64,000 nt of DNA. Origin: Gemmatimonadota bacterium (GTDB lineage Bacteria; Gemmatimonadota; Gemmatimonadetes; Gemmatimonadales; Gemmatimonadaceae). Below the pieces are notes generated by a model that was not told the origin of the DNA, did no database searches, and worked only from the letters and a program-made list of their open reading frames with translations. The position numbers and the translations under genes were made by a program. The DNA lies in the NCBI GenBank assembly GCA_016194585.1, contig JACQBG010000036.1, forward strand, positions 1 through 64,000, given 5' to 3'. The stretch's first letter is position 1. Each line of letters starts with the position of its first letter. Of this stretch, positions 1 through 64,000 are shown one piece after another.

Positions 1-1
1 C

Positions 2-337
2 AACGCGCTGCGCGACCTGCTCGCCACGCGCATGGACCAGGCGCTGTCGCGCCCGACGCTCGGCGACGCCGCGCGCGCGACGCCGTCGAAGCCCGACGCC
101 GTCGACGCCGCGACGACGGGCGCCGCGCGCACGCCGGCGGCGGGCGCGAGCGGCGTGCAGGCGCCGGCCGGCACCGATCCGGCGCTCTGGAGCATCCTCA
201 CCAACGAGGAGCGCAACTTCTTCGCGCGCACGGCCAGCGCCGGCCCGCTCACGTACTCGAAGGTGATGAACCTGCAGAAACCGGGCACCTCGGGTGCTCC
301 GCCGATCCGCGGCCGCCGCCTCGACATCAAGGGGTGA
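2..337 (+). CDS. Hypothetical protein, 3' end only, first gene of the flagellar run
   Basis: The reading frame is open from the window edge, so the true start lies upstream; at least 111 residues are visible. The first half is Ala/Pro/Thr-rich and probably disordered. The C-terminal part holds a folded-looking segment around TDPALWSILTNEERNFFAR followed by a Gly/Pro-rich tail ending in DIKG. I do not recognise the family. It ends three bases before the fliE ATG, where flgC usually sits, so it is probably a flagellar accessory or regulatory protein of this lineage. An internal ATG at 32 could also be a start. No function can be assigned. Confidence 0.6.
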   Translation, partial: NALRDLLATRMDQALSRPTLGDAARATPSKPDAVDAATTGAARTPAAGASGVQAPAGTDPALWSILTNEERNFFARTASAGPLTYSKVMNLQKPGTSGAPPIRGRRLDIKG

Positions 338-339
338 CG

Positions 340-759
340 ATGAGCGATCCCATCGGCGGCATCGCCTCGAAGCTCACGCGGAGTCTCACCCCGGGGATGA
401 CGCAGGGGCTGCAGGGACTCGCGCAGGGACTCACCGACAGCCTGACGTCGGGGCTCACGCAGGGCCCGGGCACGAAGGTCGGCGGCGGCTTCGGCGACAC
501 GGGCGCGCGGCAGGTGCCGCTGCTCGGCGGCGCCGACGGCGGCTCGTTCGGCGACTCGCTCAAGCGCGCGCTCAACGACGTCTCGACGACGCAGGAGAGG
601 GCGGCCGACACGATCAGCGCGTTCCTGCGCGGCGACAATGTCGAGATCCACCAGGTGATGGCGGCGTCGGACGAGGCGCAGATCTCGCTGCAGATGCTCA
701 TCGAAGTGCGCAACAAGTTCACCGAGGCCTACCGGTCGCTCGCCAACATGCAGGGCTGA
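340..759 (+). CDS. fliE: Flagellar hook-basal body protein FliE
   Basis: FliE is the small adaptor that joins the MS ring to the proximal rod. The protein has 139 residues. Its N-terminal half is Gly/Thr/Leu-rich low-complexity sequence. The C-terminal half matches FliE: SFGDSLKRALNDVSTTQ, then VEIHQVMAASDEAQISLQM, then EVRNKFTEAYRSLANMQ, the usual family ending. I prefer the ATG at 340, five bases after an AAGGGG ribosome-binding site; a GTG at 334 overlapping the upstream stop is the alternative. fliF follows seven bases later, the usual fliE-fliF order. It is somewhat longer than typical FliE (about 100 residues) because of the N-terminal extension. Confidence 0.93.
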   Translation: MSDPIGGIASKLTRSLTPGMTQGLQGLAQGLTDSLTSGLTQGPGTKVGGGFGDTGARQVPLLGGADGGSFGDSLKRALNDVSTTQERAADTISAFLRGDNVEIHQVMAASDEAQISLQMLIEVRNKFTEAYRSLANMQG

Positions 760-766
760 GATCCAG

Positions 767-2296
767 ATGCTCAACGAACTCCTCGACCGGATCGGTGGCG
801 CTCGGCGCCTCGCGATCGCCGCGGTGGGTCTCGGCGTGGCGGCGCTCATCCTCGTCGCGTCGCGCGTCGCGACCGCGCCGAACATGGTGCCGGCGATCAC
901 CAACGTGCCGTTGCAGAGCGCCTCGGACCTCGCCGACCGGCTCGACCAGGCGGGGATCAAGTACAAGCTCGACCAGGGCGGCGCCGAGATCCTCGTCGCC
1001 GAGACCGACCTCGCGCGCGCGCGGGTGGCGCTGGCGAAGGACGGGTTGCCGGGCGGGAACCGGCCGGGGCTCGAGCTGTTCGACCGTCCGAGCTGGGGAT
1101 GGAACGACTTCACGCAGCGCGTGAATTATCGTCGCGCGCTCGAGGGCGAACTCGAGCGGACGATCGGCCACATGCGCGGCGTCGAGCGCGCCGAAGTGCA
1201 CCTCGCGATCAGCGAGCAGCCCGCGTTCCGCCGCGCCGACGACCGGCCGGCGACGGCGAGCGTGGTGATCGCGCTCAAGAACGGCGGCGCGCCGGCGCCC
1301 GAGGTGGTCGCGGGGATCGCGCACCTCGTGTCGTCGAGCGTCGACGGCCTCGCGGCCGACAACGTCAGCATCCACGACGACGCGGGCCGCCAGTGGTCGG
1401 AGCCGAACGACGGCGGCACGCCGGCGGGGCTCTCGAGCCGCCAGTTGCGCGTGCAGCAGGACGTCGAGAAATACCTCGAGAAGAAGGCCGAGGACATCAT
1501 CTCGCAGATCGTCGGCGCCGGCAACGCGAAGGTGCAGGTGGCCGCGGCGATCAACTTCGACAAGGTCGAGCGCACGACGCAGGAAGTGAACCCCGACAAG
1601 CAAGCGCTCGCGAGCGAGCAGAAGGCGGAGATCACGCCGGGCGCGCAGGGCGGCGCCGCGTCGACGAACATCGCCAACAGCTACGAGAACTCGAAGAGCA
1701 CCGAGACGTTCTCGGGCGCGATCGGCAACCTCAAGCGGCTGACCGTCGCGGTGCTCGTCAACGACCGGCGGCTCCCGTCGACCGGCGTGAAGGACACGGT
1801 GCCGAAGTTCCAGCCGCGCACGGCCGCCGAGCTCGCGCGCATCGAGTTGCTCGTCCGCAGCGCGGTGGGCGTCGACAGCGCGCGCGGCGACGTCATCAAC
1901 GTCGCGAGCCAGCAGTTCGAGACGCCGAAGCCGGTGTTCGAGCCGGTGCCGGAGCCCGACCTCGGCCAGCGCGTGCAGGAGTTCCAGCGTCCGGTGCTGA
2001 CCGGCGTCGGGCTGCTGCTCGCGTTCGTGCTCGCGCTCGGCGCGATGCGCACGCTGCGGACGAAGGGGCCGCTCGTCGCCGGCGCGCAGCCACAGCTGGC
2101 GATCGCCGGCGGGGCGGCGGCGATGCCCGCGATGGCGCCGGCGCAGCCACCCGCGCAGTTGCGCGCGCCGGGCCCGAGCCGGTTCGAGTTCCCCGAAGCC
2201 GACACCGAACTCCGCGACAAGGTCGTCGCGACCGTCTCGAAGGATCCCGACGGCGCGGCCCGCCTGCTGAAGAGCTGGATCAAGGACGAGGCCTGA
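767..2296 (+). CDS. fliF: Flagellar MS-ring protein FliF
   Basis: FliF forms the MS ring in the inner membrane, on which the rotor and export apparatus assemble. The 509-residue protein has a membrane segment near residues 14-31 (AIAAVGLGVAALILVAS). The periplasmic YscJ/FliF domains follow, with the conserved stretches FTQRVNYRRALEGELERTI and VERAEVHLAISEQP. A second membrane segment lies near residues 407-425, and an acidic cytoplasmic tail that normally binds FliG ends in LLKSWIKDEA. Length and order are normal for the family. It lies seven bases after fliE and three before fliG. Confidence 0.96.
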   Translation: MLNELLDRIGGARRLAIAAVGLGVAALILVASRVATAPNMVPAITNVPLQSASDLADRLDQAGIKYKLDQGGAEILVAETDLARARVALAKDGLPGGNRPGLELFDRPSWGWNDFTQRVNYRRALEGELERTIGHMRGVERAEVHLAISEQPAFRRADDRPATASVVIALKNGGAPAPEVVAGIAHLVSSSVDGLAADNVSIHDDAGRQWSEPNDGGTPAGLSSRQLRVQQDVEKYLEKKAEDIISQIVGAGNAKVQVAAAINFDKVERTTQEVNPDKQALASEQKAEITPGAQGGAASTNIANSYENSKSTETFSGAIGNLKRLTVAVLVNDRRLPSTGVKDTVPKFQPRTAAELARIELLVRSAVGVDSARGDVINVASQQFETPKPVFEPVPEPDLGQRVQEFQRPVLTGVGLLLAFVLALGAMRTLRTKGPLVAGAQPQLAIAGGAAAMPAMAPAQPPAQLRAPGPSRFEFPEADTELRDKVVATVSKDPDGAARLLKSWIKDEA

Positions 2297-2299
2297 GCC

Positions 2300-3346
2300 A
2301 TGGCCACGGCATCGGTGCGCGCCGCCAAGAGCGAGGACGATCTCCCCGGGTTCAACGGCCGCCAGAAGGCGGCCATCCTGTGCATGGCGCTCGGCGCCGA
2401 GCAGGCCGCGAAGATCACGCAGAAGCTGTCGAACGACGAGGTCGAGATGATCTCGTTCGAGATCGCGCGCATGGAGCGCGTGGAGGTCGGCGCCGCCGAG
2501 CAGGTGTTGCTCGAGTGGGTCGAGACGGCGGTGGCGAGCGAGGCGCTGTCATCCGGCGGCGTCGATTTCGCGCGCGAGATCCTCGAGAAGGCGTTCGGGC
2601 CGCAGAAGGCGCAGCACATCCTCAAGCGCGTCGTCAGCCAGCTGGCCGACAACGCCGGGCTGCAGCGGCTGCGCAACGCCGATCCGCAGCAGATCGCCAA
2701 CACGTTCCGCAACGAGCACCCGCAGACGATCGCGCTCATCCTCGCCCACCTGGCGCCGCCGCAGACGGCGGCGGTGTTCAAGGAATTCGACCCGGCGCTC
2801 TCGACCGACGTGGCCTTCCGCATGGCGAAGATGGAGAAGGTCTCGCCCGAGATGCTGAACCTCATCGAGAAGTCGCTCGGCACCGACATCGACCTCGAGT
2901 TCCAGCAGGGGATGTCGCTCGCCGGCGGTCCCGCCGCCGTCGCGGCGGTGCTCAACCTCGTGCAGGGCGGCCTCGAGAAGGCGATCCTCGAGAAGGTCGC
3001 CGAGCACGACAGCGAGCTCTCGATGCAGATCAAGAACCTCATGTTCGTGTTCGAGGACATGATCCAGCTCGACGACCACGCCATCCAGCGCGTGCTCCGC
3101 GACGTCGACACGAAGACGCTCGCGCTCGCCCTCAAGGGCGCGAGCGCCGACCTCAAGCAGCGCATCATGGGACAGATGTCGCAGCGCGCGGTGGCGGGAC
3201 TCAAGGACGAGATGGAGATGCTCGGGCCGGTGCGCATGCGCGACGTCGAGACGGCGCAGACGGCGATCGTCAACCAGGCACGCGCGCTCGAGGAGGCCGG
3301 CGAGATCGTCCTCAACGGCAGCGCGAACGACCTTGTCGTCGGCTAG
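2300..3346 (+). CDS. fliG: Flagellar motor switch protein FliG
   Basis: FliG is the rotor protein that couples MotA/MotB ion flow to rotation and, with FliM and FliN, sets rotation direction. The 348-residue protein shows the family landmarks: an N-terminal domain beginning GRQKAAILCMALGAEQAAKI, the middle-domain EHPQ motif in NEHPQTIALILAHL, and a C-terminal torque domain with charged residues (FEDMIQLDDHAIQRVLRDV). A short N-terminal extension precedes the first domain. The fliH start (TTG) lies inside the last codons of this gene, so the two are probably translationally coupled. Confidence 0.97.
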   Translation: MATASVRAAKSEDDLPGFNGRQKAAILCMALGAEQAAKITQKLSNDEVEMISFEIARMERVEVGAAEQVLLEWVETAVASEALSSGGVDFAREILEKAFGPQKAQHILKRVVSQLADNAGLQRLRNADPQQIANTFRNEHPQTIALILAHLAPPQTAAVFKEFDPALSTDVAFRMAKMEKVSPEMLNLIEKSLGTDIDLEFQQGMSLAGGPAAVAAVLNLVQGGLEKAILEKVAEHDSELSMQIKNLMFVFEDMIQLDDHAIQRVLRDVDTKTLALALKGASADLKQRIMGQMSQRAVAGLKDEMEMLGPVRMRDVETAQTAIVNQARALEEAGEIVLNGSANDLVVG

Positions 3347-3998
3347 GTCGCGCGTCCTCAGCGACGCGCACGCCGCCACGGCGACGAGCGCGTGGAGCCT
3401 CGACGACCTCGGGCGGGCGGGCGGGTTCGGCGGACTCGCCGGCACCGAACCGCCGGCGCCCGTCGACCCCGTCGCCGAGGCCGAGCGCGCCCGTGAACGC
3501 GAGCTCGCCGACGCCTACGCCCTCGGTTTCGAGGAAGGGCGTCGCGAGGGCGAGGAGGCCGAGCACGCCCGCCTCCGCCATACGCTCCGCAGCGCAGAGG
3601 ACGCGTTGAACGTCATCCGCGTGAACGAGGAGCGCTGGAGCGGGTCGATCGAGGAGAACATCGCCGCCCTCGCGGTCGCCGTGGCGCGCCACGTCATCGA
3701 CCGCGAGCTCGCGGCCGACACGACGATCGTCGCCAAGCTCGTGCGGCGCGCCCTCAGCGAGTTCCCCATCGACCAGCCGGTCCGCATCCGCATCAACCCG
3801 AACGACCTCGCCCTCATCGAGGCGCACGGCGGGCTCGAGTACGCCGACACCGGTCCGCGCCACGAGATGCACTGGATCCCCGACCACCGCATCGCCAGCG
3901 GCGGCTGCGTGGTCGAGGGACGCGAGCGCATCGTCGACGGCCGCACCGACACCGCGCTCGAGCGCGTCTACCGCCGCATCGCCTACACCAATGCTTGA
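3333..3998 (+). CDS. fliH: Flagellar assembly protein FliH
   Basis: FliH is the cytosolic regulator that binds and restrains the export ATPase FliI, forming the stalk that docks it on the export gate. The 221-residue protein has a low-complexity N-terminus, then a charged helical segment (EAERARERELADAYALGFEEG) with a small-residue helix periodicity typical of FliH. A C-terminal domain follows with AVARHVIDRELAADTTIVAKLV and VRIRINPNDLALIE. The start is a TTG at 3333 overlapping the end of fliG by 14 bases; later starts are possible. The end overlaps fliI by eight bases. Confidence 0.9.
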   Translation: MSSARSRVLSDAHAATATSAWSLDDLGRAGGFGGLAGTEPPAPVDPVAEAERARERELADAYALGFEEGRREGEEAEHARLRHTLRSAEDALNVIRVNEERWSGSIEENIAALAVAVARHVIDRELAADTTIVAKLVRRALSEFPIDQPVRIRINPNDLALIEAHGGLEYADTGPRHEMHWIPDHRIASGGCVVEGRERIVDGRTDTALERVYRRIAYTNA

Positions 3999-5328
3999 CC
4001 ATCTCGCTCGCCGCATCGGCGACCTCCCGCGCCTCGCGCGCTACGGGCGCGTCGTGCGCATCACCGGCCTCGTCGTCGAGGCCGTCGGCATCGACGTCGG
4101 GCTCGGCGAGATCTGCCGCATCTCCTCGCTCACCGAGGGGCGCTCGGTGCTCGCCGAGGTGTGCGGCTTCCACGACAAGGGCGTCCTCCTGATGTCGCTC
4201 GGCGAGCTCGAGGGGATCCACCCGGGCTCGATGGTGGTTCCGCTCGGACGTTCGTTCGGGATCGACGTCGGCCCCGGACTGCTCGGCCGCGTGCTGAGCG
4301 GACTCGGTCAGCCGATCGACGGCGGGCCGCGCCTCGAGTTCACGGAGCGGATGCCGCTCGCCGCGGAACCGCCCAATCCCCTGCACCGCCAGGTGATCGA
4401 TCAGCCGATGGAGACGGGAGTACGCGTCATCGACGGGCTCCTCACCATCGGTCGCGGCCAGCGCGTCGGCATCTTCGCCGGGTCGGGCGTCGGCAAGAGC
4501 ACGCTGCTCGGCATGATCGCGCGCCAGGCGAAAGCCGACGTCAACGTCATCGCCCTGCTCGGCGAACGCGGGCGCGAAGTGCGCGACTTCATCGAGAACT
4601 CGCTCGGCCCCGAGGGGCTCGCGCGTTCGGTGGTGATCGTGGCCACCGGCGACCAGGCCGCGCTCGTGCGCGCCCGCGGGGCACTCGTCGCGACGGCGAT
4701 CGCCGAGTACTTCCGCGACCAGGGGAAGCAGGTGCTGCTCATGGTCGATTCCGTCACGCGCGTCGCGATGGCGTGGCGCGAGATCGGACTCGCCGTCGGC
4801 GAGCCGCCGACCACCAAGGGATATCCCCCCTCGGTGTTCGCCTCGCTGCCGCGACTCCTCGAACGCGCCGGCAACGGCGCGAAGGGAGGCATCACCGGCC
4901 TCTACACCGTGCTCGTCGACGGCGACGACTTCAACGAGCCCGTCGCCGACGCGGCGCGTTCCATCCTCGACGGCCACATCGTGCTCACGCGCAAACTCGC
5001 CGCCGGCGCGCATTATCCGTCGGTCGACGTCCTCGACAGCAAGAGCCGCGTGAAGGACCACGTCACCACGCGCGAACACCAGCAGGCGGTGCTCTCGCTC
5101 ATGCGGTGCGAGGCGGCGTTCCGCGAGAAGGAGGATCTCATCCTCGTGGGGGCGTACGCGAAGGGGAGCGACCCGCTCGTCGACGCGGCCATCCAGATGC
5201 GCGACCCGATCCTCGGATTCCTGCGCCAGACGCCGGCCGAGCATTCGGCGTTCCACGACACGACGCAGCAGCTCGTCGCGCTCTCGCAGCGCATCGACGC
5301 CGCCGCGCAGCGCCGGAGCGCCGCATGA
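3991..5328 (+). CDS. fliI: Flagellum-specific ATPase FliI
   Basis: FliI is the hexameric F1-beta-like ATPase that promotes unfolding and entry of flagellar export substrates. The 445-residue protein has the Walker A motif GSGVGKST (Lys169), the downstream Walker B region VLLMVDSVTRVAMAWREIG, and the family signature PPTTKGYPPSVFASLPRLLE. The ending DAAIQMRDPILGFLRQ also fits FliI. Length matches the family. It overlaps fliH by eight bases upstream and fliJ by four downstream (ATGA). Confidence 0.97.
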   Translation: MLDHLARRIGDLPRLARYGRVVRITGLVVEAVGIDVGLGEICRISSLTEGRSVLAEVCGFHDKGVLLMSLGELEGIHPGSMVVPLGRSFGIDVGPGLLGRVLSGLGQPIDGGPRLEFTERMPLAAEPPNPLHRQVIDQPMETGVRVIDGLLTIGRGQRVGIFAGSGVGKSTLLGMIARQAKADVNVIALLGERGREVRDFIENSLGPEGLARSVVIVATGDQAALVRARGALVATAIAEYFRDQGKQVLLMVDSVTRVAMAWREIGLAVGEPPTTKGYPPSVFASLPRLLERAGNGAKGGITGLYTVLVDGDDFNEPVADAARSILDGHIVLTRKLAAGAHYPSVDVLDSKSRVKDHVTTREHQQAVLSLMRCEAAFREKEDLILVGAYAKGSDPLVDAAIQMRDPILGFLRQTPAEHSAFHDTTQQLVALSQRIDAAAQRRSAA

Positions 5329-5804
5329 CGCAGCCCGGCTTCAGGTTCTCGCTCCAGCGGCTGCTCGCGATGCGCTTGAGGGCGGAGCGTGAGGCATCGA
5401 TCGAACTCGCCACGGCGCACAACGCCGAGGACGCGGCCCGTGAGAATGCGGCGGCGCTCGAGGCGCGGCGCGCCGTGGCGCGCGACGCCGCGCAGCCGCA
5501 ACCGGGAACGGCCACGTCGGTCGCCGATCTGCGACGGGCGGCATTCCTCGTCGAGCAGCTCGACGGCACCCTGAGCGGCGCGCGCGAGGCCGTCGCCGCC
5601 GCGGAACGGAACGTGCAGGACCATCAGTGGCGCCTCGGCGAGCGCGTGCGCGACCGCCGCGTGCTCGACCGGTTGCGCGAACGGCAGCTCGAGACGTGGA
5701 AGACGGCGGATGCGCGCGCCGAGCGTGAGGTGATGGACGGCATCGCGCGGACGCGGTTCATGGACAAGGAGACCCCGGTCTCGCAACGGAGCGATGAACA
5801 ATGA
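5325..5804 (+). CDS. fliJ: Flagellar export chaperone/stalk protein FliJ
   Basis: FliJ is a small coiled-coil protein that fits into the FliI hexamer and links it to FlhA. The 159-residue protein begins FRFSLQRLLAMRLRAERE, the normal FliJ opening, and continues as charged, Ala/Arg/Glu-rich helix suited to an antiparallel coiled coil. The ATG overlaps the fliI stop in an ATGA junction. Identification rests on position, size and helical character, because FliJ is poorly conserved. The 3' end overlaps the next gene by four bases (ATGA). Confidence 0.85.
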   Translation: MTQPGFRFSLQRLLAMRLRAEREASIELATAHNAEDAARENAAALEARRAVARDAAQPQPGTATSVADLRRAAFLVEQLDGTLSGAREAVAAAERNVQDHQWRLGERVRDRRVLDRLRERQLETWKTADARAEREVMDGIARTRFMDKETPVSQRSDEQ

Positions 5805-6379
5805 AACAGTCGATCATCGTCGCCGCCGCGCTCTTCGTCGTTGGCTTCGGCGGCGGCACCGCGCTCGTCGTCAGGCGGGAGCGCGCCAAGGCCGCGGCGG
5901 AGGCGAGGCAGATCGCGACGGCCGCCGACAGCGTCACGTCGCCCGCGAAGCCGGCCGTCGCGACCAGCCCGGATGCGGCGAAGGGCGCCATCGTCCCCGA
6001 CGCGACGCCGCCGGTGGCGCCCGCTCCCGACGCGCCGAAGGACAGCACGAAGCCGTCCGTGCCTGAACCCGCGAGCGAAGCCGCCGCGCCGGCGCCCAAG
6101 CCGGTGGAGGCGACCCCGGTCGCGCCGGCGCCGAAGCCCGCCGCGGCGCCCGTCACTCCGCCCAACATCGTCGCCGGGGGCCGTCTCTCGAAGATCTTCT
6201 CGGCGATGTCGGCGAAGGACGCGGCCAAGGTGTTCGAGCAGATGGACGAGCAGGACGTGATCACCATCCTCAGCGCGGTGAACGACCGGAAGGCGGCGGA
6301 GATCATGACGCTGCTGCCCGCACCCCGCGCCGCGTCGATCAGCAAGTCGCTGCTGAAGCAGAAGCTGGCGGCGAAGTGA
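5801..6379 (+). CDS. motE: MotE-like (MgtE N-terminal domain) flagellar membrane protein
   Basis: The 192-residue protein has one N-terminal membrane segment (IIVAAALFVVGFGGGTALVV). A long Pro/Ala-rich linker to about residue 120 follows. The C-terminal domain (LSKIFSAMSAKDAAKVFEQ, then AAEIMTLLPAPRAASISKS) matches the MgtE_N-type domain of MotE. In alpha-proteobacteria MotE is a periplasmic chaperone of MotC; related genes sit next to fliJ/fliK in many other phyla, where the role is less clear. The position between fliJ and fliK fits this class. No MotC is visible here. Four-base overlaps on both sides indicate operon membership. Confidence 0.8.
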   Translation: MKQSIIVAAALFVVGFGGGTALVVRRERAKAAAEARQIATAADSVTSPAKPAVATSPDAAKGAIVPDATPPVAPAPDAPKDSTKPSVPEPASEAAAPAPKPVEATPVAPAPKPAAAPVTPPNIVAGGRLSKIFSAMSAKDAAKVFEQMDEQDVITILSAVNDRKAAEIMTLLPAPRAASISKSLLKQKLAAK

Positions 6380-8274
6380 CGTCGATCATCCCTTCGTTCG
6401 CCGCCGCGCCGGCCGTCGCTCCGACGGGGCCAGCGGCGCTTTTCGCTCCCGCGACGTCGGCCGCGCCGGCCGCCAACGCGGCGCCGAATGACGCCGCGAC
6501 CATCGCCGCGCTCGAGGCCGCATTCGCGGGCGTCTTCGCCCGCGTGTTGCGCGGCAAGGCCGATACCGCGCAACCGTCGGGCGCTTCGGCGCTCGCCGGC
6601 CTCGACGATCCCAACGACGCCCACGAGGGCACGCGCGCGTCGCCCGCCGCGTCGACGCCGACCGCTGGTTCGCCGGCAGCTCATGCGACCGCTCCCGTCA
6701 TCGCCGGCGGTCGCGGCGCGACCGCCGCGTTGCGGGCGCTCGTCGCGCAGGTCGCCGGCGAGCCCGCCGTGCCGGGGAACGCCGTCGCGGGTTCACCCGT
6801 GCCGGCGATGGCGCCCGCGCTCACCACGACCGATGCCGCCCCGTGGGGCGCGGGCACGACGGCGCGCGATGTGGCGAAGCCATCGGCCGCCGATGGCAAA
6901 GAGACGCTGTCGGCACACGATGCGACGAGCGCGCTCGATGCGGCGCGCACGCTCGCCGCGGCCGATCCGTCGATCATCGTGCGCGATCTCGCCGCGCTGC
7001 AGCCGGCGTTCCGCGAAAAGGTGGAGCGCGTGGTGGAGCGGATGAAGTCGGAATACGGCCACGACGTCACCGTCGCCGAGACCTGGCGCAGCCAGACGCG
7101 GCAGGACTCGCTCGTGCAGCAGGGGCGCACGCGGCCGGGTCCCATCGTCACGTGGACGCGCCAGTCGCGCCACACCGACGGCACCGCCGTCGACCTCGTC
7201 GTCGACGGCTCGTGGAACGATGCGCAAGGCTATCAACAGCTGGCGCGCGTCGCCGCCGAGGAAGGATTGCAGACGCTCGGACCGCGGGATCCGGGTCACG
7301 TGCAGCTTCCAGGCGATCGCGCGCTCCGCGACATCGCGAGCGTCGCGACGATCTCCGAGATCCATGTGGCATCGACCGCGCCGCGCGCCGTCGCCGCGTT
7401 GCGGAGCGGGACGTCCGATGCCATAGCCGTGCCGGCGCGCACCGCGGCGGCCATCGCACCGGATGTCGTCGCGCCGGTCGCCGCGGTCGCGACGGTCGCG
7501 CGCGTCGCGGATGTGGCGCGCGTCGCGCCGGTCGCGCTGCCGGGCGAGACGCCCCGCGCCCGTCGCGCGGAGAGCGCGGCACGCACGACACGCGCCGAGC
7601 GTCCGGTGCGCACCGACAGCAGCGATCGACCGGAGCCGACACCATCAGCCGTGCGCCAGGAGACACACCGCACGCCTTCACGGGCGCCGATCGCGCCGAG
7701 TGCCGATGCGGCGACGGCGGCACGGATCGCCGATGTGCGCTCCGCGATCTCCGGTGCCGCGCGCCAGGCGGTCGGCACGAGTGCGACTCCGGTGAGCGCG
7801 CGGTCGGACATCGGCGCGCGCATCGACCAGGTGCAGGCGTTGCTCGACGTTCGCGACGCGCAGCCCGCCTCGCAGATGCTGCTCCGCATCGATGGCGCCG
7901 ACGGGAGCGAGGATCGCATCCGGGTCGGCGTGCGTGGAACGTCAGTCGGCGCAACCATAGACGTGCGCGATCCGGCGACCGCCGACCAGATGACCAGCCG
8001 CATCCAGGAACTGAACGACGCGCTCGCGGCCCGCGGCCTCTCGGCCGACGCCGTGCACGTGAGGGCCGCGTCGGTGGCGGGCACCAGTTCGGCGAGCGAG
8101 CTCTCTCGCGGGCTCTTCGCCTCGGCAGACCCTGCCGCCCTGCGGTCCGGCACGCTTTTCGCAGAGCCTTCTGCCTCAGGATCACGCTCGCGCGACGACG
8201 CGCCGGGCCAGAAGAACCCGCAGGACCCATCGCGATACCGCTCCCGCCGGGAGCAGAAGGGAGGCGCGCAGTGA
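6376..8274 (+). CDS. fliK: FliK-like hook-length protein with an inserted M15-type zinc endopeptidase domain
   Basis: FliK is the exported ruler that fixes hook length and switches export specificity. This 632-residue protein has an Ala-rich N-terminus, a folded domain near residues 215-315, an Ala/Arg-rich linker, and a C-terminal hook-length domain near 500-575 (QMLLRIDGADGSEDRIRVGV). The inserted domain resembles Peptidase_M15_4 (L-Ala-D-Glu endolysin type): AETWRSQTRQDSLVQQGRTR, then SRHTDGTAVDL with His266 and Asp273, then DPGH with Asp305 and His308. These are the expected zinc ligands plus catalytic acid, so it may cut peptidoglycan. The GTG start overlaps motE by four bases; flgD overlaps the end by four. 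The FliK assignment rests on the C-terminal domain and on its place before flgD-flgE. Confidence 0.82.
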   Translation: MTSIIPSFAAAPAVAPTGPAALFAPATSAAPAANAAPNDAATIAALEAAFAGVFARVLRGKADTAQPSGASALAGLDDPNDAHEGTRASPAASTPTAGSPAAHATAPVIAGGRGATAALRALVAQVAGEPAVPGNAVAGSPVPAMAPALTTTDAAPWGAGTTARDVAKPSAADGKETLSAHDATSALDAARTLAAADPSIIVRDLAALQPAFREKVERVVERMKSEYGHDVTVAETWRSQTRQDSLVQQGRTRPGPIVTWTRQSRHTDGTAVDLVVDGSWNDAQGYQQLARVAAEEGLQTLGPRDPGHVQLPGDRALRDIASVATISEIHVASTAPRAVAALRSGTSDAIAVPARTAAAIAPDVVAPVAAVATVARVADVARVAPVALPGETPRARRAESAARTTRAERPVRTDSSDRPEPTPSAVRQETHRTPSRAPIAPSADAATAARIADVRSAISGAARQAVGTSATPVSARSDIGARIDQVQALLDVRDAQPASQMLLRIDGADGSEDRIRVGVRGTSVGATIDVRDPATADQMTSRIQELNDALAARGLSADAVHVRAASVAGTSSASELSRGLFASADPAALRSGTLFAEPSASGSRSRDDAPGQKNPQDPSRYRSRREQKGGAQ

Positions 8275-8960
8275 CCGCACCGATTGGCAGCTCGACGACG
8301 ACGCCCACTTCCTCGACCACCGACCCGCTCGCCGGGTTGGCCGGGGCCGGCGGCGCGATGGGGAAGGACCAGTTCATCCAGCTGCTCGTCGCGCAGCTCA
8401 CGCACCAGGACCCGATGAACCCGGCCGACAGTTCGCAGATGGCTTCGCAGCTCGCCCAGTTCTCGTCCGTCGAGCAGCTGATGAACATCAACTCGCAGCT
8501 CACGGCACAAGCGAGTTCGGGCGCCGCGATGACGTCGGCCGTCAACAACAATTCCGCCCTCAACCTCATCGGCAAGACGGTGATGGTGCAAGATCCGCAG
8601 ATCGCGGTGGGCGGCACGAACGCGACGATGAACGTCTCGGCCGACATCCCGAGCAGCGGCGGCACGCTCACACTCACGGTCAAGGACCAGAACGGGAACA
8701 CGGTCCGCACGCAGAACATCGGCGCGGTGACGGGCGGCCGTCAGACGTATTCTCTCGCCGGCATCACGACGGGACTCCCGGCCGGCAACTACACGGCTTC
8801 GTTCGCCCTCACCGACGGCAACGGCACGGTCACGAACCCCGCGACCATCACCTCGCTGCGCGTGGACGGCGTGTCGTATGGCACCAACGGTGCCAGCATC
8901 ACCAGTGGCGGCCGCACCATCTCGATCGGATCGGTCATGCAGGTCTTCGGCACCAACTAA
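8271..8960 (+). CDS. flgD: Flagellar hook assembly (capping) protein FlgD
   Basis: FlgD forms the scaffold cap under which hook subunits polymerise and is lost when the hook is complete. The 229-residue protein has the diagnostic N-terminal motif MGKDQFIQLLVAQLTHQDPM followed by QMASQLAQFSSVEQLMNIN. A beta-rich C-terminal region ends VMQVFGTN and contains an FlgD Ig-like segment (GGTLTLTVKDQNGN). The GTG start at 8271 overlaps the fliK stop (GTGA). flgE follows after 18 bases that include a CCAGGAG ribosome-binding site. Confidence 0.95.
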   Translation: MTAPIGSSTTTPTSSTTDPLAGLAGAGGAMGKDQFIQLLVAQLTHQDPMNPADSSQMASQLAQFSSVEQLMNINSQLTAQASSGAAMTSAVNNNSALNLIGKTVMVQDPQIAVGGTNATMNVSADIPSSGGTLTLTVKDQNGNTVRTQNIGAVTGGRQTYSLAGITTGLPAGNYTASFALTDGNGTVTNPATITSLRVDGVSYGTNGASITSGGRTISIGSVMQVFGTN

Positions 8961-8978
8961 CCCCAGGAGCATCACTCA

Positions 8979-10301
8979 ATGCTGCGTTCACTCTTCGCCG
9001 GGGTGTCCGGCCTGCGGAATCACCAGATCCGCATGGACGTCATCGGCAACAACATCGCCAACGTCAACACGGTCGCCTTCAAGTCGGGCCGCGTGACGTT
9101 CAAGGAAGGCTTCGCCCAGATGCTCCAGGGCGGCAGCCGTCCGCCCGGCGATCAGGGCGGCATCAACCCGATCCAGGTCGGCCTCGGCATGCAGATCGGA
9201 TCGGTCGACACGATGTTCTCGCAGGGGAATCTCGAGACGACGGGACTCAACACCGACGTCGCGATCCAGGGCGACTCGTTCTTCGTCGCCCGCAAGGGGA
9301 GCCAGAGCTACTACACGCGCTCCGGCAACTTCCAGGTCGACGCGAACGGCAAGCTCGTGTCGCCGACGAACGGCTTCGTCATCCAGGGGAAGATGGCGGT
9401 CAACGGCGTCCTCCAGGACGGCATGACCGACATCCAGCTCCCGTTCGGCCAGAAGACCGCGGCCAAGGCGACGTCGTCGCTCAAGCTGAACGGCAACTTC
9501 GACGCGTCGGTGCCGATCTTCGACACGACCGACCCCGATGGCGCCGGTCCGGCCGTCGCCGGCTTCAACGCCGACACCCGTGCCGTCGCCGCGAACAAGG
9601 ACTCGTGGACCGAAGCGTCGATGACCGTCTACGACTCGCTCGGCACGAAGTACGACGTGAAGGCGTATGTGTGGAAGACGGCCGCCAACCAGTGGGATTG
9701 GCAAGTCGACAACTCGAGCCTCGTCGCCGCCGGCGTCCCCGCGGGGAGCATCAGCGGCAGCGGCCAGTTCACGTTCGCCAGCGACGGCACGCTCCAGAAC
9801 ACGGGGCTGCAGACGATCGCCTTCAGCCCGCCGGGGGCCGACACCGTGTCGATCGGGCTCGATCCGGGTTCAGGCGTCAATGGCGTCACGCAGTTCTCCG
9901 GCAGCACCACCGCCGTGATGCGCGACCAGAACGGCTACGGCTCGGGCACGCTGCAGAACTTCACCATCGACCGCACGGGGCTCATCACCGGCGCGTTCAC
10001 GAACGGCGTCAACGTGCCGCTCGCGCAGATCATGCTCGCCGACTTCAACAACCCGGCCGGACTCCTGCGCGTGGGCGACAACATGTACCAGGAATCGGCG
10101 AACTCGGGCGGCGCGGTGCTCGGCATCGCGCTCCAGGGAAGTCAGTCGACCCTCACCAGCGGCGCGCTCGAGATGTCGAACGTCGACCTGGCGCAGGAGT
10201 TCACCTCGATGATCGTCGCCCAGCGCGGCTTCCAGGCGAACAGCAAGGTGATCACGACGAGCGACGAACTCCTCCAGGAGCTCGTGGGCCTCAAGCGGTA
10301 A
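8979..10301 (+). CDS. flgE: Flagellar hook protein FlgE
   Basis: FlgE polymerises into the hook, the universal joint of the flagellum. The 440-residue protein opens LFAGVSGLRNHQIRMDVIGN and NIANVNTVAFKSGRVTFKEG, the conserved flagellar rod/hook N-terminus. It carries the FlgE core with the motif DVAIQGDSFFVARKG. It ends with the amphipathic helix NVDLAQEFTSMIVAQRGFQA and SNKVITTSDELLQELVGLKR-like residues. Length is normal for a two-domain hook protein. It is the last gene of the first run; a strong terminator hairpin begins 36 bases downstream. Confidence 0.97.
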   Translation: MLRSLFAGVSGLRNHQIRMDVIGNNIANVNTVAFKSGRVTFKEGFAQMLQGGSRPPGDQGGINPIQVGLGMQIGSVDTMFSQGNLETTGLNTDVAIQGDSFFVARKGSQSYYTRSGNFQVDANGKLVSPTNGFVIQGKMAVNGVLQDGMTDIQLPFGQKTAAKATSSLKLNGNFDASVPIFDTTDPDGAGPAVAGFNADTRAVAANKDSWTEASMTVYDSLGTKYDVKAYVWKTAANQWDWQVDNSSLVAAGVPAGSISGSGQFTFASDGTLQNTGLQTIAFSPPGADTVSIGLDPGSGVNGVTQFSGSTTAVMRDQNGYGSGTLQNFTIDRTGLITGAFTNGVNVPLAQIMLADFNNPAGLLRVGDNMYQESANSGGAVLGIALQGSQSTLTSGALEMSNVDLAQEFTSMIVAQRGFQANSKVITTSDELLQELVGLKR

Positions 10302-10336
10302 GCTGGCGGTAACGGATCAGAGCGGATCAGAGCGCG

Positions 10337-10363
10337 GAGGGCCGGCCCGGTGGGCCGGCCCTC
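10337..10363 (+). terminator. Rho-independent-type terminator after flgE
   Basis: A perfect 12-bp stem (10337-10348 with 10352-10363) closes a three-base loop. It is followed by TCCTCTTATAT, a weak T-rich tract. It separates the fliE-flgE run from the fliL run. Confidence 0.8.
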
Positions 10364-10600
10364 TCCTCTTATATAGATGTGGACGTCCGCCGCTTCCCAG
10401 TCGCGGCGACCCGGCAGGAACTGCCGTGGCGGATCCCGACGCTCCCAATGATCGACGAACGCGAGGCGAATCGGCCCTTCGACAAGGTGAGTGCCACCAA
10501 CGACTTGGCTCGCCTCACCTGAACTTGTTCGTCGTTGGCACGCGGTCTGCCTATGTCGAGCCCGGAAGGCCTCGCTCAGACACTCCGTCACCCAACGACA
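10364..10600. other. Intergenic region between flgE terminator and fliL
   Basis: No convincing gene is seen. Short open frames on both strands lack family features and a good ribosome-binding site. The recognisable element is the sigma-54-type promoter at 10536-10552. The 170 bases upstream of it are long enough to hold enhancer sites for a sigma-54 activator, but I could not pick out a clear dyad. Confidence 0.5.
10536..10552 (+). promoter_or_regulatory. Probable sigma-54 (RpoN) promoter for the fliL operon
   Basis: The sequence TGGCACGCGGTCTGCC fits the -24/-12 consensus TGGCACG-N4-TTGCA with a single change (C for T at the first base of the -12 box). The invariant GG and GC are exactly ten bases apart. 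It lies about 50 bases before the fliL ATG, in the gap after a terminator. A second site with perfect consensus precedes flgF, which supports this reading. Confidence 0.72.
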
Positions 10601-11116
10601 ATGGCTGAAACGCAGAACGAAGCGGACACCGAGGTCGCGGCGCCACCCGCGAAGAGCAAGCTCGGCATCGTCATCATCATCGCCGCGCTCACCGTCGGCG
10701 TCGGCATGGGTGCCTTCGTCGCGGGTCCGACGATCGCGAAGCGGTTCGTGCACAAGCCCGACTCCGCGACCGTGGTGAAGGAGGCGCGCGCCGAAGCGGA
10801 GAAGGCGGGCAAGGAAGCGCCGGTGCTGCTGCTCGACAACCTCGTGCTCAATCCGGCGAACTCGGGCGGGCAGCGCTTCCTCCTCGTCTCGGTGGGCGTG
10901 CAGGTGAGCGATCCCGCCGCCAACGACGAGATGAAGAAGCGCGAGATCGAGGCCCGCGACGCGGTGTTGCGCGTGTTCGGCAACAAGACCGTCGAGGAGC
11001 TCTCCGACGTCTCGCGCCGCGAAGGGTTCAAGACCGAGATCAAGGCGATCCTCGATTCCCTGCTCGGTCCGAAGGTCGTGCGCGGCGTGTACTTCCCGCA
11101 GTTCGTGATCCAGTAG
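10601..11116 (+). CDS. fliL: Flagellar basal body-associated protein FliL
   Basis: FliL is an inner-membrane protein that surrounds and stabilises the stator. The 171-residue protein has a short cytoplasmic N-terminus, one membrane segment (LGIVIIIAALTVGVGMGAFV, about residues 23-42), and a periplasmic domain with LDNLVLNPANSGGQRFLLVS. The family-type ending is VVRGVYFPQFVIQ. I start at the ATG at 10601; the in-frame start upstream at 10535 would run through the sigma-54 promoter. It is the first gene of the second flagellar run and fliM follows 12 bases later. Confidence 0.92.
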   Translation: MAETQNEADTEVAAPPAKSKLGIVIIIAALTVGVGMGAFVAGPTIAKRFVHKPDSATVVKEARAEAEKAGKEAPVLLLDNLVLNPANSGGQRFLLVSVGVQVSDPAANDEMKKREIEARDAVLRVFGNKTVEELSDVSRREGFKTEIKAILDSLLGPKVVRGVYFPQFVIQ

Positions 11117-11128
11117 AGGACGCGCCCC

Positions 11129-12121
11129 ATGGCCGAGAAACTCTCACAGCACGAGATCGACGCGCTGCTCGGTGGCACGGGCGACGCGCTCGCCGCCGCG
11201 AACGTCGGCTACAGCGTCGGCTCCGACGTCCAGCTCTACGATTTCCGCCGGCCGCGCCACGTCTCCAAGGAGCGGCTGCGCACCCTCGAAGCCATGTACG
11301 AGCGCCTCACGAAGTCGCTCGAGGCGTGGCTCATCGGCCGGGTGCGCCGCCAGATCGAGCTGAAGCTGCAGAGCGTCGAGCAGTTCACGTTCGGCGAGTT
11401 CACCCTCTCGCTGCCGACCCCCTGCGCCTCGTACGGCTTCGACATCGTGAACGTGCCCGGGCAGAAGGGCGTGATCGACATCGGCCACGAGTTCGCCTAC
11501 TTCCTCGTCGACCGCTTCTTCGGCGGCAGCGACAACCCCGCGCTCATGCAGCGCGCGATGACGCCCATCGAGCGGCTCGCCGTGCGCCTCGTCGTCGAGC
11601 GCATCTCGGGGCTGCTCGCCGAGATCTGGCAGGACTTCGTCGAACTCGACCTCGCGATCACGACCTTCGAGTCCTTCCCCGAGATGGTGCAGGGGACGGG
11701 ACGCGAGGATCCGGTGCTCGTCGCGAACATCGAGGTCGCCTTCGGCAACCTGACGTCGCTCCTCGTGCTCTCCCTGCCGCTCTCGGTGCTCGACAAGTTC
11801 TTCTCGTCGACCGACCAGAACCGCGTGAAGGAGATGACGGGCTCCGAGTCGGAGCGCCGGCACACGCGCGAGGTCGCCGAGTCGCAGTTGCGGGCGACGA
11901 ACGTCGCCGTCTCCGCCCGCCTCCCGCTGTTCCGCGTGCCGATGCGCCAGCTGCTCGGGCTCCCCATCGGCAGCGTGATCGCCACCGGCATCCCGACCGA
12001 CTCGCCGCTCGAGATCCACGTCGGCGGACAGCCCCGCTATCGCGCGGCCGCCGGCCGCGTGGGCAAGAAGCTCGCCGTGCGCCTGCTCGACGCGCCCGAG
12101 CTCCCCGCAACCACCCGCTGA
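11129..12121 (+). CDS. fliM: Flagellar motor switch protein FliM
   Basis: FliM is the C-ring protein that binds phospho-CheY and passes the switching signal to FliG. The 330-residue protein begins KLSQHEIDALLGG, the conserved CheY-binding N-terminal peptide. The middle domain has the GGxG-like element YFLVDRFFGGSDN and the C-terminal SpoA domain contains RLPLFRVPMRQLLGLPIGSV. Length is normal. Spacing of 12 bases from fliL and 23 to fliN fits one transcript. Confidence 0.97.
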   Translation: MAEKLSQHEIDALLGGTGDALAAANVGYSVGSDVQLYDFRRPRHVSKERLRTLEAMYERLTKSLEAWLIGRVRRQIELKLQSVEQFTFGEFTLSLPTPCASYGFDIVNVPGQKGVIDIGHEFAYFLVDRFFGGSDNPALMQRAMTPIERLAVRLVVERISGLLAEIWQDFVELDLAITTFESFPEMVQGTGREDPVLVANIEVAFGNLTSLLVLSLPLSVLDKFFSSTDQNRVKEMTGSESERRHTREVAESQLRATNVAVSARLPLFRVPMRQLLGLPIGSVIATGIPTDSPLEIHVGGQPRYRAAAGRVGKKLAVRLLDAPELPATTR

Positions 12122-12144
12122 CCTCCACACCTGACGGGATCCCC

Positions 12145-12468
12145 ATGGCAGACATCACGTCGCAACCCAGCTACGCCGAACTCTCCCCCGCCCTGCAGGG
12201 CCAGGGGGAGGTGCCCCTCTCGATGCTCCTCGACCTCGCGCTCCCGGTCTCGATCGAGCTGGGACGCACGAAGATGAGCGTGCAGGAGATCCTGCGCCTC
12301 GGGCGCGGCTCGGTCATCCAGCTCGAGCGGCTGGCCGGCGAACCGGTCGACATCTACGTCGGCGACCGCCGCTTCGCCGAGGGCGAAGTGGTCGTCATCG
12401 ACGAGCACTTCGGCATCCGTCTCACGTCGGTCGTGCAGATGTTCAACGCGAGCGAGAACGCCGCGTGA
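12145..12468 (+). CDS. fliN: Flagellar motor switch protein FliN
   Basis: FliN forms the lower C ring with FliM and binds FliH during export. The 107-residue protein is essentially a single SpoA domain: LSMLLDLALPVSIELGRTKM, then EILRLGRGSVIQLERLAGEP, then DIYVGDRRFAEGEVVVIDE. There is no CheC-like extension, so it is the short FliN type and not FliY. I chose the ATG at 12145 because the SpoA domain starts shortly after it. The stop overlaps the fliO/P GTG start by four bases. Confidence 0.95.
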   Translation: MADITSQPSYAELSPALQGQGEVPLSMLLDLALPVSIELGRTKMSVQEILRLGRGSVIQLERLAGEPVDIYVGDRRFAEGEVVVIDEHFGIRLTSVVQMFNASENAA

Positions 12469-13715
12469 CCATCGGCTCCTTCGTCGGCGTGCTGGGGATG
12501 CTCGGGCTGGTGCTCGGGCTCCTGGTGCTGACGTTGCGCCTGCTCAAGCGCTACGCGCCCATCGGCGCGAGCGCGAACGCGCGCATCCCCCTCGAGGTGG
12601 TGCAGCGGCTCGCGGTCGGACCGCGACAGGGGATCGCCATCGTCCGCCTCGGCGAGCAGTACGTCGCCGTCTCGATCGGCGACGGCGGCGTGCGCACGCT
12701 GCTCGAACTCGACGCGCCGGCGCACGCCGCGCCAGTGCCCGTGATGACGCCCACCACGCCGGCGCCGGGGGCCTTCGGTGGCGCGCTGCGCCAGGCGATC
12801 CGGCAGTCGACCGGGCTCGCACTCGTCATCGCCGTCGCCGCCGCGTCGGCGCGCGCGCAGGGTGCGCCCGCCAAACCGGCGCCGGCGACCGACTCGTCGC
12901 AGGCGAACTCCCTACCCGCGAAGCCATCGGCGCCCGCCGCGAAGCGCGCGCCCGCCAAGGCCGCGCCCGCCAGGGCCGCGACGGCGAAGAGCGCGTCCGT
13001 GCCGGTGTCGAACGCACGCGCCGACACCATGCTCACCAAGCTCGCGCCGCGCATCGACCTGCGCGTCGGCGAGTCGAACGGCGGCCTGCGACTCTCGGGC
13101 ACGGTCGGCGTCGTCGTGATGATGGGGCTGCTCACGCTCCTCCCGACCGCCGTCCTCATGATGACGGGGTTCACGCGCATCTTCATCGTCCTCCATTTCC
13201 TGCGCCAGGCGATGGGCACGCAGAGCGCCCCGCCGACCCAGCTCATCGCCGCGCTCGCGCTCATCCTCACGGGCTTCGTGATGGCGCCGACGCTCGCCGA
13301 GGTGAACCGCACCGCGCTCGAGCCGTGGATGGACGGCAAGATCGAACAGGGCGCGATGCTCGCCGAGGGGGTGAAGCCCTTCCGCGCCTTCATGCTGCAC
13401 CAGGTGCGCGAGCGCGACCTCGCGACGTTCATGGACCTGAGCCGGCAACCGCGCGTCGCGAGCGCCGCCGACGTGCCGCTCGTCGTGCTCGTCTCGGCGT
13501 TCGCGACGAGTGAACTGCGCATCGCCTTCCAGATCGGGTTCGCGCTCTTCCTCCCCTTCGTCGTCATCGACGTCGTCGTCGCGTCGGTGCTGATGTCGAT
13601 GGGGATGATGATGCTCCCGCCGGTGATGGTGTCGCTCCCCTTCAAGCTCCTCCTCTTCGTGCTCGTGGACGGGTGGTCACTGCTCGTCCAGGGCCTCGTC
13701 CAGAGCTTCCGCTGA
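12465..13715 (+). CDS. fliP: FliO-FliP fusion protein of the flagellar export gate
   Basis: FliP, FliQ and FliR form the export gate; FliO helps FliP assemble. This 416-residue protein joins both in one frame. Residues 1-90 look like FliO: a membrane helix (VLGMLGLVLGLLVLTLRLL) and the small domain PLEVVQRLAVGPRQGIAIV. A hydrophobic segment with an AxA-like end (about 115-133, ALVIAVAAASARAQ) resembles the cleavable signal peptide FliP normally carries. An Ala/Pro/Lys linker follows, then a complete FliP core from about 208 (TGFTRIFIVLHFLRQAMGTQ, DVPLVVLVSAFATSELRIAF, and the MMMLPPVMVSLPFKLLLF end). No stop or frameshift separates the parts. The GTG start overlaps fliN. Confidence 0.9.
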   Translation: MTIGSFVGVLGMLGLVLGLLVLTLRLLKRYAPIGASANARIPLEVVQRLAVGPRQGIAIVRLGEQYVAVSIGDGGVRTLLELDAPAHAAPVPVMTPTTPAPGAFGGALRQAIRQSTGLALVIAVAAASARAQGAPAKPAPATDSSQANSLPAKPSAPAAKRAPAKAAPARAATAKSASVPVSNARADTMLTKLAPRIDLRVGESNGGLRLSGTVGVVVMMGLLTLLPTAVLMMTGFTRIFIVLHFLRQAMGTQSAPPTQLIAALALILTGFVMAPTLAEVNRTALEPWMDGKIEQGAMLAEGVKPFRAFMLHQVRERDLATFMDLSRQPRVASAADVPLVVLVSAFATSELRIAFQIGFALFLPFVVIDVVVASVLMSMGMMMLPPVMVSLPFKLLLFVLVDGWSLLVQGLVQSFR

Positions 13716-13984
13716 TGAACGACTCCCTCGTCGTCGACCTCGCGCGCAACGCGCTCCTGCTCGCCCTCTCGCTGGCGGCGCCGATGCTCCTCGTCGCGCT
13801 CGTCGTCGGGCTCATCATCAGCATCCTGCAGGCGGTCACGCAGATCCAGGAGCAGACGCTCGCGTTCGTGCCGAAGCTCGCCGCCGTCGCAATGGTGTTC
13901 CTCATCGGGCTGCCGTGGATGATCCAGACGGCCGTGAAGTACACGACCGAACTGCTGCACGCCATCCCGTCGCTCGCCTCGTGA
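13715..13984 (+). CDS. fliQ: Flagellar export gate protein FliQ
   Basis: FliQ is the small two-helix subunit that wraps the FliP5R1 core of the export gate. The 89-residue protein has two hydrophobic helices (LLLALSLAAPMLLVALVVGL and VPKLAAVAMVFLIGLPWMI). Between them lies the conserved polar loop ILQAVTQIQEQTLAFVPK. The ATG shares one base with the fliP stop (TGATG), and the stop overlaps fliR by four bases. Confidence 0.96.
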   Translation: MNDSLVVDLARNALLLALSLAAPMLLVALVVGLIISILQAVTQIQEQTLAFVPKLAAVAMVFLIGLPWMIQTAVKYTTELLHAIPSLAS

Positions 13985-14778
13985 CCACCGTCGCCCCCTT
14001 CGATCCGCTCGCGCCGGGCTCGGCCGAGACGCTCGTGCTCTTCGGCACGCGCATGGGCGGGTTGTTGCTGGTGGCGCCGGCGCTCTCCGAGACGCTCGTC
14101 CCGCGGTCGTTCCGCGTGGGCCTCCTCATCGCGCTCACCGCGCTCCTGCAGCCGGTCGCGCTCTCGTCCGTCATCGGCGTGCCGCGCCTGACCATGGCCG
14201 CCTTCGCGAGCGAGACGCTCATCGGCTTCGCCATCGGTCTCGGCGCCGCGCTCCTCATCGGCGCCGCCGAGGCGGCCGGCGACATCATCGCCGTGCAGAT
14301 CGGGCTGAGCGGCTCGGCGCTTCTCGACCCGCTCTCGAACGACTCGATGCCCGTGCTCGGCACGTTCCTCCGCATGTTCGCGGTGACGCTGCTGCTCACG
14401 TTCAACCTGCACCTCACGATGCTCTCGGCGCTCGCCGACAGCGTGCGGTCGCTCCCCGTGGGGCAGCCGGTCTCGATCGCCGGTGGGCTCTGGGCGATGC
14501 TCCAGCTCGGCGGCGCGCTGTTCGCCTTCGGCGTGCGCTTCGCCGCGCCGGTGATCGCCGCCGTGCTCATCGCCAACGTCGCGCTGGCCGTGCTCGGACG
14601 CGCCGCGCCCCAGCTCAACATCCTCACCGTCGCGTTCCCGGTGCAGATCGCGCTCGGTCTCGTCACGCTCATCGCCGCGCTCCCCGCCATCGCCCGCTTC
14701 TTCGGCGGCTGGTCGGGCGTGTACGACGGCATGCTCAACACCATCGCCCGCGGCTTCACGGCCGTGGCCGTGCGGTAG
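13981..14778 (+). CDS. fliR: Flagellar export gate protein FliR
   Basis: FliR is the single-copy subunit that closes the FliP ring of the export gate. The 265-residue, strongly hydrophobic protein contains LVLFGTRMGGLLLVAPALSE, the conserved cytosolic element GFAIGLGAALLIGAAEAAGD, and PQLNILTVAFPVQIALGLVT, all FliR features. The GTG at 13981 overlaps the fliQ stop (GTGA). Length is normal for the family (about 255-265). Confidence 0.95.
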   Translation: MTTVAPFDPLAPGSAETLVLFGTRMGGLLLVAPALSETLVPRSFRVGLLIALTALLQPVALSSVIGVPRLTMAAFASETLIGFAIGLGAALLIGAAEAAGDIIAVQIGLSGSALLDPLSNDSMPVLGTFLRMFAVTLLLTFNLHLTMLSALADSVRSLPVGQPVSIAGGLWAMLQLGGALFAFGVRFAAPVIAAVLIANVALAVLGRAAPQLNILTVAFPVQIALGLVTLIAALPAIARFFGGWSGVYDGMLNTIARGFTAVAVR

Positions 14779-14787
14779 GGGGCGCCG

Positions 14788-15888
14788 ATGGCCGACTTCT
14801 CCGAACAGGAAAAGACCGAACACGCGACGCCCAAGAAGGAGCAGGAGGCCCGCGACGAAGGGCGCATCCCGCGTTCGCCGGAACTCGGCACGGCCGCGCT
14901 GTTGCTCGCCGCCGCGTTCACCGTGAACGCGATCGCACCGGCCGTCTCGGGGCGCGTCATCGACCTCTTCGGCGGGGGCCTCAAGTCCATCGGCGCGATG
15001 CGCGATGGCGAAGGCGCTGCCGTCGTGCTCCTCCAAGGGACGGGACGGGAGCTCCTCGGCATCGTCGCCATCCTCGCCGCCGGCGTCACCTCGACGGGAC
15101 TCGCCGTCGCGGCGCTGCAGGCGCGCGGCGTGATCACCATGAAGCCCCTCGGCCCGAACTGGGAGCGGCTCAACCCGATCACCAACGCGGGGCAGATCCT
15201 CGGCTGGCAGCAGGTCGCGAACCTCATCAAGGCGCTCGTCAAGGTCGGCATCGTCGGCTGGGCCGTGTGGCGTTCGCTCTCCGCGGCGTGGCCGGAGTTC
15301 GCCGAGCTGTCGTCGCGCGACCCGGTCGGCCTGCTCGCGACGACGCAGCATTACGCCGTGAAGCTCCTCGTCTCGTCGGGCCTCGCTTATCTCGTGCTCG
15401 CCGCCGCCGACTACGTCTTCCAGCTCTGGCAGCACCAGAAGCAGATGATGATGAGCAAGGAGGAGGTACGGCAGGAATCGAAGCAGTCCGACGGCGACCA
15501 GCAGCTGAAGGGCCGCATGCGCGCCGCGGCGCGCGGCCGCATCCGCCGCCAGATGTTCAAGGACGTGCCGAAGGCCGACGTCGTGATCGTCAACCCGACG
15601 CACGTCGCCGTCGCGCTCCAGTACGATCCGCTCAGGGCGCCCGCGCCGTTCGTGCTCGCGATGGGGCAGCGCAAGATCGCCGAGCGCATCAAGCAGATCG
15701 CCTACGAGCACGACGTGCCGGTGATCGAGAACAAGCCCCTCGCCTGGGCGTTGCTCGGCGCGGCGCAGATCGGCGCCATGATCCCCGCCGAGCTCTACGC
15801 CGCCGTCGCCGAAGTCCTCGCCTTCATCATCCGCCAGCGCGCCCTCCGCGGCGCGCCGGTGCGGAACTACGGAACGGTGCCCGCATGA
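14788..15888 (+). CDS. flhB: Flagellar export switch protein FlhB
   Basis: FlhB sits at the export gate and switches substrate class from rod/hook to filament after hook completion, in partnership with FliK. The 366-residue protein opens EKTEHATPKKEQEARDEGRI, the conserved N-terminus. It has four hydrophobic helices, then the linker AAARGRIRRQMFKDVPKADV and the self-cleavage motif NPTH (Asn269-His272). The complete NPTH suggests normal autocleavage. It starts nine bases after fliR and overlaps flhA by four bases. Confidence 0.97.
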   Translation: MADFSEQEKTEHATPKKEQEARDEGRIPRSPELGTAALLLAAAFTVNAIAPAVSGRVIDLFGGGLKSIGAMRDGEGAAVVLLQGTGRELLGIVAILAAGVTSTGLAVAALQARGVITMKPLGPNWERLNPITNAGQILGWQQVANLIKALVKVGIVGWAVWRSLSAAWPEFAELSSRDPVGLLATTQHYAVKLLVSSGLAYLVLAAADYVFQLWQHQKQMMMSKEEVRQESKQSDGDQQLKGRMRAAARGRIRRQMFKDVPKADVVIVNPTHVAVALQYDPLRAPAPFVLAMGQRKIAERIKQIAYEHDVPVIENKPLAWALLGAAQIGAMIPAELYAAVAEVLAFIIRQRALRGAPVRNYGTVPA

Positions 15889-17969
15889 GCACGATGGTCC
15901 TCCCCGCCGCCGGCGACGCGCGCCGCGCGCGCATGGCCGAGGTCGGCGTCGCCATCGCCGTCGTCTTCGTCATCGCCCTGCTCGTGGTGCCGCTGCCGCC
16001 GTTCATGCTCGACCTGTTCCTCTCGCTCTCGATCGGCGTGTCGCTCGTCGTGCTCCTCGCGGCGCTCTACACGACCGACCCGCTCGAGTTCAGCTCGTTC
16101 CCGGCGCTCCTCCTCCTGCTGACGCTCTTCCGGCTCGCCCTCAACGTGAGTTCCACCCGCCTCATCCTCGGGCAGGGACACGCCGGGCAGGTGATCCAGG
16201 CGTTCGGGCAGTTCGTGATCGGCGGCAACTACGCCGTCGGCCTCGTGCTCTTCCTCATCCTCGTCGGCATCAACTTCATCGTCATCACGAAGGGCGCCGG
16301 CCGCGTCGCCGAGGTCGCGGCGCGGTTCACGCTCGACGCGATGCCCGGCAAGCAGATGGCGATCGACGCCGACCTCAGCGCCGGCCTCATCGACGAGGCG
16401 ACGGCGCGCGAGCGGCGGGCCACGATCAGCCGTCAGGCCGACTTCTACGGCGCGATGGACGGCGCCTCGAAGTTCGTGAAGGGCGACGCGATCGCCGGCC
16501 TCCTCATCACCGGCATCAACATCCTCGGCGGGATGTTCATCGGCGTCGTGCAGCGCGGGCTGCCGCTCTCGCAGGCCGCCTCGACATACACGATCCTCAC
16601 CGTCGGCGAGGGACTCGTCGCGCAGATCCCGGCGCTCATCGTCTCCACGGCCGCCGGCCTCATGGTGACGAGCGCCGGCGGCACCCGCCTCGGCAACGTC
16701 CTCGCCACGCAGCTCTCGGCGCAGCCCAAGGCGCTGTACATCGCCGGCGGCGTGCTCGCGACGTTCGCGATCGTGCCGGGGCTGCCGACCGTCCCCTTCC
16801 TCCTCCTCGGCGGCGCCTTCGCCTTCGTCGCGCGCATCGCCACCGGCGCGCAGGCCGAGCGCGCCGCCAAGGTCGAAGCCGACCGGAAGCCGGTCGAGGA
16901 GGCCGCGCCACCGGCGCCGAGTCCGCTCAAGGACCTGCTGCAGCTCGACCCGATCGAGATCGAGGTCGGCTACGCGCTCATCCCGATCGTCGACGAATCG
17001 CAGGGCGGCGACCTGCTGGAGCGGATCGCCCTCCTGCGCAAGCAGGCGGCCGTCGACCTCGGCATCCTCGTGCCGGCGATCCGCATCCGCGACGACGTGC
17101 GCCTCCCCGCGAACGAGTACGTCATCAAGCTCCGCGGCTCGGAGGTCGCCCGCGCCGAAGTGATGCCGCGCTTCGTGCTCGCGCTCGACACCGGCGGCGT
17201 GCTCCAGCCCATCGACGGCGTCGAGGCCAACGACCCGAGCTTCGGCATGCCAGCACGCTGGATCGCGCCGTCGCGCCGCGCCGAGGCCGAAGCGCTCGGC
17301 TACGTCGTCGTCGAACCGACGACGATGGTCGCCACGCACCTCATGGAGACGATCAAGGCCAACGCCGCCGAACTGCTCGGCCGGCAGGACGTGCAGGAGA
17401 TGGTCGAGACGCTCAAGAAGACGCACCCGGCGCTCGTCGAGGAGGTCATTCCGGCGAAGCTGTCGCTCGGCGTGCTGCACCGCGTGCTGCAGCGCCTGCT
17501 GCGCGAGCGCGTGCCGATCCGCGACCTCGTCACGATCCTCGAAGCCGTCGGCGACAACGGCGACCAGGTGAAGGACCCGGAACAGCTCACCGAGCACGTG
17601 CGCCGCGCGCTCGGCAACGTCATCGCCCACCAGTTCATGGGCGACGACGGCGCGCTGCGCGGCATCACGCTCGGCCCCCGGCTCGAGGCCTCGCTCATGG
17701 GGCTCTTCACGCCGCGCGCCGCGCAGCCGGGCACGAGCCTGCTCACCCCCGACTCGCTCGCCGGCCTGCTGCGCGAGCTGCAGCTCCTGAGCGCCACGGC
17801 GCCCGACGCGCGCACCATGCCGCTCATCGTGCCGCCCGGACTCCGCATCGGCGTGCGCCGCCTCGTCGAACCGGTGATGCCGAGCCTCCCCGTGGTGTCG
17901 CTCGCCGAACTCCCCCCCTTCGTGAACGTGAGCGCGGTCGGCACGTGGGAGATGAAGCATGCGGCTTGA
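15885..17969 (+). CDS. flhA: Flagellar export gate protein FlhA
   Basis: FlhA forms the nonameric export ring and couples export to the proton motive force. The 694-residue protein has about eight N-terminal membrane helices and the FHIPEP signature region FRLALNVSSTRLILGQGHAG. The cytoplasmic loop contains KQMAIDADLSAGLIDEATAR. A large C-terminal chaperone-docking domain contains VTILEAVGDNGDQVKDPEQL. The ATG overlaps the flhB stop and the end overlaps flhF by 11 bases. Confidence 0.97.
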   Translation: MSTMVLPAAGDARRARMAEVGVAIAVVFVIALLVVPLPPFMLDLFLSLSIGVSLVVLLAALYTTDPLEFSSFPALLLLLTLFRLALNVSSTRLILGQGHAGQVIQAFGQFVIGGNYAVGLVLFLILVGINFIVITKGAGRVAEVAARFTLDAMPGKQMAIDADLSAGLIDEATARERRATISRQADFYGAMDGASKFVKGDAIAGLLITGINILGGMFIGVVQRGLPLSQAASTYTILTVGEGLVAQIPALIVSTAAGLMVTSAGGTRLGNVLATQLSAQPKALYIAGGVLATFAIVPGLPTVPFLLLGGAFAFVARIATGAQAERAAKVEADRKPVEEAAPPAPSPLKDLLQLDPIEIEVGYALIPIVDESQGGDLLERIALLRKQAAVDLGILVPAIRIRDDVRLPANEYVIKLRGSEVARAEVMPRFVLALDTGGVLQPIDGVEANDPSFGMPARWIAPSRRAEAEALGYVVVEPTTMVATHLMETIKANAAELLGRQDVQEMVETLKKTHPALVEEVIPAKLSLGVLHRVLQRLLRERVPIRDLVTILEAVGDNGDQVKDPEQLTEHVRRALGNVIAHQFMGDDGALRGITLGPRLEASLMGLFTPRAAQPGTSLLTPDSLAGLLRELQLLSATAPDARTMPLIVPPGLRIGVRRLVEPVMPSLPVVSLAELPPFVNVSAVGTWEMKHAA

Positions 17970-18783
17970 ACGGTTCCGTGGCCGCGACCTCGCCACCGTG
18001 TATCGCGACGTCAGCCGCACGCTCGGCGACGACGCGATGATCGCGCACTCGCGCGTCGTGCGCGACGCCGGCCAGACCTACATCGAGGTCGTCGCCGTCG
18101 ACGCCGTCGAGATCGCCCGCTTCCGCCGGCAGCTCGCGCCGCCGGCTCCCTCCGTGCTCCAGCCCGGCGCGGCGCGGCGCGCGCGCCCGTACGCCGTGGC
18201 CCTCGTCGGACCGACCGGCGGCGGCAAGACGCTCACCGCGCAGAAGCTCGCTGTGCACGACGACGCGTTCGGCTTCAAGCGCGCGGGGCTGCTCGCGCTC
18301 GACCCCGACCGCGCCGGCGCCTTCGACCGCCTCCTCCACTTCGCCGACGCGAACGACCTCGACGTCGAGATCGTGCACGACGCGAAAGGGCTGCGCACCG
18401 CGCAGCGCCGCCTCGCCTCGTGCGACGTCGTCATCATCGACACCCCCTCCGTCGCGCCGCGCAGCGAACGCACCACCTGGCGCGCGATGCTGCGCGAACT
18501 CGCGCCCGACGAGACCCACCTCGTCTTCCCCGCCACGACGCGCTTCGACCTCGCCGCGACGATCCGCGAGACCGCCGAGTCGCTCGGCGTCACCCACGCG
18601 CTCCTCACCAAGCTCGACGAGGTGCCGAGCGACGCCAACGTCGCCATGCTCGCCTCGACGCTCGGCCTCCCGGCACGCTGGATCACCGACGGCCAGCGGC
18701 CGTCGGCCGACCTGCGCACCGCCGCGCCGACCATCATCAGCGCGTTCGAGACCGCGCCGAGCGAACAGGGAGCGTTCGCATGA
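17959..18783 (+). CDS. flhF: Short FlhF-like SRP-type GTPase with an altered G3 box
   Basis: FlhF is an SRP-family GTPase that sets flagellar position and number. The 274-residue protein (family commonly 360-430) begins with the FlhF-type segment RFRGRDLATVYRDVSRTLGD. It goes almost directly into the G domain: P-loop GPTGGGKT (Lys90), G2-like DPDRAGA (Asp115) and G4 TKLDE (Thr217-Glu221). The G3 box, normally DTAGR, reads DTPSV (Asp161-Thr-Pro-Ser), so the invariant Gly is lost; GTP hydrolysis may be impaired. The N domain seems much reduced. The gene overlaps flhA by 11 bases and flhG by four. Assignment is firm by position; activity is uncertain. Confidence 0.85.
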   Translation: MRLERFRGRDLATVYRDVSRTLGDDAMIAHSRVVRDAGQTYIEVVAVDAVEIARFRRQLAPPAPSVLQPGAARRARPYAVALVGPTGGGKTLTAQKLAVHDDAFGFKRAGLLALDPDRAGAFDRLLHFADANDLDVEIVHDAKGLRTAQRRLASCDVVIIDTPSVAPRSERTTWRAMLRELAPDETHLVFPATTRFDLAATIRETAESLGVTHALLTKLDEVPSDANVAMLASTLGLPARWITDGQRPSADLRTAAPTIISAFETAPSEQGAFA

Positions 18784-19532
18784 GCGCCCCGCTCTCGCTC
18801 TTCGGCCGCCTCGGCGCGTCGAGCACCAGTGAGGTGCGCGCCGTCATCGTGAGCGCCGCCACCGAGGGCGCCGGCGCCACCACCGTCGCCGCGCTGCTCG
18901 CCATCGCGTCGGCCGCCGACGCGCGGCGCACCCTCCTCGTCGGGCCCCCCGACGACGAGCGCGTGCGCGCGACGTTCATCGGCGACGACGCCGGACCGCT
19001 CGGCATCCGCCTCGCGTCGCTCGCCGACGGCGACCGCCGCGCCGCGCTCCGCCGACTCGCGCCCGCCATGCGCGATCACGACCTCGTCGTCATCGACGCC
19101 GGGTCGCGGCTCGACACCGTCGTCGCCGCGACCGCCGCGCTCGAGGCGTGGCACGTCGTCGTCACCGCCGGCGTCGACCCCGCGTCGCTCGCCGCCGCCT
19201 ACGCGATGGTGAAGGCGATCGACGAACGCGCGCACCCGATGACGATCGAACTGCTCCTCAATCGGCAGGAACCGGCGCGCGGCGCCGATGCCTGCCGCGC
19301 CGTGCAGAGCGCCGCCGGCCGCTTCCTCGGCCGCGACCTCCGCTACGCTGGCACGATTCCTGATGATGAAGAACTCCGGGCGGCGAATCTTGCCGCCCTC
19401 CCGTTGCCGTTCGTGGCCGACCGGCTTCGCGCCGGACAGGCCGGCCTGCACTTCGCTTCCCGATTGATCGCTGAGATCACCACCAAAGCGCTCGCCACGC
19501 ATGCGGCGCGACAGCACTCCTGGAGAGACTGA
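18780..19532 (+). CDS. flhG: FlhG/MinD-like protein with a degenerate P-loop
   Basis: FlhG (YlxH, FleN) is a MinD-type ATPase that works with FlhF to control flagellar number. The 250-residue protein keeps the fold outline: a first strand AVIVSAATEG, a later VVIDAGSRLDTV (Walker A' region), and a MinD-like middle with AMVKAIDERAHPMTIELLLN. The deviant Walker A, normally KGGVGKTT, is TEGAGATT here (residues 28-35). Both the signature lysine and the phosphate-binding lysine are missing, so ATP binding or hydrolysis is probably lost or changed. Four-base overlap with flhF, and fliA follows two bases after the stop. Confidence 0.82.
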   Translation: MSAPLSLFGRLGASSTSEVRAVIVSAATEGAGATTVAALLAIASAADARRTLLVGPPDDERVRATFIGDDAGPLGIRLASLADGDRRAALRRLAPAMRDHDLVVIDAGSRLDTVVAATAALEAWHVVVTAGVDPASLAAAYAMVKAIDERAHPMTIELLLNRQEPARGADACRAVQSAAGRFLGRDLRYAGTIPDDEELRAANLAALPLPFVADRLRAGQAGLHFASRLIAEITTKALATHAARQHSWRD

Positions 19533-19534
19533 CG

Positions 19535-20290
19535 ATGGACCTCGACCCGATCTGGACACGGTACCGGAAGGGTGACGCCGACGCCCGGCAGCAATTGCTG
19601 AACGAGCACCTCGGTCTCGTCTACTTCGTCGCGCGGCAACTCGCCTCGGGACTCGGCGCGGACGTCGAATTCGACGAATTCGTGAGCGCGGGTACGCTCG
19701 GCCTCATGAGCGCGCTCGAGAGCTTCGATCCCTCGCGCGGACTCGCCTTCAGCACGTTCGCTGCGCCGCGCATCCGCGGCTCGATCCTCGACGAGCTGCG
19801 CCGCCAGGACCACGTGCCACGTTCCATCCGCCGCAAGGCGCGCCAGATCAGCGCCGCGCACGACGCGGCGAGCCGCGCCGACAGCCGCGACGCCGGCGAC
19901 AAGGAGACTGCCGCCCGCCTCGGCGTCGACGTCGAGACGCTCTGGAAGTGGCAGGCCGACATCGAAGGCGCCGTGCACATCCCGCTCGACCGCAAAACGC
20001 GCGAGAACAACGAGGAATCGCCGACCCCCGCCGAGACGCTCGCCTCGCACGAGGACGACATCGAGGACCGCGTCAACTTCGATCAGGAGGTGTCGATCCT
20101 GCGCGACGCCATCCAGGGACTCGGCGAACAGGAACGCATCGTCCTCACGCTCTACTACTTCGAGGAGCTGAAGCTCCACGAGATCGCGTCGATCCTGCAG
20201 CTCACCGAGTCGCGCGTATCGCAGATCCGGTCGAAGGCGCTCGGAAAGCTTCGCAAACAGCTCTCCCCGTTGCGCGCCAACGTCGCCTGA
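19535..20290 (+). CDS. fliA: RNA polymerase sigma factor FliA (sigma-28)
   Basis: FliA directs late flagellar and motility genes. The 251-residue protein has sigma region 2 (LNEHLGLVYFVARQLASGLG, then FSTFAAPRIRGSILDELRRQ), region 3 starting DHVPRSIRRKARQI, and region 4 ending ILQLTESRVSQIRSKALGKL. This architecture matches the FliA/WhiG group. It starts two bases after flhG and is the last gene of the second run, with a terminator downstream. The anti-sigma factor FlgM is not in the window. Confidence 0.95.
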   Translation: MDLDPIWTRYRKGDADARQQLLNEHLGLVYFVARQLASGLGADVEFDEFVSAGTLGLMSALESFDPSRGLAFSTFAAPRIRGSILDELRRQDHVPRSIRRKARQISAAHDAASRADSRDAGDKETAARLGVDVETLWKWQADIEGAVHIPLDRKTRENNEESPTPAETLASHEDDIEDRVNFDQEVSILRDAIQGLGEQERIVLTLYYFEELKLHEIASILQLTESRVSQIRSKALGKLRKQLSPLRANVA

Positions 20291-20336
20291 CGGCGAACAG
20301 CCCCGTCGCACCCCGGCATTTCGTGCCGGGCGCATC

Positions 20337-20372
20337 GGCCCCGGACCCCGTCACCGACGGTCCGGGGCCTTT
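20337..20372 (+). terminator. Terminator after fliA
   Basis: An 11-bp perfect stem (20337-20347 with 20359-20369, GGCCCCGGACC arm) with an 11-base loop is followed by TTTGTGT. A smaller hairpin (CCCGGCA, TGCCGGG) lies at about 20312-20330. Together they separate the fliL-fliA run from the flgF run. Confidence 0.8.
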
Positions 20373-20374
20373 GT

Positions 20375-20390
20375 GTAACCATATGATTAC
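20375..20390. promoter_or_regulatory. AT-rich dyad upstream of the flgF sigma-54 promoter
   Basis: GTAACCATATGATTAC is a 16-base near-palindrome centred on CATATG with one mismatched pair. It sits in an AT-rich pocket 25 bases upstream of the -24 box. It may be an operator or an integration-factor site; the binding protein is unknown. Confidence 0.4.
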
Positions 20391-20414
20391 CAACGTTTTA
20401 TGCCCACGGTCGCG

Positions 20415-20430
20415 TGGCACGGACGTTGCA
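20415..20430 (+). promoter_or_regulatory. Consensus sigma-54 (RpoN) promoter for the flgF operon
   Basis: TGGCACGGACGTTGCA matches the sigma-54 consensus TGGCACG-N4-TTGCA at every defined base, with correct GG-to-GC spacing. The flgF ATG is 30 bases downstream, with a GGAGGA ribosome-binding site between. This implies that RpoN and an enhancer-binding activator control rod and hook genes in this organism. Confidence 0.88.
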
Positions 20431-20459
20431 CATATGGCCGACGTACACCGGAGGATTCG

Positions 20460-21194
20460 ATGGGCTCTGGCATTCGTCCGACTGGTCTCGACAACGCGGT
20501 GGCGGCGCTCCGGTACTATGAGCGCCGTCAGGAAGTCGTCGCGAACAACCTCGCGAACGTGAACACCGACGGCTTCAAGGCCGAGCGGGCGTTCGCGCGC
20601 TTGATGAGTGACGGCGGCACGCCGGAGATCGAGACGGCCACCGACTTCCGCGCGGGTCCGATCACCGCCACGGGCGCGCCGCTCGATCTCGCCATGTCGG
20701 GCGACGGCTTCTTCGTCGCGCAGACCGCGAATGGCGAACGGTTCACGCGCGGCGGTTCGTTGCGGCTCGACGATGCGCGCCAGCTCGTCGACCAGGGCGG
20801 CAACGCGCTGCTCGCCGAGCCCGACGCCGCCGGCAACGGCGGCGGCCCCGTCGTCATCCCCGCCGATGCGCGCACGATCACGGTGAGTTCGTCGGGGGTC
20901 GTGGACGCCGATGGCAAGTCGCTCGGTCGGCTGCGCGTCGAGAGCGTGCCCGCCGGCACACGGCTGCAGCACGATGCGGGCGGCCTCTTCGTCCCCGACG
21001 CGGCGCGCACGAGCGTCGCGCCCGCCGCGCGCACCATCCGGCAGGGCGCGCGCGAGGAGAGCAACGTCGGCTCGGTCGCGGCACTCGTCGACATGATCGC
21101 CGTGCAACGCGCCTATGCCAGCGTGCAGAAGGTGCTCACCACCATCGACTCGGCGCGCGGCATCGCGACGTCCGAGCTCGCCAAGCCCAACTGA
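20460..21194 (+). CDS. flgF: Flagellar proximal rod protein FlgF
   Basis: FlgF is a proximal rod protein. The 244-residue protein starts with the family N-terminus YYERRQEVVANNLANVNTDG. It has the rod/hook core motif DLAMSGDGFFVAQTANGERF and ends with the amphipathic helix NVGSVAALVDMIAVQRAYAS. It precedes flgG, which has a distinct and more canonical sequence, so flgF is the better name. I chose the ATG at 20460, which follows GGAGGA; the upstream in-frame ATG at 20400 would include the sigma-54 promoter. Confidence 0.92.
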   Translation: MGSGIRPTGLDNAVAALRYYERRQEVVANNLANVNTDGFKAERAFARLMSDGGTPEIETATDFRAGPITATGAPLDLAMSGDGFFVAQTANGERFTRGGSLRLDDARQLVDQGGNALLAEPDAAGNGGGPVVIPADARTITVSSSGVVDADGKSLGRLRVESVPAGTRLQHDAGGLFVPDAARTSVAPAARTIRQGAREESNVGSVAALVDMIAVQRAYASVQKVLTTIDSARGIATSELAKPN

Positions 21195-21205
21195 GGTAAC
21201 GCCCC

Positions 21206-21994
21206 ATGGATCCCGCCCTGAACACCGCCGCCACGGGGATGATGGCGCAGCAGACGCGCACCGACGTCATCGCCAACAACCTCGCCAACGTGAACACGAC
21301 CGGCTTCAAGCGGAGCCGCGCGCATTTCGAGGACCTGCTCTACCAGATGGTGCAGGGCTCCGCGGCGGTGAACGGCACCGATGCGACCGCCACGCAGGCC
21401 ATCCAGGTGGGACGCGGCACGCGGCTCGCCGGCGTCGAGCGGAACCATTCGCAGGGCGCGCTCGAGCAGACGAGCCGTCCGCTCGACCTCGCCATCCAGG
21501 GCGACGGGTTCTTCCAGGTGCAGCTGCCCAACGGCCAGACGTCCTACACGCGCGACGGTTCGTTCCAGATCTCCGACCAGGGCGCGCTCGTCACGAGCGA
21601 GGGGTACACCGTCGTGCCCGGCGTGAAGCTCCCGCAGAACATCTCCAATCTCACCATCGCCGCGAACGGCATCGTGACGGCGAACGTCGGCACGGACGGC
21701 AAGCCGACCGAGCTCGGCCGCATCGAGATCGCGCGGTTCGCGAACCCGGCGGGATTGCAGTCGATCGGCAACAATCTCTATACGGCCAGCCCCACGTCGG
21801 GCGATCCGACCACCGGCTATCCCGCCGACGATGGCGCGGGCACGCTGTCGCAGGGCTACCTCGAGTCGAGCAATGTCGAGGTCGTGCAGGAGATGGTCGA
21901 CATGATCTCGGCGCAGCGCGCCTACGAACTCAACTCGAAGGCCGTGCAGAACAGCGAGTCGATGGCGCAGATCTCGAACAACCTGCTCCGCTGA
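21206..21994 (+). CDS. flgG: Flagellar distal rod protein FlgG
   Basis: FlgG forms the distal rod that crosses the periplasm. The 262-residue length is the family norm. The N-terminus MDPALNTAATGMMAQQTRTD, the core DLAIQGDGFFQVQLPNGQTS, and the C-terminal helix NVEVVQEMVDMISAQRAYEL are all canonical. It starts 11 bases after flgF with GAGGTAA upstream of the ATG, and its stop shares one base with the flgA start. Confidence 0.97.
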   Translation: MDPALNTAATGMMAQQTRTDVIANNLANVNTTGFKRSRAHFEDLLYQMVQGSAAVNGTDATATQAIQVGRGTRLAGVERNHSQGALEQTSRPLDLAIQGDGFFQVQLPNGQTSYTRDGSFQISDQGALVTSEGYTVVPGVKLPQNISNLTIAANGIVTANVGTDGKPTELGRIEIARFANPAGLQSIGNNLYTASPTSGDPTTGYPADDGAGTLSQGYLESSNVEVVQEMVDMISAQRAYELNSKAVQNSESMAQISNNLLR

Positions 21995-22434
21995 TGCCGC
22001 GGCGCCTCGCCCTCGCGTCGATCGTGTGCCTCCTGTGGGCGCACGTGGCCCTCGCCCAGCGCGCCACGTCGCGCTCGGCCGGGCCGCAGGCGCCCGCGTT
22101 GCGCGCCGCCCACGACCTGTCGCGCGGCGCCACGCTCGGCGCCGCCGACATCGCCGCCGACTCGTCGGCCGATCCGGCGGCGATCGAGGGGTGGGTCACG
22201 CAGCGCGTCGTGCGGCGCGGCGAAGTGCTGCATGAGCCGGCGATCACCCGTCCGTCGCTCGTGAAGGCCGGCACCCCCGTGCATCTGCAGGCGACCGTCG
22301 ACGGCGTGACCGTCAGCCGCGACGGTACCGCGATCACCGCCGGTTCGTTGGGCGACCAGGTGCGCGTGCGCCTCGACGCGCAACGCACCGTCACCGCCGT
22401 CGTCGCCGGTCCCGCGACCGTCAAGCTCCCGTGA
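21994..22434 (+). CDS. flgA: P-ring assembly chaperone FlgA
   Basis: FlgA is the periplasmic chaperone for P-ring assembly. The 146-residue protein has a signal peptide (RRLALASIVCLLWAHVALAQ). A SAF-like region follows (HDLSRGATLGAADIAADSSA) and a C-terminal domain with KAGTPVHLQATVDGVTVSRD and GDQVRVRL. It is shorter than enterobacterial FlgA (about 220) and corresponds to its C-terminal two-thirds. The ATG is in a TGATG junction with flgG, and the stop overlaps flgH in GTGA. Confidence 0.88.
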   Translation: MPRRLALASIVCLLWAHVALAQRATSRSAGPQAPALRAAHDLSRGATLGAADIAADSSADPAAIEGWVTQRVVRRGEVLHEPAITRPSLVKAGTPVHLQATVDGVTVSRDGTAITAGSLGDQVRVRLDAQRTVTAVVAGPATVKLP

Positions 22435-23093
22435 GGCACTCACCGATGCATCCGATCCTCCGTCGCGCCGCCGGCGCCATGCTGCTGCTCCCCCTCGCCG
22501 TCGCTGCCGCCGCCGCCCAGCGGCGCAACGCCGCCCCGAAAGCCGTCGCCGACTCGCTCGCGCTGCAGCCCGCCGAACGCCAGTCGTGGACGTCCGACAA
22601 GATGCGCTACGGCATCGGCGACATCATCACGGTGCTCGTCACCGAGCGCACGAGCGCCAACGCCAACGTCACCGACAACAACACCGACAACCGGACGAAG
22701 AGCCTCGGGCTCTCCATCCGTCCGCCGGCGTCGCCGACCGGCGTCTCGTCGAACGTCGACGTGAACGCCGACTTCAACAACAACGGCGACTCCCGCAAGC
22801 AGGGACTCGCGGCGCGCGGGAACAACTTCACGTCGCAGATGAGCGTGCGCGTCATCGCCGTCTCGCCCACGGGGATGCTGCAGATCCGCGGGCACAAGCT
22901 CGTGAACATCGACAAGAACCAGCAGGACGTCGTCGTCACCGGGTGGGTCCGCCCGCAGGACGTCGACGCGGCGAACAACAGCGTGCTCTCGTCGCGCATC
23001 GCCGACGCCGAGATCGCGTACGCGCAGAAGGGGTCCCTTGGCTCGCCCCGCTCCGGCATCCTCTCGAAGGTGCTCGGGATGATCTGGCCATGA
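22431..23093 (+). CDS. flgH: Flagellar L-ring protein FlgH without a lipobox cysteine
   Basis: FlgH forms the outer-membrane bushing around the rod. The 220-residue protein has the FlgH core SDKMRYGIGDIITVLVTERT, then GMLQIRGHKLVNIDKNQQDV and VTGWVRPQDVDAANNSVLSS. FlgH is normally a lipoprotein, but the signal region here (GAMLLLPLAVAAAAAQRRNA) has no cysteine and looks like a signal peptidase I substrate. The GTG at 22431 gives a GTGA overlap with flgA; the ATG at 22446 is a possible start. flgI overlaps the end by four bases. Confidence 0.93.
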   Translation: MRHSPMHPILRRAAGAMLLLPLAVAAAAAQRRNAAPKAVADSLALQPAERQSWTSDKMRYGIGDIITVLVTERTSANANVTDNNTDNRTKSLGLSIRPPASPTGVSSNVDVNADFNNNGDSRKQGLAARGNNFTSQMSVRVIAVSPTGMLQIRGHKLVNIDKNQQDVVVTGWVRPQDVDAANNSVLSSRIADAEIAYAQKGSLGSPRSGILSKVLGMIWP

Positions 23094-24154
23094 GCCGCTC
23101 CAACCGCTACACCACGGTCCTCACGCTCTTCGCGCTCTGGCTCGCCGCGATGGCGGTGGCGCTGCGGCCGCTCCGCGCGCAGGACGTGCGGGTGCGCGAC
23201 CTCGTCATCGCCGACGCCGCGCCGCCCGTGCGGCTGATGGGCTACGGCCTCGTCACCGGCCTCAACGGCACCGGCGACCGCGTCATGGGCGCCGTCGGCT
23301 CGCGGCAGACGGTGCAGTCGGTCGTGAACCTGCTGCGCCGCTTCGACGTGGAGGTGCCGCTCGAGATGCTGCGCACGCGCAACGTCGCCGCGGTGCTCGT
23401 CACGGCGGAGGTGTCGCCGTACCTGCGCCCGGGCGGCCACTTCGAGGTGCGCGTGTCGTCGCTCGGCGACGCGCAGTCGCTGCGCGGCGGCGTGCTCTGG
23501 ATGACGCCGCTCGTCGCCGACGCGGGGGGCCGGCCGCTCGCCGGCGCGCAGGGCGCGCTGCAGGTGAGCATCGGCAATTCGTCGCGGGCGATGCAGCAGA
23601 ACGTCATGACCGCGCTCATCCCCGACGGCGGCGTGCTCGAGGCCGACATGCCGCGGCCGCGCATGGCGGCGGGGAACAAGCTCCTCCTGCGCGACCCCGA
23701 CCTCGGCACCGCGTCGCGCATGGCCGCCGCGATCGACTCGGCGCTCGGCGCCAAGGGGATCGCGCGCGTCGAGGATCCCGGCGCCGTGACGCTCGCACTC
23801 AAGGACACCACCGGCGGCTACGCCGAAGCGCTCGCCCGGGTCGGCGACATCAAGCTGCGCCCGGCCCGCGCCGCGCGGCTCGTCATCGACGGACGCGACG
23901 GTACCGTCGTCGGCGGCGGCGACCCCACGGTCGGCGAGGCCGTCGTGAGTCACGCCGGCATCACGCTCACCATCGGCGCGACGACCGACACCACGACGCC
24001 GCCGCACGGCGGCGTGCGGATGGCCGCCGGCTCGCCCGTGCAGAAGGTCGCGGCGGCGCTCCACGCGGTGCAGGCGTCGCCCGGCGAGATCGCCGCCATC
24101 TTCGAAGCCCTGCGCGAGGTCGGCGCCATCGCCGCCGAGGTCGTGCTCCGGTGA
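23090..24154 (+). CDS. flgI: Flagellar P-ring protein FlgI
   Basis: FlgI forms the periplasmic ring around the rod. The 354-residue protein has a signal peptide (about residues 1-30, ending near LRAQ) and the conserved mature start VRVRDLVIADAAPPVRLMGY. The family motif GLVTGLNGTGDR follows, and the end is VGAIAAEVVLR. Length is normal. The ATG overlaps flgH by four bases and the stop overlaps flgJ in GTGA. Confidence 0.96.
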   Translation: MSRSNRYTTVLTLFALWLAAMAVALRPLRAQDVRVRDLVIADAAPPVRLMGYGLVTGLNGTGDRVMGAVGSRQTVQSVVNLLRRFDVEVPLEMLRTRNVAAVLVTAEVSPYLRPGGHFEVRVSSLGDAQSLRGGVLWMTPLVADAGGRPLAGAQGALQVSIGNSSRAMQQNVMTALIPDGGVLEADMPRPRMAAGNKLLLRDPDLGTASRMAAAIDSALGAKGIARVEDPGAVTLALKDTTGGYAEALARVGDIKLRPARAARLVIDGRDGTVVGGGDPTVGEAVVSHAGITLTIGATTDTTTPPHGGVRMAAGSPVQKVAAALHAVQASPGEIAAIFEALREVGAIAAEVVLR

Positions 24155-24495
24155 CCGGCCCCGTCCACGCCGCTACCGGCGCCACCGACCCGCGCGCGAG
24201 CGACCTCGACCGCCTCCGGAAGACGGCCAAGCAGCTCGAGGGCGTCTTCGTGCAGCAGCTCTTCAAGGCCATGCGCGAGACCGTGCCGAAGGACGGCGTG
24301 ACCGGCGGCGGGAGCGGCGAGGAGCTGTTCACCTCGATGATGGACCAGCACATGGCCGACGTGCTGCCGACGCAGTGGAAGCACGACCTGAGCGACGCGC
24401 TCGTCGCGCAATTGAAAGACCGCGTCACGCCGCGCCGGCTCCCGAGCGCCGACGTGCCGCCGACCGCGCGCCCCGGCGCGCTGGAGAACCGTTGA
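24151..24495 (+). CDS. flgJ: FlgJ-type rod-binding protein, single domain
   Basis: FlgJ caps the growing rod. The 114-residue protein is only the rod-binding domain: KTAKQLEGVFVQQLFKAMRE, then GGGSGEELFTSMMDQHMADV. The C-terminal muramidase domain of gamma-proteobacterial FlgJ is absent, as in many phyla. A separate peptidoglycan hydrolase is therefore needed, and the M15 domain in FliK is a candidate. The GTG start overlaps flgI; the stop overlaps the flgN TTG. Confidence 0.93.
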   Translation: MTGPVHAATGATDPRASDLDRLRKTAKQLEGVFVQQLFKAMRETVPKDGVTGGGSGEELFTSMMDQHMADVLPTQWKHDLSDALVAQLKDRVTPRRLPSADVPPTARPGALENR

Positions 24496-25052
24496 CCCAT
24501 CTTCCTGCCGTCGCCGAGCCGGTGCAGGTCCGCACGCCGATCGCGCACACGACCGGCACCGTCAGCGCGCTCGGCGATGCGCTCCGCTCCGAAGCGCGGC
24601 TCCTCGCCGATCTCGTCGCGATCATGCGCCGCCAGCGCGACGCCGTCTCGCGCGACGACCTCGACGCCATCGACGACTCCGTGTTCGCCACCCATCGCGT
24701 GCTCGTCACACTGGGCGAGGCGCGCCGGCGGCGGCGTTCGCTCAACCACCTCCTCGGCGAGGGCGACGACCTCAGCCTCGCCGCGATCGAGGACTTCTTC
24801 GTCGGCGACGTCCCCGCCGACCTGCAGGCCGCCGTCGCGCTCGTCACCGACGGCGCGCGCGCCCTCCAGCGCGAAGTCGAGATCAACCGCCGCGTGCTGC
24901 GTCACGCCATCGACGCCGCCGACCAGTTCGTGCGCTCGCTCTACGGCGGACCCGTCGCGCCGGCGACCGGCTATCCGTCGCCCGCCGTCGCCGGCACGAG
25001 CACCACGTACGCGCCGCGAACCGGTGGCGTCATCCTCGACCGGAGGGTCTGA
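24492..25052 (+). CDS. flgN: Flagellar chaperone FlgN
   Basis: FlgN is the cytosolic chaperone of the hook-filament junction proteins FlgK and FlgL. The 186-residue protein is mainly helical, with the FlgN-like segment SEARLLADLVAIMRRQRDAV and a long second helix containing ALQREVEINRRVLRHAIDAA. The tail is Pro/Thr/Gly-rich. The start is a TTG at 24492 in a TTGA overlap with flgJ. Position directly before flgK supports the call, because sequence conservation in this family is weak. Confidence 0.85.
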   Translation: MTHLPAVAEPVQVRTPIAHTTGTVSALGDALRSEARLLADLVAIMRRQRDAVSRDDLDAIDDSVFATHRVLVTLGEARRRRRSLNHLLGEGDDLSLAAIEDFFVGDVPADLQAAVALVTDGARALQREVEINRRVLRHAIDAADQFVRSLYGGPVAPATGYPSPAVAGTSTTYAPRTGGVILDRRV

Positions 25053-26464
25053 TGTCGTCGATCGCCTCACTCCTCAACACCGCCCGGTCCGCGGTCGTCG
25101 CGCAGCAGGCCGCCGTGCAGGTGGCCGGCCACAACATCGCGAACGCGCAGACCGCCGGGTACACGCGCGAGGTCGTCGATCTCACCGCATCGACCCCGGA
25201 GACGACCCCCATGGGGACGTTCGGCACCGGCGTTTCGGTCTCGAACGTCACCAGCATGCGCGACAGCCTGCTCAGCCAGGACGTGCGCACGCAGGGCTCC
25301 ACGGCCGCCAACGCCAAGACGAACAGCGACCTGCTCGGCCGCGTCGAGTCGGTGCTCGGCGACCCCGCGACGAGCACGCTCAGCTCGGCGATCGACAACT
25401 TCTACAACGCGTGGAGCGACCTCGCGTCGAACCCCACGACGGCGAGCGCGAAGACGGTCGTGCAGCAGCGCGCGACCGCGCTCGCGTCGGTGTTCAACGG
25501 CTACGCCGGGCAACTCACGCAGGTGCGCAAGGCGGCGACCGACGCGCTCACCCAGTCGGTCACGACCGTCAACAGCCTCGTCAAGCAGATCGCCGACATC
25601 AACCAGCGCATCGTGCCCGCGGAGTCGAGCGGGCAGAGCGCCAACGACCTCCGCGACCAGCGTGACCAGCTGCTCGACAAGCTCTCGAGCCTCGTCAGCA
25701 TCAACGTCATCGACCGTCCCGACGGGAGCGACCAGGTCACGCTCGGCGGCATCTCCATCGTCGACGGCACCGACGCCAAGTCGCTCGCCGTCGGCAACGG
25801 CGCGACGGCGACGGTGACCATCGCCGGCTCCCCCGACGCCCTCCGCAACGTGGGCGCCCAGGTCGGCGCGCAGCTCGACTTCCTGAACAGCGCGCTCCCC
25901 TCGGTGAAGAGCGGGCTCGACACCATCGCCGCGGCGATCATCACCGACGTCAACGCCGTGCACCGCACGGGCTGGTCGCCGCCGTCGGGCGCCGCCGGCA
26001 ACTGGAACCCGGCCGCGCCGCCGACCGGCTCGAACGTCGACTTCTTCGATTCCACGCCGGCGAACGCCACCGCCGCGAACATGCGCCTCTCGGCGGCGGT
26101 CGCCGCCGACCCGAACGCGATCGCGGCCGGCGCCGTGCTCAACGGGGCGGGCGACAACACCGTCGCGCTGCAGATGGCCGCGCTGCGCGACCACTCGCCG
26201 TCGGCGCCCGGGCAGAACGTCAACGGCGCGTTCCAGACCCTTGTGTCGCAGCTCGCCGTGCAGAAGAATTCATCGGACAACTCCGCCACCGTGTACCAGA
26301 CGCTCGCCAATCAGGCGACGGCGCGGCGGCAGAGCGCGACCGGCGTGAGCACCGACGAAGAGCTCATCAACGTCATCAAGTTCCAGCAGGCCTACACCGC
26401 AGCGGCCAAGTACATGACCACCGTCGACCAGATGTCGCAGTCGCTGCTCTCGATCGTGCAATAA
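25052..26464 (+). CDS. flgK: Hook-filament junction protein FlgK
   Basis: FlgK is the first hook-associated protein and connects hook to filament. The 470-residue protein starts with AVQVAGHNIANAQTAGYTRE, the conserved N-terminus. It has a helical coiled region with LRDQRDQLLDKLSSLVSINV and ends with EELINVIKFQQAYTAAAKYM. The usual partner flgL is missing downstream, where csrA follows after 12 bases. flgL, if present, must lie elsewhere. Confidence 0.96.
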   Translation: MSSIASLLNTARSAVVAQQAAVQVAGHNIANAQTAGYTREVVDLTASTPETTPMGTFGTGVSVSNVTSMRDSLLSQDVRTQGSTAANAKTNSDLLGRVESVLGDPATSTLSSAIDNFYNAWSDLASNPTTASAKTVVQQRATALASVFNGYAGQLTQVRKAATDALTQSVTTVNSLVKQIADINQRIVPAESSGQSANDLRDQRDQLLDKLSSLVSINVIDRPDGSDQVTLGGISIVDGTDAKSLAVGNGATATVTIAGSPDALRNVGAQVGAQLDFLNSALPSVKSGLDTIAAAIITDVNAVHRTGWSPPSGAAGNWNPAAPPTGSNVDFFDSTPANATAANMRLSAAVAADPNAIAAGAVLNGAGDNTVALQMAALRDHSPSAPGQNVNGAFQTLVSQLAVQKNSSDNSATVYQTLANQATARRQSATGVSTDEELINVIKFQQAYTAAAKYMTTVDQMSQSLLSIVQ

Positions 26465-26476
26465 GAGGCGGCGGCC

Positions 26477-26698
26477 ATGCTCATCCTCAGTCGCAAGGAA
26501 GGCGACTCGATCGTGATCGGCGGGGACATCCGCGTCATCGTCCTCAGCGCCGATCGCCATGGCGTCCGGCTCGGCATCGAAGCCCCGTCGGACGTGCGCA
26601 TCCTCCGCGGCGAGATCGTCAGCCAGGTGGAGAAGGAGAATCAGCGCGCGACGGGATCGGCCAAGGAATGGTCCGACCTCGTGCCGCCGAAGGGCTGA
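26477..26698 (+). CDS. csrA: Carbon storage/translation regulator CsrA
   Basis: CsrA is a small dimeric RNA-binding protein that represses translation by binding GGA motifs near ribosome-binding sites; in many flagellated bacteria it controls flagellin synthesis together with FliW. The 73-residue protein has the full core MLILSRKEGDSIVIGG, then DRHGVRLGIEAPSDVRILRG, including the binding Arg of the C-terminal strand. It is in line with flgK, a common flagellar placement. FliW is not in the window. Confidence 0.96.
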   Translation: MLILSRKEGDSIVIGGDIRVIVLSADRHGVRLGIEAPSDVRILRGEIVSQVEKENQRATGSAKEWSDLVPPKG

Positions 26699-26702
26699 CC
26701 GC

Positions 26703-27395
26703 TCAGCCGCCCCGCTCGCGGCGGCGCAGGTTCGCGAGCGTCCCCACGCGCAGCGTCGCCCGCACCAACCCGCGCGCCGTCCGCATGACGCTGGCATCAC
26801 CGGCCGCGTCGCGCACCATCCATCGCAGCGCCGCCACCTCGCTCGTCGTGCCCTCCGCGAGCGGCACGGCCACCCCCGTCTCGGCGGTGAGATCCACCCA
26901 GTCGGAATCGCCGGCGTAGCGGAGCACCACGCCGTCGGCGTACTGGTCGGCCGGCAGGTGGCGGGCCGCCGCGCACAGCAGCAACAGCACGGCCTGGGTG
27001 AGCACCGTGAGGTTCACGAGCACGGGAGGCGTCATCGGGTCGCCTTCGACCGTGCAGGCGACGTCGCGCAGCGCGTAATGGTGCCGGAACAGGCCGACGG
27101 CGTCGTCCATCGCGTCGGAGACCTGCGCCGGCTCCGCGGGAAGCGCGCCCGCCATCGGGAGCAGTCTATAGAGCCGGAGGAGCCCCTCGAGCCGCCCGAT
27201 CTCGCCGTCCACCTGCTCCCCCATGGACGCCTCGTCGGGCGAGCCGAGCCCCGCCGCCACGGCGCCGAGCGCCGAGAGGCGGTTGCTGAACCCGTGGTTC
27301 AGGCCGCGCAACACGTTGCCCGCGGCCGACATCCACGCCTCGGCGGCGAGTGCCGCCGACGGTCGGTCCGGGCCGGGATCGGTCGTGTCGTCCAC
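26703..27395 (-). CDS. Histidine-kinase-like protein with an H-box and degenerate ATPase region
   Basis: The 230-residue protein has an H-box-like helix NHGFSNRLSALGAV (His34, with Asn at +4), resembling the dimerisation helix of histidine kinases. The second half has an N-box-like LTVLTQAVLLLLCAAARHLP and a beta segment, but I see no G1 or G2 glycine boxes. This layout resembles ChpT-type phosphotransfer proteins, which use a degenerate kinase fold. The GTG at 27395 is a tentative start. It converges on csrA with only four bases between stops and diverges from motA 57 bases away. The role is inferred, possibly a phosphorelay step controlling motility. Confidence 0.55.
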   Translation of the reverse strand: MDDTTDPGPDRPSAALAAEAWMSAAGNVLRGLNHGFSNRLSALGAVAAGLGSPDEASMGEQVDGEIGRLEGLLRLYRLLPMAGALPAEPAQVSDAMDDAVGLFRHHYALRDVACTVEGDPMTPPVLVNLTVLTQAVLLLLCAAARHLPADQYADGVVLRYAGDSDWVDLTAETGVAVPLAEGTTSEVAALRWMVRDAAGDASVMRTARGLVRATLRVGTLANLRRRERGG

Positions 27396-27452
27396 AGCGT
27401 TCCTGGTTCGAGTTTCCGCCGCGCCGATCCGATACTGACTAGTGCGGACAGG

Positions 27453-28346
27453 ATGTCCCGTCTTCACCTCAGTATCGGACGCCGAGTCGTGTTCCTGATA
27501 ATCGGATTGCTGGTCGTCTTCGGCAGCATCGTCGGCGGCTACTTGATGCACCATGGGCAGCTGGCGACCCTGGTGCAGATCAACGAGTTCCTCATCATCG
27601 GCGGTGCCGGGCTCGGTTCCATGATCATCGGGAACCCGCCCGGCACGCTCAAGCGCGCCGTGTCGATGACGCTCGCCCTGCTCAAGCCCGATCCGTTCGA
27701 CGCGAAGGCCTACGGCGAACTGCTGCAGGTACTCTACGAGATCCTCCGCACCGCCCGCAAGGACGGGCTCATCGGCCTCGAGAAGCACATCGAGAACCCC
27801 GAGGAGAGCGAGATCTTCCGGAAGTACCCGGACTTCCTCCATCACACGGCCGCGCTCTCGCTGCTGTGCGACACCCTCAAGGTGCTCCTCAGCGGCACCG
27901 TCGAGGACCATCACCTCGCCGAGATCCTCGACATGGACCTCGAGCAGCAGCACCATGAAGCGATGTCGGCGCCGACGGCGATCACCAAGACCGGCGACGC
28001 CATGCCTGGCTTCGGCATCGTCGCGGCCGTGCTCGGCGTGATCATCACGATGGGCTCCATCGGCGGCGCGGCGAGCGAGATCGGCGAGAAGGTCGCCGCC
28101 GCCCTCGTCGGCACCTTCCTCGGCATCCTGCTCTCGTACGGCGTGCTCGGCCCGATCGCGCAGTCGATCGAGTCGCGCGTCGCCTCCGAGCACGCCTACA
28201 TGCTCTGCATCAAGACGGCGCTCCTCTCGTTCGCGCGCGGCGACGCGCCGATGTCGGCCGTCGAGTTCGCCCGCCGCAACATCGAACCTGGCCACCGGCC
28301 GACCTTCACCGAGCTCGAGTCGCTCACGCGCACGAAGGCGGCGTAG
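27453..28346 (+). CDS. motA: Flagellar stator protein MotA
   Basis: MotA forms the pentameric part of the stator that pushes FliG. The 297-residue protein is close to the proton-type E. coli length. It has helices IGLLVVFGSIVGGYLMHHG and EFLIIGGAGLGSMIIGN, a cytoplasmic loop with charged residues contacting FliG, and the two conserved C-terminal helices containing GFGIVAAVLGVIITMGSIGG and VAAALVGTFLGILLSYGVLG. The ATG follows GGACAGG. motB starts on the last base of the stop codon. Confidence 0.95.
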   Translation: MSRLHLSIGRRVVFLIIGLLVVFGSIVGGYLMHHGQLATLVQINEFLIIGGAGLGSMIIGNPPGTLKRAVSMTLALLKPDPFDAKAYGELLQVLYEILRTARKDGLIGLEKHIENPEESEIFRKYPDFLHHTAALSLLCDTLKVLLSGTVEDHHLAEILDMDLEQQHHEAMSAPTAITKTGDAMPGFGIVAAVLGVIITMGSIGGAASEIGEKVAAALVGTFLGILLSYGVLGPIAQSIESRVASEHAYMLCIKTALLSFARGDAPMSAVEFARRNIEPGHRPTFTELESLTRTKAA

Positions 28347-29164
28347 TGGCCAAGGACTCCGGCAAGCGCCCCATCATCATCAAGAAGGTGAAGAAGGGCG
28401 GGCATGCCCACCACGGCGGCTCGTGGAAGGTGGCGTACGCGGACTTCGTCACGGCGATGATGGCGTTCTTCATGGTGATGTGGATCCTCGGCATGGACGA
28501 GTCCACCCGGAAGGCCGTCGAAGGCTACTTCTCGAATCCGGCCGGCTTCAAGAAGGGCTACGGCTCCGGCAACAGCCCCATCTCGAGCGGCAACACGCCG
28601 TCGCGCATCAAGGCCGAGACCGTGAAGCTCATCATGCACACGGCGCAGGAGAAGGCGTTCGCCAAGGCGGCCTCCGACATCAAGACGCGCCTCGACTCGG
28701 CGAAGGGCGCGCTCGGCCCCGCGAAATTCGAGATCACGATGAGCAGCAAGGGGCTGCGCATCGAGCTCATCGAGAACGGCAAGGGGGACAACTTCTTCGG
28801 CCGCGGCTCCGCGACGATGACCCCCGCCGCGCTCGTCGCGCTCAAGCTCATCGCCCGCGAGCTCATCGCCCTGCGCAATCCGATCGTCGTCGAAGGGCAC
28901 ACCGACGCGTCGCTCTACGGGCAGAACGCGGCGTACTCGAACTGGGAACTCTCGGCCGATCGCGCGAACGCCGCGCGACGCGTGCTCGAGCAGGAAGGAC
29001 TCGATCCGGCCCGCGTGATCGAGGTGCGCGGCTACGCCGACACCCAGCTCCGGCGCCCCGACGATCCCCAGGCCGCCGAGAACCGGCGCATCTCCATCCT
29101 CCTCCCGTTCACGAGCGGGCAGCCGGCCGCGACCGTGCCCGACGTGGGGATGGGCGGGAACTGA
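28346..29164 (+). CDS. motB: Flagellar stator protein MotB
   Basis: MotB anchors the stator to peptidoglycan and carries the ion-binding aspartate. The 272-residue protein has the single helix VAYADFVTAMMAFFMVMWIL with Asp33 in the proton-binding position. A plug/linker follows, then an OmpA-like domain with VVEGHTDASLYGQNA, SADRANAARRVLEQEGLDPA and the ending AENRRISILLPF. The YADF signature suggests a proton motor but does not prove it. The GTG overlaps the motA stop by one base. Confidence 0.95.
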   Translation: MAKDSGKRPIIIKKVKKGGHAHHGGSWKVAYADFVTAMMAFFMVMWILGMDESTRKAVEGYFSNPAGFKKGYGSGNSPISSGNTPSRIKAETVKLIMHTAQEKAFAKAASDIKTRLDSAKGALGPAKFEITMSSKGLRIELIENGKGDNFFGRGSATMTPAALVALKLIARELIALRNPIVVEGHTDASLYGQNAAYSNWELSADRANAARRVLEQEGLDPARVIEVRGYADTQLRRPDDPQAAENRRISILLPFTSGQPAATVPDVGMGGN

Positions 29165-29172
29165 TCCTTCCG

Positions 29173-29193
29173 GCGGGCCGCCCGGCGGCCCGC
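29173..29193. terminator. Hairpin between convergent motB and EAL-HDOD genes
   Basis: A 9-bp perfect GC stem (29173-29181 with 29185-29193, loop CCG) lies in the 36-base gap between the two stop codons. It lacks a T tract on either side, so it may act as a bidirectional, partly Rho-dependent barrier. Confidence 0.55.
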
Positions 29194-29200
29194 GCCGGAC

Positions 29201-30421
29201 TCACGCGTGGGAGAGGATCTCGCGCGCCCAGCTCGACGCCTCCGTGTACCACCCCGGCAGCGCGTCGAGCACGTCCATCTCGGCGGCGAGCGTGATCACC
29301 TGCTCCCAATCGCCGCGGGCGTAGGCCGACGCCGTCATCAGGTACGGCGTATACGGCCCCTCCTCCTTCAGCAGCGCCGATTCGACGTCGGCCGAGACCT
29401 TCACCTGCCGCAGCAGTTCGGTCATCGGCATGCCGAGGATCGCGTCGAACGTCGAGAGCACGCCGGCGAGGAAGAGTGAGGGCGCCGACTGCTTGCGCCC
29501 CGTGTTGATCGCAAGCAGCTCGCAGAGACGCCCGCGTTCGAGCGCCGAAAGCACCATCTCGCGATCGATCCCCGTGTTCATCGGCACGCAGTTCACGAAC
29601 AGCAGCGCCAGCCACCGGTGCAACGGCGCGCGGCCGACGATGCGGATCGCCTGCTGGATCGACTCGATCCCCGACCCGCCCATCCCCGCCGAGTTCACGA
29701 TGCGCAGCAGCTTGAAGCTGAGCCCCGGGTCGGAGCGGAACGCCCCCTCGAGGTCGCGATCGGTCGCCTTCGGGTCGGGGATCAGGTTCATAACCTTCGC
29801 GACGCCGATCATCCCCGCCGGGAGGTCGCGCCGCTTCACGATCTCCGGCCGGCTGAAGTAATAGCCCTGGAAGAGCGTGAACCCGAGCGCGCGGCACTGC
29901 GCCAGCATCGCCGCGTCCTCGATGCGCTCGGCGAGGAGCGTCACGTCATAGCGCCGGAGCCGCGTGACGAGCGCCCGCAGGTGCTCCGGCGTGGCGCCGA
30001 GCACGTCTACTTTCACGACGTGGGCGAGCCGCAGGAACGGCTCGTATTCCTCCCCCGCCGCGAAATCGTCGAGCGCGATGCGGTAGCCGTGGCTGCGCGC
30101 CTCGCGCGCCGCCGCCACCGTGTCGTCGTCGCACTCCACCGTCTCGAGGATCTCGATCGTGACCTTCGTCGGGTCGAGCAGCTTGTAATCGCGCTCGAGC
30201 AGGAGCTCGCGCGGGAAGTTGATGAACGCCTGCACGCCCCCGGTGAGCTGGTCGAGCCCGATCGTGAGCAGGCCGGTGACGAGCGTCTGGCTGCTCATCT
30301 TCACGGCGTCGAAATTCCCGGCCGCCACGGCGGTCGCGGCGGCGCGATAGAGCAGTTCGTATCCCGCCAGCCTGTTCTCGCGATCGAAGATCGGCTGTCG
30401 GGCGATGAAGGAGTCGCTCAC
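29201..30421 (-). CDS. EAL-HDOD signalling protein (YuxH type) with a degenerate EAL domain
   Basis: The 406-residue protein opens FIARQPIFDRENRLAGYELL, the usual YuxH-family start. The EAL position reads ELL (residues 22-24), and the downstream metal and catalytic residues of active phosphodiesterases are largely missing, so c-di-GMP hydrolysis is unlikely. From about residue 200 an HDOD domain follows (DPGLSFKLLRIVNSAGMGGS, then FLAGVLSTFDAILGMPMTEL). Related proteins regulate motility in some bacteria. Its place directly after motB, in convergent orientation, fits a motility role by inference. The ATG at 30421 is well supported by the conserved N-terminus. Confidence 0.85.
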   Translation of the reverse strand: MSDSFIARQPIFDRENRLAGYELLYRAAATAVAAGNFDAVKMSSQTLVTGLLTIGLDQLTGGVQAFINFPRELLLERDYKLLDPTKVTIEILETVECDDDTVAAAREARSHGYRIALDDFAAGEEYEPFLRLAHVVKVDVLGATPEHLRALVTRLRRYDVTLLAERIEDAAMLAQCRALGFTLFQGYYFSRPEIVKRRDLPAGMIGVAKVMNLIPDPKATDRDLEGAFRSDPGLSFKLLRIVNSAGMGGSGIESIQQAIRIVGRAPLHRWLALLFVNCVPMNTGIDREMVLSALERGRLCELLAINTGRKQSAPSLFLAGVLSTFDAILGMPMTELLRQVKVSADVESALLKEEGPYTPYLMTASAYARGDWEQVITLAAEMDVLDALPGWYTEASSWAREILSHA

Positions 30422-30505
30422 GGAAGTGGCGTCGAGATGGTTCCGCGGTGCCGCGGACGGCGGACCGCCTGAGGGGAGTATCGGCAGGTGTTGGCCGAAA
30501 AACGC

Positions 30506-30532
30506 CCCCGCCGGAGGAACTAGTCTCCGGCC
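30506..30532 (-). terminator. Terminator of the methyltransferase/ligase operon
   Basis: Read on the minus strand, a 7-bp stem GCCGGAG/CTCCGGC with an 8-base loop is followed by GGGGGCG and a run of five T. It lies 23-49 bases after the methyltransferase stop. Confidence 0.55.
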
Positions 30533-30554
30533 ACCGCGAGCCGGGGGACGGACG

Positions 30555-31634
30555 TCACGCCGCCGGCCCCTGGGCCAGGCTCCCCTGCTCCGCCGCGTCG
30601 ACGATCGCCGCCGCCCCCGGCCCGGCCACGAACAGGAACTCGTGGTTCGTCAGGTGGCTCACGCGCCCCACCTTCACGCCGCTCGGGTTGTGGATGCCGA
30701 TCTTGGCGCCCACGTAGCGCCGGAACGCCACCGGCACCACCGCCACCTCGCCGAACGACGCCGCGAGCAGCGCGCGGATGTCGTCGTACGCGAAGTACCC
30801 CTCGTCGTTGAACGAGACGATGACATGCCGCGCCGGCACGGTGCGCACCACGCCGGCGAACGCGTCCCACGCCTGCCCGCGTACGTTGTAGCGGCTCTTC
30901 GTGGTGCGGCAGTCCTCGCGCTTGCGCGCCACGCCGTAGGCGGCCGGCGCGTCGTCCCGCACGATCGTCTCCCACACATGGTAGTTCGAGTAGTACGAAT
31001 GCTGGTTGTACGGTGGGTCGATGTAGGCGAGGTCCACCGGCGCCATCGTCGGCACGAGCGCGTTCGCATCCTCGCGCAGCGCGCGCCCCGTGCCGGCGAT
31101 CAGCTCGGGCAGCCGCAACTGGAGCGGCTGATGCGAGCGCGGCGCCCACGACTTGAGGTACGCCATCTGCAGGCCGGTCGTCGAGTCCACGCGGTCGGCC
31201 GCGAGCAGCAGCGCCGTGAGGAGCACGGCGCGTTCCACCCGGCTGCCGGCCACCGCATCGATGGCGCCGCGGATGGCGTCGATGCGGCGCCCGTTGAACG
31301 GCTGGAAATAGCGCGCCTCCTCGCAGAAGGTGCGCGTCACGTAGCCCTCGACCCCCTCGAGCGCGTCGAGATGCGCCAGTTGCTCCACGAGCCGCGCCCG
31401 CAGCGCGGTGTCGCCGCCGTCGACCTCGATGTAGCACGTCGCCAGCACCTCGCTGTACGACGCGAGGTCGTTCGCCGTCACCTCGAACCCCTCGCGCTTG
31501 AGCGCCTGCGCCACCCGCGTCGTGCCCGTGAACAGGTCGGCCACCGTGCGCGCGCCCGCGTGCTCGCGCACCGCGCGGGCGAGCGCCGTGATGCGCGGCA
31601 CCAACGTCCGCTTGGAGCCGAGGTACTTGATCAC
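30555..31634 (-). CDS. D12-class DNA adenine N6-methyltransferase, orphan
   Basis: The enzyme family methylates adenine in DNA using S-adenosylmethionine. The 359-residue protein has the D12/Dam order: N-terminal IKYLGSKRTLVPRI, motif I DLFTGTTRVAQALKREGFEV, and the catalytic motif IV DPPYNQHSYYSNYH. The GTG at 31634 overlaps the upstream acyl-CoA ligase stop by four bases (GTGA), so both are probably co-transcribed. No restriction endonuclease gene is nearby, hence an orphan enzyme. Its recognition sequence cannot be read from the protein. The link to lipid metabolism may be only positional. Confidence 0.88.
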   Translation of the reverse strand: MIKYLGSKRTLVPRITALARAVREHAGARTVADLFTGTTRVAQALKREGFEVTANDLASYSEVLATCYIEVDGGDTALRARLVEQLAHLDALEGVEGYVTRTFCEEARYFQPFNGRRIDAIRGAIDAVAGSRVERAVLLTALLLAADRVDSTTGLQMAYLKSWAPRSHQPLQLRLPELIAGTGRALREDANALVPTMAPVDLAYIDPPYNQHSYYSNYHVWETIVRDDAPAAYGVARKREDCRTTKSRYNVRGQAWDAFAGVVRTVPARHVIVSFNDEGYFAYDDIRALLAASFGEVAVVPVAFRRYVGAKIGIHNPSGVKVGRVSHLTNHEFLFVAGPGAAAIVDAAEQGSLAQGPAA

Positions 31635-33199
31635 GCCTTGGCCTTCCCCCGTTCGTACGCGATCAGCTCGCGCCGCAGGATCTTGCCCGACGCCGACTTG
31701 GGGATCTTCTCGACGAACTCCACGGCGCGCACCTTCTTGTACGGCGCCACGGTCGCCGCCACGAACTCCATGATCTCCTGCGGCGTGACCGGCTCGCGCA
31801 TCACGACGAACGCCTTGGGCACCTCGCCCGCCTCGTCGTCGGCCATCGGGATCACGGCCGCGTCGGCCACCTTCGGATGCGACAGCAGCACCGCCTCGAG
31901 CTCGGCGGGCGCCACCTGATAGCCCTTGTACTTGATGAATTCCTTGAGCCGGTCGACGATGTAGAAGAACCCGTCCTCGTCCGCGTACGCGACGTCGCCC
32001 GTCCGCAACCATCCCTCGGCGTCGATCGACGCCGCCGTCGCCTCGGCGTGATTCAGGTATCCCTTCATCACCTGCGGCCCGCGCATGTACAGCTCGCCTC
32101 GCTCGTTGGGCCCCAACTCGCGCCCCGTCTCGATGTCCTTGATGCGGCACTCCGTGTTCGGCACGAGCAAGCCGCACGACCCCGGCTTGTACAACACGCC
32201 GTCGTTCGGCGTGAAGTGCGTCACCGGACTCGTCTCCGTCATCCCGTACCCCTGCTTGGCGAACAGGTCGAGGCGCGTGGCCAGCTCCTTCTCGAGCTCG
32301 CCGCTCATCGGCGCCGCGCCCGAGTTCACCATCTTCAGCGACGAAAGGTCGTACTTGTCCACCAGCGGATGCTTGGCGAGCGCGAGCGCCACCGGCGGCA
32401 CGAGATACGCCGACGCGACCTTGTAGTCCTGCGTGAGCCGGAGATACGTCTCCAGGTCGAACTGCGGCATCGTCACCACGGTCGCCCCGCGCCGCAAGAT
32501 CGCGCACAGGATCACGACCATTCCATATATATGGAAGAAGGGGAGGATCCCGATGGTGTGGTCCCCCGGGCCCGACGTGTCGATGAACTCGATCTGCACC
32601 AGATTCGCCACCAGGTTCCGGTGCGTGAGCATCACGCCCTTCGGCAGCCCGGTCGTGCCGCTCGAATAGGGGAGCGCCACGACGTCGTTCGCCGGATCGA
32701 CCGCCACCGCCGGCACGGCGTCGCCGCTTGTGACCAGCGCCGCGAACGGCGTGCACCCCGCGGCTTCGCCGAACACGATCACCTCGGCGCCTCCCGCCAG
32801 CTCCGCCGCCTTGAGCGCGCGCTCGGCGAGTTGCGGCACCGTCACCACGATGCGGGCACCCGAGTCGCGCAACTGCCGGGCCAGTTCTTCCGCGCCGTAC
32901 ATCGGGTTCGCCGTCGTGTTGACCCCGCCGAGGAGCGACACCCCGAAGAACATCGGCGCGTACTCCGGCACGTTCGGCGAGAAGATGCAGAGCGCGTCGC
33001 CACGCTTGAACCCGCGCGACGTGAGCCCGGCCGCGACGCGACGCGTCAGCACCTCGAGCTCGGCATACGTGATCCGCCGCCCCGTCGGCCCGTCGATCAG
33101 CGCGGGATGGTCGCGGAACGCCGCCACGTGCTCCAACACGTAGTCCGTCAGCGAGATGTCGGGGACGCGGACGTCGGGAAAGCGGCTTCGGAAGATCAT
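31631..33199 (-). CDS. Acyl-CoA ligase, 4-coumarate/long-chain fatty-acid type
   Basis: Such enzymes activate a carboxylic acid with ATP to an acyl-adenylate and then to the CoA thioester. The 522-residue protein has the P-loop-like motif LPYSSGTTGLPKGVMLTHRN, then QGYGMTETSPV, then the hinge region TGDVAYADEDGFFYIVDRLK and the C-terminal catalytic Lys region ASGKILRREL. Size and motif wording fit the 4CL/medium-to-long-chain group; the substrate is unknown. It diverges from the fadN-like gene 159 bases away, so a fatty-acid degradation role is reasonable. Confidence 0.9.
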   Translation of the reverse strand: MIFRSRFPDVRVPDISLTDYVLEHVAAFRDHPALIDGPTGRRITYAELEVLTRRVAAGLTSRGFKRGDALCIFSPNVPEYAPMFFGVSLLGGVNTTANPMYGAEELARQLRDSGARIVVTVPQLAERALKAAELAGGAEVIVFGEAAGCTPFAALVTSGDAVPAVAVDPANDVVALPYSSGTTGLPKGVMLTHRNLVANLVQIEFIDTSGPGDHTIGILPFFHIYGMVVILCAILRRGATVVTMPQFDLETYLRLTQDYKVASAYLVPPVALALAKHPLVDKYDLSSLKMVNSGAAPMSGELEKELATRLDLFAKQGYGMTETSPVTHFTPNDGVLYKPGSCGLLVPNTECRIKDIETGRELGPNERGELYMRGPQVMKGYLNHAEATAASIDAEGWLRTGDVAYADEDGFFYIVDRLKEFIKYKGYQVAPAELEAVLLSHPKVADAAVIPMADDEAGEVPKAFVVMREPVTPQEIMEFVAATVAPYKKVRAVEFVEKIPKSASGKILRRELIAYERGKAKA

Positions 33200-33358
33200 C
33201 GGTCGGGGTGGGCTGGGGGGAAGCTCAGGTAATAGCCATCCGACGGCGCGTCGGCAATATCTCCGACAGCGAGCCCCCCGCCCGCGCCGCTACATTACCC
33301 GCAGCGCGGCGAGCCTTGCGAACCGCGCCTCACCGTTCGCCTCAATCGAGGTATCACG

Positions 33359-35683
33359 ATGCGCATCACCAAAGTCGGTGTCGTCGGCGCCGGGGTCATG
33401 GGGCACGGCATCGCCGCGCTCTGTGCGTCCGCCGGATTCCCCGTCGTCCTCCTCGACATCCCGGGATCGGACGATCCCAAGTCACCTGATCGCTCCGCGC
33501 CCGCCAAGGGCGGGCTGCAGAAGGCGATCAAGAGCAAGCCCGCGGCATTCATGGACGCCGACCGCGCCTCGCTCGTGCAGACCGGCAACACCGCCGACCA
33601 TCTGCATCTCCTCGCCGACTGCGACTGGATCGTCGAGGTGATCATCGAGCAGCCGAAGCCCAAGCAGGAGCTGTTCGCGAGGATCGAGCAGGTCGCGCCC
33701 GACGCGATCGTCACCTCGAACACCTCCGGCATCCCGATGTCGGTGCTCCTCCAGGGGCGCACGGAGAAGTTCCGCCGCCAGTTCTGCGGCACCCACTACT
33801 TCAATCCGCCGCGCTACATGCACCTGCTCGAGATCATCCCGACGCCGTTCACGGCGCCGGAGGTGCTCGACACCGTGCGCCACTTCCAGGAGCGCATCCT
33901 CGGCAAGGGGATCGTCATCGCCAAGGACGTCCCGGGCTTCGTCGCCAACCGCCTCGGCGTGCACGGCATGGTCGTCGCCGGCCGCGCGATGATGCAGCAC
34001 GACCTCACCATCAGCGAGGTCGACACGCTCACCGGCGCCCTCATCGCCCGCGCCAAGACCGCCACCTTCCGCACCGGCGACCTCTCCGGCATCGACGTGC
34101 TCGTGCACGTCACCAAGGGGCTCAGCGACACCACCGGCGAGGACCTCGCCCTCGCGCCGTGGATCCACGACCTCGTGAAGAGCGGCCGCCTCGGCGACAA
34201 GACCAAGGCCGGCTTCTACAACAAGAAAGGGAAGGACATCCTCACGCTGAACTGGAAGACGCTCGAGTACGAGGACCAGGGGCGCTATTCCTCTCCCGAG
34301 ATCGACGCGCTGCTCAAGCTCCCCGCCGCCGAGCGCGTGCACAAGGCGAAGGACCTCCCCGGCAAGCACGGCGACTTCCTGCGCGCCGTCCTCGTCGAGC
34401 AGTGCCACTACTGCCTCACCCTCACCCCCACGCTCGCCTACGACATCGCCGCCGTCGACCGCGCGCTCGTATGGGGCTACGGCTGGGAGATCGGCCCCTT
34501 CCAGGTGATGGACGCCCTCGGCCTCGATTGGCTGCGCGGGCAGTTCAAGCAGGCCGGCAAGGACGAGCCCGCCCTGCTCAAAGCCGCCGGCGCGCGGTTC
34601 TACGGCGGCGAAGGCACCGCCGTCACCATCCCGGCCATCGAGAGGGACGCCCCCACCGGCAAGCGCACCAACGTCCCGGCGATCCCGGGCCAGCTCGTGC
34701 TCGCGCACACCCCCATCGTCGACTCGAACAAGGAAGCGCGCCTGCGCGACCTCGGCGACGGCGTGCTCTGCCTCGAGTTCTGCGGCAAGATGAACACACT
34801 CGGCACGGGCGTGCTCGACATGGTCGCGCGCGCCATCGACCGCATCGGCAAGGGGAAGTACGCGGGACTCGTGCTCGGCAACGACGACCCGCGCACCTTC
34901 ACCGCCGGCGCCAATCTCGCCCAGTCGGCGGGCGCCGCGGCGACCGGTGACTGGAAGGCGATCGAGGCGAGCATCAAGGCGTTCCAGGACGCCGTGATGA
35001 GCGTGCGCCGCGCCCCCTTCCCCGTCGTCAGCGCGCCGTTCGGCCTCACCCTCGGCGGCGGCGTGGAGTTCTCGCTCCACTGCGACCGTATCCAGGCCCA
35101 CGCCGAGCTCTACATGGGGCTCGTCGAAGTCGGCGTCGGCATCGTGCCGAGTGGCTGCGGCACGAAGGAACTCATCTTCCGCTTCACCGAAGCGCTCAAG
35201 CCGTACGACGACGCCGATCCGTTCGAGGCCGCCAAGCGCGCCTTCAAGCTCATCGCCCTCGCCGCCACGAGCACCAGCGCCGCCGAAGCGCGCAAGATGG
35301 GCTTCCTGCGCCCCGTCGCCGACCGCATCTCGTTCAACCGCGACACGCTCATCGCCGACGCCAAGATGCGCGTCCTCGACCTCGCGCCCGATTACGTCGC
35401 GCCGGCCATGAAGACCATCCGCGTCGGCGGACGCGAGACGCTCGGCAACCTCGACTACGCGCTCTGGTCGTTCAAGGAGGCCGGTCAGGCCAGCGACCAT
35501 GACGTGCGCATCGGCCATTGGGTGGCCTACATCCTCGCCGGCGGCGATGGCCCGCCGCGCGACGTCACCGAACAGGACCTCATCGACCTCGAGCGCGAAG
35601 CGACGCTCTCGCTCCTCGGCACCGCCGAGACGCAGGCGCGCATCAAGCACATGCTCGAGACCGGAAAACCCCTCCGCAACTGA
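33359..35683 (+). CDS. fadN: 3-hydroxyacyl-CoA dehydrogenase / enoyl-CoA hydratase, FadN type
   Basis: This bifunctional beta-oxidation enzyme hydrates enoyl-CoA and oxidises 3-hydroxyacyl-CoA with NAD. The 774-residue protein has the dehydrogenase first: the NAD site VGVVGAGVMGHGIAALCASA, then CGTHYFNPPRYMHLLEIIPT with the catalytic His, then a C-terminal dehydrogenase domain. The hydratase-like domain follows near residues 430-660 (GLTLGGGVEFSLHCDR). This dehydrogenase-first order matches Bacillus FadN rather than E. coli FadB. The fadA-like thiolase follows 78 bases later. The ATG sits after GAGGTATC. Confidence 0.93.
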   Translation: MRITKVGVVGAGVMGHGIAALCASAGFPVVLLDIPGSDDPKSPDRSAPAKGGLQKAIKSKPAAFMDADRASLVQTGNTADHLHLLADCDWIVEVIIEQPKPKQELFARIEQVAPDAIVTSNTSGIPMSVLLQGRTEKFRRQFCGTHYFNPPRYMHLLEIIPTPFTAPEVLDTVRHFQERILGKGIVIAKDVPGFVANRLGVHGMVVAGRAMMQHDLTISEVDTLTGALIARAKTATFRTGDLSGIDVLVHVTKGLSDTTGEDLALAPWIHDLVKSGRLGDKTKAGFYNKKGKDILTLNWKTLEYEDQGRYSSPEIDALLKLPAAERVHKAKDLPGKHGDFLRAVLVEQCHYCLTLTPTLAYDIAAVDRALVWGYGWEIGPFQVMDALGLDWLRGQFKQAGKDEPALLKAAGARFYGGEGTAVTIPAIERDAPTGKRTNVPAIPGQLVLAHTPIVDSNKEARLRDLGDGVLCLEFCGKMNTLGTGVLDMVARAIDRIGKGKYAGLVLGNDDPRTFTAGANLAQSAGAAATGDWKAIEASIKAFQDAVMSVRRAPFPVVSAPFGLTLGGGVEFSLHCDRIQAHAELYMGLVEVGVGIVPSGCGTKELIFRFTEALKPYDDADPFEAAKRAFKLIALAATSTSAAEARKMGFLRPVADRISFNRDTLIADAKMRVLDLAPDYVAPAMKTIRVGGRETLGNLDYALWSFKEAGQASDHDVRIGHWVAYILAGGDGPPRDVTEQDLIDLEREATLSLLGTAETQARIKHMLETGKPLRN

Positions 35684-35761
35684 TCAGGCGATCGGTGTCC
35701 CGTGTGGTCGACCGTTCACGGTTCACCGTAATCCGTTCACCGTCCACTTGGTCCTGATTTC

Positions 35762-36949
35762 ATGCCTGAACTCAAAGAAGTCGTGATCGTCTCCGCCGTC
35801 CGCACCGCGGTCGCCCGCGGCAAGCAGGGCGGCGGCCTCTCCACCTGCCACCCCGTCGACCTCTCGGCCGCGGTGCTGCGCGCCGCCGTCGACAAGGCCG
35901 GCGTCGATCCCAAGAACGTCGAGGACGTGCTCTGGGGATGCGCGATGCCCGAGGGCTCGCAGGGACTCAACACGGCGCGCCTCGGCGTGCTGCGCGCCGG
36001 ATTCCCCGTGGCCGTCAGCGCCGCCACCGTCAACCGCTTCTGCTCGAGCGGGCTCCAGACCATCGCCATGGCCGCGCAGTCCATCGCCACGGGGATGAAC
36101 GACATCGTCATCGCCGGCGGCGTCGAGATGATGAGCCAGGTGCCGATGTCGGGCTACCACACGCGCATCTCCCCCGACCTCACCGAGGCGAGCATCGGCA
36201 TGGGCTTCACCGCCGAGCGCGTCGCCAAGCGGTGGGGGATCAGTCGCGAGATGCAGGACCAGTTCGCGCTCGAGAGCCAGCTCAAGGCCGCGGCCGCCGT
36301 GGCGCAGGGCACGTTCCACGACCAGATCGTGCCGGTGCGCGTCGACAAGGTCACGTGGCAGGGCGCGACGAAGACCGTCGAACCCGGCGCGTTCGCCGTC
36401 GACGAGATGCCGCGCGCCAACACGACGCTCGAGGCGCTCGCCAAGCTCCCGCCGGCCTTCAAGCCCGGCGGCACCGTCACGGCCGGCAACTCGAGCCCGC
36501 TCTCCGACGGCGCCGCGGCGCTCGTGATGATGAGCAAGGAGCGCGCGCACGACCTCGGTCTGCGCCCGCTCGCGCGCTTCGTGACGTTCGCCACCGCGGG
36601 GGTGGATCCCGACATCATGGGGATCGGCCCCGTCGCGGCCGTGCCGAAGGCGCTCGGACGCGCCGACCTGCGGCTCGAGGACATCGCGATGATCGAGCTC
36701 AACGAGGCGTTCGCCGCGCAGGGACTCGCCGTCATCAAGGATCTCGAGCTCGACACGGCGCGCCTCAACGTGAACGGCGGCGCGATCGCGCTCGGACACC
36801 CGCTTGGCGCCACGGGCGCGAAGCTCACCACGCAGCTCGTCCACGAACTCGGCCGCCGCGGTGGCGGACTCGGCATGGTGACCATGTGCGTCGGCGGCGG
36901 CATGGGCGCCGCCGGGATCTTCGAAGTGTATCCGCAGTCGGTCGCGTAG
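35762..36949 (+). CDS. fadA: Acetyl-CoA acyltransferase (3-ketoacyl-CoA thiolase)
   Basis: Thiolase cleaves 3-ketoacyl-CoA with CoA in the last step of beta-oxidation. The 395-residue protein has the three active-site regions: nucleophile Cys94 in [16 protein letters not shown], His346 in [16 protein letters not shown], and Cys376 in [13 protein letters not shown]. Length is normal. Its position after the fadN-like gene supports a degradative role. Confidence 0.94.
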
Positions 36950-37000
36950 CGTGCCGCGAAGCGGTATGATGCACGTACACTCTCGACGAGGATCTCGACG

Positions 37001-37498
37001 ATGAGCCTCCGCACGACGTTGCGCGACAACCTGCTGAACGTGTGGGTCGGCGATCCGTGGTACGGGTCGTCGGGCCGGAAGATCCTCGACGGGATCACCG
37101 CCGCCGACGCGGCCGCGCGCCCGGTGCCCGGCGTGCACAACATCTGGGAGTCGGTGCTGCATCTCGTCGCATGGACCGACGAGGTGGCGCACCGCGTGCA
37201 GGGCGAGATGGCGAAGGAGCCCGCGCGCGGCGACTGGCCCGCCATGCCCGAGCCAGCGAACGACGAGGCGTGGAAGCGCACGCTCGCCGAACTCGGCGCC
37301 GCGCGGCAGGCCGTGCTCGACGCGCTCGACCACTCGCACGAGGAGGATCTGCACCTCGCCGTGAAGGAGTCGGGCAACGAGCCCCACACACAGCGCACCA
37401 GAGTGCAGACGCTGGCGGGGTTGGCCGAACACGACGTCTATCACTTCGGCCAGATCGCGTTGCTCAAGAAAGCTCTCCGCGGGGCGACTGCCAAGTAA
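37001..37498 (+). CDS. DinB-family four-helix protein
   Basis: The 165-residue protein has the DinB/YfiT layout with three candidate metal-binding histidines: NIWESVLHLVAWTDEVAHR, and the C-terminal pair in LAEHDVYHFGQIALLKKAL. DinB proteins are usually thiol-dependent transferases (bacillithiol and similar) or of unknown role; neither sequence nor neighbours give the substrate. The ATG follows a GAGGATC site. A hairpin lies 50 bases after the stop. Confidence 0.82.
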   Translation: MSLRTTLRDNLLNVWVGDPWYGSSGRKILDGITAADAAARPVPGVHNIWESVLHLVAWTDEVAHRVQGEMAKEPARGDWPAMPEPANDEAWKRTLAELGAARQAVLDALDHSHEEDLHLAVKESGNEPHTQRTRVQTLAGLAEHDVYHFGQIALLKKALRGATAK

Positions 37499-37547
37499 TT
37501 TTTCACGTACGGCGCGCGTCAGAGCCGCTCGTCATCCTCACCCGTTT

Positions 37548-37582
37548 CGGCCCAACCTTCTGCCTCGCGCGGAGTTGGGCCG
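37548..37582 (+). terminator. Probable terminator after the dinB-family gene
   Basis: A 9-bp perfect stem CGGCCCAAC/GTTGGGCCG with a 17-base loop is followed by TTCTG. The T tract is weak. Confidence 0.55.
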
Positions 37583-37908
37583 TTCTGCATGCTTTCGGTG
37601 CTGGTTTCCCAGCTTCTTAGTAACGGGTTATGGCGCTGTCTGAGGCGGAAATTAGTACAAATGACCGTCTATTTTATTGACAGTTAAATGTGACTCAGAA
37701 CACCGTCAGGATTCCGCAAGAGACCGATATTTATGGCGTTATATAGGGAACAGCAGCCTACCGCTAGCGCTTGAAACTCGAACTAGATAGAATAGATGCA
37801 GTGGTCAGCATCGGTACGGTTGACCGAATTGATCGATCGCATTGTTCGCTCGTTCTTCGACAGTCGTCTGTGCCCTCGACGGCGCGGACTCCCCCAACGT
37901 CGAGAAGT
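37583..37908. other. AT-rich gene-free leader region
   Basis: Bases 37621-37860 contain 110 G or C of 240 (46%), far below the surrounding DNA. No gene is seen on either strand. It holds TTATTGACAG and TATATAGGG-like promoter-compatible strings, but I cannot fix a single promoter. It forms the upstream region of the large lipoprotein gene. Confidence 0.6.
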
Positions 37909-40900
37909 ATGCGTAACCACTTTCTAGCGGCGTCTCTGCTCGTCCTCGGCGCGTGCGCGCGGGCTGACATCACCGGCCCGCGTCGTACCGAAGCGCCGGA
38001 CGTCGCCGTCGCCGTGCCGCTGAAGCACGCGAACGTCGGCAACGGCACGTCGCCCTCGCCGGCCGGACTCATCGCCTGCTACGGTGGCGACGGCAACGCG
38101 AACGACGTCGTTGGCGGCCACAACGCGAGCGTCACCGGCACCGTGAGCTACACGGCCGGCGTGTTCGGGCAGGCGTTCAGCATCGGCGCGGTGGACGCGG
38201 ACATCGTGGCACCCGCATCGCCGTCGTGGGATCTCTCGGCGGGTGACGGCATCTCGCTCGCGGCGTGGTTCCAGCCGAACGGCAACGCCTGGGGTGGAGT
38301 ACCGGGCTCGGGCCCCATCGCCGAGTTCGAGCAAGGCTCGCAGATCTGGGTGCACAGCCAGGTCGACAATCCGTTGACGGGGTTCTTCGCCGACTTCGCG
38401 ATCGACAGCAACTTCGTCAACTGGCGCATCGCCCAGAAGAGCGGCTTCGTCGTGCAGGGCGCCTGGAACCACGGCGTCGCCACGTATTCGAAGACGTCGG
38501 GCGTGATCCGGCTCTATGTCAACGGGGCGCTCATCAACACGACGACCGTCGGTTCGTTCAGCCCGTCGTCGGGCGCGCGCCCCTTCCACATCGGCGCGCG
38601 CGTGCCGTCGTCGTTCTCGCCGCCCGCGAAATACACGTTCAACGGGCTCATCGACGAAGTTCAGATCTATAACCGCGAGCTCACGCAGGCCGACGTGACG
38701 CAGATGTTCACCGCGACCGGCACGATGTGCGTGCCGCCGGCGACGCAGTTCAAGGTGACGCAGCAGCCGAGCACGAGCGGCGAGAGCGGCGTGCCGCTCG
38801 CCGTGCAGCCGGTCGTGCAATTGCTCGACGCCTCGGGCAACGTCGTCAGCAACGGCAGCGCCGCGGTGACGGCCTCGCTCACCGCCTCCAGCACGGGGAC
38901 GCTCTCGGGCACGACGACGGTGAACGCCGTCAACGGCATCGCGACGTTCACCGACCTGACCATCAATGGCGGCGGGTTCAACCAGTTGCAGTTCACGGTC
39001 GGTGCGCTCCCGAACACGGGTAGCGGCACCACGGCGACCGTCACGACGCAGGTCGTCCGCAAGCTCGGCATCGTCACGCAGCCGGTCGGCGCGACGAGCG
39101 GCTCGCCGTTCGCGACACAGCCGGTGATCGAGTTGCAGGACGCCGCGGGCCTCCACATGAACGGCACCAACCCGGTGTCGGTCACGCTCTCGACCGGTCC
39201 TGGCGTGCTCGGCGGCGGGGCGACGACGATCAACGCCGTGAACGGCACGGCGAGCTTCTCCAACCTCGCCATCGTCGGGGCGGGAACGACCACGCTCGCC
39301 TTCTCCTCGCCGGGACTGGCGGGGGTGACTTCGGCCAGCGTCATCACCACGGCGCTCGGCGGGTCGGCGCTCGCGGTCGTGCCCCCCAATGGCGCCGGCG
39401 GAGGTCCCTTGCAGGCCGAGAGCGGCGTGCCCTTCGCGACGCAACCGGTCGTCAACGTCGTCGATGCCTTGGGAGGCGTCGTGTTCGGCGCAACCAACGC
39501 CGTCACGGCCACGCTCACCACGCCGGGCGGCACGCTCGTCGGCACGAAGACCGTCAACGCCGCCAACGGCGTCGCGACGTTCACGAACCTCCAGATCGAT
39601 GCGCCGGCCGGCAACTACGTGCTGACGTTCTCGACGCCCGGATTCCCGTCGGTCACCTCCACGGTCGCCGTGCATCAGGTGACGCGGAGCTTCGTGCTGC
39701 TCGTCGACGGCTCGGATGTCTACAGCGGCGCAGCGATCGCACCTGCGCCGGCGGTCGAGTTGCGCGACGCCGCGGGTCTCAAGAACGCCACGGCGACCGA
39801 CTCGGTGACGGTCTCCGGCTACCTCGCGGCGGTGCAGCCGTTCGGCGGTACGACGACCGTGGCGGCCGTCGCCGGGGTCGCGACGTTCCCGAACATCGTC
39901 GTGACGGGACGCCCCGGATACGGGCAGCCGGTGTACGCGCTGATCTTCAGCGCGCCCGGCGCCACCACGCTGAACGTGAACGTCATCCACAACGTGTGGC
40001 TGCCGGGCACGCACCCCACGAATATCGTCGTCGCGCGCGCGCCCTCGGGCGCCGAGAGTGGCGTGCCGTTCACGACGCAGCCCATCGTGAACGTCGTCGA
40101 TGCACGGGGCGTCATCGTCGCGAGCGCGAATAACGTGATCACGGCCTCGGTGACGGGCGGCACGGGCCAACTGGTCGGGACGGTCGCGGCGACCGCCGCG
40201 AGCGGCGTCGCGTCGTTCACGAACCTGCAGCTGAACGGCGTCGCGGGCGGCAATACGCTGACGTTCTCGACGCCCAATCTTCCCTCGGTCACGGTCCCCG
40301 TCGCATTGACGCAGACCGTGCGGCAACTCGTGATCACCACGCAGCCGTCGGCCACCGCGACGAGCGGCGTGCCATTCACGCCACAGCCGGTGCTCGAGCT
40401 CCGTGACGCCGCCGGTCTCAGGGTGGCGACCGCGACCGACGCCGTGACGGCCTCGGTCGCCAGCGGCACGACGACGCTCGGCGGCGTGGCGACCGTCAAC
40501 GCCGTCGCCGGCGTGGCCACGTTCAGCGGCCTCACGCTCACCGGCAGCGGCGCGACGACGCTCGCCTTCGCCGACGGCGCGCTCCGCGCGACCTCCAACG
40601 CGATCGCCGTCACGCAGCCGACGGTCGTCACCACCGCGGCGCTCGTGCGCGGCGACCTCTCCATCAACGGCACGCTCGACGGCTCGTTGCAGTTGCTCAG
40701 CGGCGAGGACGTCACGCTGAACGGCGGCGCGAAGGTGACGGGCTCGCTCCTCGTCCCCGGCACGCCCAGGGTGCGGCTCAACGGCCATCCCACGCTCGGC
40801 GCGACGATCGACGGCACCGGGAGCATGTCGCCGAGCGACTACGAGGTGACGCTCAACGGCAACGCGTCGCTCGGCACGCTCGTGCGGCGCGTCGACCCGC

Positions 40901-41442
40901 AGGCGCTCCCCGTGGTGGCCGCGCCCGCCGCGCCGACGGGCACGCGCGACGTGACGCTCAACAAGGCGGGCGACGTGGTCGGCGACTGGTCGACGGTGCG
41001 CGACCTGAAGGTGAACGGCAACGTCGGCACGGTGACGCTCCCGGCGGGGCGCTATGGCGAGATCACGGTGAACGCGGGGAACACGATCGTGCTCGGTTCG
41101 GCCGGCGCGACCACGCCGTCGAGGTACGACCTGCGGCATCTCACCCTGAACGGCAAGGCGGTGCTCAAGGTCGTCGGCCCCGTCGTCGTGACGGTGGCGG
41201 AGGATCTCTCGGTCGACGGATCGGCTGGTTCGCCGGCGAATCCCGCGTGGCTGACGCTCCGCGTCGCGCAGGGCGACTTCACGGTGAACGGCAACGCGTC
41301 GGTGGCCGCCGTCGTGCTCGCCCCGAAGGGGAAGGTGACGGTCAACGGCGGCAGCACGTTCATCGGCGGCCTCGCCGCCGACGAGCTCACCGTGAACGGG
41401 AATGCGCTGGTCAAGATCACGGCCGCCGTGCCGGTGCCGTGA
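37909..41442 (+). CDS. Large lipoprotein: LamG domain, six Ig-like repeats, NG-rich repeat tail
   Basis: The 1,177-residue protein starts with a lipoprotein signal (AASLLVLGAC, Cys16). A LamG/concanavalin-like domain occupies about residues 50-270 (GISLAAWFQPNGNAWGGVPG, then FNGLIDEVQIYNREL). Six repeats of about 100 residues follow, each opening like TQPSxxxSGVPFxxQPV and containing VNAVxGVATFTxL. From about residue 905 the tail repeats short strands such as VTLNGNASL, FTVNGNASV and LTVNGNALV, which suggests a beta-solenoid. It is probably a surface protein binding glycan or matrix; the ligand is unknown. The ATG at 37909 directly precedes the signal. A strong terminator follows. Confidence 0.82.
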   Translation: MRNHFLAASLLVLGACARADITGPRRTEAPDVAVAVPLKHANVGNGTSPSPAGLIACYGGDGNANDVVGGHNASVTGTVSYTAGVFGQAFSIGAVDADIVAPASPSWDLSAGDGISLAAWFQPNGNAWGGVPGSGPIAEFEQGSQIWVHSQVDNPLTGFFADFAIDSNFVNWRIAQKSGFVVQGAWNHGVATYSKTSGVIRLYVNGALINTTTVGSFSPSSGARPFHIGARVPSSFSPPAKYTFNGLIDEVQIYNRELTQADVTQMFTATGTMCVPPATQFKVTQQPSTSGESGVPLAVQPVVQLLDASGNVVSNGSAAVTASLTASSTGTLSGTTTVNAVNGIATFTDLTINGGGFNQLQFTVGALPNTGSGTTATVTTQVVRKLGIVTQPVGATSGSPFATQPVIELQDAAGLHMNGTNPVSVTLSTGPGVLGGGATTINAVNGTASFSNLAIVGAGTTTLAFSSPGLAGVTSASVITTALGGSALAVVPPNGAGGGPLQAESGVPFATQPVVNVVDALGGVVFGATNAVTATLTTPGGTLVGTKTVNAANGVATFTNLQIDAPAGNYVLTFSTPGFPSVTSTVAVHQVTRSFVLLVDGSDVYSGAAIAPAPAVELRDAAGLKNATATDSVTVSGYLAAVQPFGGTTTVAAVAGVATFPNIVVTGRPGYGQPVYALIFSAPGATTLNVNVIHNVWLPGTHPTNIVVARAPSGAESGVPFTTQPIVNVVDARGVIVASANNVITASVTGGTGQLVGTVAATAASGVASFTNLQLNGVAGGNTLTFSTPNLPSVTVPVALTQTVRQLVITTQPSATATSGVPFTPQPVLELRDAAGLRVATATDAVTASVASGTTTLGGVATVNAVAGVATFSGLTLTGSGATTLAFADGALRATSNAIAVTQPTVVTTAALVRGDLSINGTLDGSLQLLSGEDVTLNGGAKVTGSLLVPGTPRVRLNGHPTLGATIDGTGSMSPSDYEVTLNGNASLGTLVRRVDPQALPVVAAPAAPTGTRDVTLNKAGDVVGDWSTVRDLKVNGNVGTVTLPAGRYGEITVNAGNTIVLGSAGATTPSRYDLRHLTLNGKAVLKVVGPVVVTVAEDLSVDGSAGSPANPAWLTLRVAQGDFTVNGNASVAAVVLAPKGKVTVNGGSTFIGGLAADELTVNGNALVKITAAVPVP
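38745..40620 (+). repeat. Six tandem Ig-like repeats within the large lipoprotein gene
   Basis: Repeat units begin near 38745, 39058, 39360, 39685, 40018 and 40321, spaced 300-335 bases. The protein signatures alternate between two subtypes. Units 2, 4 and 6 have ELxDAAG after the QPV/APA motif; units 3 and 5 have NVVDAxG. This suggests duplication of a two-unit block. Confidence 0.7.
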
Positions 41443-41482
41443 CGCCTGGCCGGCGGCGCGCCACCGCAGCGTAGCCCGAACG

Positions 41483-41524
41483 CAGAACGGCGCCCCTCGC
41501 ATGACGGGGGGCGCCGTTCTGTTT
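41483..41524 (+). terminator. Strong terminator after the large lipoprotein gene
   Basis: A 14-bp perfect stem (41483-41496 with 41508-41521, CAGAACGGCGCCCC arm), an 11-base loop and TTTGT follow the stop at 41442. Confidence 0.85.
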
Positions 41525-41663
41525 GTGCGGACCGGCGGATTTCGGCGGCTAGTGGCCGTCGTTGTCGCCGTCGCGGTCGACTTCAGTGGATGAGCCCGTG
41601 GCGTCGGACGCCGGCGGCGTCGCGACGTTGGCGGACGGGGCGCGGGTCGCCGCCATTCGGTGG

Positions 41664-41692
41664 TTACGACCCGCCCGAGACCCGGCTAGAAT
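41664..41692 (+). promoter_or_regulatory. Probable housekeeping promoter for the DUF305 gene
   Basis: TTACGA (41664-41669), a 17-base spacer and TAGAAT (41687-41692) fit a sigma-70-type promoter about 60 bases upstream of the DUF305 ATG. Confidence 0.5.
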
Positions 41693-41729
41693 GGAGGAGT
41701 CAAAACTTCACCGATGCTGGTTACGTATA

Positions 41730-41744
41730 GCTCCTGGCAGGAGC
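41730..41744 (+). promoter_or_regulatory. Small hairpin covering the DUF305 ribosome-binding site
   Basis: GCTCCTGGCAGGAGC is a 6-bp stem with a 3-base loop; its right arm contains the AGGAG that is the only ribosome-binding site candidate, 11 bases before the ATG. Pairing would hide that site. Confidence 0.4.
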
Positions 41745-41754
41745 CCCATCGACC

Positions 41755-42426
41755 ATGACCAGAACTCGATCCCACTCGACATTCGCCGCGATTGCGGCGC
41801 TCGCGATCGGCGCCATCTCGACCGCCGGCGCACAGGGCACCAAGCCCGCAACCGCATCCCCTGCAAACAGTTACGTCGCCAAGGCGCGTGCCGACAGCGC
41901 CCGCCTGCCGTACACGGAAGCCGATGTCTTCTTCATGCAGGGGATGATCAGCCACCACGCCCAGGCCATCATCATGGCCAAATGGGCGGCGACCCACGGC
42001 GCGAGTCCGGCCGTGCAGACGCTCTGCGGGCGCATCATCAACGCGCAGAACGATGAGATCGTGCTCATGCAGACGTGGCTGCGTGACCGCAACCAGACCG
42101 TGCCCGAAGCGAAGCCGGCCCCCATGAAGATGAAGATGGGCGGCATGGTGCACGAGATGATGATGCCCGGCATGCTGACCGACGAGCAGATGAAGCAGCT
42201 CGATGCCGCGCGCGGCACCGAGTTCGACCGTCTCTTCCTCACCGGCATGATCCAGCATCACAAGGGCGCCGTGACGATGGTGAAGGATCTCTTCGCCACC
42301 GACGGCGCCGCGAACGACGAGCTCACCTTCAAGTTCGCGTCGGACGTCAACGTCGACCAGACGACGGAGATCGCGCGGATGGAGAAGATGCTCACCGACG
42401 TCGTGCTGGGCGTACGCACGCCGTGA
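41755..42426 (+). CDS. Exported DUF305 protein
   Basis: DUF305 proteins are helical, ferritin-like in shape and often tied to copper or metal handling, but the biochemical role is not settled. The 223-residue protein has a signal peptide (FAAIAALAIGAISTAGAQ). Two family motifs follow: FFMQGMISHHAQAIIMAKWA and FLTGMIQHHKGAVTMVKDLF, each with a His-His pair. A Met-rich segment between them (APMKMKMGGMVHEMMMPGM) could bind copper(I). It lies 55 bases before the LVIVD-repeat gene, a pairing I have seen in other genomes, so they may work together outside the cytoplasm. Confidence 0.85.
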   Translation: MTRTRSHSTFAAIAALAIGAISTAGAQGTKPATASPANSYVAKARADSARLPYTEADVFFMQGMISHHAQAIIMAKWAATHGASPAVQTLCGRIINAQNDEIVLMQTWLRDRNQTVPEAKPAPMKMKMGGMVHEMMMPGMLTDEQMKQLDAARGTEFDRLFLTGMIQHHKGAVTMVKDLFATDGAANDELTFKFASDVNVDQTTEIARMEKMLTDVVLGVRTP

Positions 42427-42481
42427 CCGGCGCGTCGTTCCCGCGATCGCACCACCCCTTCCCCCTGCAGAGGACCTCGCA

Positions 42482-44467
42482 ATGGCATCAGTGTTTGGAA
42501 CGCTCCGTCCCGGCGCGCACGCCACGCGCGCGACGCGCGGCTGGCTCGCGACGTTCGGCGTCGCCGCCGCCGTGCTCGCCACCACGGCGAACGCGCAACC
42601 GAATCCCGACCCTCGCGTCGGCCTCAAGGCGGGGCTCTGGGACGCCGCCGAGGCGTCGTGGAACCTGAAGGTGCTCTCGGAGACGAAGCCGACGGAGAAG
42701 TTCGTGGGGAGCACGAACTCCGACCTGGCGTTCACGGGCAACTACGTCATCCAGGGCAGCTACAACGGCTACCAGATCTGGGACATCTCGAACCCGTCGA
42801 AGCCGACCATCAAGATCGCCAACTACTGCCCGGCGTCGCAGAGCGACGTGTCGGTCTACCAGAACCTCCTCTTCGTCTCGAGCGAAGGGACCGCCGGCCG
42901 CATCGACTGCGGCGCCGAGGGGGTGAAGGAGGCGGTGAGCGACGCGCGCCTGCGCGGCATCCGCATCTTCGACATCACCGACATCGCGCATCCGAAGAAC
43001 GTCGCCAACGTGCAGACGTGCCGCGGTTCGCACACCCACACGGTGCTCGTCGACCCGAAGGACAAGGACAACGTGTACGTCTACGTCTCGGGTTCGGCGC
43101 CGGTGCGCCCGTCGGCGGAGCTCCCGGGGTGCGTGGCAGCGACCCCGGACAAGGATCCGAACTCGGCGCTCTTCCGCATCGAAGTGATCAAGGTGCCGCT
43201 CGCGCACCCCGAGCAGGCCGCGATCGTGAGCTCGCCGCGCATCTTCAACGACCTCACAAAGCCGGCGAGCCACGGCGAGACGCCGGAGGACGTGGCGGCG
43301 GGCGCCAAGGCGGCCGCCGAGGCGCGTGCCAAGGGGATGTACACGGCGGTGATCTTCGGCGTCGAGCGCGTGGTGCCGCCGCAGATGACGAAGACGTGGC
43401 TCGACAGCATCGCCAAGGCGCGCGGCGGCAGTGACGTCACCGCCGCCGACAGCGCGGCGCTCCGCACCGCGCTCCCCGGCATCATCGCGAAGCTCACCGG
43501 CGAGGCGCCGGGCGACAGCCACGGCCCGCGCCCGGGCCCGACGCAGTGCCACGACATCACGGTGTATCCGGCCATCGGCTACGCCGGCGGCGCCTGCGAA
43601 GGGTACGGCCTCCTGCTCGACATCAAGGACCCGGCGCATCCGGTGCGCATCGCCGCGGTGTCGGACTCGAACTTCAGCTACTGGCACTCGGCGACGTTCA
43701 ACAATGACGGCACCAAGGTGCTCTTCTCCGACGAGTGGGGCGGCGGTGGCGCGCCCAAGTGCCGCGCGACGGACCCGCACCAGTGGGGCGCCGACGCGCT
43801 GTTCACGATCGACAAGGGGCAGATGAAGTTCCAGGGCTACTACAAGATGTCCGCCCCCCAGACCGACAAGGAGAACTGCGTCGCGCACAACGGCTCGCTC
43901 ATCCCGATCCCGGGACGCGACGTGATGGTGCAGGCCTGGTACCAGGGCGGCATCTCGGTGTTCGACTGGACCGACGCCGCGCACGCCAAGGAGATCGCGT
44001 TCTTCGACCGCGGCCCGGTGGACTCGACGCACATGGCGATGGGCGGCTCGTGGTCGGTGTACTGGTACAACGGCGTGATCGTCAGCTCCGAGATCGCCCG
44101 TGGCCTCGACATGTTCGAGCTGGCGCCGAGCGAATATCTCTCGCAGAACGAGATCGACGCTGCGAAGTCGGTGAAGCTCGACCACCTGAACGTGCAGGAC
44201 CAGCCCAAGTTCGTGTGGCCGGCGAGCTTCGCGCTGTCGCGGGCCTACCTCGACCAGCTCGAGCGCGGCCACGGGCAGTCGGCGGAGAAGATCGCCGCCG
44301 CGCGCGCGGGACTCGACGCGGCCGAGAAGCTCTCGGGCAAGGCCCGCGCCGACGCGCTGGCCAAGCTGGCGACGCAGCTCCACGGTGACGCGCGCAGCGC
44401 CACCGACGCGCCGAAGGCGCACACGCTCGCGTTCTCGGTAGGCGACCTGGCGAAGGCGACGAAGTAG
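42482..44467 (+). CDS. Exported LVIVD-repeat beta-propeller-like protein
   Basis: The 661-residue protein has a signal peptide ending near TTANAQ (about residue 39). Repeats typical of LVIVD proteins follow, such as NGYQIWDISNPSKPTIKIAN and IRIFDITDIAHPKNVANVQT, and later SVFDWTDAAHAKEIAFFD. These repeats probably form a propeller. Several His and Cys residues (GSHTHTV, CHDI) could bind metal. The C-terminus is a helical Ala/Lys-rich segment. Function is unknown; it is probably co-transcribed with the DUF305 gene. A long inverted repeat starts 10 bases after the stop. Confidence 0.82.
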   Translation: MASVFGTLRPGAHATRATRGWLATFGVAAAVLATTANAQPNPDPRVGLKAGLWDAAEASWNLKVLSETKPTEKFVGSTNSDLAFTGNYVIQGSYNGYQIWDISNPSKPTIKIANYCPASQSDVSVYQNLLFVSSEGTAGRIDCGAEGVKEAVSDARLRGIRIFDITDIAHPKNVANVQTCRGSHTHTVLVDPKDKDNVYVYVSGSAPVRPSAELPGCVAATPDKDPNSALFRIEVIKVPLAHPEQAAIVSSPRIFNDLTKPASHGETPEDVAAGAKAAAEARAKGMYTAVIFGVERVVPPQMTKTWLDSIAKARGGSDVTAADSAALRTALPGIIAKLTGEAPGDSHGPRPGPTQCHDITVYPAIGYAGGACEGYGLLLDIKDPAHPVRIAAVSDSNFSYWHSATFNNDGTKVLFSDEWGGGGAPKCRATDPHQWGADALFTIDKGQMKFQGYYKMSAPQTDKENCVAHNGSLIPIPGRDVMVQAWYQGGISVFDWTDAAHAKEIAFFDRGPVDSTHMAMGGSWSVYWYNGVIVSSEIARGLDMFELAPSEYLSQNEIDAAKSVKLDHLNVQDQPKFVWPASFALSRAYLDQLERGHGQSAEKIAAARAGLDAAEKLSGKARADALAKLATQLHGDARSATDAPKAHTLAFSVGDLAKATK

Positions 44468-44477
44468 GGGGCGACTG

Positions 44478-44600
44478 AACGACGCCTCAGATCGACGCAG
44501 GTACAGCAAGAACAAGAACGGGGGAACGACAGCCATCGATCCAGGCGGTCGTTCCCCCATTCTTGTGATCGCTGTATCTGCGTCGATCTGATGCGTCGTT
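44478..44600. repeat. Long imperfect inverted repeat (53-bp arms) between convergent genes
   Basis: The arms 44478-44530 and 44548-44600 match at 47 of 53 positions around a 17-base loop. The arms begin AACGACGC and include the shared string TCAGATCGACGCAG. It lies between the stops of the LVIVD-repeat gene (+) and the one-TM protein gene (minus). It could be a bidirectional terminator or a small non-autonomous transposable element; no target-site duplication was recognised. Confidence 0.85.
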
Positions 44601-44655
44601 ACTCCCCACCGCCCCTCGCCGCGCGCCGGCCCCGACGGCGGCGCGCGGTGCAACG

Positions 44656-45267
44656 TCAGAAGCGCCGGCCCCGTGTGTCCGCGGCCGGACAGCGGGACAC
44701 GGCGTCGACCCGCGGGGCCGCCGTGCCCGGCGGCACGATGAGTTCCCACCGCTCGTCGAACACGGAGCGATAGCAGATCGCCATGCCGAGGCGGTCGGTC
44801 GACGAGATCACGCGCGGCAGGAGCGAATCCCCCGCGGGAACGTCGAGCATGACCACCTGCTCGCCCGGCCTGAGCACGCGCTCGCCGAGGGAACTCGAGA
44901 CGGCGCCTTGGGGCGGGCGCCCGACGAGGCGCGTCAGCGCATCACCCCAATCGGTGACCGGCTTGTCATCGACGCGAACGTCGACGCGTTCGATCACGGC
45001 GGGGCCGATGCCGGCGTTGGAGACGATCAGCTGCAGGCCGTTCGCCCGGCCGCTCGCGATCTCGAGGCGCGGCCATACCTGCGCGCGATGGAAGTGCCGT
45101 TCGAGGTTCGCCTCGTAGATCGAGACGGCGAGGCCGCAGACGCTCAGGAGGATCGCGGCGAAGGCGGCGAGCATCTCGGCGGAGAGCCGGCCGGGGACGC
45201 GCGCCGGCGCGCCATGGTCTTCGCCCGCATGCGGCAGGTGCGGTGGATGGGGATGCGCGTGCGACAT
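44656..45267 (-). CDS. Single-pass membrane protein, family not recognised
   Basis: The 203-residue protein has a His/Pro-rich N-terminus (SHAHPHPPHLPHAGEDHGAP). One membrane segment follows (AEMLAAFAAILLSVCGLAVS, about residues 33-52), then a beta-rich outer domain with GLQLIVSNAGIGPAVIERVD and RVLRPGEQVVMLDVPAGDSL. It resembles generic one-TM proteins with an extracytoplasmic beta domain. The neighbours are the LVIVD-repeat gene (convergent) and the DUF1259 gene in the same direction, 47 bases upstream of it. No function can be stated. Confidence 0.6.
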   Translation of the reverse strand: MSHAHPHPPHLPHAGEDHGAPARVPGRLSAEMLAAFAAILLSVCGLAVSIYEANLERHFHRAQVWPRLEIASGRANGLQLIVSNAGIGPAVIERVDVRVDDKPVTDWGDALTRLVGRPPQGAVSSSLGERVLRPGEQVVMLDVPAGDSLLPRVISSTDRLGMAICYRSVFDERWELIVPPGTAAPRVDAVSRCPAADTRGRRF

Positions 45268-45314
45268 CGGGATTGGAGGTGGGTGGTATTCTGCACCATC
45301 TCGTGCGCGGAACG

Positions 45315-46202
45315 CTATCGCCCGGCGTCGAGCGCGGCGCGCAGCCCGTCGAGCACCGCCTGCGGCGCCCCGTCGGCCCAGAAGTGGATGTAGTAGATCT
45401 TCGGCGTCTCGCCGATCATGTGCGAGTGCACCGCCGTCGCCGTGATGCCGTGCGCGGCGAGCGCGCGGATCACCGGCTGCACGCGCTCCTCGAGCACCGA
45501 GAAGTCCCCCGTCGCGACGTAGCGCGTCGCGCTCACCATCTGGACGTTCACGGGCGTGCCGTACCCCTGCGCCGGCACGACCGTCATCCCGTGCATCGTC
45601 ACCGTCGCCTTGGGGAGCACGACCGACATCGCCACCACGGCGCCGCTCGCCTTGCCCGCGAGGCCGAGCGTCCGGAAGACGAGCGACGTGTCGATCGTGA
45701 CCGGCGCGGGCGCCACGGCCGTCACGGGACGCGGCGTATGCGTGCGCGAGAGCACCGCGTCGAACTTCGCCGCGAGCGCGACGGCGGGCCCCATCGCGTG
45801 CACGTGCACGTAGGTGATCTGCGGCTCGCCGACGACATGGTTGTGGATCGCCGTGACGTCGATGTCCTGCGCCGCGAGCTCGGCGAGCGCCGGCCCGAGC
45901 TCGTCCCCTTGGAGCACGAGGTCGCCCATCACGATCGACGCGGCGGGAGTTCCCGCGAAGCCAAGCCACGCGCCGAGCGCGAGCGCCGGACTCACCGCGA
46001 CGTCGCGCACCCTCAGCGCGATGTCCTTGCGCGGGAAGTTGAAGCGCACGTAGCCGGGCGATGGGGCCGGCGCCGTCTGGAGGATGTGGCCGACCGAATC
46101 CCAGGCGGCCTGCGCGCCGGACTGCTGCGCCGCCGCGGCGTGGGCTACCATTAGACCCAGCGCGGCCGTGGCGCCGCGCCGCAGGAAACGTCTCTGGTGC
46201 AT
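45315..46202 (-). CDS. Exported DUF1259 (LppY/LpqO-like) protein
   Basis: The 295-residue protein has a twin-arginine-like signal (RRFLRRGATAALGLMVAHAA). Two related halves follow: ALAELAAQDIDVTAIHNHVV with YVHVHAMGP, and IRALAAHGITATAVHSHMIG with YYIHFWADG. The duplicated His-rich pattern is typical of DUF1259, whose biochemical function is not known. I start at the ATG at 46202, which follows GAGGTGG; an upstream ATG at 46241 lacks a ribosome-binding site. It diverges from the DUF5916 gene with only about 31 bases between start codons. Confidence 0.82.
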   Translation of the reverse strand: MHQRRFLRRGATAALGLMVAHAAAAQQSGAQAAWDSVGHILQTAPAPSPGYVRFNFPRKDIALRVRDVAVSPALALGAWLGFAGTPAASIVMGDLVLQGDELGPALAELAAQDIDVTAIHNHVVGEPQITYVHVHAMGPAVALAAKFDAVLSRTHTPRPVTAVAPAPVTIDTSLVFRTLGLAGKASGAVVAMSVVLPKATVTMHGMTVVPAQGYGTPVNVQMVSATRYVATGDFSVLEERVQPVIRALAAHGITATAVHSHMIGETPKIYYIHFWADGAPQAVLDGLRAALDAGR

Positions 46203-46233
46203 GGATCCACCTCGCCGAGTGAGATGCTTGGTG

Positions 46234-48477
46234 ATGCGCACATCGTTCGCCGCGAAACTTATCCCGACGACGCGTACGGCGTCCTCGTGGGGCCGCTACC
46301 GACTCAACGCCGCCGCCGGCCTGATGTTCCTCGGTGCCGGCGCGGCGGTCGGCTCGGCGCAAGCCGGCGCGCGATCGGGGCGCCCGGCGACGATCCACTG
46401 GTCGGCCAGCGCGATGCGGCTCGACGGCGCGCTCGACGAGGCGGCCTGGCAGCGCGCCGACTCCATCACCGAATTCACCCAGCGCGACCCCGTGGAAGGC
46501 GCGCCGACGACGGAACGCACCGTGGTGCGCCTCGTCGGCACGGCCGACGGGCTCTGGATCGGGCTGTGGGCATACGACAGCGAGCCCGCGCTCATCCGCC
46601 ACGCGCAGATGCGGCGCGACGCCGACCTCGGCACCGATGACGCGTTCACGGTGATGCTCGACGCGCAACGCGACCAACGCTCCGGGTTCCTGTTCAGCGT
46701 GAATCCGAACGGCGCGATGTACGACGCGGAGATCGTGAACTTCGAGAGCGAGAACGCCGACTGGGACGGCATCTGGGACGCCCGGGCGCGGATCACCGCC
46801 TGGGGATGGCAGGCGGAGCTCTTCATCCCGTGGACGACCCTCCGTTATCCGCGCGGCGCGACGGGCTTCGGGTTGAACTTCCGCCGCTACGTGCGGCACC
46901 GGAACGAGGAGGCGCTCTGGCACGCCTGGCGACGGCCGGAGGGGATCCGCTTCCTCGAGCGGGAAGGCACGCTGCAGGGACTACGCGACCTCCCGCCGCG
47001 CTCCACCGTGGAGCTGCGCCCGTACGTCGCGGGCGCCGCGCGCCTCGACGAACGCGGGTATCGCGCCGACGGCACCGATTCCGTCGCCGTGCCCGCCGGC
47101 CTCAATGGGAGCGCGGGGCTCGACGCCAAGCTCGCCCCGACGAGCCAGCTCACCCTCGACCTCACCCTCAACACCGACTTCGCACAGGTCGAGGCCGACC
47201 GCCAGGTGGTGAACCTCACGCGATTCCCGCTCTTCTTCCCCGAGCGCCGCGTGTTCTTCACCGAGGGCGCGGGCATCTTCGACTTCGGCCGCGTGGGGCA
47301 GACACAGCTGTTCTACTCCCGGCGCATCGGCCTCTCCGATTCCGGCGACGTCATCCCGCTCGACGCGGGCGCCCGCCTCATCGGCCGCATCGGCGACCAG
47401 CAGGTCGGGCTGCTCGCCGTGCGCACGGGCGGCGCGACGCCCGCCAACGACATCGTCGCCCGCGTGAAGCGCGATGCGTTCGGGCGCGGGTATCTCGGCG
47501 CCATGGCGACGGTGCAGCAATCGAACGGGCGGCCCGCGGCGCTCGCCGGCGGCCTCGATTTCTACTTTCCCTTCATCGTCAACGGACAGAACGTCGTCGT
47601 GAACGGCGCGTACTCGGTGCAACGCGACAGCGCGGACGCGCGCACGGCCGCCGCGTGGCGCCTCGTGCTCGACTACCCCAACGACAACGCCGACATCAAC
47701 GCGCGCGTCGAGCGCATCGATTCCGGCTATGCGCCGCCCCTGGGCTTCACCGCGCAGAGCGGCATCTATCGCTACGTCGGGCAGTTCGAGCTGTTCCCGC
47801 GCCCGCACCGCTGGGGGATCCGGCGGTTCGAGTTCAACCTGCTGTCGTGGAACATCGCGACGAACCTCGACCAGTCGCTCAACCACGCGGACTACGCGAT
47901 CCGCCCGCTCGGCGCGGTGTTCGAGACCGGCGACGAGTTCGGCGTCGACGTCCAACTCGGACAGGACGTGCCCACCGCCTCGTTCGACCTGTTCACGGGC
48001 ACCACCGTCGCCGCCGGCAGCTATCGCTGGCAGCGCGTGCAGGTGGAGTTCAGCAGTTCGGGCGGGCGGCCGTTCTCGGTCGACGCCGCGGCGAGCGCCG
48101 GCGGCTACTACGACGGCGACGGCACGGAGCTCAAGATCGCCGTGCGCCATCGCCTGGAGCCGCACCTGACGACGAGCGCGGAGTGGCAGGTCGACGACTT
48201 CCACCGGCGCGGCGGCGGCTTCACCGCGACGACGGCCGACCTTCGACTCGATTACGCGGCGAGTCCGCGCCTCACGACGACGCTGTTCGGCCAGTACGAC
48301 AACGCATCGAAGCACGTCACCGTGAATGGGCGCGTGCGATGGACGCGATCGCCGGGGAGCGACCTGTACGTCGTCCTCAACGGCGCCTGGCAGCAGGGCT
48401 TCGCGACCACGGCGCGCATCGACCGGCCCGCGAACGGCGCGCTGATCGTGAAGTACGTGCAGTTCTTCCTGCGATAG
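46234..48477 (+). CDS. DUF5916 outer-membrane-type protein with N-terminal CBM9-like domain
   Basis: The 747-residue protein has an N-terminal export signal (LNAAAGLMFLGAGAAVGSAQ). A CBM9-like domain occupies about residues 50-230 (IHWSASAMRLDGALDEAAWQ, then VVRLVGTADGLWIGLWAYDS). The rest has alternating strands and the DUF5916 landmark FPLFFPERRVFFTEGAGIFD, ending in a final strand IVKYVQFFLR, which suggests a beta-barrel in the outer membrane. Substrate unknown. The start at 46234 leaves a long n-region; 46324 is an alternative nearer the signal. Confidence 0.8.
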   Translation: MRTSFAAKLIPTTRTASSWGRYRLNAAAGLMFLGAGAAVGSAQAGARSGRPATIHWSASAMRLDGALDEAAWQRADSITEFTQRDPVEGAPTTERTVVRLVGTADGLWIGLWAYDSEPALIRHAQMRRDADLGTDDAFTVMLDAQRDQRSGFLFSVNPNGAMYDAEIVNFESENADWDGIWDARARITAWGWQAELFIPWTTLRYPRGATGFGLNFRRYVRHRNEEALWHAWRRPEGIRFLEREGTLQGLRDLPPRSTVELRPYVAGAARLDERGYRADGTDSVAVPAGLNGSAGLDAKLAPTSQLTLDLTLNTDFAQVEADRQVVNLTRFPLFFPERRVFFTEGAGIFDFGRVGQTQLFYSRRIGLSDSGDVIPLDAGARLIGRIGDQQVGLLAVRTGGATPANDIVARVKRDAFGRGYLGAMATVQQSNGRPAALAGGLDFYFPFIVNGQNVVVNGAYSVQRDSADARTAAAWRLVLDYPNDNADINARVERIDSGYAPPLGFTAQSGIYRYVGQFELFPRPHRWGIRRFEFNLLSWNIATNLDQSLNHADYAIRPLGAVFETGDEFGVDVQLGQDVPTASFDLFTGTTVAAGSYRWQRVQVEFSSSGGRPFSVDAAASAGGYYDGDGTELKIAVRHRLEPHLTTSAEWQVDDFHRRGGGFTATTADLRLDYAASPRLTTTLFGQYDNASKHVTVNGRVRWTRSPGSDLYVVLNGAWQQGFATTARIDRPANGALIVKYVQFFLR

Positions 48478-48490
48478 CGAACGGTCGCCC

Positions 48491-49660
48491 TCAGTACTTC
48501 ACCACCGTCGGGTCGACGTCGTCGCTCCAGCGCAGGATCCCGCCGGCGAGGTTCCACACGCGCCGGAAGCCGGCCTCCTGCAGGCGGCGCACCGCGGTCG
48601 CGGAGCGGCGGCCGCTGCGGCACATCACGACGATCTCGCGCGCCGGGTCGAGGTGCGCCATCTGGCGCTCGAGGTCGCCGAGCGGGATGAGCCGCGCCTG
48701 CGGGATGCTGGCGATGGCGCGTTCACTCGGCTCGCGCACGTCGATGAGGTCGAAGTCGGCGCCGTGCTTCAGCCGCTCGGCGAGTTCCACCGGCGTGATC
48801 TCCTGCACCTGGTCGTGGAGCACTTCCCCTCCTGGGGTCCCGCAGAAGTCGTCGTAGTCGATGAGCCCGGTGATCGTGCGCGTACCGCACGCCGGACAGG
48901 CGGGGTCGCGCTTCACGCGCACCGTGCGGAACTGCATGGTGAGCGTGTCGATGAGCAGCAGGCGTCCGGCGAGCGACTCGCCCACGCCCAGTATCAGCTT
49001 GAGCGCTTCGGTGGCCTGGATCGTTCCCACGAGTCCGGGGAGCACGCCCAGCACGCCCCCCTCCGCGCAGCTCGGCACCATCCCCGGCGGTGGCGGCTCG
49101 GGATACAGGCAGCGGTAGCAGGGGCCGTCGGGGGTGGCGAACAGCGACGCCTGCCCCTCGAAGCGGAAGATGGAGCCATACACGTTCGGCTTGCCGAGCA
49201 GCACGCACGCGTCGTTGGTGAGATAGCGCGTGGCGAAGTTGTCGGTGCCGTCGATGACGATGTCGTACGCGCGCATGATCTCGAGCGCGTTCGCCGAGGT
49301 GAGCCGCGTGTGATGCGGCTCCACGTGCACGTGCGGGTTCACGTCGCGCAGGCGGTCGATGGCCGAGTCGAGCTTGGCGCGGCCGACGTCGCGCGTGCCG
49401 TGCAGGAGCTGGCGCTGCAGGTTGGTGACGTCGACGACGTCGAAGTCGACGAGCCCGATGGTGCCGACGCCCGCGGCGGCGAGGTAGAGCGCGGTGGGCG
49501 AGCCGAGTCCGCCGGCGCCGACGATGAGCACCCGCGCCGCCTTGATGCGGCGCTGGCCGTCGAGCCCGACGTCGGGAAGGGTGATGTGCCGGCTGTAGCG
49601 GGAGAGTTCGTCCGGCGTGAGGTGCGGGAGAGCGCCGTTCGCGTGCTGATCTTGCGCCAC
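48491..49660 (-). CDS. moeZ: MoeZ-type adenylyltransferase/sulfurtransferase (ThiF domain plus rhodanese)
   Basis: This E1-like enzyme adenylates the C-terminal glycine of small sulfur-carrier proteins (MoaD, ThiS, CysO types) and thiolates it. The 389-residue protein has the ATP site VLIVGAGGLGSPTALYLAAA and the zinc pairs CYRC and CPAC. A C-terminal rhodanese domain from about residue 285 ends with the active Cys loop VVMCRSGRRSATAVRRL. A MoaD/ThiS-like protein with a GG tail is encoded 1.6 kb away, a likely partner. The DUF5916 gene converges, with 13 bases between stops. Confidence 0.92.
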   Translation of the reverse strand: MAQDQHANGALPHLTPDELSRYSRHITLPDVGLDGQRRIKAARVLIVGAGGLGSPTALYLAAAGVGTIGLVDFDVVDVTNLQRQLLHGTRDVGRAKLDSAIDRLRDVNPHVHVEPHHTRLTSANALEIMRAYDIVIDGTDNFATRYLTNDACVLLGKPNVYGSIFRFEGQASLFATPDGPCYRCLYPEPPPPGMVPSCAEGGVLGVLPGLVGTIQATEALKLILGVGESLAGRLLLIDTLTMQFRTVRVKRDPACPACGTRTITGLIDYDDFCGTPGGEVLHDQVQEITPVELAERLKHGADFDLIDVREPSERAIASIPQARLIPLGDLERQMAHLDPAREIVVMCRSGRRSATAVRRLQEAGFRRVWNLAGGILRWSDDVDPTVVKY

Positions 49661-49740
49661 GGTTCCTCCGGGTGGGCGTGCGCTGAATGGTGTCGGCGGT
49701 CGGGCTCACGCGCAACGTGCGCGGCGTTCGTAATCGGCAC

Positions 49741-49830
49741 GCGGTGGCTCCGTGCGCGGTGGCTCCGTGCGCGGTGGCTCCGTGCGCGGTGGCTCCGTGC
49801 GCGGCGACTCTTTGCGCGGTGGCTCCGTGC
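49741..49830. repeat. 15-base tandem repeat, six units
   Basis: GCGGTGGCTCCGTGC is repeated six times head to tail (starts at 49741, 49756, 49771, 49786, 49801, 49816); unit 5 is diverged (GCGGCGACTCTTTGC). The other five are identical. The array ends where the dispersed repeat begins. Confidence 0.92.
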
Positions 49831-49918
49831 GCGCCGACCCGGGCGTCGCCGCGAAGGCCCCCTCGTCCGGCGTCCATACGGCGAGCGCCTACCGCGGGGG
49901 CCATCGCGTCGAGCCCTG
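49831..49918 (-). repeat. Dispersed intergenic repeat, copy A
   Basis: This 88-base stretch matches the reverse complement of 60408-60495 at 73 of 88 positions without gaps. The shared core includes GGCGTCCATAC and GCGAGCGCCT. The internal palindrome present in copy B is partly decayed here. Confidence 0.82.
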
Positions 49919-50196
49919 TGGCGCGCGCGCCCACGCCACGGCAGAGAGGGCGCGCAGCGTCACCTTTTCAGGGAGGGCGCGCGGCGCTCGCGCAGGCGGG
50001 CCCGCGGCGTAGCGAGAGACTCGCGCCGAGCAGGCGCGAGGCTCGTGGCGTGTAAGCCGCAGGCCCGACGAAGCGAGTGCTGCGCGCCCGACCGCGGGAA
50101 CGGAACTCGGCCACCGTGGAACGAAACGACACATTCGACAGAAGGAGCGGGCCCCGCTAGTTTCGGAGTCCGACATCCCCTGGAGCGAGGTGGCAC

Positions 50197-53005
<2,809 letters not shown>

Positions 53006-53027
53006 TCCGGCGCCTTTGCGCGCGCGA

Positions 53028-53071
53028 CCGGTGCGTGCCAACTTCTCCGCTCGGAGAAGGGCACGCACCGG
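53028..53071. terminator. Very stable hairpin between argG and the acyltransferase gene
   Basis: CCGGTGCGTGCC (53028-53039) pairs with 53060-53071 and CTTCTCC (53042-53048) pairs with 53053-53059. This gives 19 paired bases with a two-base AA bulge and a 4-base loop (GCTC). No T tract follows, so it may be a Rho-assisted terminator or a processing/control element for the next gene. Confidence 0.65.
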
Positions 53072-53088
53072 GCACCCGCGAGGCTCCA

Positions 53089-54288
53089 ATGACAGAGTCC
53101 CCCCGTACGGCGCCGCCATCGGCGGACGCGCGCGCGCGCATCGCATCGCTCGACATCGTCCGCGGGCTGGCGATGGTGCTCATGGCCATCGACCACGTGC
53201 GCGTCTACTCGGGGCAGCCGGCGGGCGGTCCCACGCCGGGCATCTTCTTCACGCGCTGGGTGACGCACTTCGTGGCGCCGGCGTTCGTCTTCCTCGCCGG
53301 CACGAGCGCATGGCTCTACGCCGAGCGCCGCACCCGCGGCGAGCTGACGCGGTTCCTCGTCACGCGCGGCGTATGGCTCATCCTCCTCGAGCTCACCGTG
53401 CTGCGCGTGGCGTGGACGTTCAATCTCGACTATGCGCACTACATGCTCGCTGGCGTCATCTGGATGATCGGCTGGTGCATGATCGGCTTGGCCGTGCTCG
53501 CGTACCTGCCGCCGCGCGCCGTACTCGCGTTCGGCCTGGTGGTGGTGCTGGGTCACAACGTGATGGACTTCGTGCCGTGGCCACAGTCGCCGGGCGCGCT
53601 GGCGTCCGTCCTCTATTACGGCGGCGCCATCCCGTCGTGGGACGCCGCGCCGCATCTCGACGTGCTGTTCGTGATCGTGCCGTGGATCGCCGTGATGGCC
53701 CTTGGCTACGCGTTCGGTCCGGTGATGCGCTTCACGCCGGAGCGGCGGCGCGCGTTCCTCATCCGGCTCGGCGTGGCGTGCGTCGCGGCGTTCCTCGTGC
53801 TGCGTGGACTCGACGTGTACGGCGACCCGCACCACTGGCGCGCGATGCGCACGGCCACGCAGTACCGGCCCTCCTTCCCCGCGCCACTCGCGTTCCTCAA
53901 CACGAACAAGTATCCGGCGTCGTTGCTCTTCCTGCTGATGACGCTCGGGCCGATGTTCCTCGCCCTCGCGTTCACCGAGACGGCGCGCGGCCTCGTGGCG
54001 CGGGTGCTCGAGACGTTCGGGCGCGTGCCGTTCTTCTATTACGTGCTCCACATCCCGCTCATCCATCTCTCGGCGGTCGTGGTGTCGCTGATCCGCACGG
54101 GCGCCGTCTCGCCCTGGCTCTTCGGGAACCATCCGATGGAGCCGCCGCCGCTGCCGCCGGGATATCAGTGGTCGCTCCCGCTGCTGTACCTCGACTTCGT
54201 CATCGTGCTCGTGCCGTTGTACTACGCCTGCCGCTGGTTCGCCGGCGTGAAGCGACGCAGCGCGAACCCGCTGCTGCAGTACCTGTGA
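53089..54288 (+). CDS. DUF1624/HGSNAT-like membrane acyltransferase
   Basis: The 399-residue protein has about ten hydrophobic helices. It opens with the family motif RIASLDIVRGLAMVLMAIDH, whose His is the proposed acetyl acceptor in this family, followed by VTHFVAPAFVFLAGTSAWLY. Later elements are RVPFFYYVLHIPLIHL and a C-terminal PLYYACRWFAG. Relatives transfer acetyl groups to sugars across the membrane (heparan-glucosaminide N-acetyltransferase type); the real substrate is unknown. The ATG is 17 bases after the stable hairpin. Confidence 0.85.
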   Translation: MTESPRTAPPSADARARIASLDIVRGLAMVLMAIDHVRVYSGQPAGGPTPGIFFTRWVTHFVAPAFVFLAGTSAWLYAERRTRGELTRFLVTRGVWLILLELTVLRVAWTFNLDYAHYMLAGVIWMIGWCMIGLAVLAYLPPRAVLAFGLVVVLGHNVMDFVPWPQSPGALASVLYYGGAIPSWDAAPHLDVLFVIVPWIAVMALGYAFGPVMRFTPERRRAFLIRLGVACVAAFLVLRGLDVYGDPHHWRAMRTATQYRPSFPAPLAFLNTNKYPASLLFLLMTLGPMFLALAFTETARGLVARVLETFGRVPFFYYVLHIPLIHLSAVVVSLIRTGAVSPWLFGNHPMEPPPLPPGYQWSLPLLYLDFVIVLVPLYYACRWFAGVKRRSANPLLQYL

Positions 54289-54372
54289 TCGCGGGCTGAC
54301 GGCGGCGCTGGGCGGCGGAGGTCCTGCGCCGTCGATCAAGCGGCCCCCCATGCTGGACGAACCGGGGAGCCC

Positions 54373-57045
54373 GTGGTACCGTATAGCGCTCACCTCCTCC
54401 CCCCATCGTCAGCCCCCCCCTTGCCCTCGCAAGCGCAGCTCGCCGCGGCACTCGCGGACCGGTACCGGATCGAGCGCGAGCTCGGACGCGGCGGCTTCGC
54501 CGTCGTGTACCTCGCGCACGACCTGCGTCATGACCGTCCCGTCGCGCTCAAGGTGCTGCACGACGAGGTCGCGGCGAGCCTCGGCGCGGAGCGGTTCGAG
54601 CAGGAGGTCCGGCTCGCCGCCCGCTTGCAGCATCCGCACATCCTCGGCGTGTTCGATTCGGGGAGCGTCGACGGACGACTCTGGTTCACGATGCCGTTCA
54701 TCGACGGCGAATCGCTCCGGGACCGTCTCACGCGCGAGAAGCAACTGCCGGTGGCCGACGCGATCGCGCTCACGCGCGAGATCGCCGACGGGCTCCACTT
54801 CGCCCACCAGCAAGGGGTCATCCATCGCGACGTGAAGCCGGAGAACATCCTGTTGTCGGGCCGGCACGCGATCATCGCCGACTTCGGCATCGCGCGCGCT
54901 CTCGCCGGCAAGGCCGGGAGCCTGACGCAGACCGGCGTCTCGGTGGGCACGCCGGGCTACATGAGCCCCGAGCAGGCGAGCGGCGAGCGCGACCTCGATG
55001 CGCGCACCGACGTCTACGCGCTCGCGTGCGTGTTGTACGAGATGCTCGCCGGGCAGCCACCGTTCACCGGCCCCAATGCGCAGGCGGTGATCGCGAGGAC
55101 ACTCTCCGAGGAACCGCGGCCGATCCACGCGGTGCGACAGGGCGTCAGTCCCATGCTCGACGGCGTGATCGGCCGCGGACTCGCCAAGGTGCCGGCCGAT
55201 CGCTGGGCGACCGCGGAGGAGTTCGGCAACGCGCTCGCCGCGGCGACCGTGACCGTCGCGTCAGCCGCGTTCGCGCCGGCGGCCGCCGCGGCCGATGCCG
55301 CCGCCCCGCGACGCCGGCGCTCGCCCATGCTGACCGTGTTCGCGCTCGGACTGCTCCTCGGGGGCGGCGCGCTCTTCGCGTGGCGGTCGCGGCACGGCGA
55401 CGCAGCGGGCCACGGCCTCGCCGTGCTCCCGTTCGAGAACGTGGGCGCGGCCGAGGACGCGTACTTCGCCGACGGCATCACCGAGGAGGTGCGCGGCAAG
55501 CTCACCGCCGTGCCCGGGTTGCGCGTCACGGCGCGCACGAGCAGCAACCAGTACAAGGGCACCAAGAAGTCGCTCGTCGACATCGGCGGCGAACTGGGCG
55601 TGGAGTACATCCTCACGGGCACGATCCGCTGGGAGACCGCGGCCGACGGCACGCGCCACGTGCGCGTCACGCCGGAGCTCGTGAGCGTGTCGAACGGCAG
55701 CACCAAGTGGCAGCAGCCGTTCGACGAGGTGATGAGCGACGTCTTCAAGGTGCAATCGGGCATCGCCGAGCAGGTCGCGAACGCCCTCGGCGTGACGCTG
55801 GCCGCCGAGGTGCAGCAGAAGCTCAACGCGCGCCCCACGAAGAACATCGACGCGTACCAGGAATACCTGCTCGGCGAGAAGGAGACCGAGGGGATGGCGC
55901 GCAGCGACGGCCTCTCGCTGCAGAAGGGGCTGCCACACTACGAGCGCGCGGCCGCGCTCGACACGGCGTTCGCCGCGGCGTGGGGGCGCGTGTCGTACGT
56001 GTACTCGCAGAACTTCAATGCGAACCCGTCGAGCGAACTCGCGGAGAAGAGCGAGGACGCGGTGATGCGGGCGATGCGACTGGCGCCCGACGATCCACAG
56101 GTGCGCCGCGCGTATTCCCGCTATCTCCGCATCGTGAAGCACGATTTCGCGGGGGCGCTCGCGCAGGTCGACACGGCGTTGCTGCGCGACCCCAACAACG
56201 TCGACCTGCTCTCGGCCTCGTCGTCGCTCAACGCGGTGATGTCGCGATGGGACGCGGCGGTGAGCGCGGCCATGCGCGCCTCGACGCTCGACCCGCGCAA
56301 CCCGAATGCCGTGAGCGCGACCTCACGCATCCTCCACGGCGTACGGCGGTACGCCGAGGCCGACGCCTACGCGGCGAAGGCGCTGGCGCTCTCCCCGGGC
56401 AACATCTCGTACGCCGAAGACCGCGTCATCAACCACGTGTCCATGGGCGACCTCGCCGCCGCCAAGGCCGACGTGCGAGAGGCGTTCGCGAAGGGGGCCG
56501 ACACCACCGAGCTCGCGGCGTATTTCGCGCTGTTCCAGGAGATGCAGTGGGTGCTCGACGAGCCGCTGCTGCGCCGCATCGTGACGATGACGCCGGCCCA
56601 GTTCCGCAACAATCGGGCGCACTGGGCGCTCAAGGTGGGACGCACCTGGCTCCTGCTCGGCGACACGGCACGCGGGCGCGCGTACGGCGACAGCGCGCGC
56701 ATCGTCGTCGAAGCGCAGCTGGCCAACTACCCCGAGGATGCGCAACTGCACGAACTGCGGGGCCGCTCGCTCGCGCTGATGGGACGCAACGCCGACGCCA
56801 TCGCGGAAGCCGAGCGCTCACTCAAGATGCGTGAGACGGCGCTCGATGCCTCCACCGGACCGTACGTGCGGTACCAGGTGGCGCGCATCCTCGTCCAGGC
56901 GGGCGCCAATGAACGCGCGCTCGACATCATCGAACCGCTGCTCACCGCGAACTACGCCGACATCACGCCGGCGTGGCTTCGGCTCGAGCCCGTGTTCAGT
57001 CCGCTGCGATCGAACCCGCGCTTCCAGAGGCTGACGGCCCGGTAA
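54373..57045 (+). CDS. Serine/threonine protein kinase with TolB-like and TPR regions
   Basis: The 890-residue protein has a Hanks-type kinase domain in its first ~290 residues: GRGGFAVVYLAHDLRHDRPV, VALKV, HRDVKPENIL (Asp153), DFGIARAL and GTPGYMSPEQ. One membrane helix follows (MLTVFALGLLLGGGALFAW, about 319-338), so the C-terminal half is probably periplasmic. It opens with a TolB-like/FlgO-like domain (LAVLPFENVGAAEDAYFADG) and continues with TPR-like helices. The GTG at 54373 is uncertain; the TTG at 54421 would start just before the kinase fold and avoid the TATAGC at 54382. Such kinases are common in this bacterial group. Confidence 0.88.
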   Translation: MVPYSAHLLPPSSAPPLPSQAQLAAALADRYRIERELGRGGFAVVYLAHDLRHDRPVALKVLHDEVAASLGAERFEQEVRLAARLQHPHILGVFDSGSVDGRLWFTMPFIDGESLRDRLTREKQLPVADAIALTREIADGLHFAHQQGVIHRDVKPENILLSGRHAIIADFGIARALAGKAGSLTQTGVSVGTPGYMSPEQASGERDLDARTDVYALACVLYEMLAGQPPFTGPNAQAVIARTLSEEPRPIHAVRQGVSPMLDGVIGRGLAKVPADRWATAEEFGNALAAATVTVASAAFAPAAAAADAAAPRRRRSPMLTVFALGLLLGGGALFAWRSRHGDAAGHGLAVLPFENVGAAEDAYFADGITEEVRGKLTAVPGLRVTARTSSNQYKGTKKSLVDIGGELGVEYILTGTIRWETAADGTRHVRVTPELVSVSNGSTKWQQPFDEVMSDVFKVQSGIAEQVANALGVTLAAEVQQKLNARPTKNIDAYQEYLLGEKETEGMARSDGLSLQKGLPHYERAAALDTAFAAAWGRVSYVYSQNFNANPSSELAEKSEDAVMRAMRLAPDDPQVRRAYSRYLRIVKHDFAGALAQVDTALLRDPNNVDLLSASSSLNAVMSRWDAAVSAAMRASTLDPRNPNAVSATSRILHGVRRYAEADAYAAKALALSPGNISYAEDRVINHVSMGDLAAAKADVREAFAKGADTTELAAYFALFQEMQWVLDEPLLRRIVTMTPAQFRNNRAHWALKVGRTWLLLGDTARGRAYGDSARIVVEAQLANYPEDAQLHELRGRSLALMGRNADAIAEAERSLKMRETALDASTGPYVRYQVARILVQAGANERALDIIEPLLTANYADITPAWLRLEPVFSPLRSNPRFQRLTAR

Positions 57046-57053
57046 GCGCGGCG

Positions 57054-58262
57054 TCAGCGACCGGGACCACCCTCTGCGTCGATGGCCGCCGCGATCGCGG
57101 CGAGCATCGCGCCGCGCGCCTGCCCCTGCGGCCGTCCGGTCGCCACCGGCCACGCGGCGTTCATCGCCACGACGAGCTTGCGCTTGGGGTCGATGTGGAT
57201 CATCTGCCCGAAGATCCCGCGCGCGTCGAACGTGCCGTCGTCGTTCGTCCACCACTGATAGCCATAGCCGCCGCCCTGCGGGCCGGTGTCGGCCTGCTTC
57301 GTCGTCGCCGCGGCGAGCCAGCCGTCGGGGACGATGCTCCGTCCATCCACCTTCGCCCCCTCGAGGATGAACTGCCCGATGCGCGCGTAGTCGCGCAGGC
57401 TCACCATGAGGCAGCACCCGCCCTGCTCGTGGCCGATCTGGTCGATCCCCCAGGCTGCGTCGCGCTCCATGCCGGCGGGCTTCCAGATCTTCTCGGAGAG
57501 ATACTCGGCGAGCGGCCGCTTCGTCGCTTCCATCACGAGCACGCCGATGAGGTTCGTCTCGATCGTCTTGTAGACCCACTTCGCCCCCGGCGGCGCCTCG
57601 CGCGTGAGCGTGCGGGCGTAGCTCACGTTGGCGTCCATCCCCGGTGATGGCTGCACGGTGTACAGCTGCGCGATGTCGGACTTGGGGTCGGCGTAGTCCT
57701 CGTTCCATCGCACGCCCGACGTCATCGTCAGGAGCTGTCTCACGGTGACCCCTTCGTACGCCGTCCCCTTCAGTTGCGTGATGTACTCGGTGATCGGGGC
57801 GTCGAGGCTCTTGATGTAGCCGTCGGCGATCGCCGCGCCGACGAGCGTCGACGTGACGCTCTTCGCCACGGAGAACGACGTCCACCGTCCGGCCGCCGAA
57901 TAGCCGAGGGCGTAGCGCTCGAGGCGGATGGCGCCGTCGTGGAGCACGAGGAGCCCCGAGACCTTCTGCTGCGCGATGAAGTCGTCGAGCATCGCGGCTT
58001 TGTCGCCACCGGGAGCGAACGCCGCGAGCGGCCGGCCGGCCGGGAGTGCGCGCACGCGCGTGCCGTGGTGCACGACGTGCATCGGGAGGAGCGAGTCGAG
58101 GTGCGGGAAGCCGGCGATCTTCTGGGCCTCGTTCCACATCAGGACGGCCGCCGGCGACTTACTGAGGTCGGACGTCGGTGACTGCGCGACGGCGGCCGAG
58201 GCGAGCGCGGCTGGGAGGAAGGCGGCGAGGAGGCGGGCGCGCGCGGTGCGGACTGGCGTCAC
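57054..58262 (-). CDS. Exported serine hydrolase of the beta-lactamase/esterase C fold
   Basis: The 402-residue protein has a signal peptide ending near ASAAVAQ (residue 27). The active-site motif SVAK (Ser131, Lys134) is present, with a Tyr motif VYKTIETNLIG where YKT replaces the more common YxN. A C-terminal element WPVATGRPQG lies beyond. The fold covers beta-lactamases, esterases and peptidases; the substrate is not predictable. The GTG start at 58262 follows AAAGGACC. It converges on the kinase gene with eight bases between stops. Confidence 0.87.
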   Translation of the reverse strand: MTPVRTARARLLAAFLPAALASAAVAQSPTSDLSKSPAAVLMWNEAQKIAGFPHLDSLLPMHVVHHGTRVRALPAGRPLAAFAPGGDKAAMLDDFIAQQKVSGLLVLHDGAIRLERYALGYSAAGRWTSFSVAKSVTSTLVGAAIADGYIKSLDAPITEYITQLKGTAYEGVTVRQLLTMTSGVRWNEDYADPKSDIAQLYTVQPSPGMDANVSYARTLTREAPPGAKWVYKTIETNLIGVLVMEATKRPLAEYLSEKIWKPAGMERDAAWGIDQIGHEQGGCCLMVSLRDYARIGQFILEGAKVDGRSIVPDGWLAAATTKQADTGPQGGGYGYQWWTNDDGTFDARGIFGQMIHIDPKRKLVVAMNAAWPVATGRPQGQARGAMLAAIAAAIDAEGGPGR

Positions 58263-58436
58263 GGGGTGGTCCTTTCGCGATGGAGGTTACGTCGAACGGT
58301 AGCGAGCCGGCGCCGCGCGGTCGAGCGGTGGCGGATCGCGGCGGCGGATCGCGGCGGCGGTCCGCGCTGGCCGGCGCCGCCCGCAGCCGAGTCGGGCCGT
58401 GGGGATTCCCCGCCCCTCGAATCAGGGGAATCCGGA

Positions 58437-58465
58437 TTGACGATTGATATATTACTGTATAGATA
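58437..58465 (+). promoter_or_regulatory. AT-rich promoter region of the permease operon, possible repressor site
   Basis: TTGACG (58437-58442) with a 17-base spacer and TAGATA (58460-58465), or TATAGA with a 15-base spacer, forms a promoter in an otherwise GC-rich region. The core from 58444 (ATTGATATAT) to the CAAT at 58471-58474 has partial dyad symmetry, compatible with an ArsR-family operator, though no ArsR gene is nearby. Confidence 0.5.
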
Positions 58466-58527
58466 TGTAGCAATATGACACCGACCGCGACCTCCCCGGC
58501 GGGCGCGCGAAGGGCGCGCGACGCGGC

Positions 58528-59562
58528 ATGACCTCCCCGCGCGCTTTCGCGCACGAGCGGCCCGTGCTCTTCCTGGCCGCCGCGACGACGCTCTGGTTCG
58601 TGCTCTATCTGGCGCTCGCCCCCCTCGCCGACACGGCCGTCGCGGCCCTCCCGGTCGAGGGCGGCTCGCGCCTCGCCGAATCGCTCCGCTTCTTCCTGTA
58701 CGACACGCCGAAGGTCCTGCTCCTCCTCGCCGGCGTCGTCATGCTCATGGGGATGGTGAACTCCTGGTTCACCCCCGAACGCACGCGCGCCCTCCTCGCG
58801 CGCCGCGGCGAAGGCGTCGGCAACGTGCTCGCCGCGTTGCTCGGCATCGTCACCCCGTTCTGCAGCTGTTCGGCGGTGCCCCTGTTCATCGGCTTCGTGC
58901 GCGCCGGCGTGCCGCTCGGCAACACCTTCTCGTTCCTCATCTCCGCGCCGATGGTGAACGAGGTGGCGCTCGCCCTCCTGCTCGGGATGTTCGGCGTGCG
59001 CGTGGCCGGGCTCTATCTCGGACTCGGGCTCGCCATCGCCATCGTCTCGGGGTGGGTGATCGGCCGGCTCAAGATGGAAGGCTCGCTCGAGGACTGGGTG
59101 CGCGAGATGCCGCACGCCGACGCCACCGTCGGGCACGACACCCTCACCCTCGCCGACCGCATCGACGTGGGGTTCGCCTCGGTGCGGGAGATCGTCGGCA
59201 AGGTGTGGCCCTACATCCTCGCCGGCATCGCCGTGGGCGCGGCCATCCATGGCTACGTCCCCGAGGCGCTCATGGCGCGGTTCATGGGACGCGACGTCTG
59301 GTGGGCGGTGCCCCTCTCCGTGCTCCTCGGCGTGCCGATGTACGCGAACGCCGCCGGCATCATCCCGGTGGTCGAGGCGCTCCTCGCAAAAGGCGCGGCG
59401 CTCGGCACGGTGCTCGCGTTCATGATGAGCGTGATCGCGCTCTCGTTGCCCGAGATGATCATCCTGCGGAAGGTGCTCAAGCCGCGGCTCATCGCGGCGT
59501 TCGTGGGAGTGGTGGCCACCGGGATCCTCGTGGTGGGGTATGTCTTCAACGCGGTGCTCTGA
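58528..59562 (+). CDS. Permease of the DUF318/ArsP-like family
   Basis: The 344-residue protein has about eight to nine membrane helices and the family motif TPFCSCSAVPLFIGFVRAG with its Cys pair. Later elements include FSFLISAPMVNEVALALLLG and the second half LGVPMYANAAGIIPVVEALL. Related permeases export organoarsenicals or sit with redox proteins of unclear substrate. The following gene is a thioredoxin-like protein, a conserved pairing. The ATG at 58528 lies directly before the first helix. Confidence 0.85.
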   Translation: MTSPRAFAHERPVLFLAAATTLWFVLYLALAPLADTAVAALPVEGGSRLAESLRFFLYDTPKVLLLLAGVVMLMGMVNSWFTPERTRALLARRGEGVGNVLAALLGIVTPFCSCSAVPLFIGFVRAGVPLGNTFSFLISAPMVNEVALALLLGMFGVRVAGLYLGLGLAIAIVSGWVIGRLKMEGSLEDWVREMPHADATVGHDTLTLADRIDVGFASVREIVGKVWPYILAGIAVGAAIHGYVPEALMARFMGRDVWWAVPLSVLLGVPMYANAAGIIPVVEALLAKGAALGTVLAFMMSVIALSLPEMIILRKVLKPRLIAAFVGVVATGILVVGYVFNAVL

Positions 59563-59579
59563 GCGCCGATGAGGTCACA

Positions 59580-59810
59580 GTGAAGGCCGTGAAAGTGCTG
59601 GGGTCGGGCTGCGCGAACTGCAAGGCGACGGCGCGGCTCATCGAGCAGGTCGCCGCCGACCGCGGCGTGAGCGTGGTGGTGGAGAAGGTGGAGAAGATGG
59701 AGGACATCGCCCGGTTCAACGTGATGGCCACGCCGGGCGTCGTCATCGATGGCGTCGTGGTACATTCCGGTGGCATTCCGGCACGGTCCAAGGTGGAGGG
59801 GTGGTTCTGA
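59580..59810 (+). CDS. Small thioredoxin-like protein, CxxC type
   Basis: The 76-residue protein is a minimal thioredoxin fold: VKVLGSGCANCKATARLIEQ with the CANC redox pair, then MATPGVVIDGVVVHSGGIPA with the cis-Pro (TPG). It matches the small thioredoxin family often encoded next to DUF318 permeases. The GTG at 59580 follows GATGAGG; GTG at 59589 is an alternative. It probably shuttles thiol reduction for the permease or its substrate. The next gene starts directly after its stop. Confidence 0.85.
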   Translation: MKAVKVLGSGCANCKATARLIEQVAADRGVSVVVEKVEKMEDIARFNVMATPGVVIDGVVVHSGGIPARSKVEGWF

Positions 59811-59811
59811 G

Positions 59812-60402
59812 ATGTGGGACGCACGTTACGGTGAGCCCGGCTACGCCTACGGCACCGAGCCCAACGACTGGCTCGCGGCGCAGGTGAATGAGATCCCCGC
59901 GGGGCGCGTGCTCTCGCTGGCCGACGGCGAGGGGCGCAACGGCGTCTTCCTCGCCACGCGCGGCTACGACGTCACCTCGGTCGACTCGTCGCCGGTGGGG
60001 CTCGCGAAGGCCGAGCGGCTGGCGGCGTCGCGCAACGTACGCATCACGACCGTGGTCGCCGATCTCGCGCAGTTCGAGATCGCGGCCGGTGCGTGGCAGG
60101 GGATCGTCTCGATCTTCGTGCACCTGCCGCGCGACCTGCGGCGCGCCGTGTACACGGCCGCGGTGCAGGGGCTCGCGCCGGGCGGGGTGTTCATCCTCGA
60201 GGCGTATCGCCCGGAGCAGCTCCGCCACGGCACCGGCGGCCCCAGGTCGGCCGCGCTGCTGCCGACGCTCGCCGAACTGCGCGCCGAACTCGACGGGCTC
60301 GAGTTCCTGCACGCCGCGGAAGTGGAGCGCTCCTTGCACGAGGGGACGCATCACGACGGGTTGAGCGCGGTCGTGCAGATCGCAGCGCGCAAGCCGCGCT
60401 AG
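59812..60402 (+). CDS. Class I SAM-dependent methyltransferase, TehB-like
   Basis: The 196-residue protein begins WDARYGEPGYAYGTEPNDWL, the usual opening of the TehB-like/small-molecule group. It has motif I LSLADGEGRNGVFLATRGYD, then VTSVDSSPVGLAKAERLA and WQGIVSIFVHLPRDLRR. Substrate is unknown; relatives act on metalloids, thiols and small acids. It starts directly after the thioredoxin-like gene, so a single permease-thioredoxin-methyltransferase transcript is likely, which would fit metalloid handling. The dispersed repeat copy B begins six bases after its stop. Confidence 0.85.
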   Translation: MWDARYGEPGYAYGTEPNDWLAAQVNEIPAGRVLSLADGEGRNGVFLATRGYDVTSVDSSPVGLAKAERLAASRNVRITTVVADLAQFEIAAGAWQGIVSIFVHLPRDLRRAVYTAAVQGLAPGGVFILEAYRPEQLRHGTGGPRSAALLPTLAELRAELDGLEFLHAAEVERSLHEGTHHDGLSAVVQIAARKPR

Positions 60403-60407
60403 CTTGG

Positions 60408-60495
60408 CAGGGCTCGGCGCGTTGGCCTCCGCAGGAGGCGCTCGCGGTATGGACGCCGGATGCGGAGGCCAACGCGCCGACGCCAGGGTCGCAGC
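60408..60495 (+). repeat. Dispersed intergenic repeat, copy B, with a 20-bp internal palindrome
   Basis: It matches copy A (49831-49918) in inverted orientation, 73 of 88 bases. Within it, 60414-60433 and 60461-60480 form a perfect 20-bp inverted repeat around a 27-base loop. It lies immediately after the methyltransferase stop. Confidence 0.85.
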
Positions 60496-60555
60496 GAACA
60501 AAGCCCCGCCGGCGCGGTACTGGTAGGCATCCCACCCGCGCTATCTTCACATCCC

Positions 60556-61608
60556 ATGAGTCGCCTCCTCGCCGCCGCGTTGCTGCTCGGCGCCGCCCTC
60601 CGCGGGGCGGCGGCGCAGACGCCCGGCGTGCTCTATGGCGACGTCGTGAGCCGCGAGACGGGGCAGCCGCTCGAGCACGCGATGGTGACCGTCGTCTCGG
60701 CCGGGCGCCAGACGTTCACCACCGAGGGGGGCGTGTTCGCCTTCCGCGGGCTCGCCCCCGGCACCTATCGCCTGCACGTCACGCACCTCGGCTACACCCC
60801 CGGCGACGTGTCGGCCGTCGTGCCGGAGGACGGCACGCCGCCGCGGGTGAAGGTGGCGCTCACGCATCTCTCGGTGAAACTCGCCACCGTGAAGGTGCTC
60901 GCGAAGCCGAGCTGCACGAACCCCGGGCGTCCCGACCCCCGGTACAACCCCGACCTCGCCGCGATCGTGCAGCAGGTGCGCATGAACGCCGAGCACTATC
61001 AGCTGCTCGCCGACTCGTTCCCGTTCACCTATGCGGTGCAGCGATGGCACCGCATGGTGAAGGCCGATAGCGCGCGCAGCGCCGCCGACATCGACACGCT
61101 CCACATGCGGAGCGACCTCCACGGGTGGGAGTACGAGCTCGGCGCGATGGTCGAGCGCGAGCGGCCGGGGCAGTACGTCATGCACCTCCCCGAGCTGCGC
61201 GACTTCGCCGGCATCCAGTTCCTGAACAATCATTGCTTCTGGTACAGCGGCGTCGATTCCACCGACGACGGCAAGCGCATCCGCATCGACTTCCGCGCCG
61301 ACGACCAGATCAAGCAGCCCGACGTGAACGGCACCATCTGGCTCGACGCGACGACGTACCAGATCCGCGAGGCCGACCTCGAGCTCTCGAAGATGGTGCG
61401 CGAGCTGCCCGAGATCACGGCGGTGCGCGTGAAGACCTACTTCGGCGAGGTCTCACCGTACATCGTGATCATCCAGCGCGTCGTCGGCACGAACTCGCTC
61501 AAGCACGGATGGGGCCCGTGGGCGACCGTCGCGTCGCTCGAGGAGCAGCGGATGTTCGGGCTCAATTGGATGCGCGGCGACCCGCGGAAGGCCGATCCGG
61601 ATCCCTGA
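60556..61608 (+). CDS. Exported protein with N-terminal carboxypeptidase-regulatory-like domain
   Basis: The 350-residue protein has a signal peptide (LLAAALLLGAALRGAAAQ). A CarboxypepD_reg-like domain covers about residues 23-100 (GVLYGDVVSRETGQPLEHAM, then GLAPGTYRLHVTHLGY). The remaining 250 residues form a beta-rich domain (HLPELRDFAGIQFLNNHCFW, then DVNGTIWLDATTYQIREADL) that looks like a soluble, TonB-receptor-associated outer domain without an obvious barrel. Function not known. The ATG at 60556 directly precedes the signal. Confidence 0.75.
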   Translation: MSRLLAAALLLGAALRGAAAQTPGVLYGDVVSRETGQPLEHAMVTVVSAGRQTFTTEGGVFAFRGLAPGTYRLHVTHLGYTPGDVSAVVPEDGTPPRVKVALTHLSVKLATVKVLAKPSCTNPGRPDPRYNPDLAAIVQQVRMNAEHYQLLADSFPFTYAVQRWHRMVKADSARSAADIDTLHMRSDLHGWEYELGAMVERERPGQYVMHLPELRDFAGIQFLNNHCFWYSGVDSTDDGKRIRIDFRADDQIKQPDVNGTIWLDATTYQIREADLELSKMVRELPEITAVRVKTYFGEVSPYIVIIQRVVGTNSLKHGWGPWATVASLEEQRMFGLNWMRGDPRKADPDP

Positions 61609-61706
61609 GCCGGCCGCCCGCTCCGCCCCCTGACCGACCCCACCCCTCGCATCGTACGTTTCCCCGCTCGCACGGGCCGTCTCACCCCGGAAAGGGGAAT
61701 CGTCGC

Positions 61707-62906
61707 ATGCCCAGGGATCGCCGTTCCTTCCTGAAGACCCTCTCCGCCGCCGGTGGCGCGCTCGGGCTTGCCGGGCTGCCCTCGCTCGCTCGCTGCGAGA
61801 GCGCGCCGCCGGCGGCGCCATCGCGTTCGCGGCCGCCGGTCGGTCGCGCCCCGGCGCCACTCGACATCCTCATCCTCGGCGGCACCGGCTTCACCGGCCC
61901 CGAGCAGGTGGAGTACGCGCTCGCCCGCGGGCATCGCGTGACGCTGTTCAACCGCAACAAGACCCGTCCCGGTTTCTTCAAGGGGAAGGTGCACGAGGAG
62001 CTCGTCGGCGACCTGAACAACGACACGAGCGCCCTCGAGGGGCGGTCGTTCGACGTCGTGCTCGACAACCCGACGACCTTCCCGGCGTGGGTGCGCAACG
62101 CCGCGAAGTACCTCGCCGGCCACGTGAAGCACTACATCTTCATCTCGACGACCTCGACCTACAGCGACCAGAGCATCATCGGGCTCGACGAGAACAGCCC
62201 CGTGCACCAGATGCCCGAGGGACTCGACCCGTACACGCTCGACCCGCAGCACGCGACGCAGTACTACGGGCCGCTCAAGGTGCGCGCCGAGCAGGAAGTG
62301 CAGCGGCACTATCCGGATATCAACACCGTCATCCGCCCCTGCCTCATCGTCGGACCGCTCGACCGCACCGACCGGTTCACGTATTGGCCGGCGCGCATCG
62401 ACGCGGGGGGCGAAGTGCTCGCTCCCGACCGTCCCGACGACCCGTGCCAGTTCATCGACTCGCGCGACCTCGCCGAGTGGATGGTGCGCATGGCCGAGGC
62501 GCGCGCGTTCGGGCTGTACAACGCGATCGGCCCCGAGAAGCCGCTCACCATCGCCGAGATGCTGTACGGCGTGAAAGCCGTGACGACGGCGGGCGCGCAG
62601 TTCACCTGGGTGCCGTGGGACTTCCTCAAGGCACAGGGCGTGCGCCCGTGGCGGCACATGACGGTGTGGCAGCCGCCGTACGGCGCCACCGCGGGCTACC
62701 AGCGGCGCAACGCGTCGAAGGCGCTCGCGAAGGGGCTCACCTTCCGCCCGCTCGCCGTGACGGCGAAGGACACGCTCGACTGGCACCGCACCCGTTCAGC
62801 GAAAGAGCAGGCCGCCACGTTGAACGGCGAGATCAACGGCTTGTCATCGCAACGCGAAAGAGAAGTGCTGGCCGCATGGCACGCCACACAAAGGCAGGGG
62901 AACTGA
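61707..62906 (+). CDS. Tat-exported NAD-dependent epimerase/dehydratase-family protein
   Basis: The 399-residue protein has a twin-arginine signal (RRSFLKTLSAAGGALGLAGL), so it is exported folded with its cofactor. A Rossmann start follows, ILILGGTGFTGPEQVEYALA, then a mid-region FISTTSTYSDQSIIGLDENS where an SDR-type Ser-x-Tyr-xxx-Lys arrangement is not cleanly preserved (ATQYYGPLKVRAEQEV supplies a YGPLK). The reaction is unknown. The next gene is a close paralogue starting on the last base of this stop. An AAAGGGGAATCG site precedes the ATG. Confidence 0.87.
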   Translation: MPRDRRSFLKTLSAAGGALGLAGLPSLARCESAPPAAPSRSRPPVGRAPAPLDILILGGTGFTGPEQVEYALARGHRVTLFNRNKTRPGFFKGKVHEELVGDLNNDTSALEGRSFDVVLDNPTTFPAWVRNAAKYLAGHVKHYIFISTTSTYSDQSIIGLDENSPVHQMPEGLDPYTLDPQHATQYYGPLKVRAEQEVQRHYPDINTVIRPCLIVGPLDRTDRFTYWPARIDAGGEVLAPDRPDDPCQFIDSRDLAEWMVRMAEARAFGLYNAIGPEKPLTIAEMLYGVKAVTTAGAQFTWVPWDFLKAQGVRPWRHMTVWQPPYGATAGYQRRNASKALAKGLTFRPLAVTAKDTLDWHRTRSAKEQAATLNGEINGLSSQREREVLAAWHATQRQGN

Positions 62907-64000
62907 TGTCCACGAACCGTCGCTCGTTCCTGAAGACCGTCTCCGCCGCCGGCGCGGCCCTCGGCGTCGCCGCGCTCCCCGACATCGCGCGCGGCGACGC
63001 GCCGCCGGTCGAGGCGCCGCGGCCGCCGCGCCATGTCGAGCGCGCCCCGGCCTCGCTCGAGATCCTCATCCTCGGCGGCACGGGCTTCACCGGCCCCGAG
63101 CAGGTGGAGTACGCGACGGCGCGCGGCCACAAGGTCACCCTCTTCAACCGCAACAAGACGCGCCCCGACTTCTTCAAGGGACGCGTCGAGCAGATCATCG
63201 GCGACCTCGGCGGCGACGTGAGCGGACTCGCCGGCAAGCAGTTCGACGTGGTGATCGACAACCCGACGACGCTCCCCTTCTGGGTGCGCAACGCCGCGCA
63301 GCAGCTCGCGGGACACACCAAGCACTACATCTTCATCTCGACGCTGTCGGTGTATCCCGACAACTCGCATCCGTGGGCCGACGAATCCGACGGCACCACG
63401 CCGCTCCCCGAAGGACTCGACCCGTACACCAGGTCGATGGACGACGCGCGCAAGTATTACGGCGCGCTCAAGACGTTCTCCGAGCACGAGGTCGAGAAGC
63501 ACTATCCGGGCATCAACACCATCATCCGTCCTGGGCTCATCGTGGGGCCGCTCGACCGGTCGGACCGGTTCACGTACTGGCCCGTGCGCATCGACAAGGG
63601 GGGCGAAGTGCTCGCCCCGGGGCATCCAGAGGATCCGGCGCAGATCATCGACTCGCGCGACCTCGCCGAGTGGATGATCCGCATGGCCGAAGGGCGCGTG
63701 TTCGGCACGTACAACGCGCCCGGACCGGACAAGCCGCTCACGATGGCCGAGTTGCTCTACGGCATCAAGGCGGTGACGACGGCGGGAGCGCAGTTCACGT
63801 GGGTCCCCGCCGACTTCCTCAAGGAGCACGGCGTGAACGGCTGGCGGCACATGCCGGTGTGGGTGCCTCCCGTGGGGGCGACGGCCGGGTTCACGCGCCG
63901 CAGCAACGTGAAGGCGGTGGCGAAGGGGCTCACCTTCCGCCCGCTCGCCGTGACGGCGAAAGACACGCTCGACTGGCACAAGACGCGCCCCGCCGCGGAG
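62906..64000 (+). CDS. Second Tat-exported epimerase/dehydratase-family paralogue, 3' end cut by window
   Basis: The visible 365 residues parallel the previous gene along the whole length: signal RRSFLKTVSAAGAALGVAAL, ILILGGTGFTGPEQVEYATA, KHYIFISTLSVYPDN and YYGALKTFSEHEVEKHYPG. The two are clearly tandem duplicates. YYGALK keeps the Tyr-xxx-Lys spacing of short-chain dehydrogenases. The end lies beyond 64000. The TGATG junction with its partner indicates co-translation. Function unknown. Confidence 0.9.
   Translation, partial: MSTNRRSFLKTVSAAGAALGVAALPDIARGDAPPVEAPRPPRHVERAPASLEILILGGTGFTGPEQVEYATARGHKVTLFNRNKTRPDFFKGRVEQIIGDLGGDVSGLAGKQFDVVIDNPTTLPFWVRNAAQQLAGHTKHYIFISTLSVYPDNSHPWADESDGTTPLPEGLDPYTRSMDDARKYYGALKTFSEHEVEKHYPGINTIIRPGLIVGPLDRSDRFTYWPVRIDKGGEVLAPGHPEDPAQIIDSRDLAEWMIRMAEGRVFGTYNAPGPDKPLTMAELLYGIKAVTTAGAQFTWVPADFLKEHGVNGWRHMPVWVPPVGATAGFTRRSNVKAVAKGLTFRPLAVTAKDTLDWHKTRPAAE

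Follow-up and report, generated by a model that had tools for sequence, protein, structure and literature searches.

The flhF and flhG genes of the window, as we call the whole 64,000-nucleotide stretch analysed here, raise the question of whether an FlhF/FlhG pair with altered nucleotide-site motifs still operates as a nucleotide switch. ATP-dependent cycling of FlhG is central in current models of flagellar number, and a sequence-only reading of this locus had proposed that the pair has lost its switch function. Our literature search found no paper on FlhF or FlhG in Gemmatimonadota, and none on pseudoenzyme FlhG, a degenerate Walker A motif or FlhF DTAGR. The source genome (G000; Gemmatimonadota, 3.34 Mb) carries its flagellar cluster on contig 48, where flhF (17959-18783), flhG (18780-19532) and fliA (19535-20290) follow one another on the forward strand in the local order flhA-flhF-flhG-fliA. 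The first two overlap by 4 bases and fliA starts 2 bases past flhG; we place the flhG start at the ATG at 18780 and regard a GTG-start open reading frame from 18420 as a mechanical extension. The product of fliA is the flagellar sigma factor (TIGR02479, 208.6 bits, above the cut-off). Pfam identifies FliE, FliF, FliG, FliH, FliI, FliL, FliM, a FliO-FliP fusion, FlgH, MotA and MotB in the cluster, and FlgE, FliN, FliQ, FliR, FlhB, FlhA, FlgF, FlgG, FlgI and FlgK were recognised by reading ORF sequences, without profile support. Judged by this gene content the flagellar cluster is complete, with no sign of a dying flagellum.

Both proteins are genuine orthologues of FlhF and FlhG. The 274-residue FlhF is an SRP-type GTPase that matches Pfam SRP54 (E 6.9e-19) and, at 1-50 and 78-163, NCBIfam TIGR03499; the latter score falls below the cut-off, so that by sequence it is a diverged orthologue. 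Its closest solved relative is FlhF 8r9r, and an AlphaFold model of FlhF alone (pLDDT 49) was set aside. The top match of the FlhF model in this genome, on contig C41, was rejected as FlhF because it is an ordinary Ffh with DTAGR; at that locus a TAG sits upstream of the Ffh start codon. The 250-residue FlhG, a MinD/ParA-fold protein, matches FleN by phmmer (E 6.5e-9), and a profile of 30 family members finds FleN/FlhG at about 1e-48 versus 8e-24 for the best MinD. Its structure model is of modest quality (pLDDT 61), and the top 10 Foldseek hits are all FleN/FlhG chains; profile similarity to actinobacterial Ssd is weak. A search of the genome with the AAA_31 ParA-type model found no second intact FlhG, the remaining three matches being one ParA-like protein with KGGVGKT, one Mrp-like protein and an open frame of 787 residues.

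Alignment of FlhF homologues read in 67 Gemmatimonadota genomes separates what is peculiar to this FlhF from what is ordinary for its class. The G domain retains an intact G1/P-loop (GPTGGGKT, 18208-18231) and an intact G4 motif of the TKxD type (TKLDE, 18607-18621), and because both are kept the protein should still be able to bind GTP. The departures are at motif II (18301-18330), where the canonical DTYR..EQL reads DPDR..DRL, with an Arg (AFDRL) where the EQL element has its Gln, and at motif III, or G3 (18439-18453), where DTxG is replaced by DTPSV, the subclade sisters having DTPGC. Since motif II still has its Asp and Arg, GTP hydrolysis may persist. DPDR (3/67 rows), the loss of the motif-II Gln and the DTPSV or DTPGC endings are specific to the small subclade to which the window belongs; within G3, Gly to Ser is seen in the window alone and Arg to Val or Cys in the subclade, and the DTP.. 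motif itself is class-wide. The sequence-only reading had seen DTPSV correctly, but its comparison with DTAGR carries less weight: the class norm is DTPGR (54 of 67 rows), and its Arg makes a poor reference point and is, on the sequences compared, no fixed FlhF feature, because 8r9r has DTAGM and relatives in family f11 of the phylum have DTAGG or DTAGA. The same reading had called FlhF short, and indeed the canonical B-N-G order is here reduced to the B and G domains. The missing N domain is, however, a class-wide condition by alignment, and we rejected it as a local loss: nearly all class relatives read lack the domain, and the stretch from the B-domain motif to the P-loop measures about 44-65 residues in almost every row from five families, versus 197 in the one f11 row measured.

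FlhG has departures of its own. At its N-terminus (18780-18842) the alignment shows no trace of the [D/S/T]QxxxLR activating helix of relatives, the canonical DQAxxLR enhancer, whose Gln is co-catalytic for FlhF (PMC12826062). Where the deviant Walker A motif KGGxGK[ST] is expected, the protein reads TEGAGATT (18861-18884); both P-loop lysines are gone, as had been claimed, and the GxG and following Thr are kept. At 18933-18956 the switch-I Asp of the LLVDxD found in relatives is replaced by Gly (LLVGPPDD), and a gap of about 35 residues relative to other FlhG proteins follows.

Surveyed within this phylum alone, FlhG shows these losses to be of different ages. The P-loop lysine is present in 8 of 8 rows of the sister family f2 (GKGGVGKS) and in 0 of 48 from the window's and related families, where it is replaced by T (35), A (11), V (1) or S (1); the substitution is thus conserved well beyond this genome. 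The 48 include cultured Gemmatimonas, among them G. groenlandica TET16 (G074) and a probable G. phototrophica genome (G039, recognised by photosynthetic reaction-centre genes). Placed on a tree of FlhF and FliA, the loss is one change. By their group codes, family f2 and the window's family share an order, whereas f4 and f5 share only its class, so that following taxonomy instead of the gene tree requires two losses or a transfer. The N-terminal helix is DQAxxLR in most f2 rows and QxxxLR in most f1 rows, and most of the window's family retains QxxxLR, the switch-I Asp and, in the signature position, Lys or Arg. In the window's subclade of four genomes (G000, G063, G083 and G304, the last being uncultured Gemmatimonadetes Kiruna2_bin-1709), helix, signature lysine and switch-I Asp are all lost, and three further members of the genus (G057, G302 and G299) do not depart from the usual form of the family. 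That a single strain has decayed recently, which the sequence-only reading had allowed for, is refuted by losses common to four genomes and a lysine loss that spans 48 rows; a sequencing or frame error was rejected as well, independent assemblies of three related species showing like degeneration. A joint loss in the two proteins, as had been suggested, is not supported: the P-loop lysine loss in FlhG is ancient and the remaining decay is local. On sequence, helix loss and FlhF motif change are not strictly coupled, because the FlhG helix is missing as well in genera g9 and g12, whose FlhF motifs are intact.

We assign a probability of roughly one half to the reading that this is a true FlhF/FlhG module in which nucleotide control was lost in two steps, leaving a GTP-binding, weakly hydrolysing FlhF and an FlhG no longer coupled to either nucleotide cycle. 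In the first step, which the aligned sequences show, the FlhG P-loop changed from KGGVGKS to KGGxGTS/A in the ancestor of the window's and related families, with a constrained P-loop and the switch-I Asp kept and the QxxxLR helix kept in most lineages; the result was probably an ATP-binding protein of an atypical kind, slow or locked, comparable to BcsQ or TadZ. In the second, which the sequences also show, the signature lysine, the switch-I Asp and the FlhF-activating helix disappeared from subclade FlhG, and subclade FlhF acquired its catalytic-side changes (DTYR to DPDR, loss of the EQL Gln, DTPSV/DTPGC) while keeping the P-loop and TKLDE. FlhF would then bind GTP, dimerise at the pole and seed the MS ring there, with slow or no GTP hydrolysis, and FlhG would neither switch by ATP nor trigger FlhF hydrolysis, acting as a protein-binding subunit through its conserved C-terminal half. 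Flagellar number would arise from dosage and binding instead of from two NTPase cycles. The uncoupling is most likely complete in the window's subclade only. This reading takes polar placement to hold in the window's organism; it counts against it that a single polar flagellum is known only for a cousin, G. phototrophica. A wider and distinctly more tentative proposal is that the whole family controls the position and number of its polar flagellum through an FlhG without a conventional ATPase cycle, and that the subclade FlhG, nucleotide-free and not stimulating FlhF, represents a natural split of structural from NTPase roles.

The pattern of constraint bears on the strongest alternative, in which FlhG continues to bind ATP, dimerise and switch by means of an atypical lysine-free P-loop, the window's version being an extreme form. 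In most of the family the lysine-free P-loop (GKGGxGTS or GRGGSGTS) is among the most conserved segments of the protein, and it resembles the lysine-free RGGVGTT of BcsQ (PMC9178275), which forms an ATP-bound sandwich dimer (PMC11470070). TadZ, which has lost both lysines, is reported to act as an ATPase with a lysine supplied by an adjacent helix (PMC10482377). Besides GxG and the Thr, the window's FlhG retains an Asp at 106 and an Asn at 161. Against these points, the subclade has lost the switch-I Asp and some 35 residues behind it, and FlhG residues 21-70 have a mean pairwise identity of 0.52, the lowest of any folded segment; the corresponding values are 0.79 for Gemmatimonas with its close kin and 0.73 for f2. 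In our reading the P-loop is still being used elsewhere in the family, whereas in the subclade the constraint on it has relaxed, and we consider a persisting ATP switch in this FlhG possible but rather unlikely. The claim that the pair no longer forms a nucleotide switch survives in a narrower form: the FlhF GTP-binding motifs are kept, BcsQ and TadZ reportedly use ATP without the lysine, and the P-loop is constrained in most of the family, so by analogy with these proteins lysine loss alone is no proof of a non-switch. Only the subclade fits lost nucleotide coupling, its enhancer helix and switch-I Asp being gone, its P-loop region least conserved and its FlhF without the motif-II Gln.

Selection speaks to a second alternative, that number control has become unneeded and both proteins are decaying slowly on the way to loss. 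Within the subclade FlhG changes more rapidly than either FlhF or FliA, and flhF was found in just 7 of 18 genomes of the window's genus, as such decay would allow. Yet omega lies well below 1 for all three proteins (FlhG 0.11-0.51, FlhF 0.11-0.19, FliA about 0.07-0.12), values that are rough in that several dS estimates are near saturation, and reading frames are intact in all subclade members; FlhF and FlhG are under purifying selection there. The C-terminal third of FlhG (19320-19529) is by conservation analysis its most conserved part in the subclade, with an identity of 0.76-0.87 over residues 181-250, and it ends in HAARQHSWRD, invariant in 4 of 4 genomes. Invariant columns number 73 in the C-terminal half against 42 in the other (Fisher p 1.3e-4), and in the structure model the end, where an FlhG/FleN protein is expected to carry an amphipathic membrane-targeting helix, forms a long helix (220-249) with pLDDT below 50. 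Relaxed constraint en route to loss is accordingly improbable. Least probable of all is that FlhG has been repurposed, for instance to bind permanently to FliA, FliM/FliN or the division machinery, with no action on FlhF: loss of the activating helix while the C-terminal half is retained, the tight spacing of flhG between flhF and fliA, and the reported lack of known division-site proteins in Gemmatimonadota (PMC11271474) would suit it, but the flhF-flhG-fliA order is constant throughout the class.

The family is of interest beyond this locus. G. phototrophica has one flagellum, polar according to the figure legend (PMC9862903), and, if G039 is its genome, an FlhG that lacks the P-loop lysine, a combination which implies either that ATP is bound without the lysine or that number control is independent of the ATP cycle; both alternatives are approachable in this cultured organism. 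The subclade completes a graded series, with both lysines, one or none and the helix present or absent, that may help to tell the important parts of the switch from the others. FlhF and FlhG normally determine the site and the number of flagella, and soil and freshwater bacteria in which parts of their energy-using sites were lost stepwise under maintained selection offer a good setting for asking whether flagellar placement needs those energy cycles.

Compared with the canonical FlhF/FlhG (FleN) pairs of Vibrio, Pseudomonas, Bacillus and Geobacillus, the window's pair is alike in fold, orthology, flhA-flhF-flhG-fliA order and the P-loop and G4 motif of FlhF, and differs in an FlhG without both lysines, the switch-I Asp and the DQAxxLR helix and in an FlhF without the N domain and with motifs II and III altered. 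BcsQ, a polar SIMIBI protein of cellulose secretion, has Thr for the P-loop Lys but retains GG.GT[ST], a pattern it shares with FlhG from most Gemmatimonadaceae; unlike FlhG, it acts with BcsR and BcsE on cellulose synthase, and the subclade FlhG is the more degenerate. TadZ/CpaE provides a case of a polar ParA/MinD-fold protein that has lost both lysines, as the window's FlhG has, but TadZ/CpaE and Ssd belong to other operons with other partners, and sequence and fold searches place the window's FlhG with FleN/FlhG. The nearest laboratory counterparts are V. alginolyticus mutants with a GTPase-dead or Gly-changed FlhF or a lysine-less FlhG. FlhF R334A has no GTPase activity and normal flagella, so that the GTPase of FlhF can be dispensable, and FlhF G380A remains flagellated, its polar localisation being stronger and its motility reduced (PMC6092412); from its numbering relative to D377, we infer that G380 corresponds to the glycine in DTAG. 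FlhG K31A, altered at an ATP-binding Walker-A residue, has lost its function and gives hyperflagellated cells, and polar localisation dependent on ATP is considered central there (PMC7226244), whereas G. phototrophica, with a natural K-to-T FlhG, has a single flagellum.

The FlhF of the window (17959-18783) lacks the N domain, the region at 17959-18200 carrying no counterpart of it, and the same absence is seen in nearly all rows across five families of the class (loci L009-L067), where the B motif and the P-loop are separated by only ~44-65 residues. A long FlhF is encoded close to fliA in genomes of f11, another family of the same phylum (L069-L074); in the one f11 row measured, 197 residues separate the B motif from the P-loop. 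In the stretch read around these f11 FlhF and fliA genes, the family profile found no FlhG.

The N-terminal activating helix of FlhG, the element acting on FlhF, has been lost independently in three other genera, g9, g12 and g19 (L039-L043, L052), and in these helix-less genera the FlhF motifs are still canonical for the class.

Within the flagellar cluster of the window, a single reading frame of 416 residues (12465-13715) joins FliO to FliP, with Pfam matches to FliO at residues 26-112 and FliP at 219-411. The window's genus is represented by 18 genomes, of which only 7 have flhF, so the cluster looks patchily lost there. On the FlhF+FliA gene tree, family f2, which belongs to the window's order, falls outside f4, f5 and f7, which share only its class, a placement that hints either that the flagellar cluster was transferred or that the tree shows an artefact of rooting.
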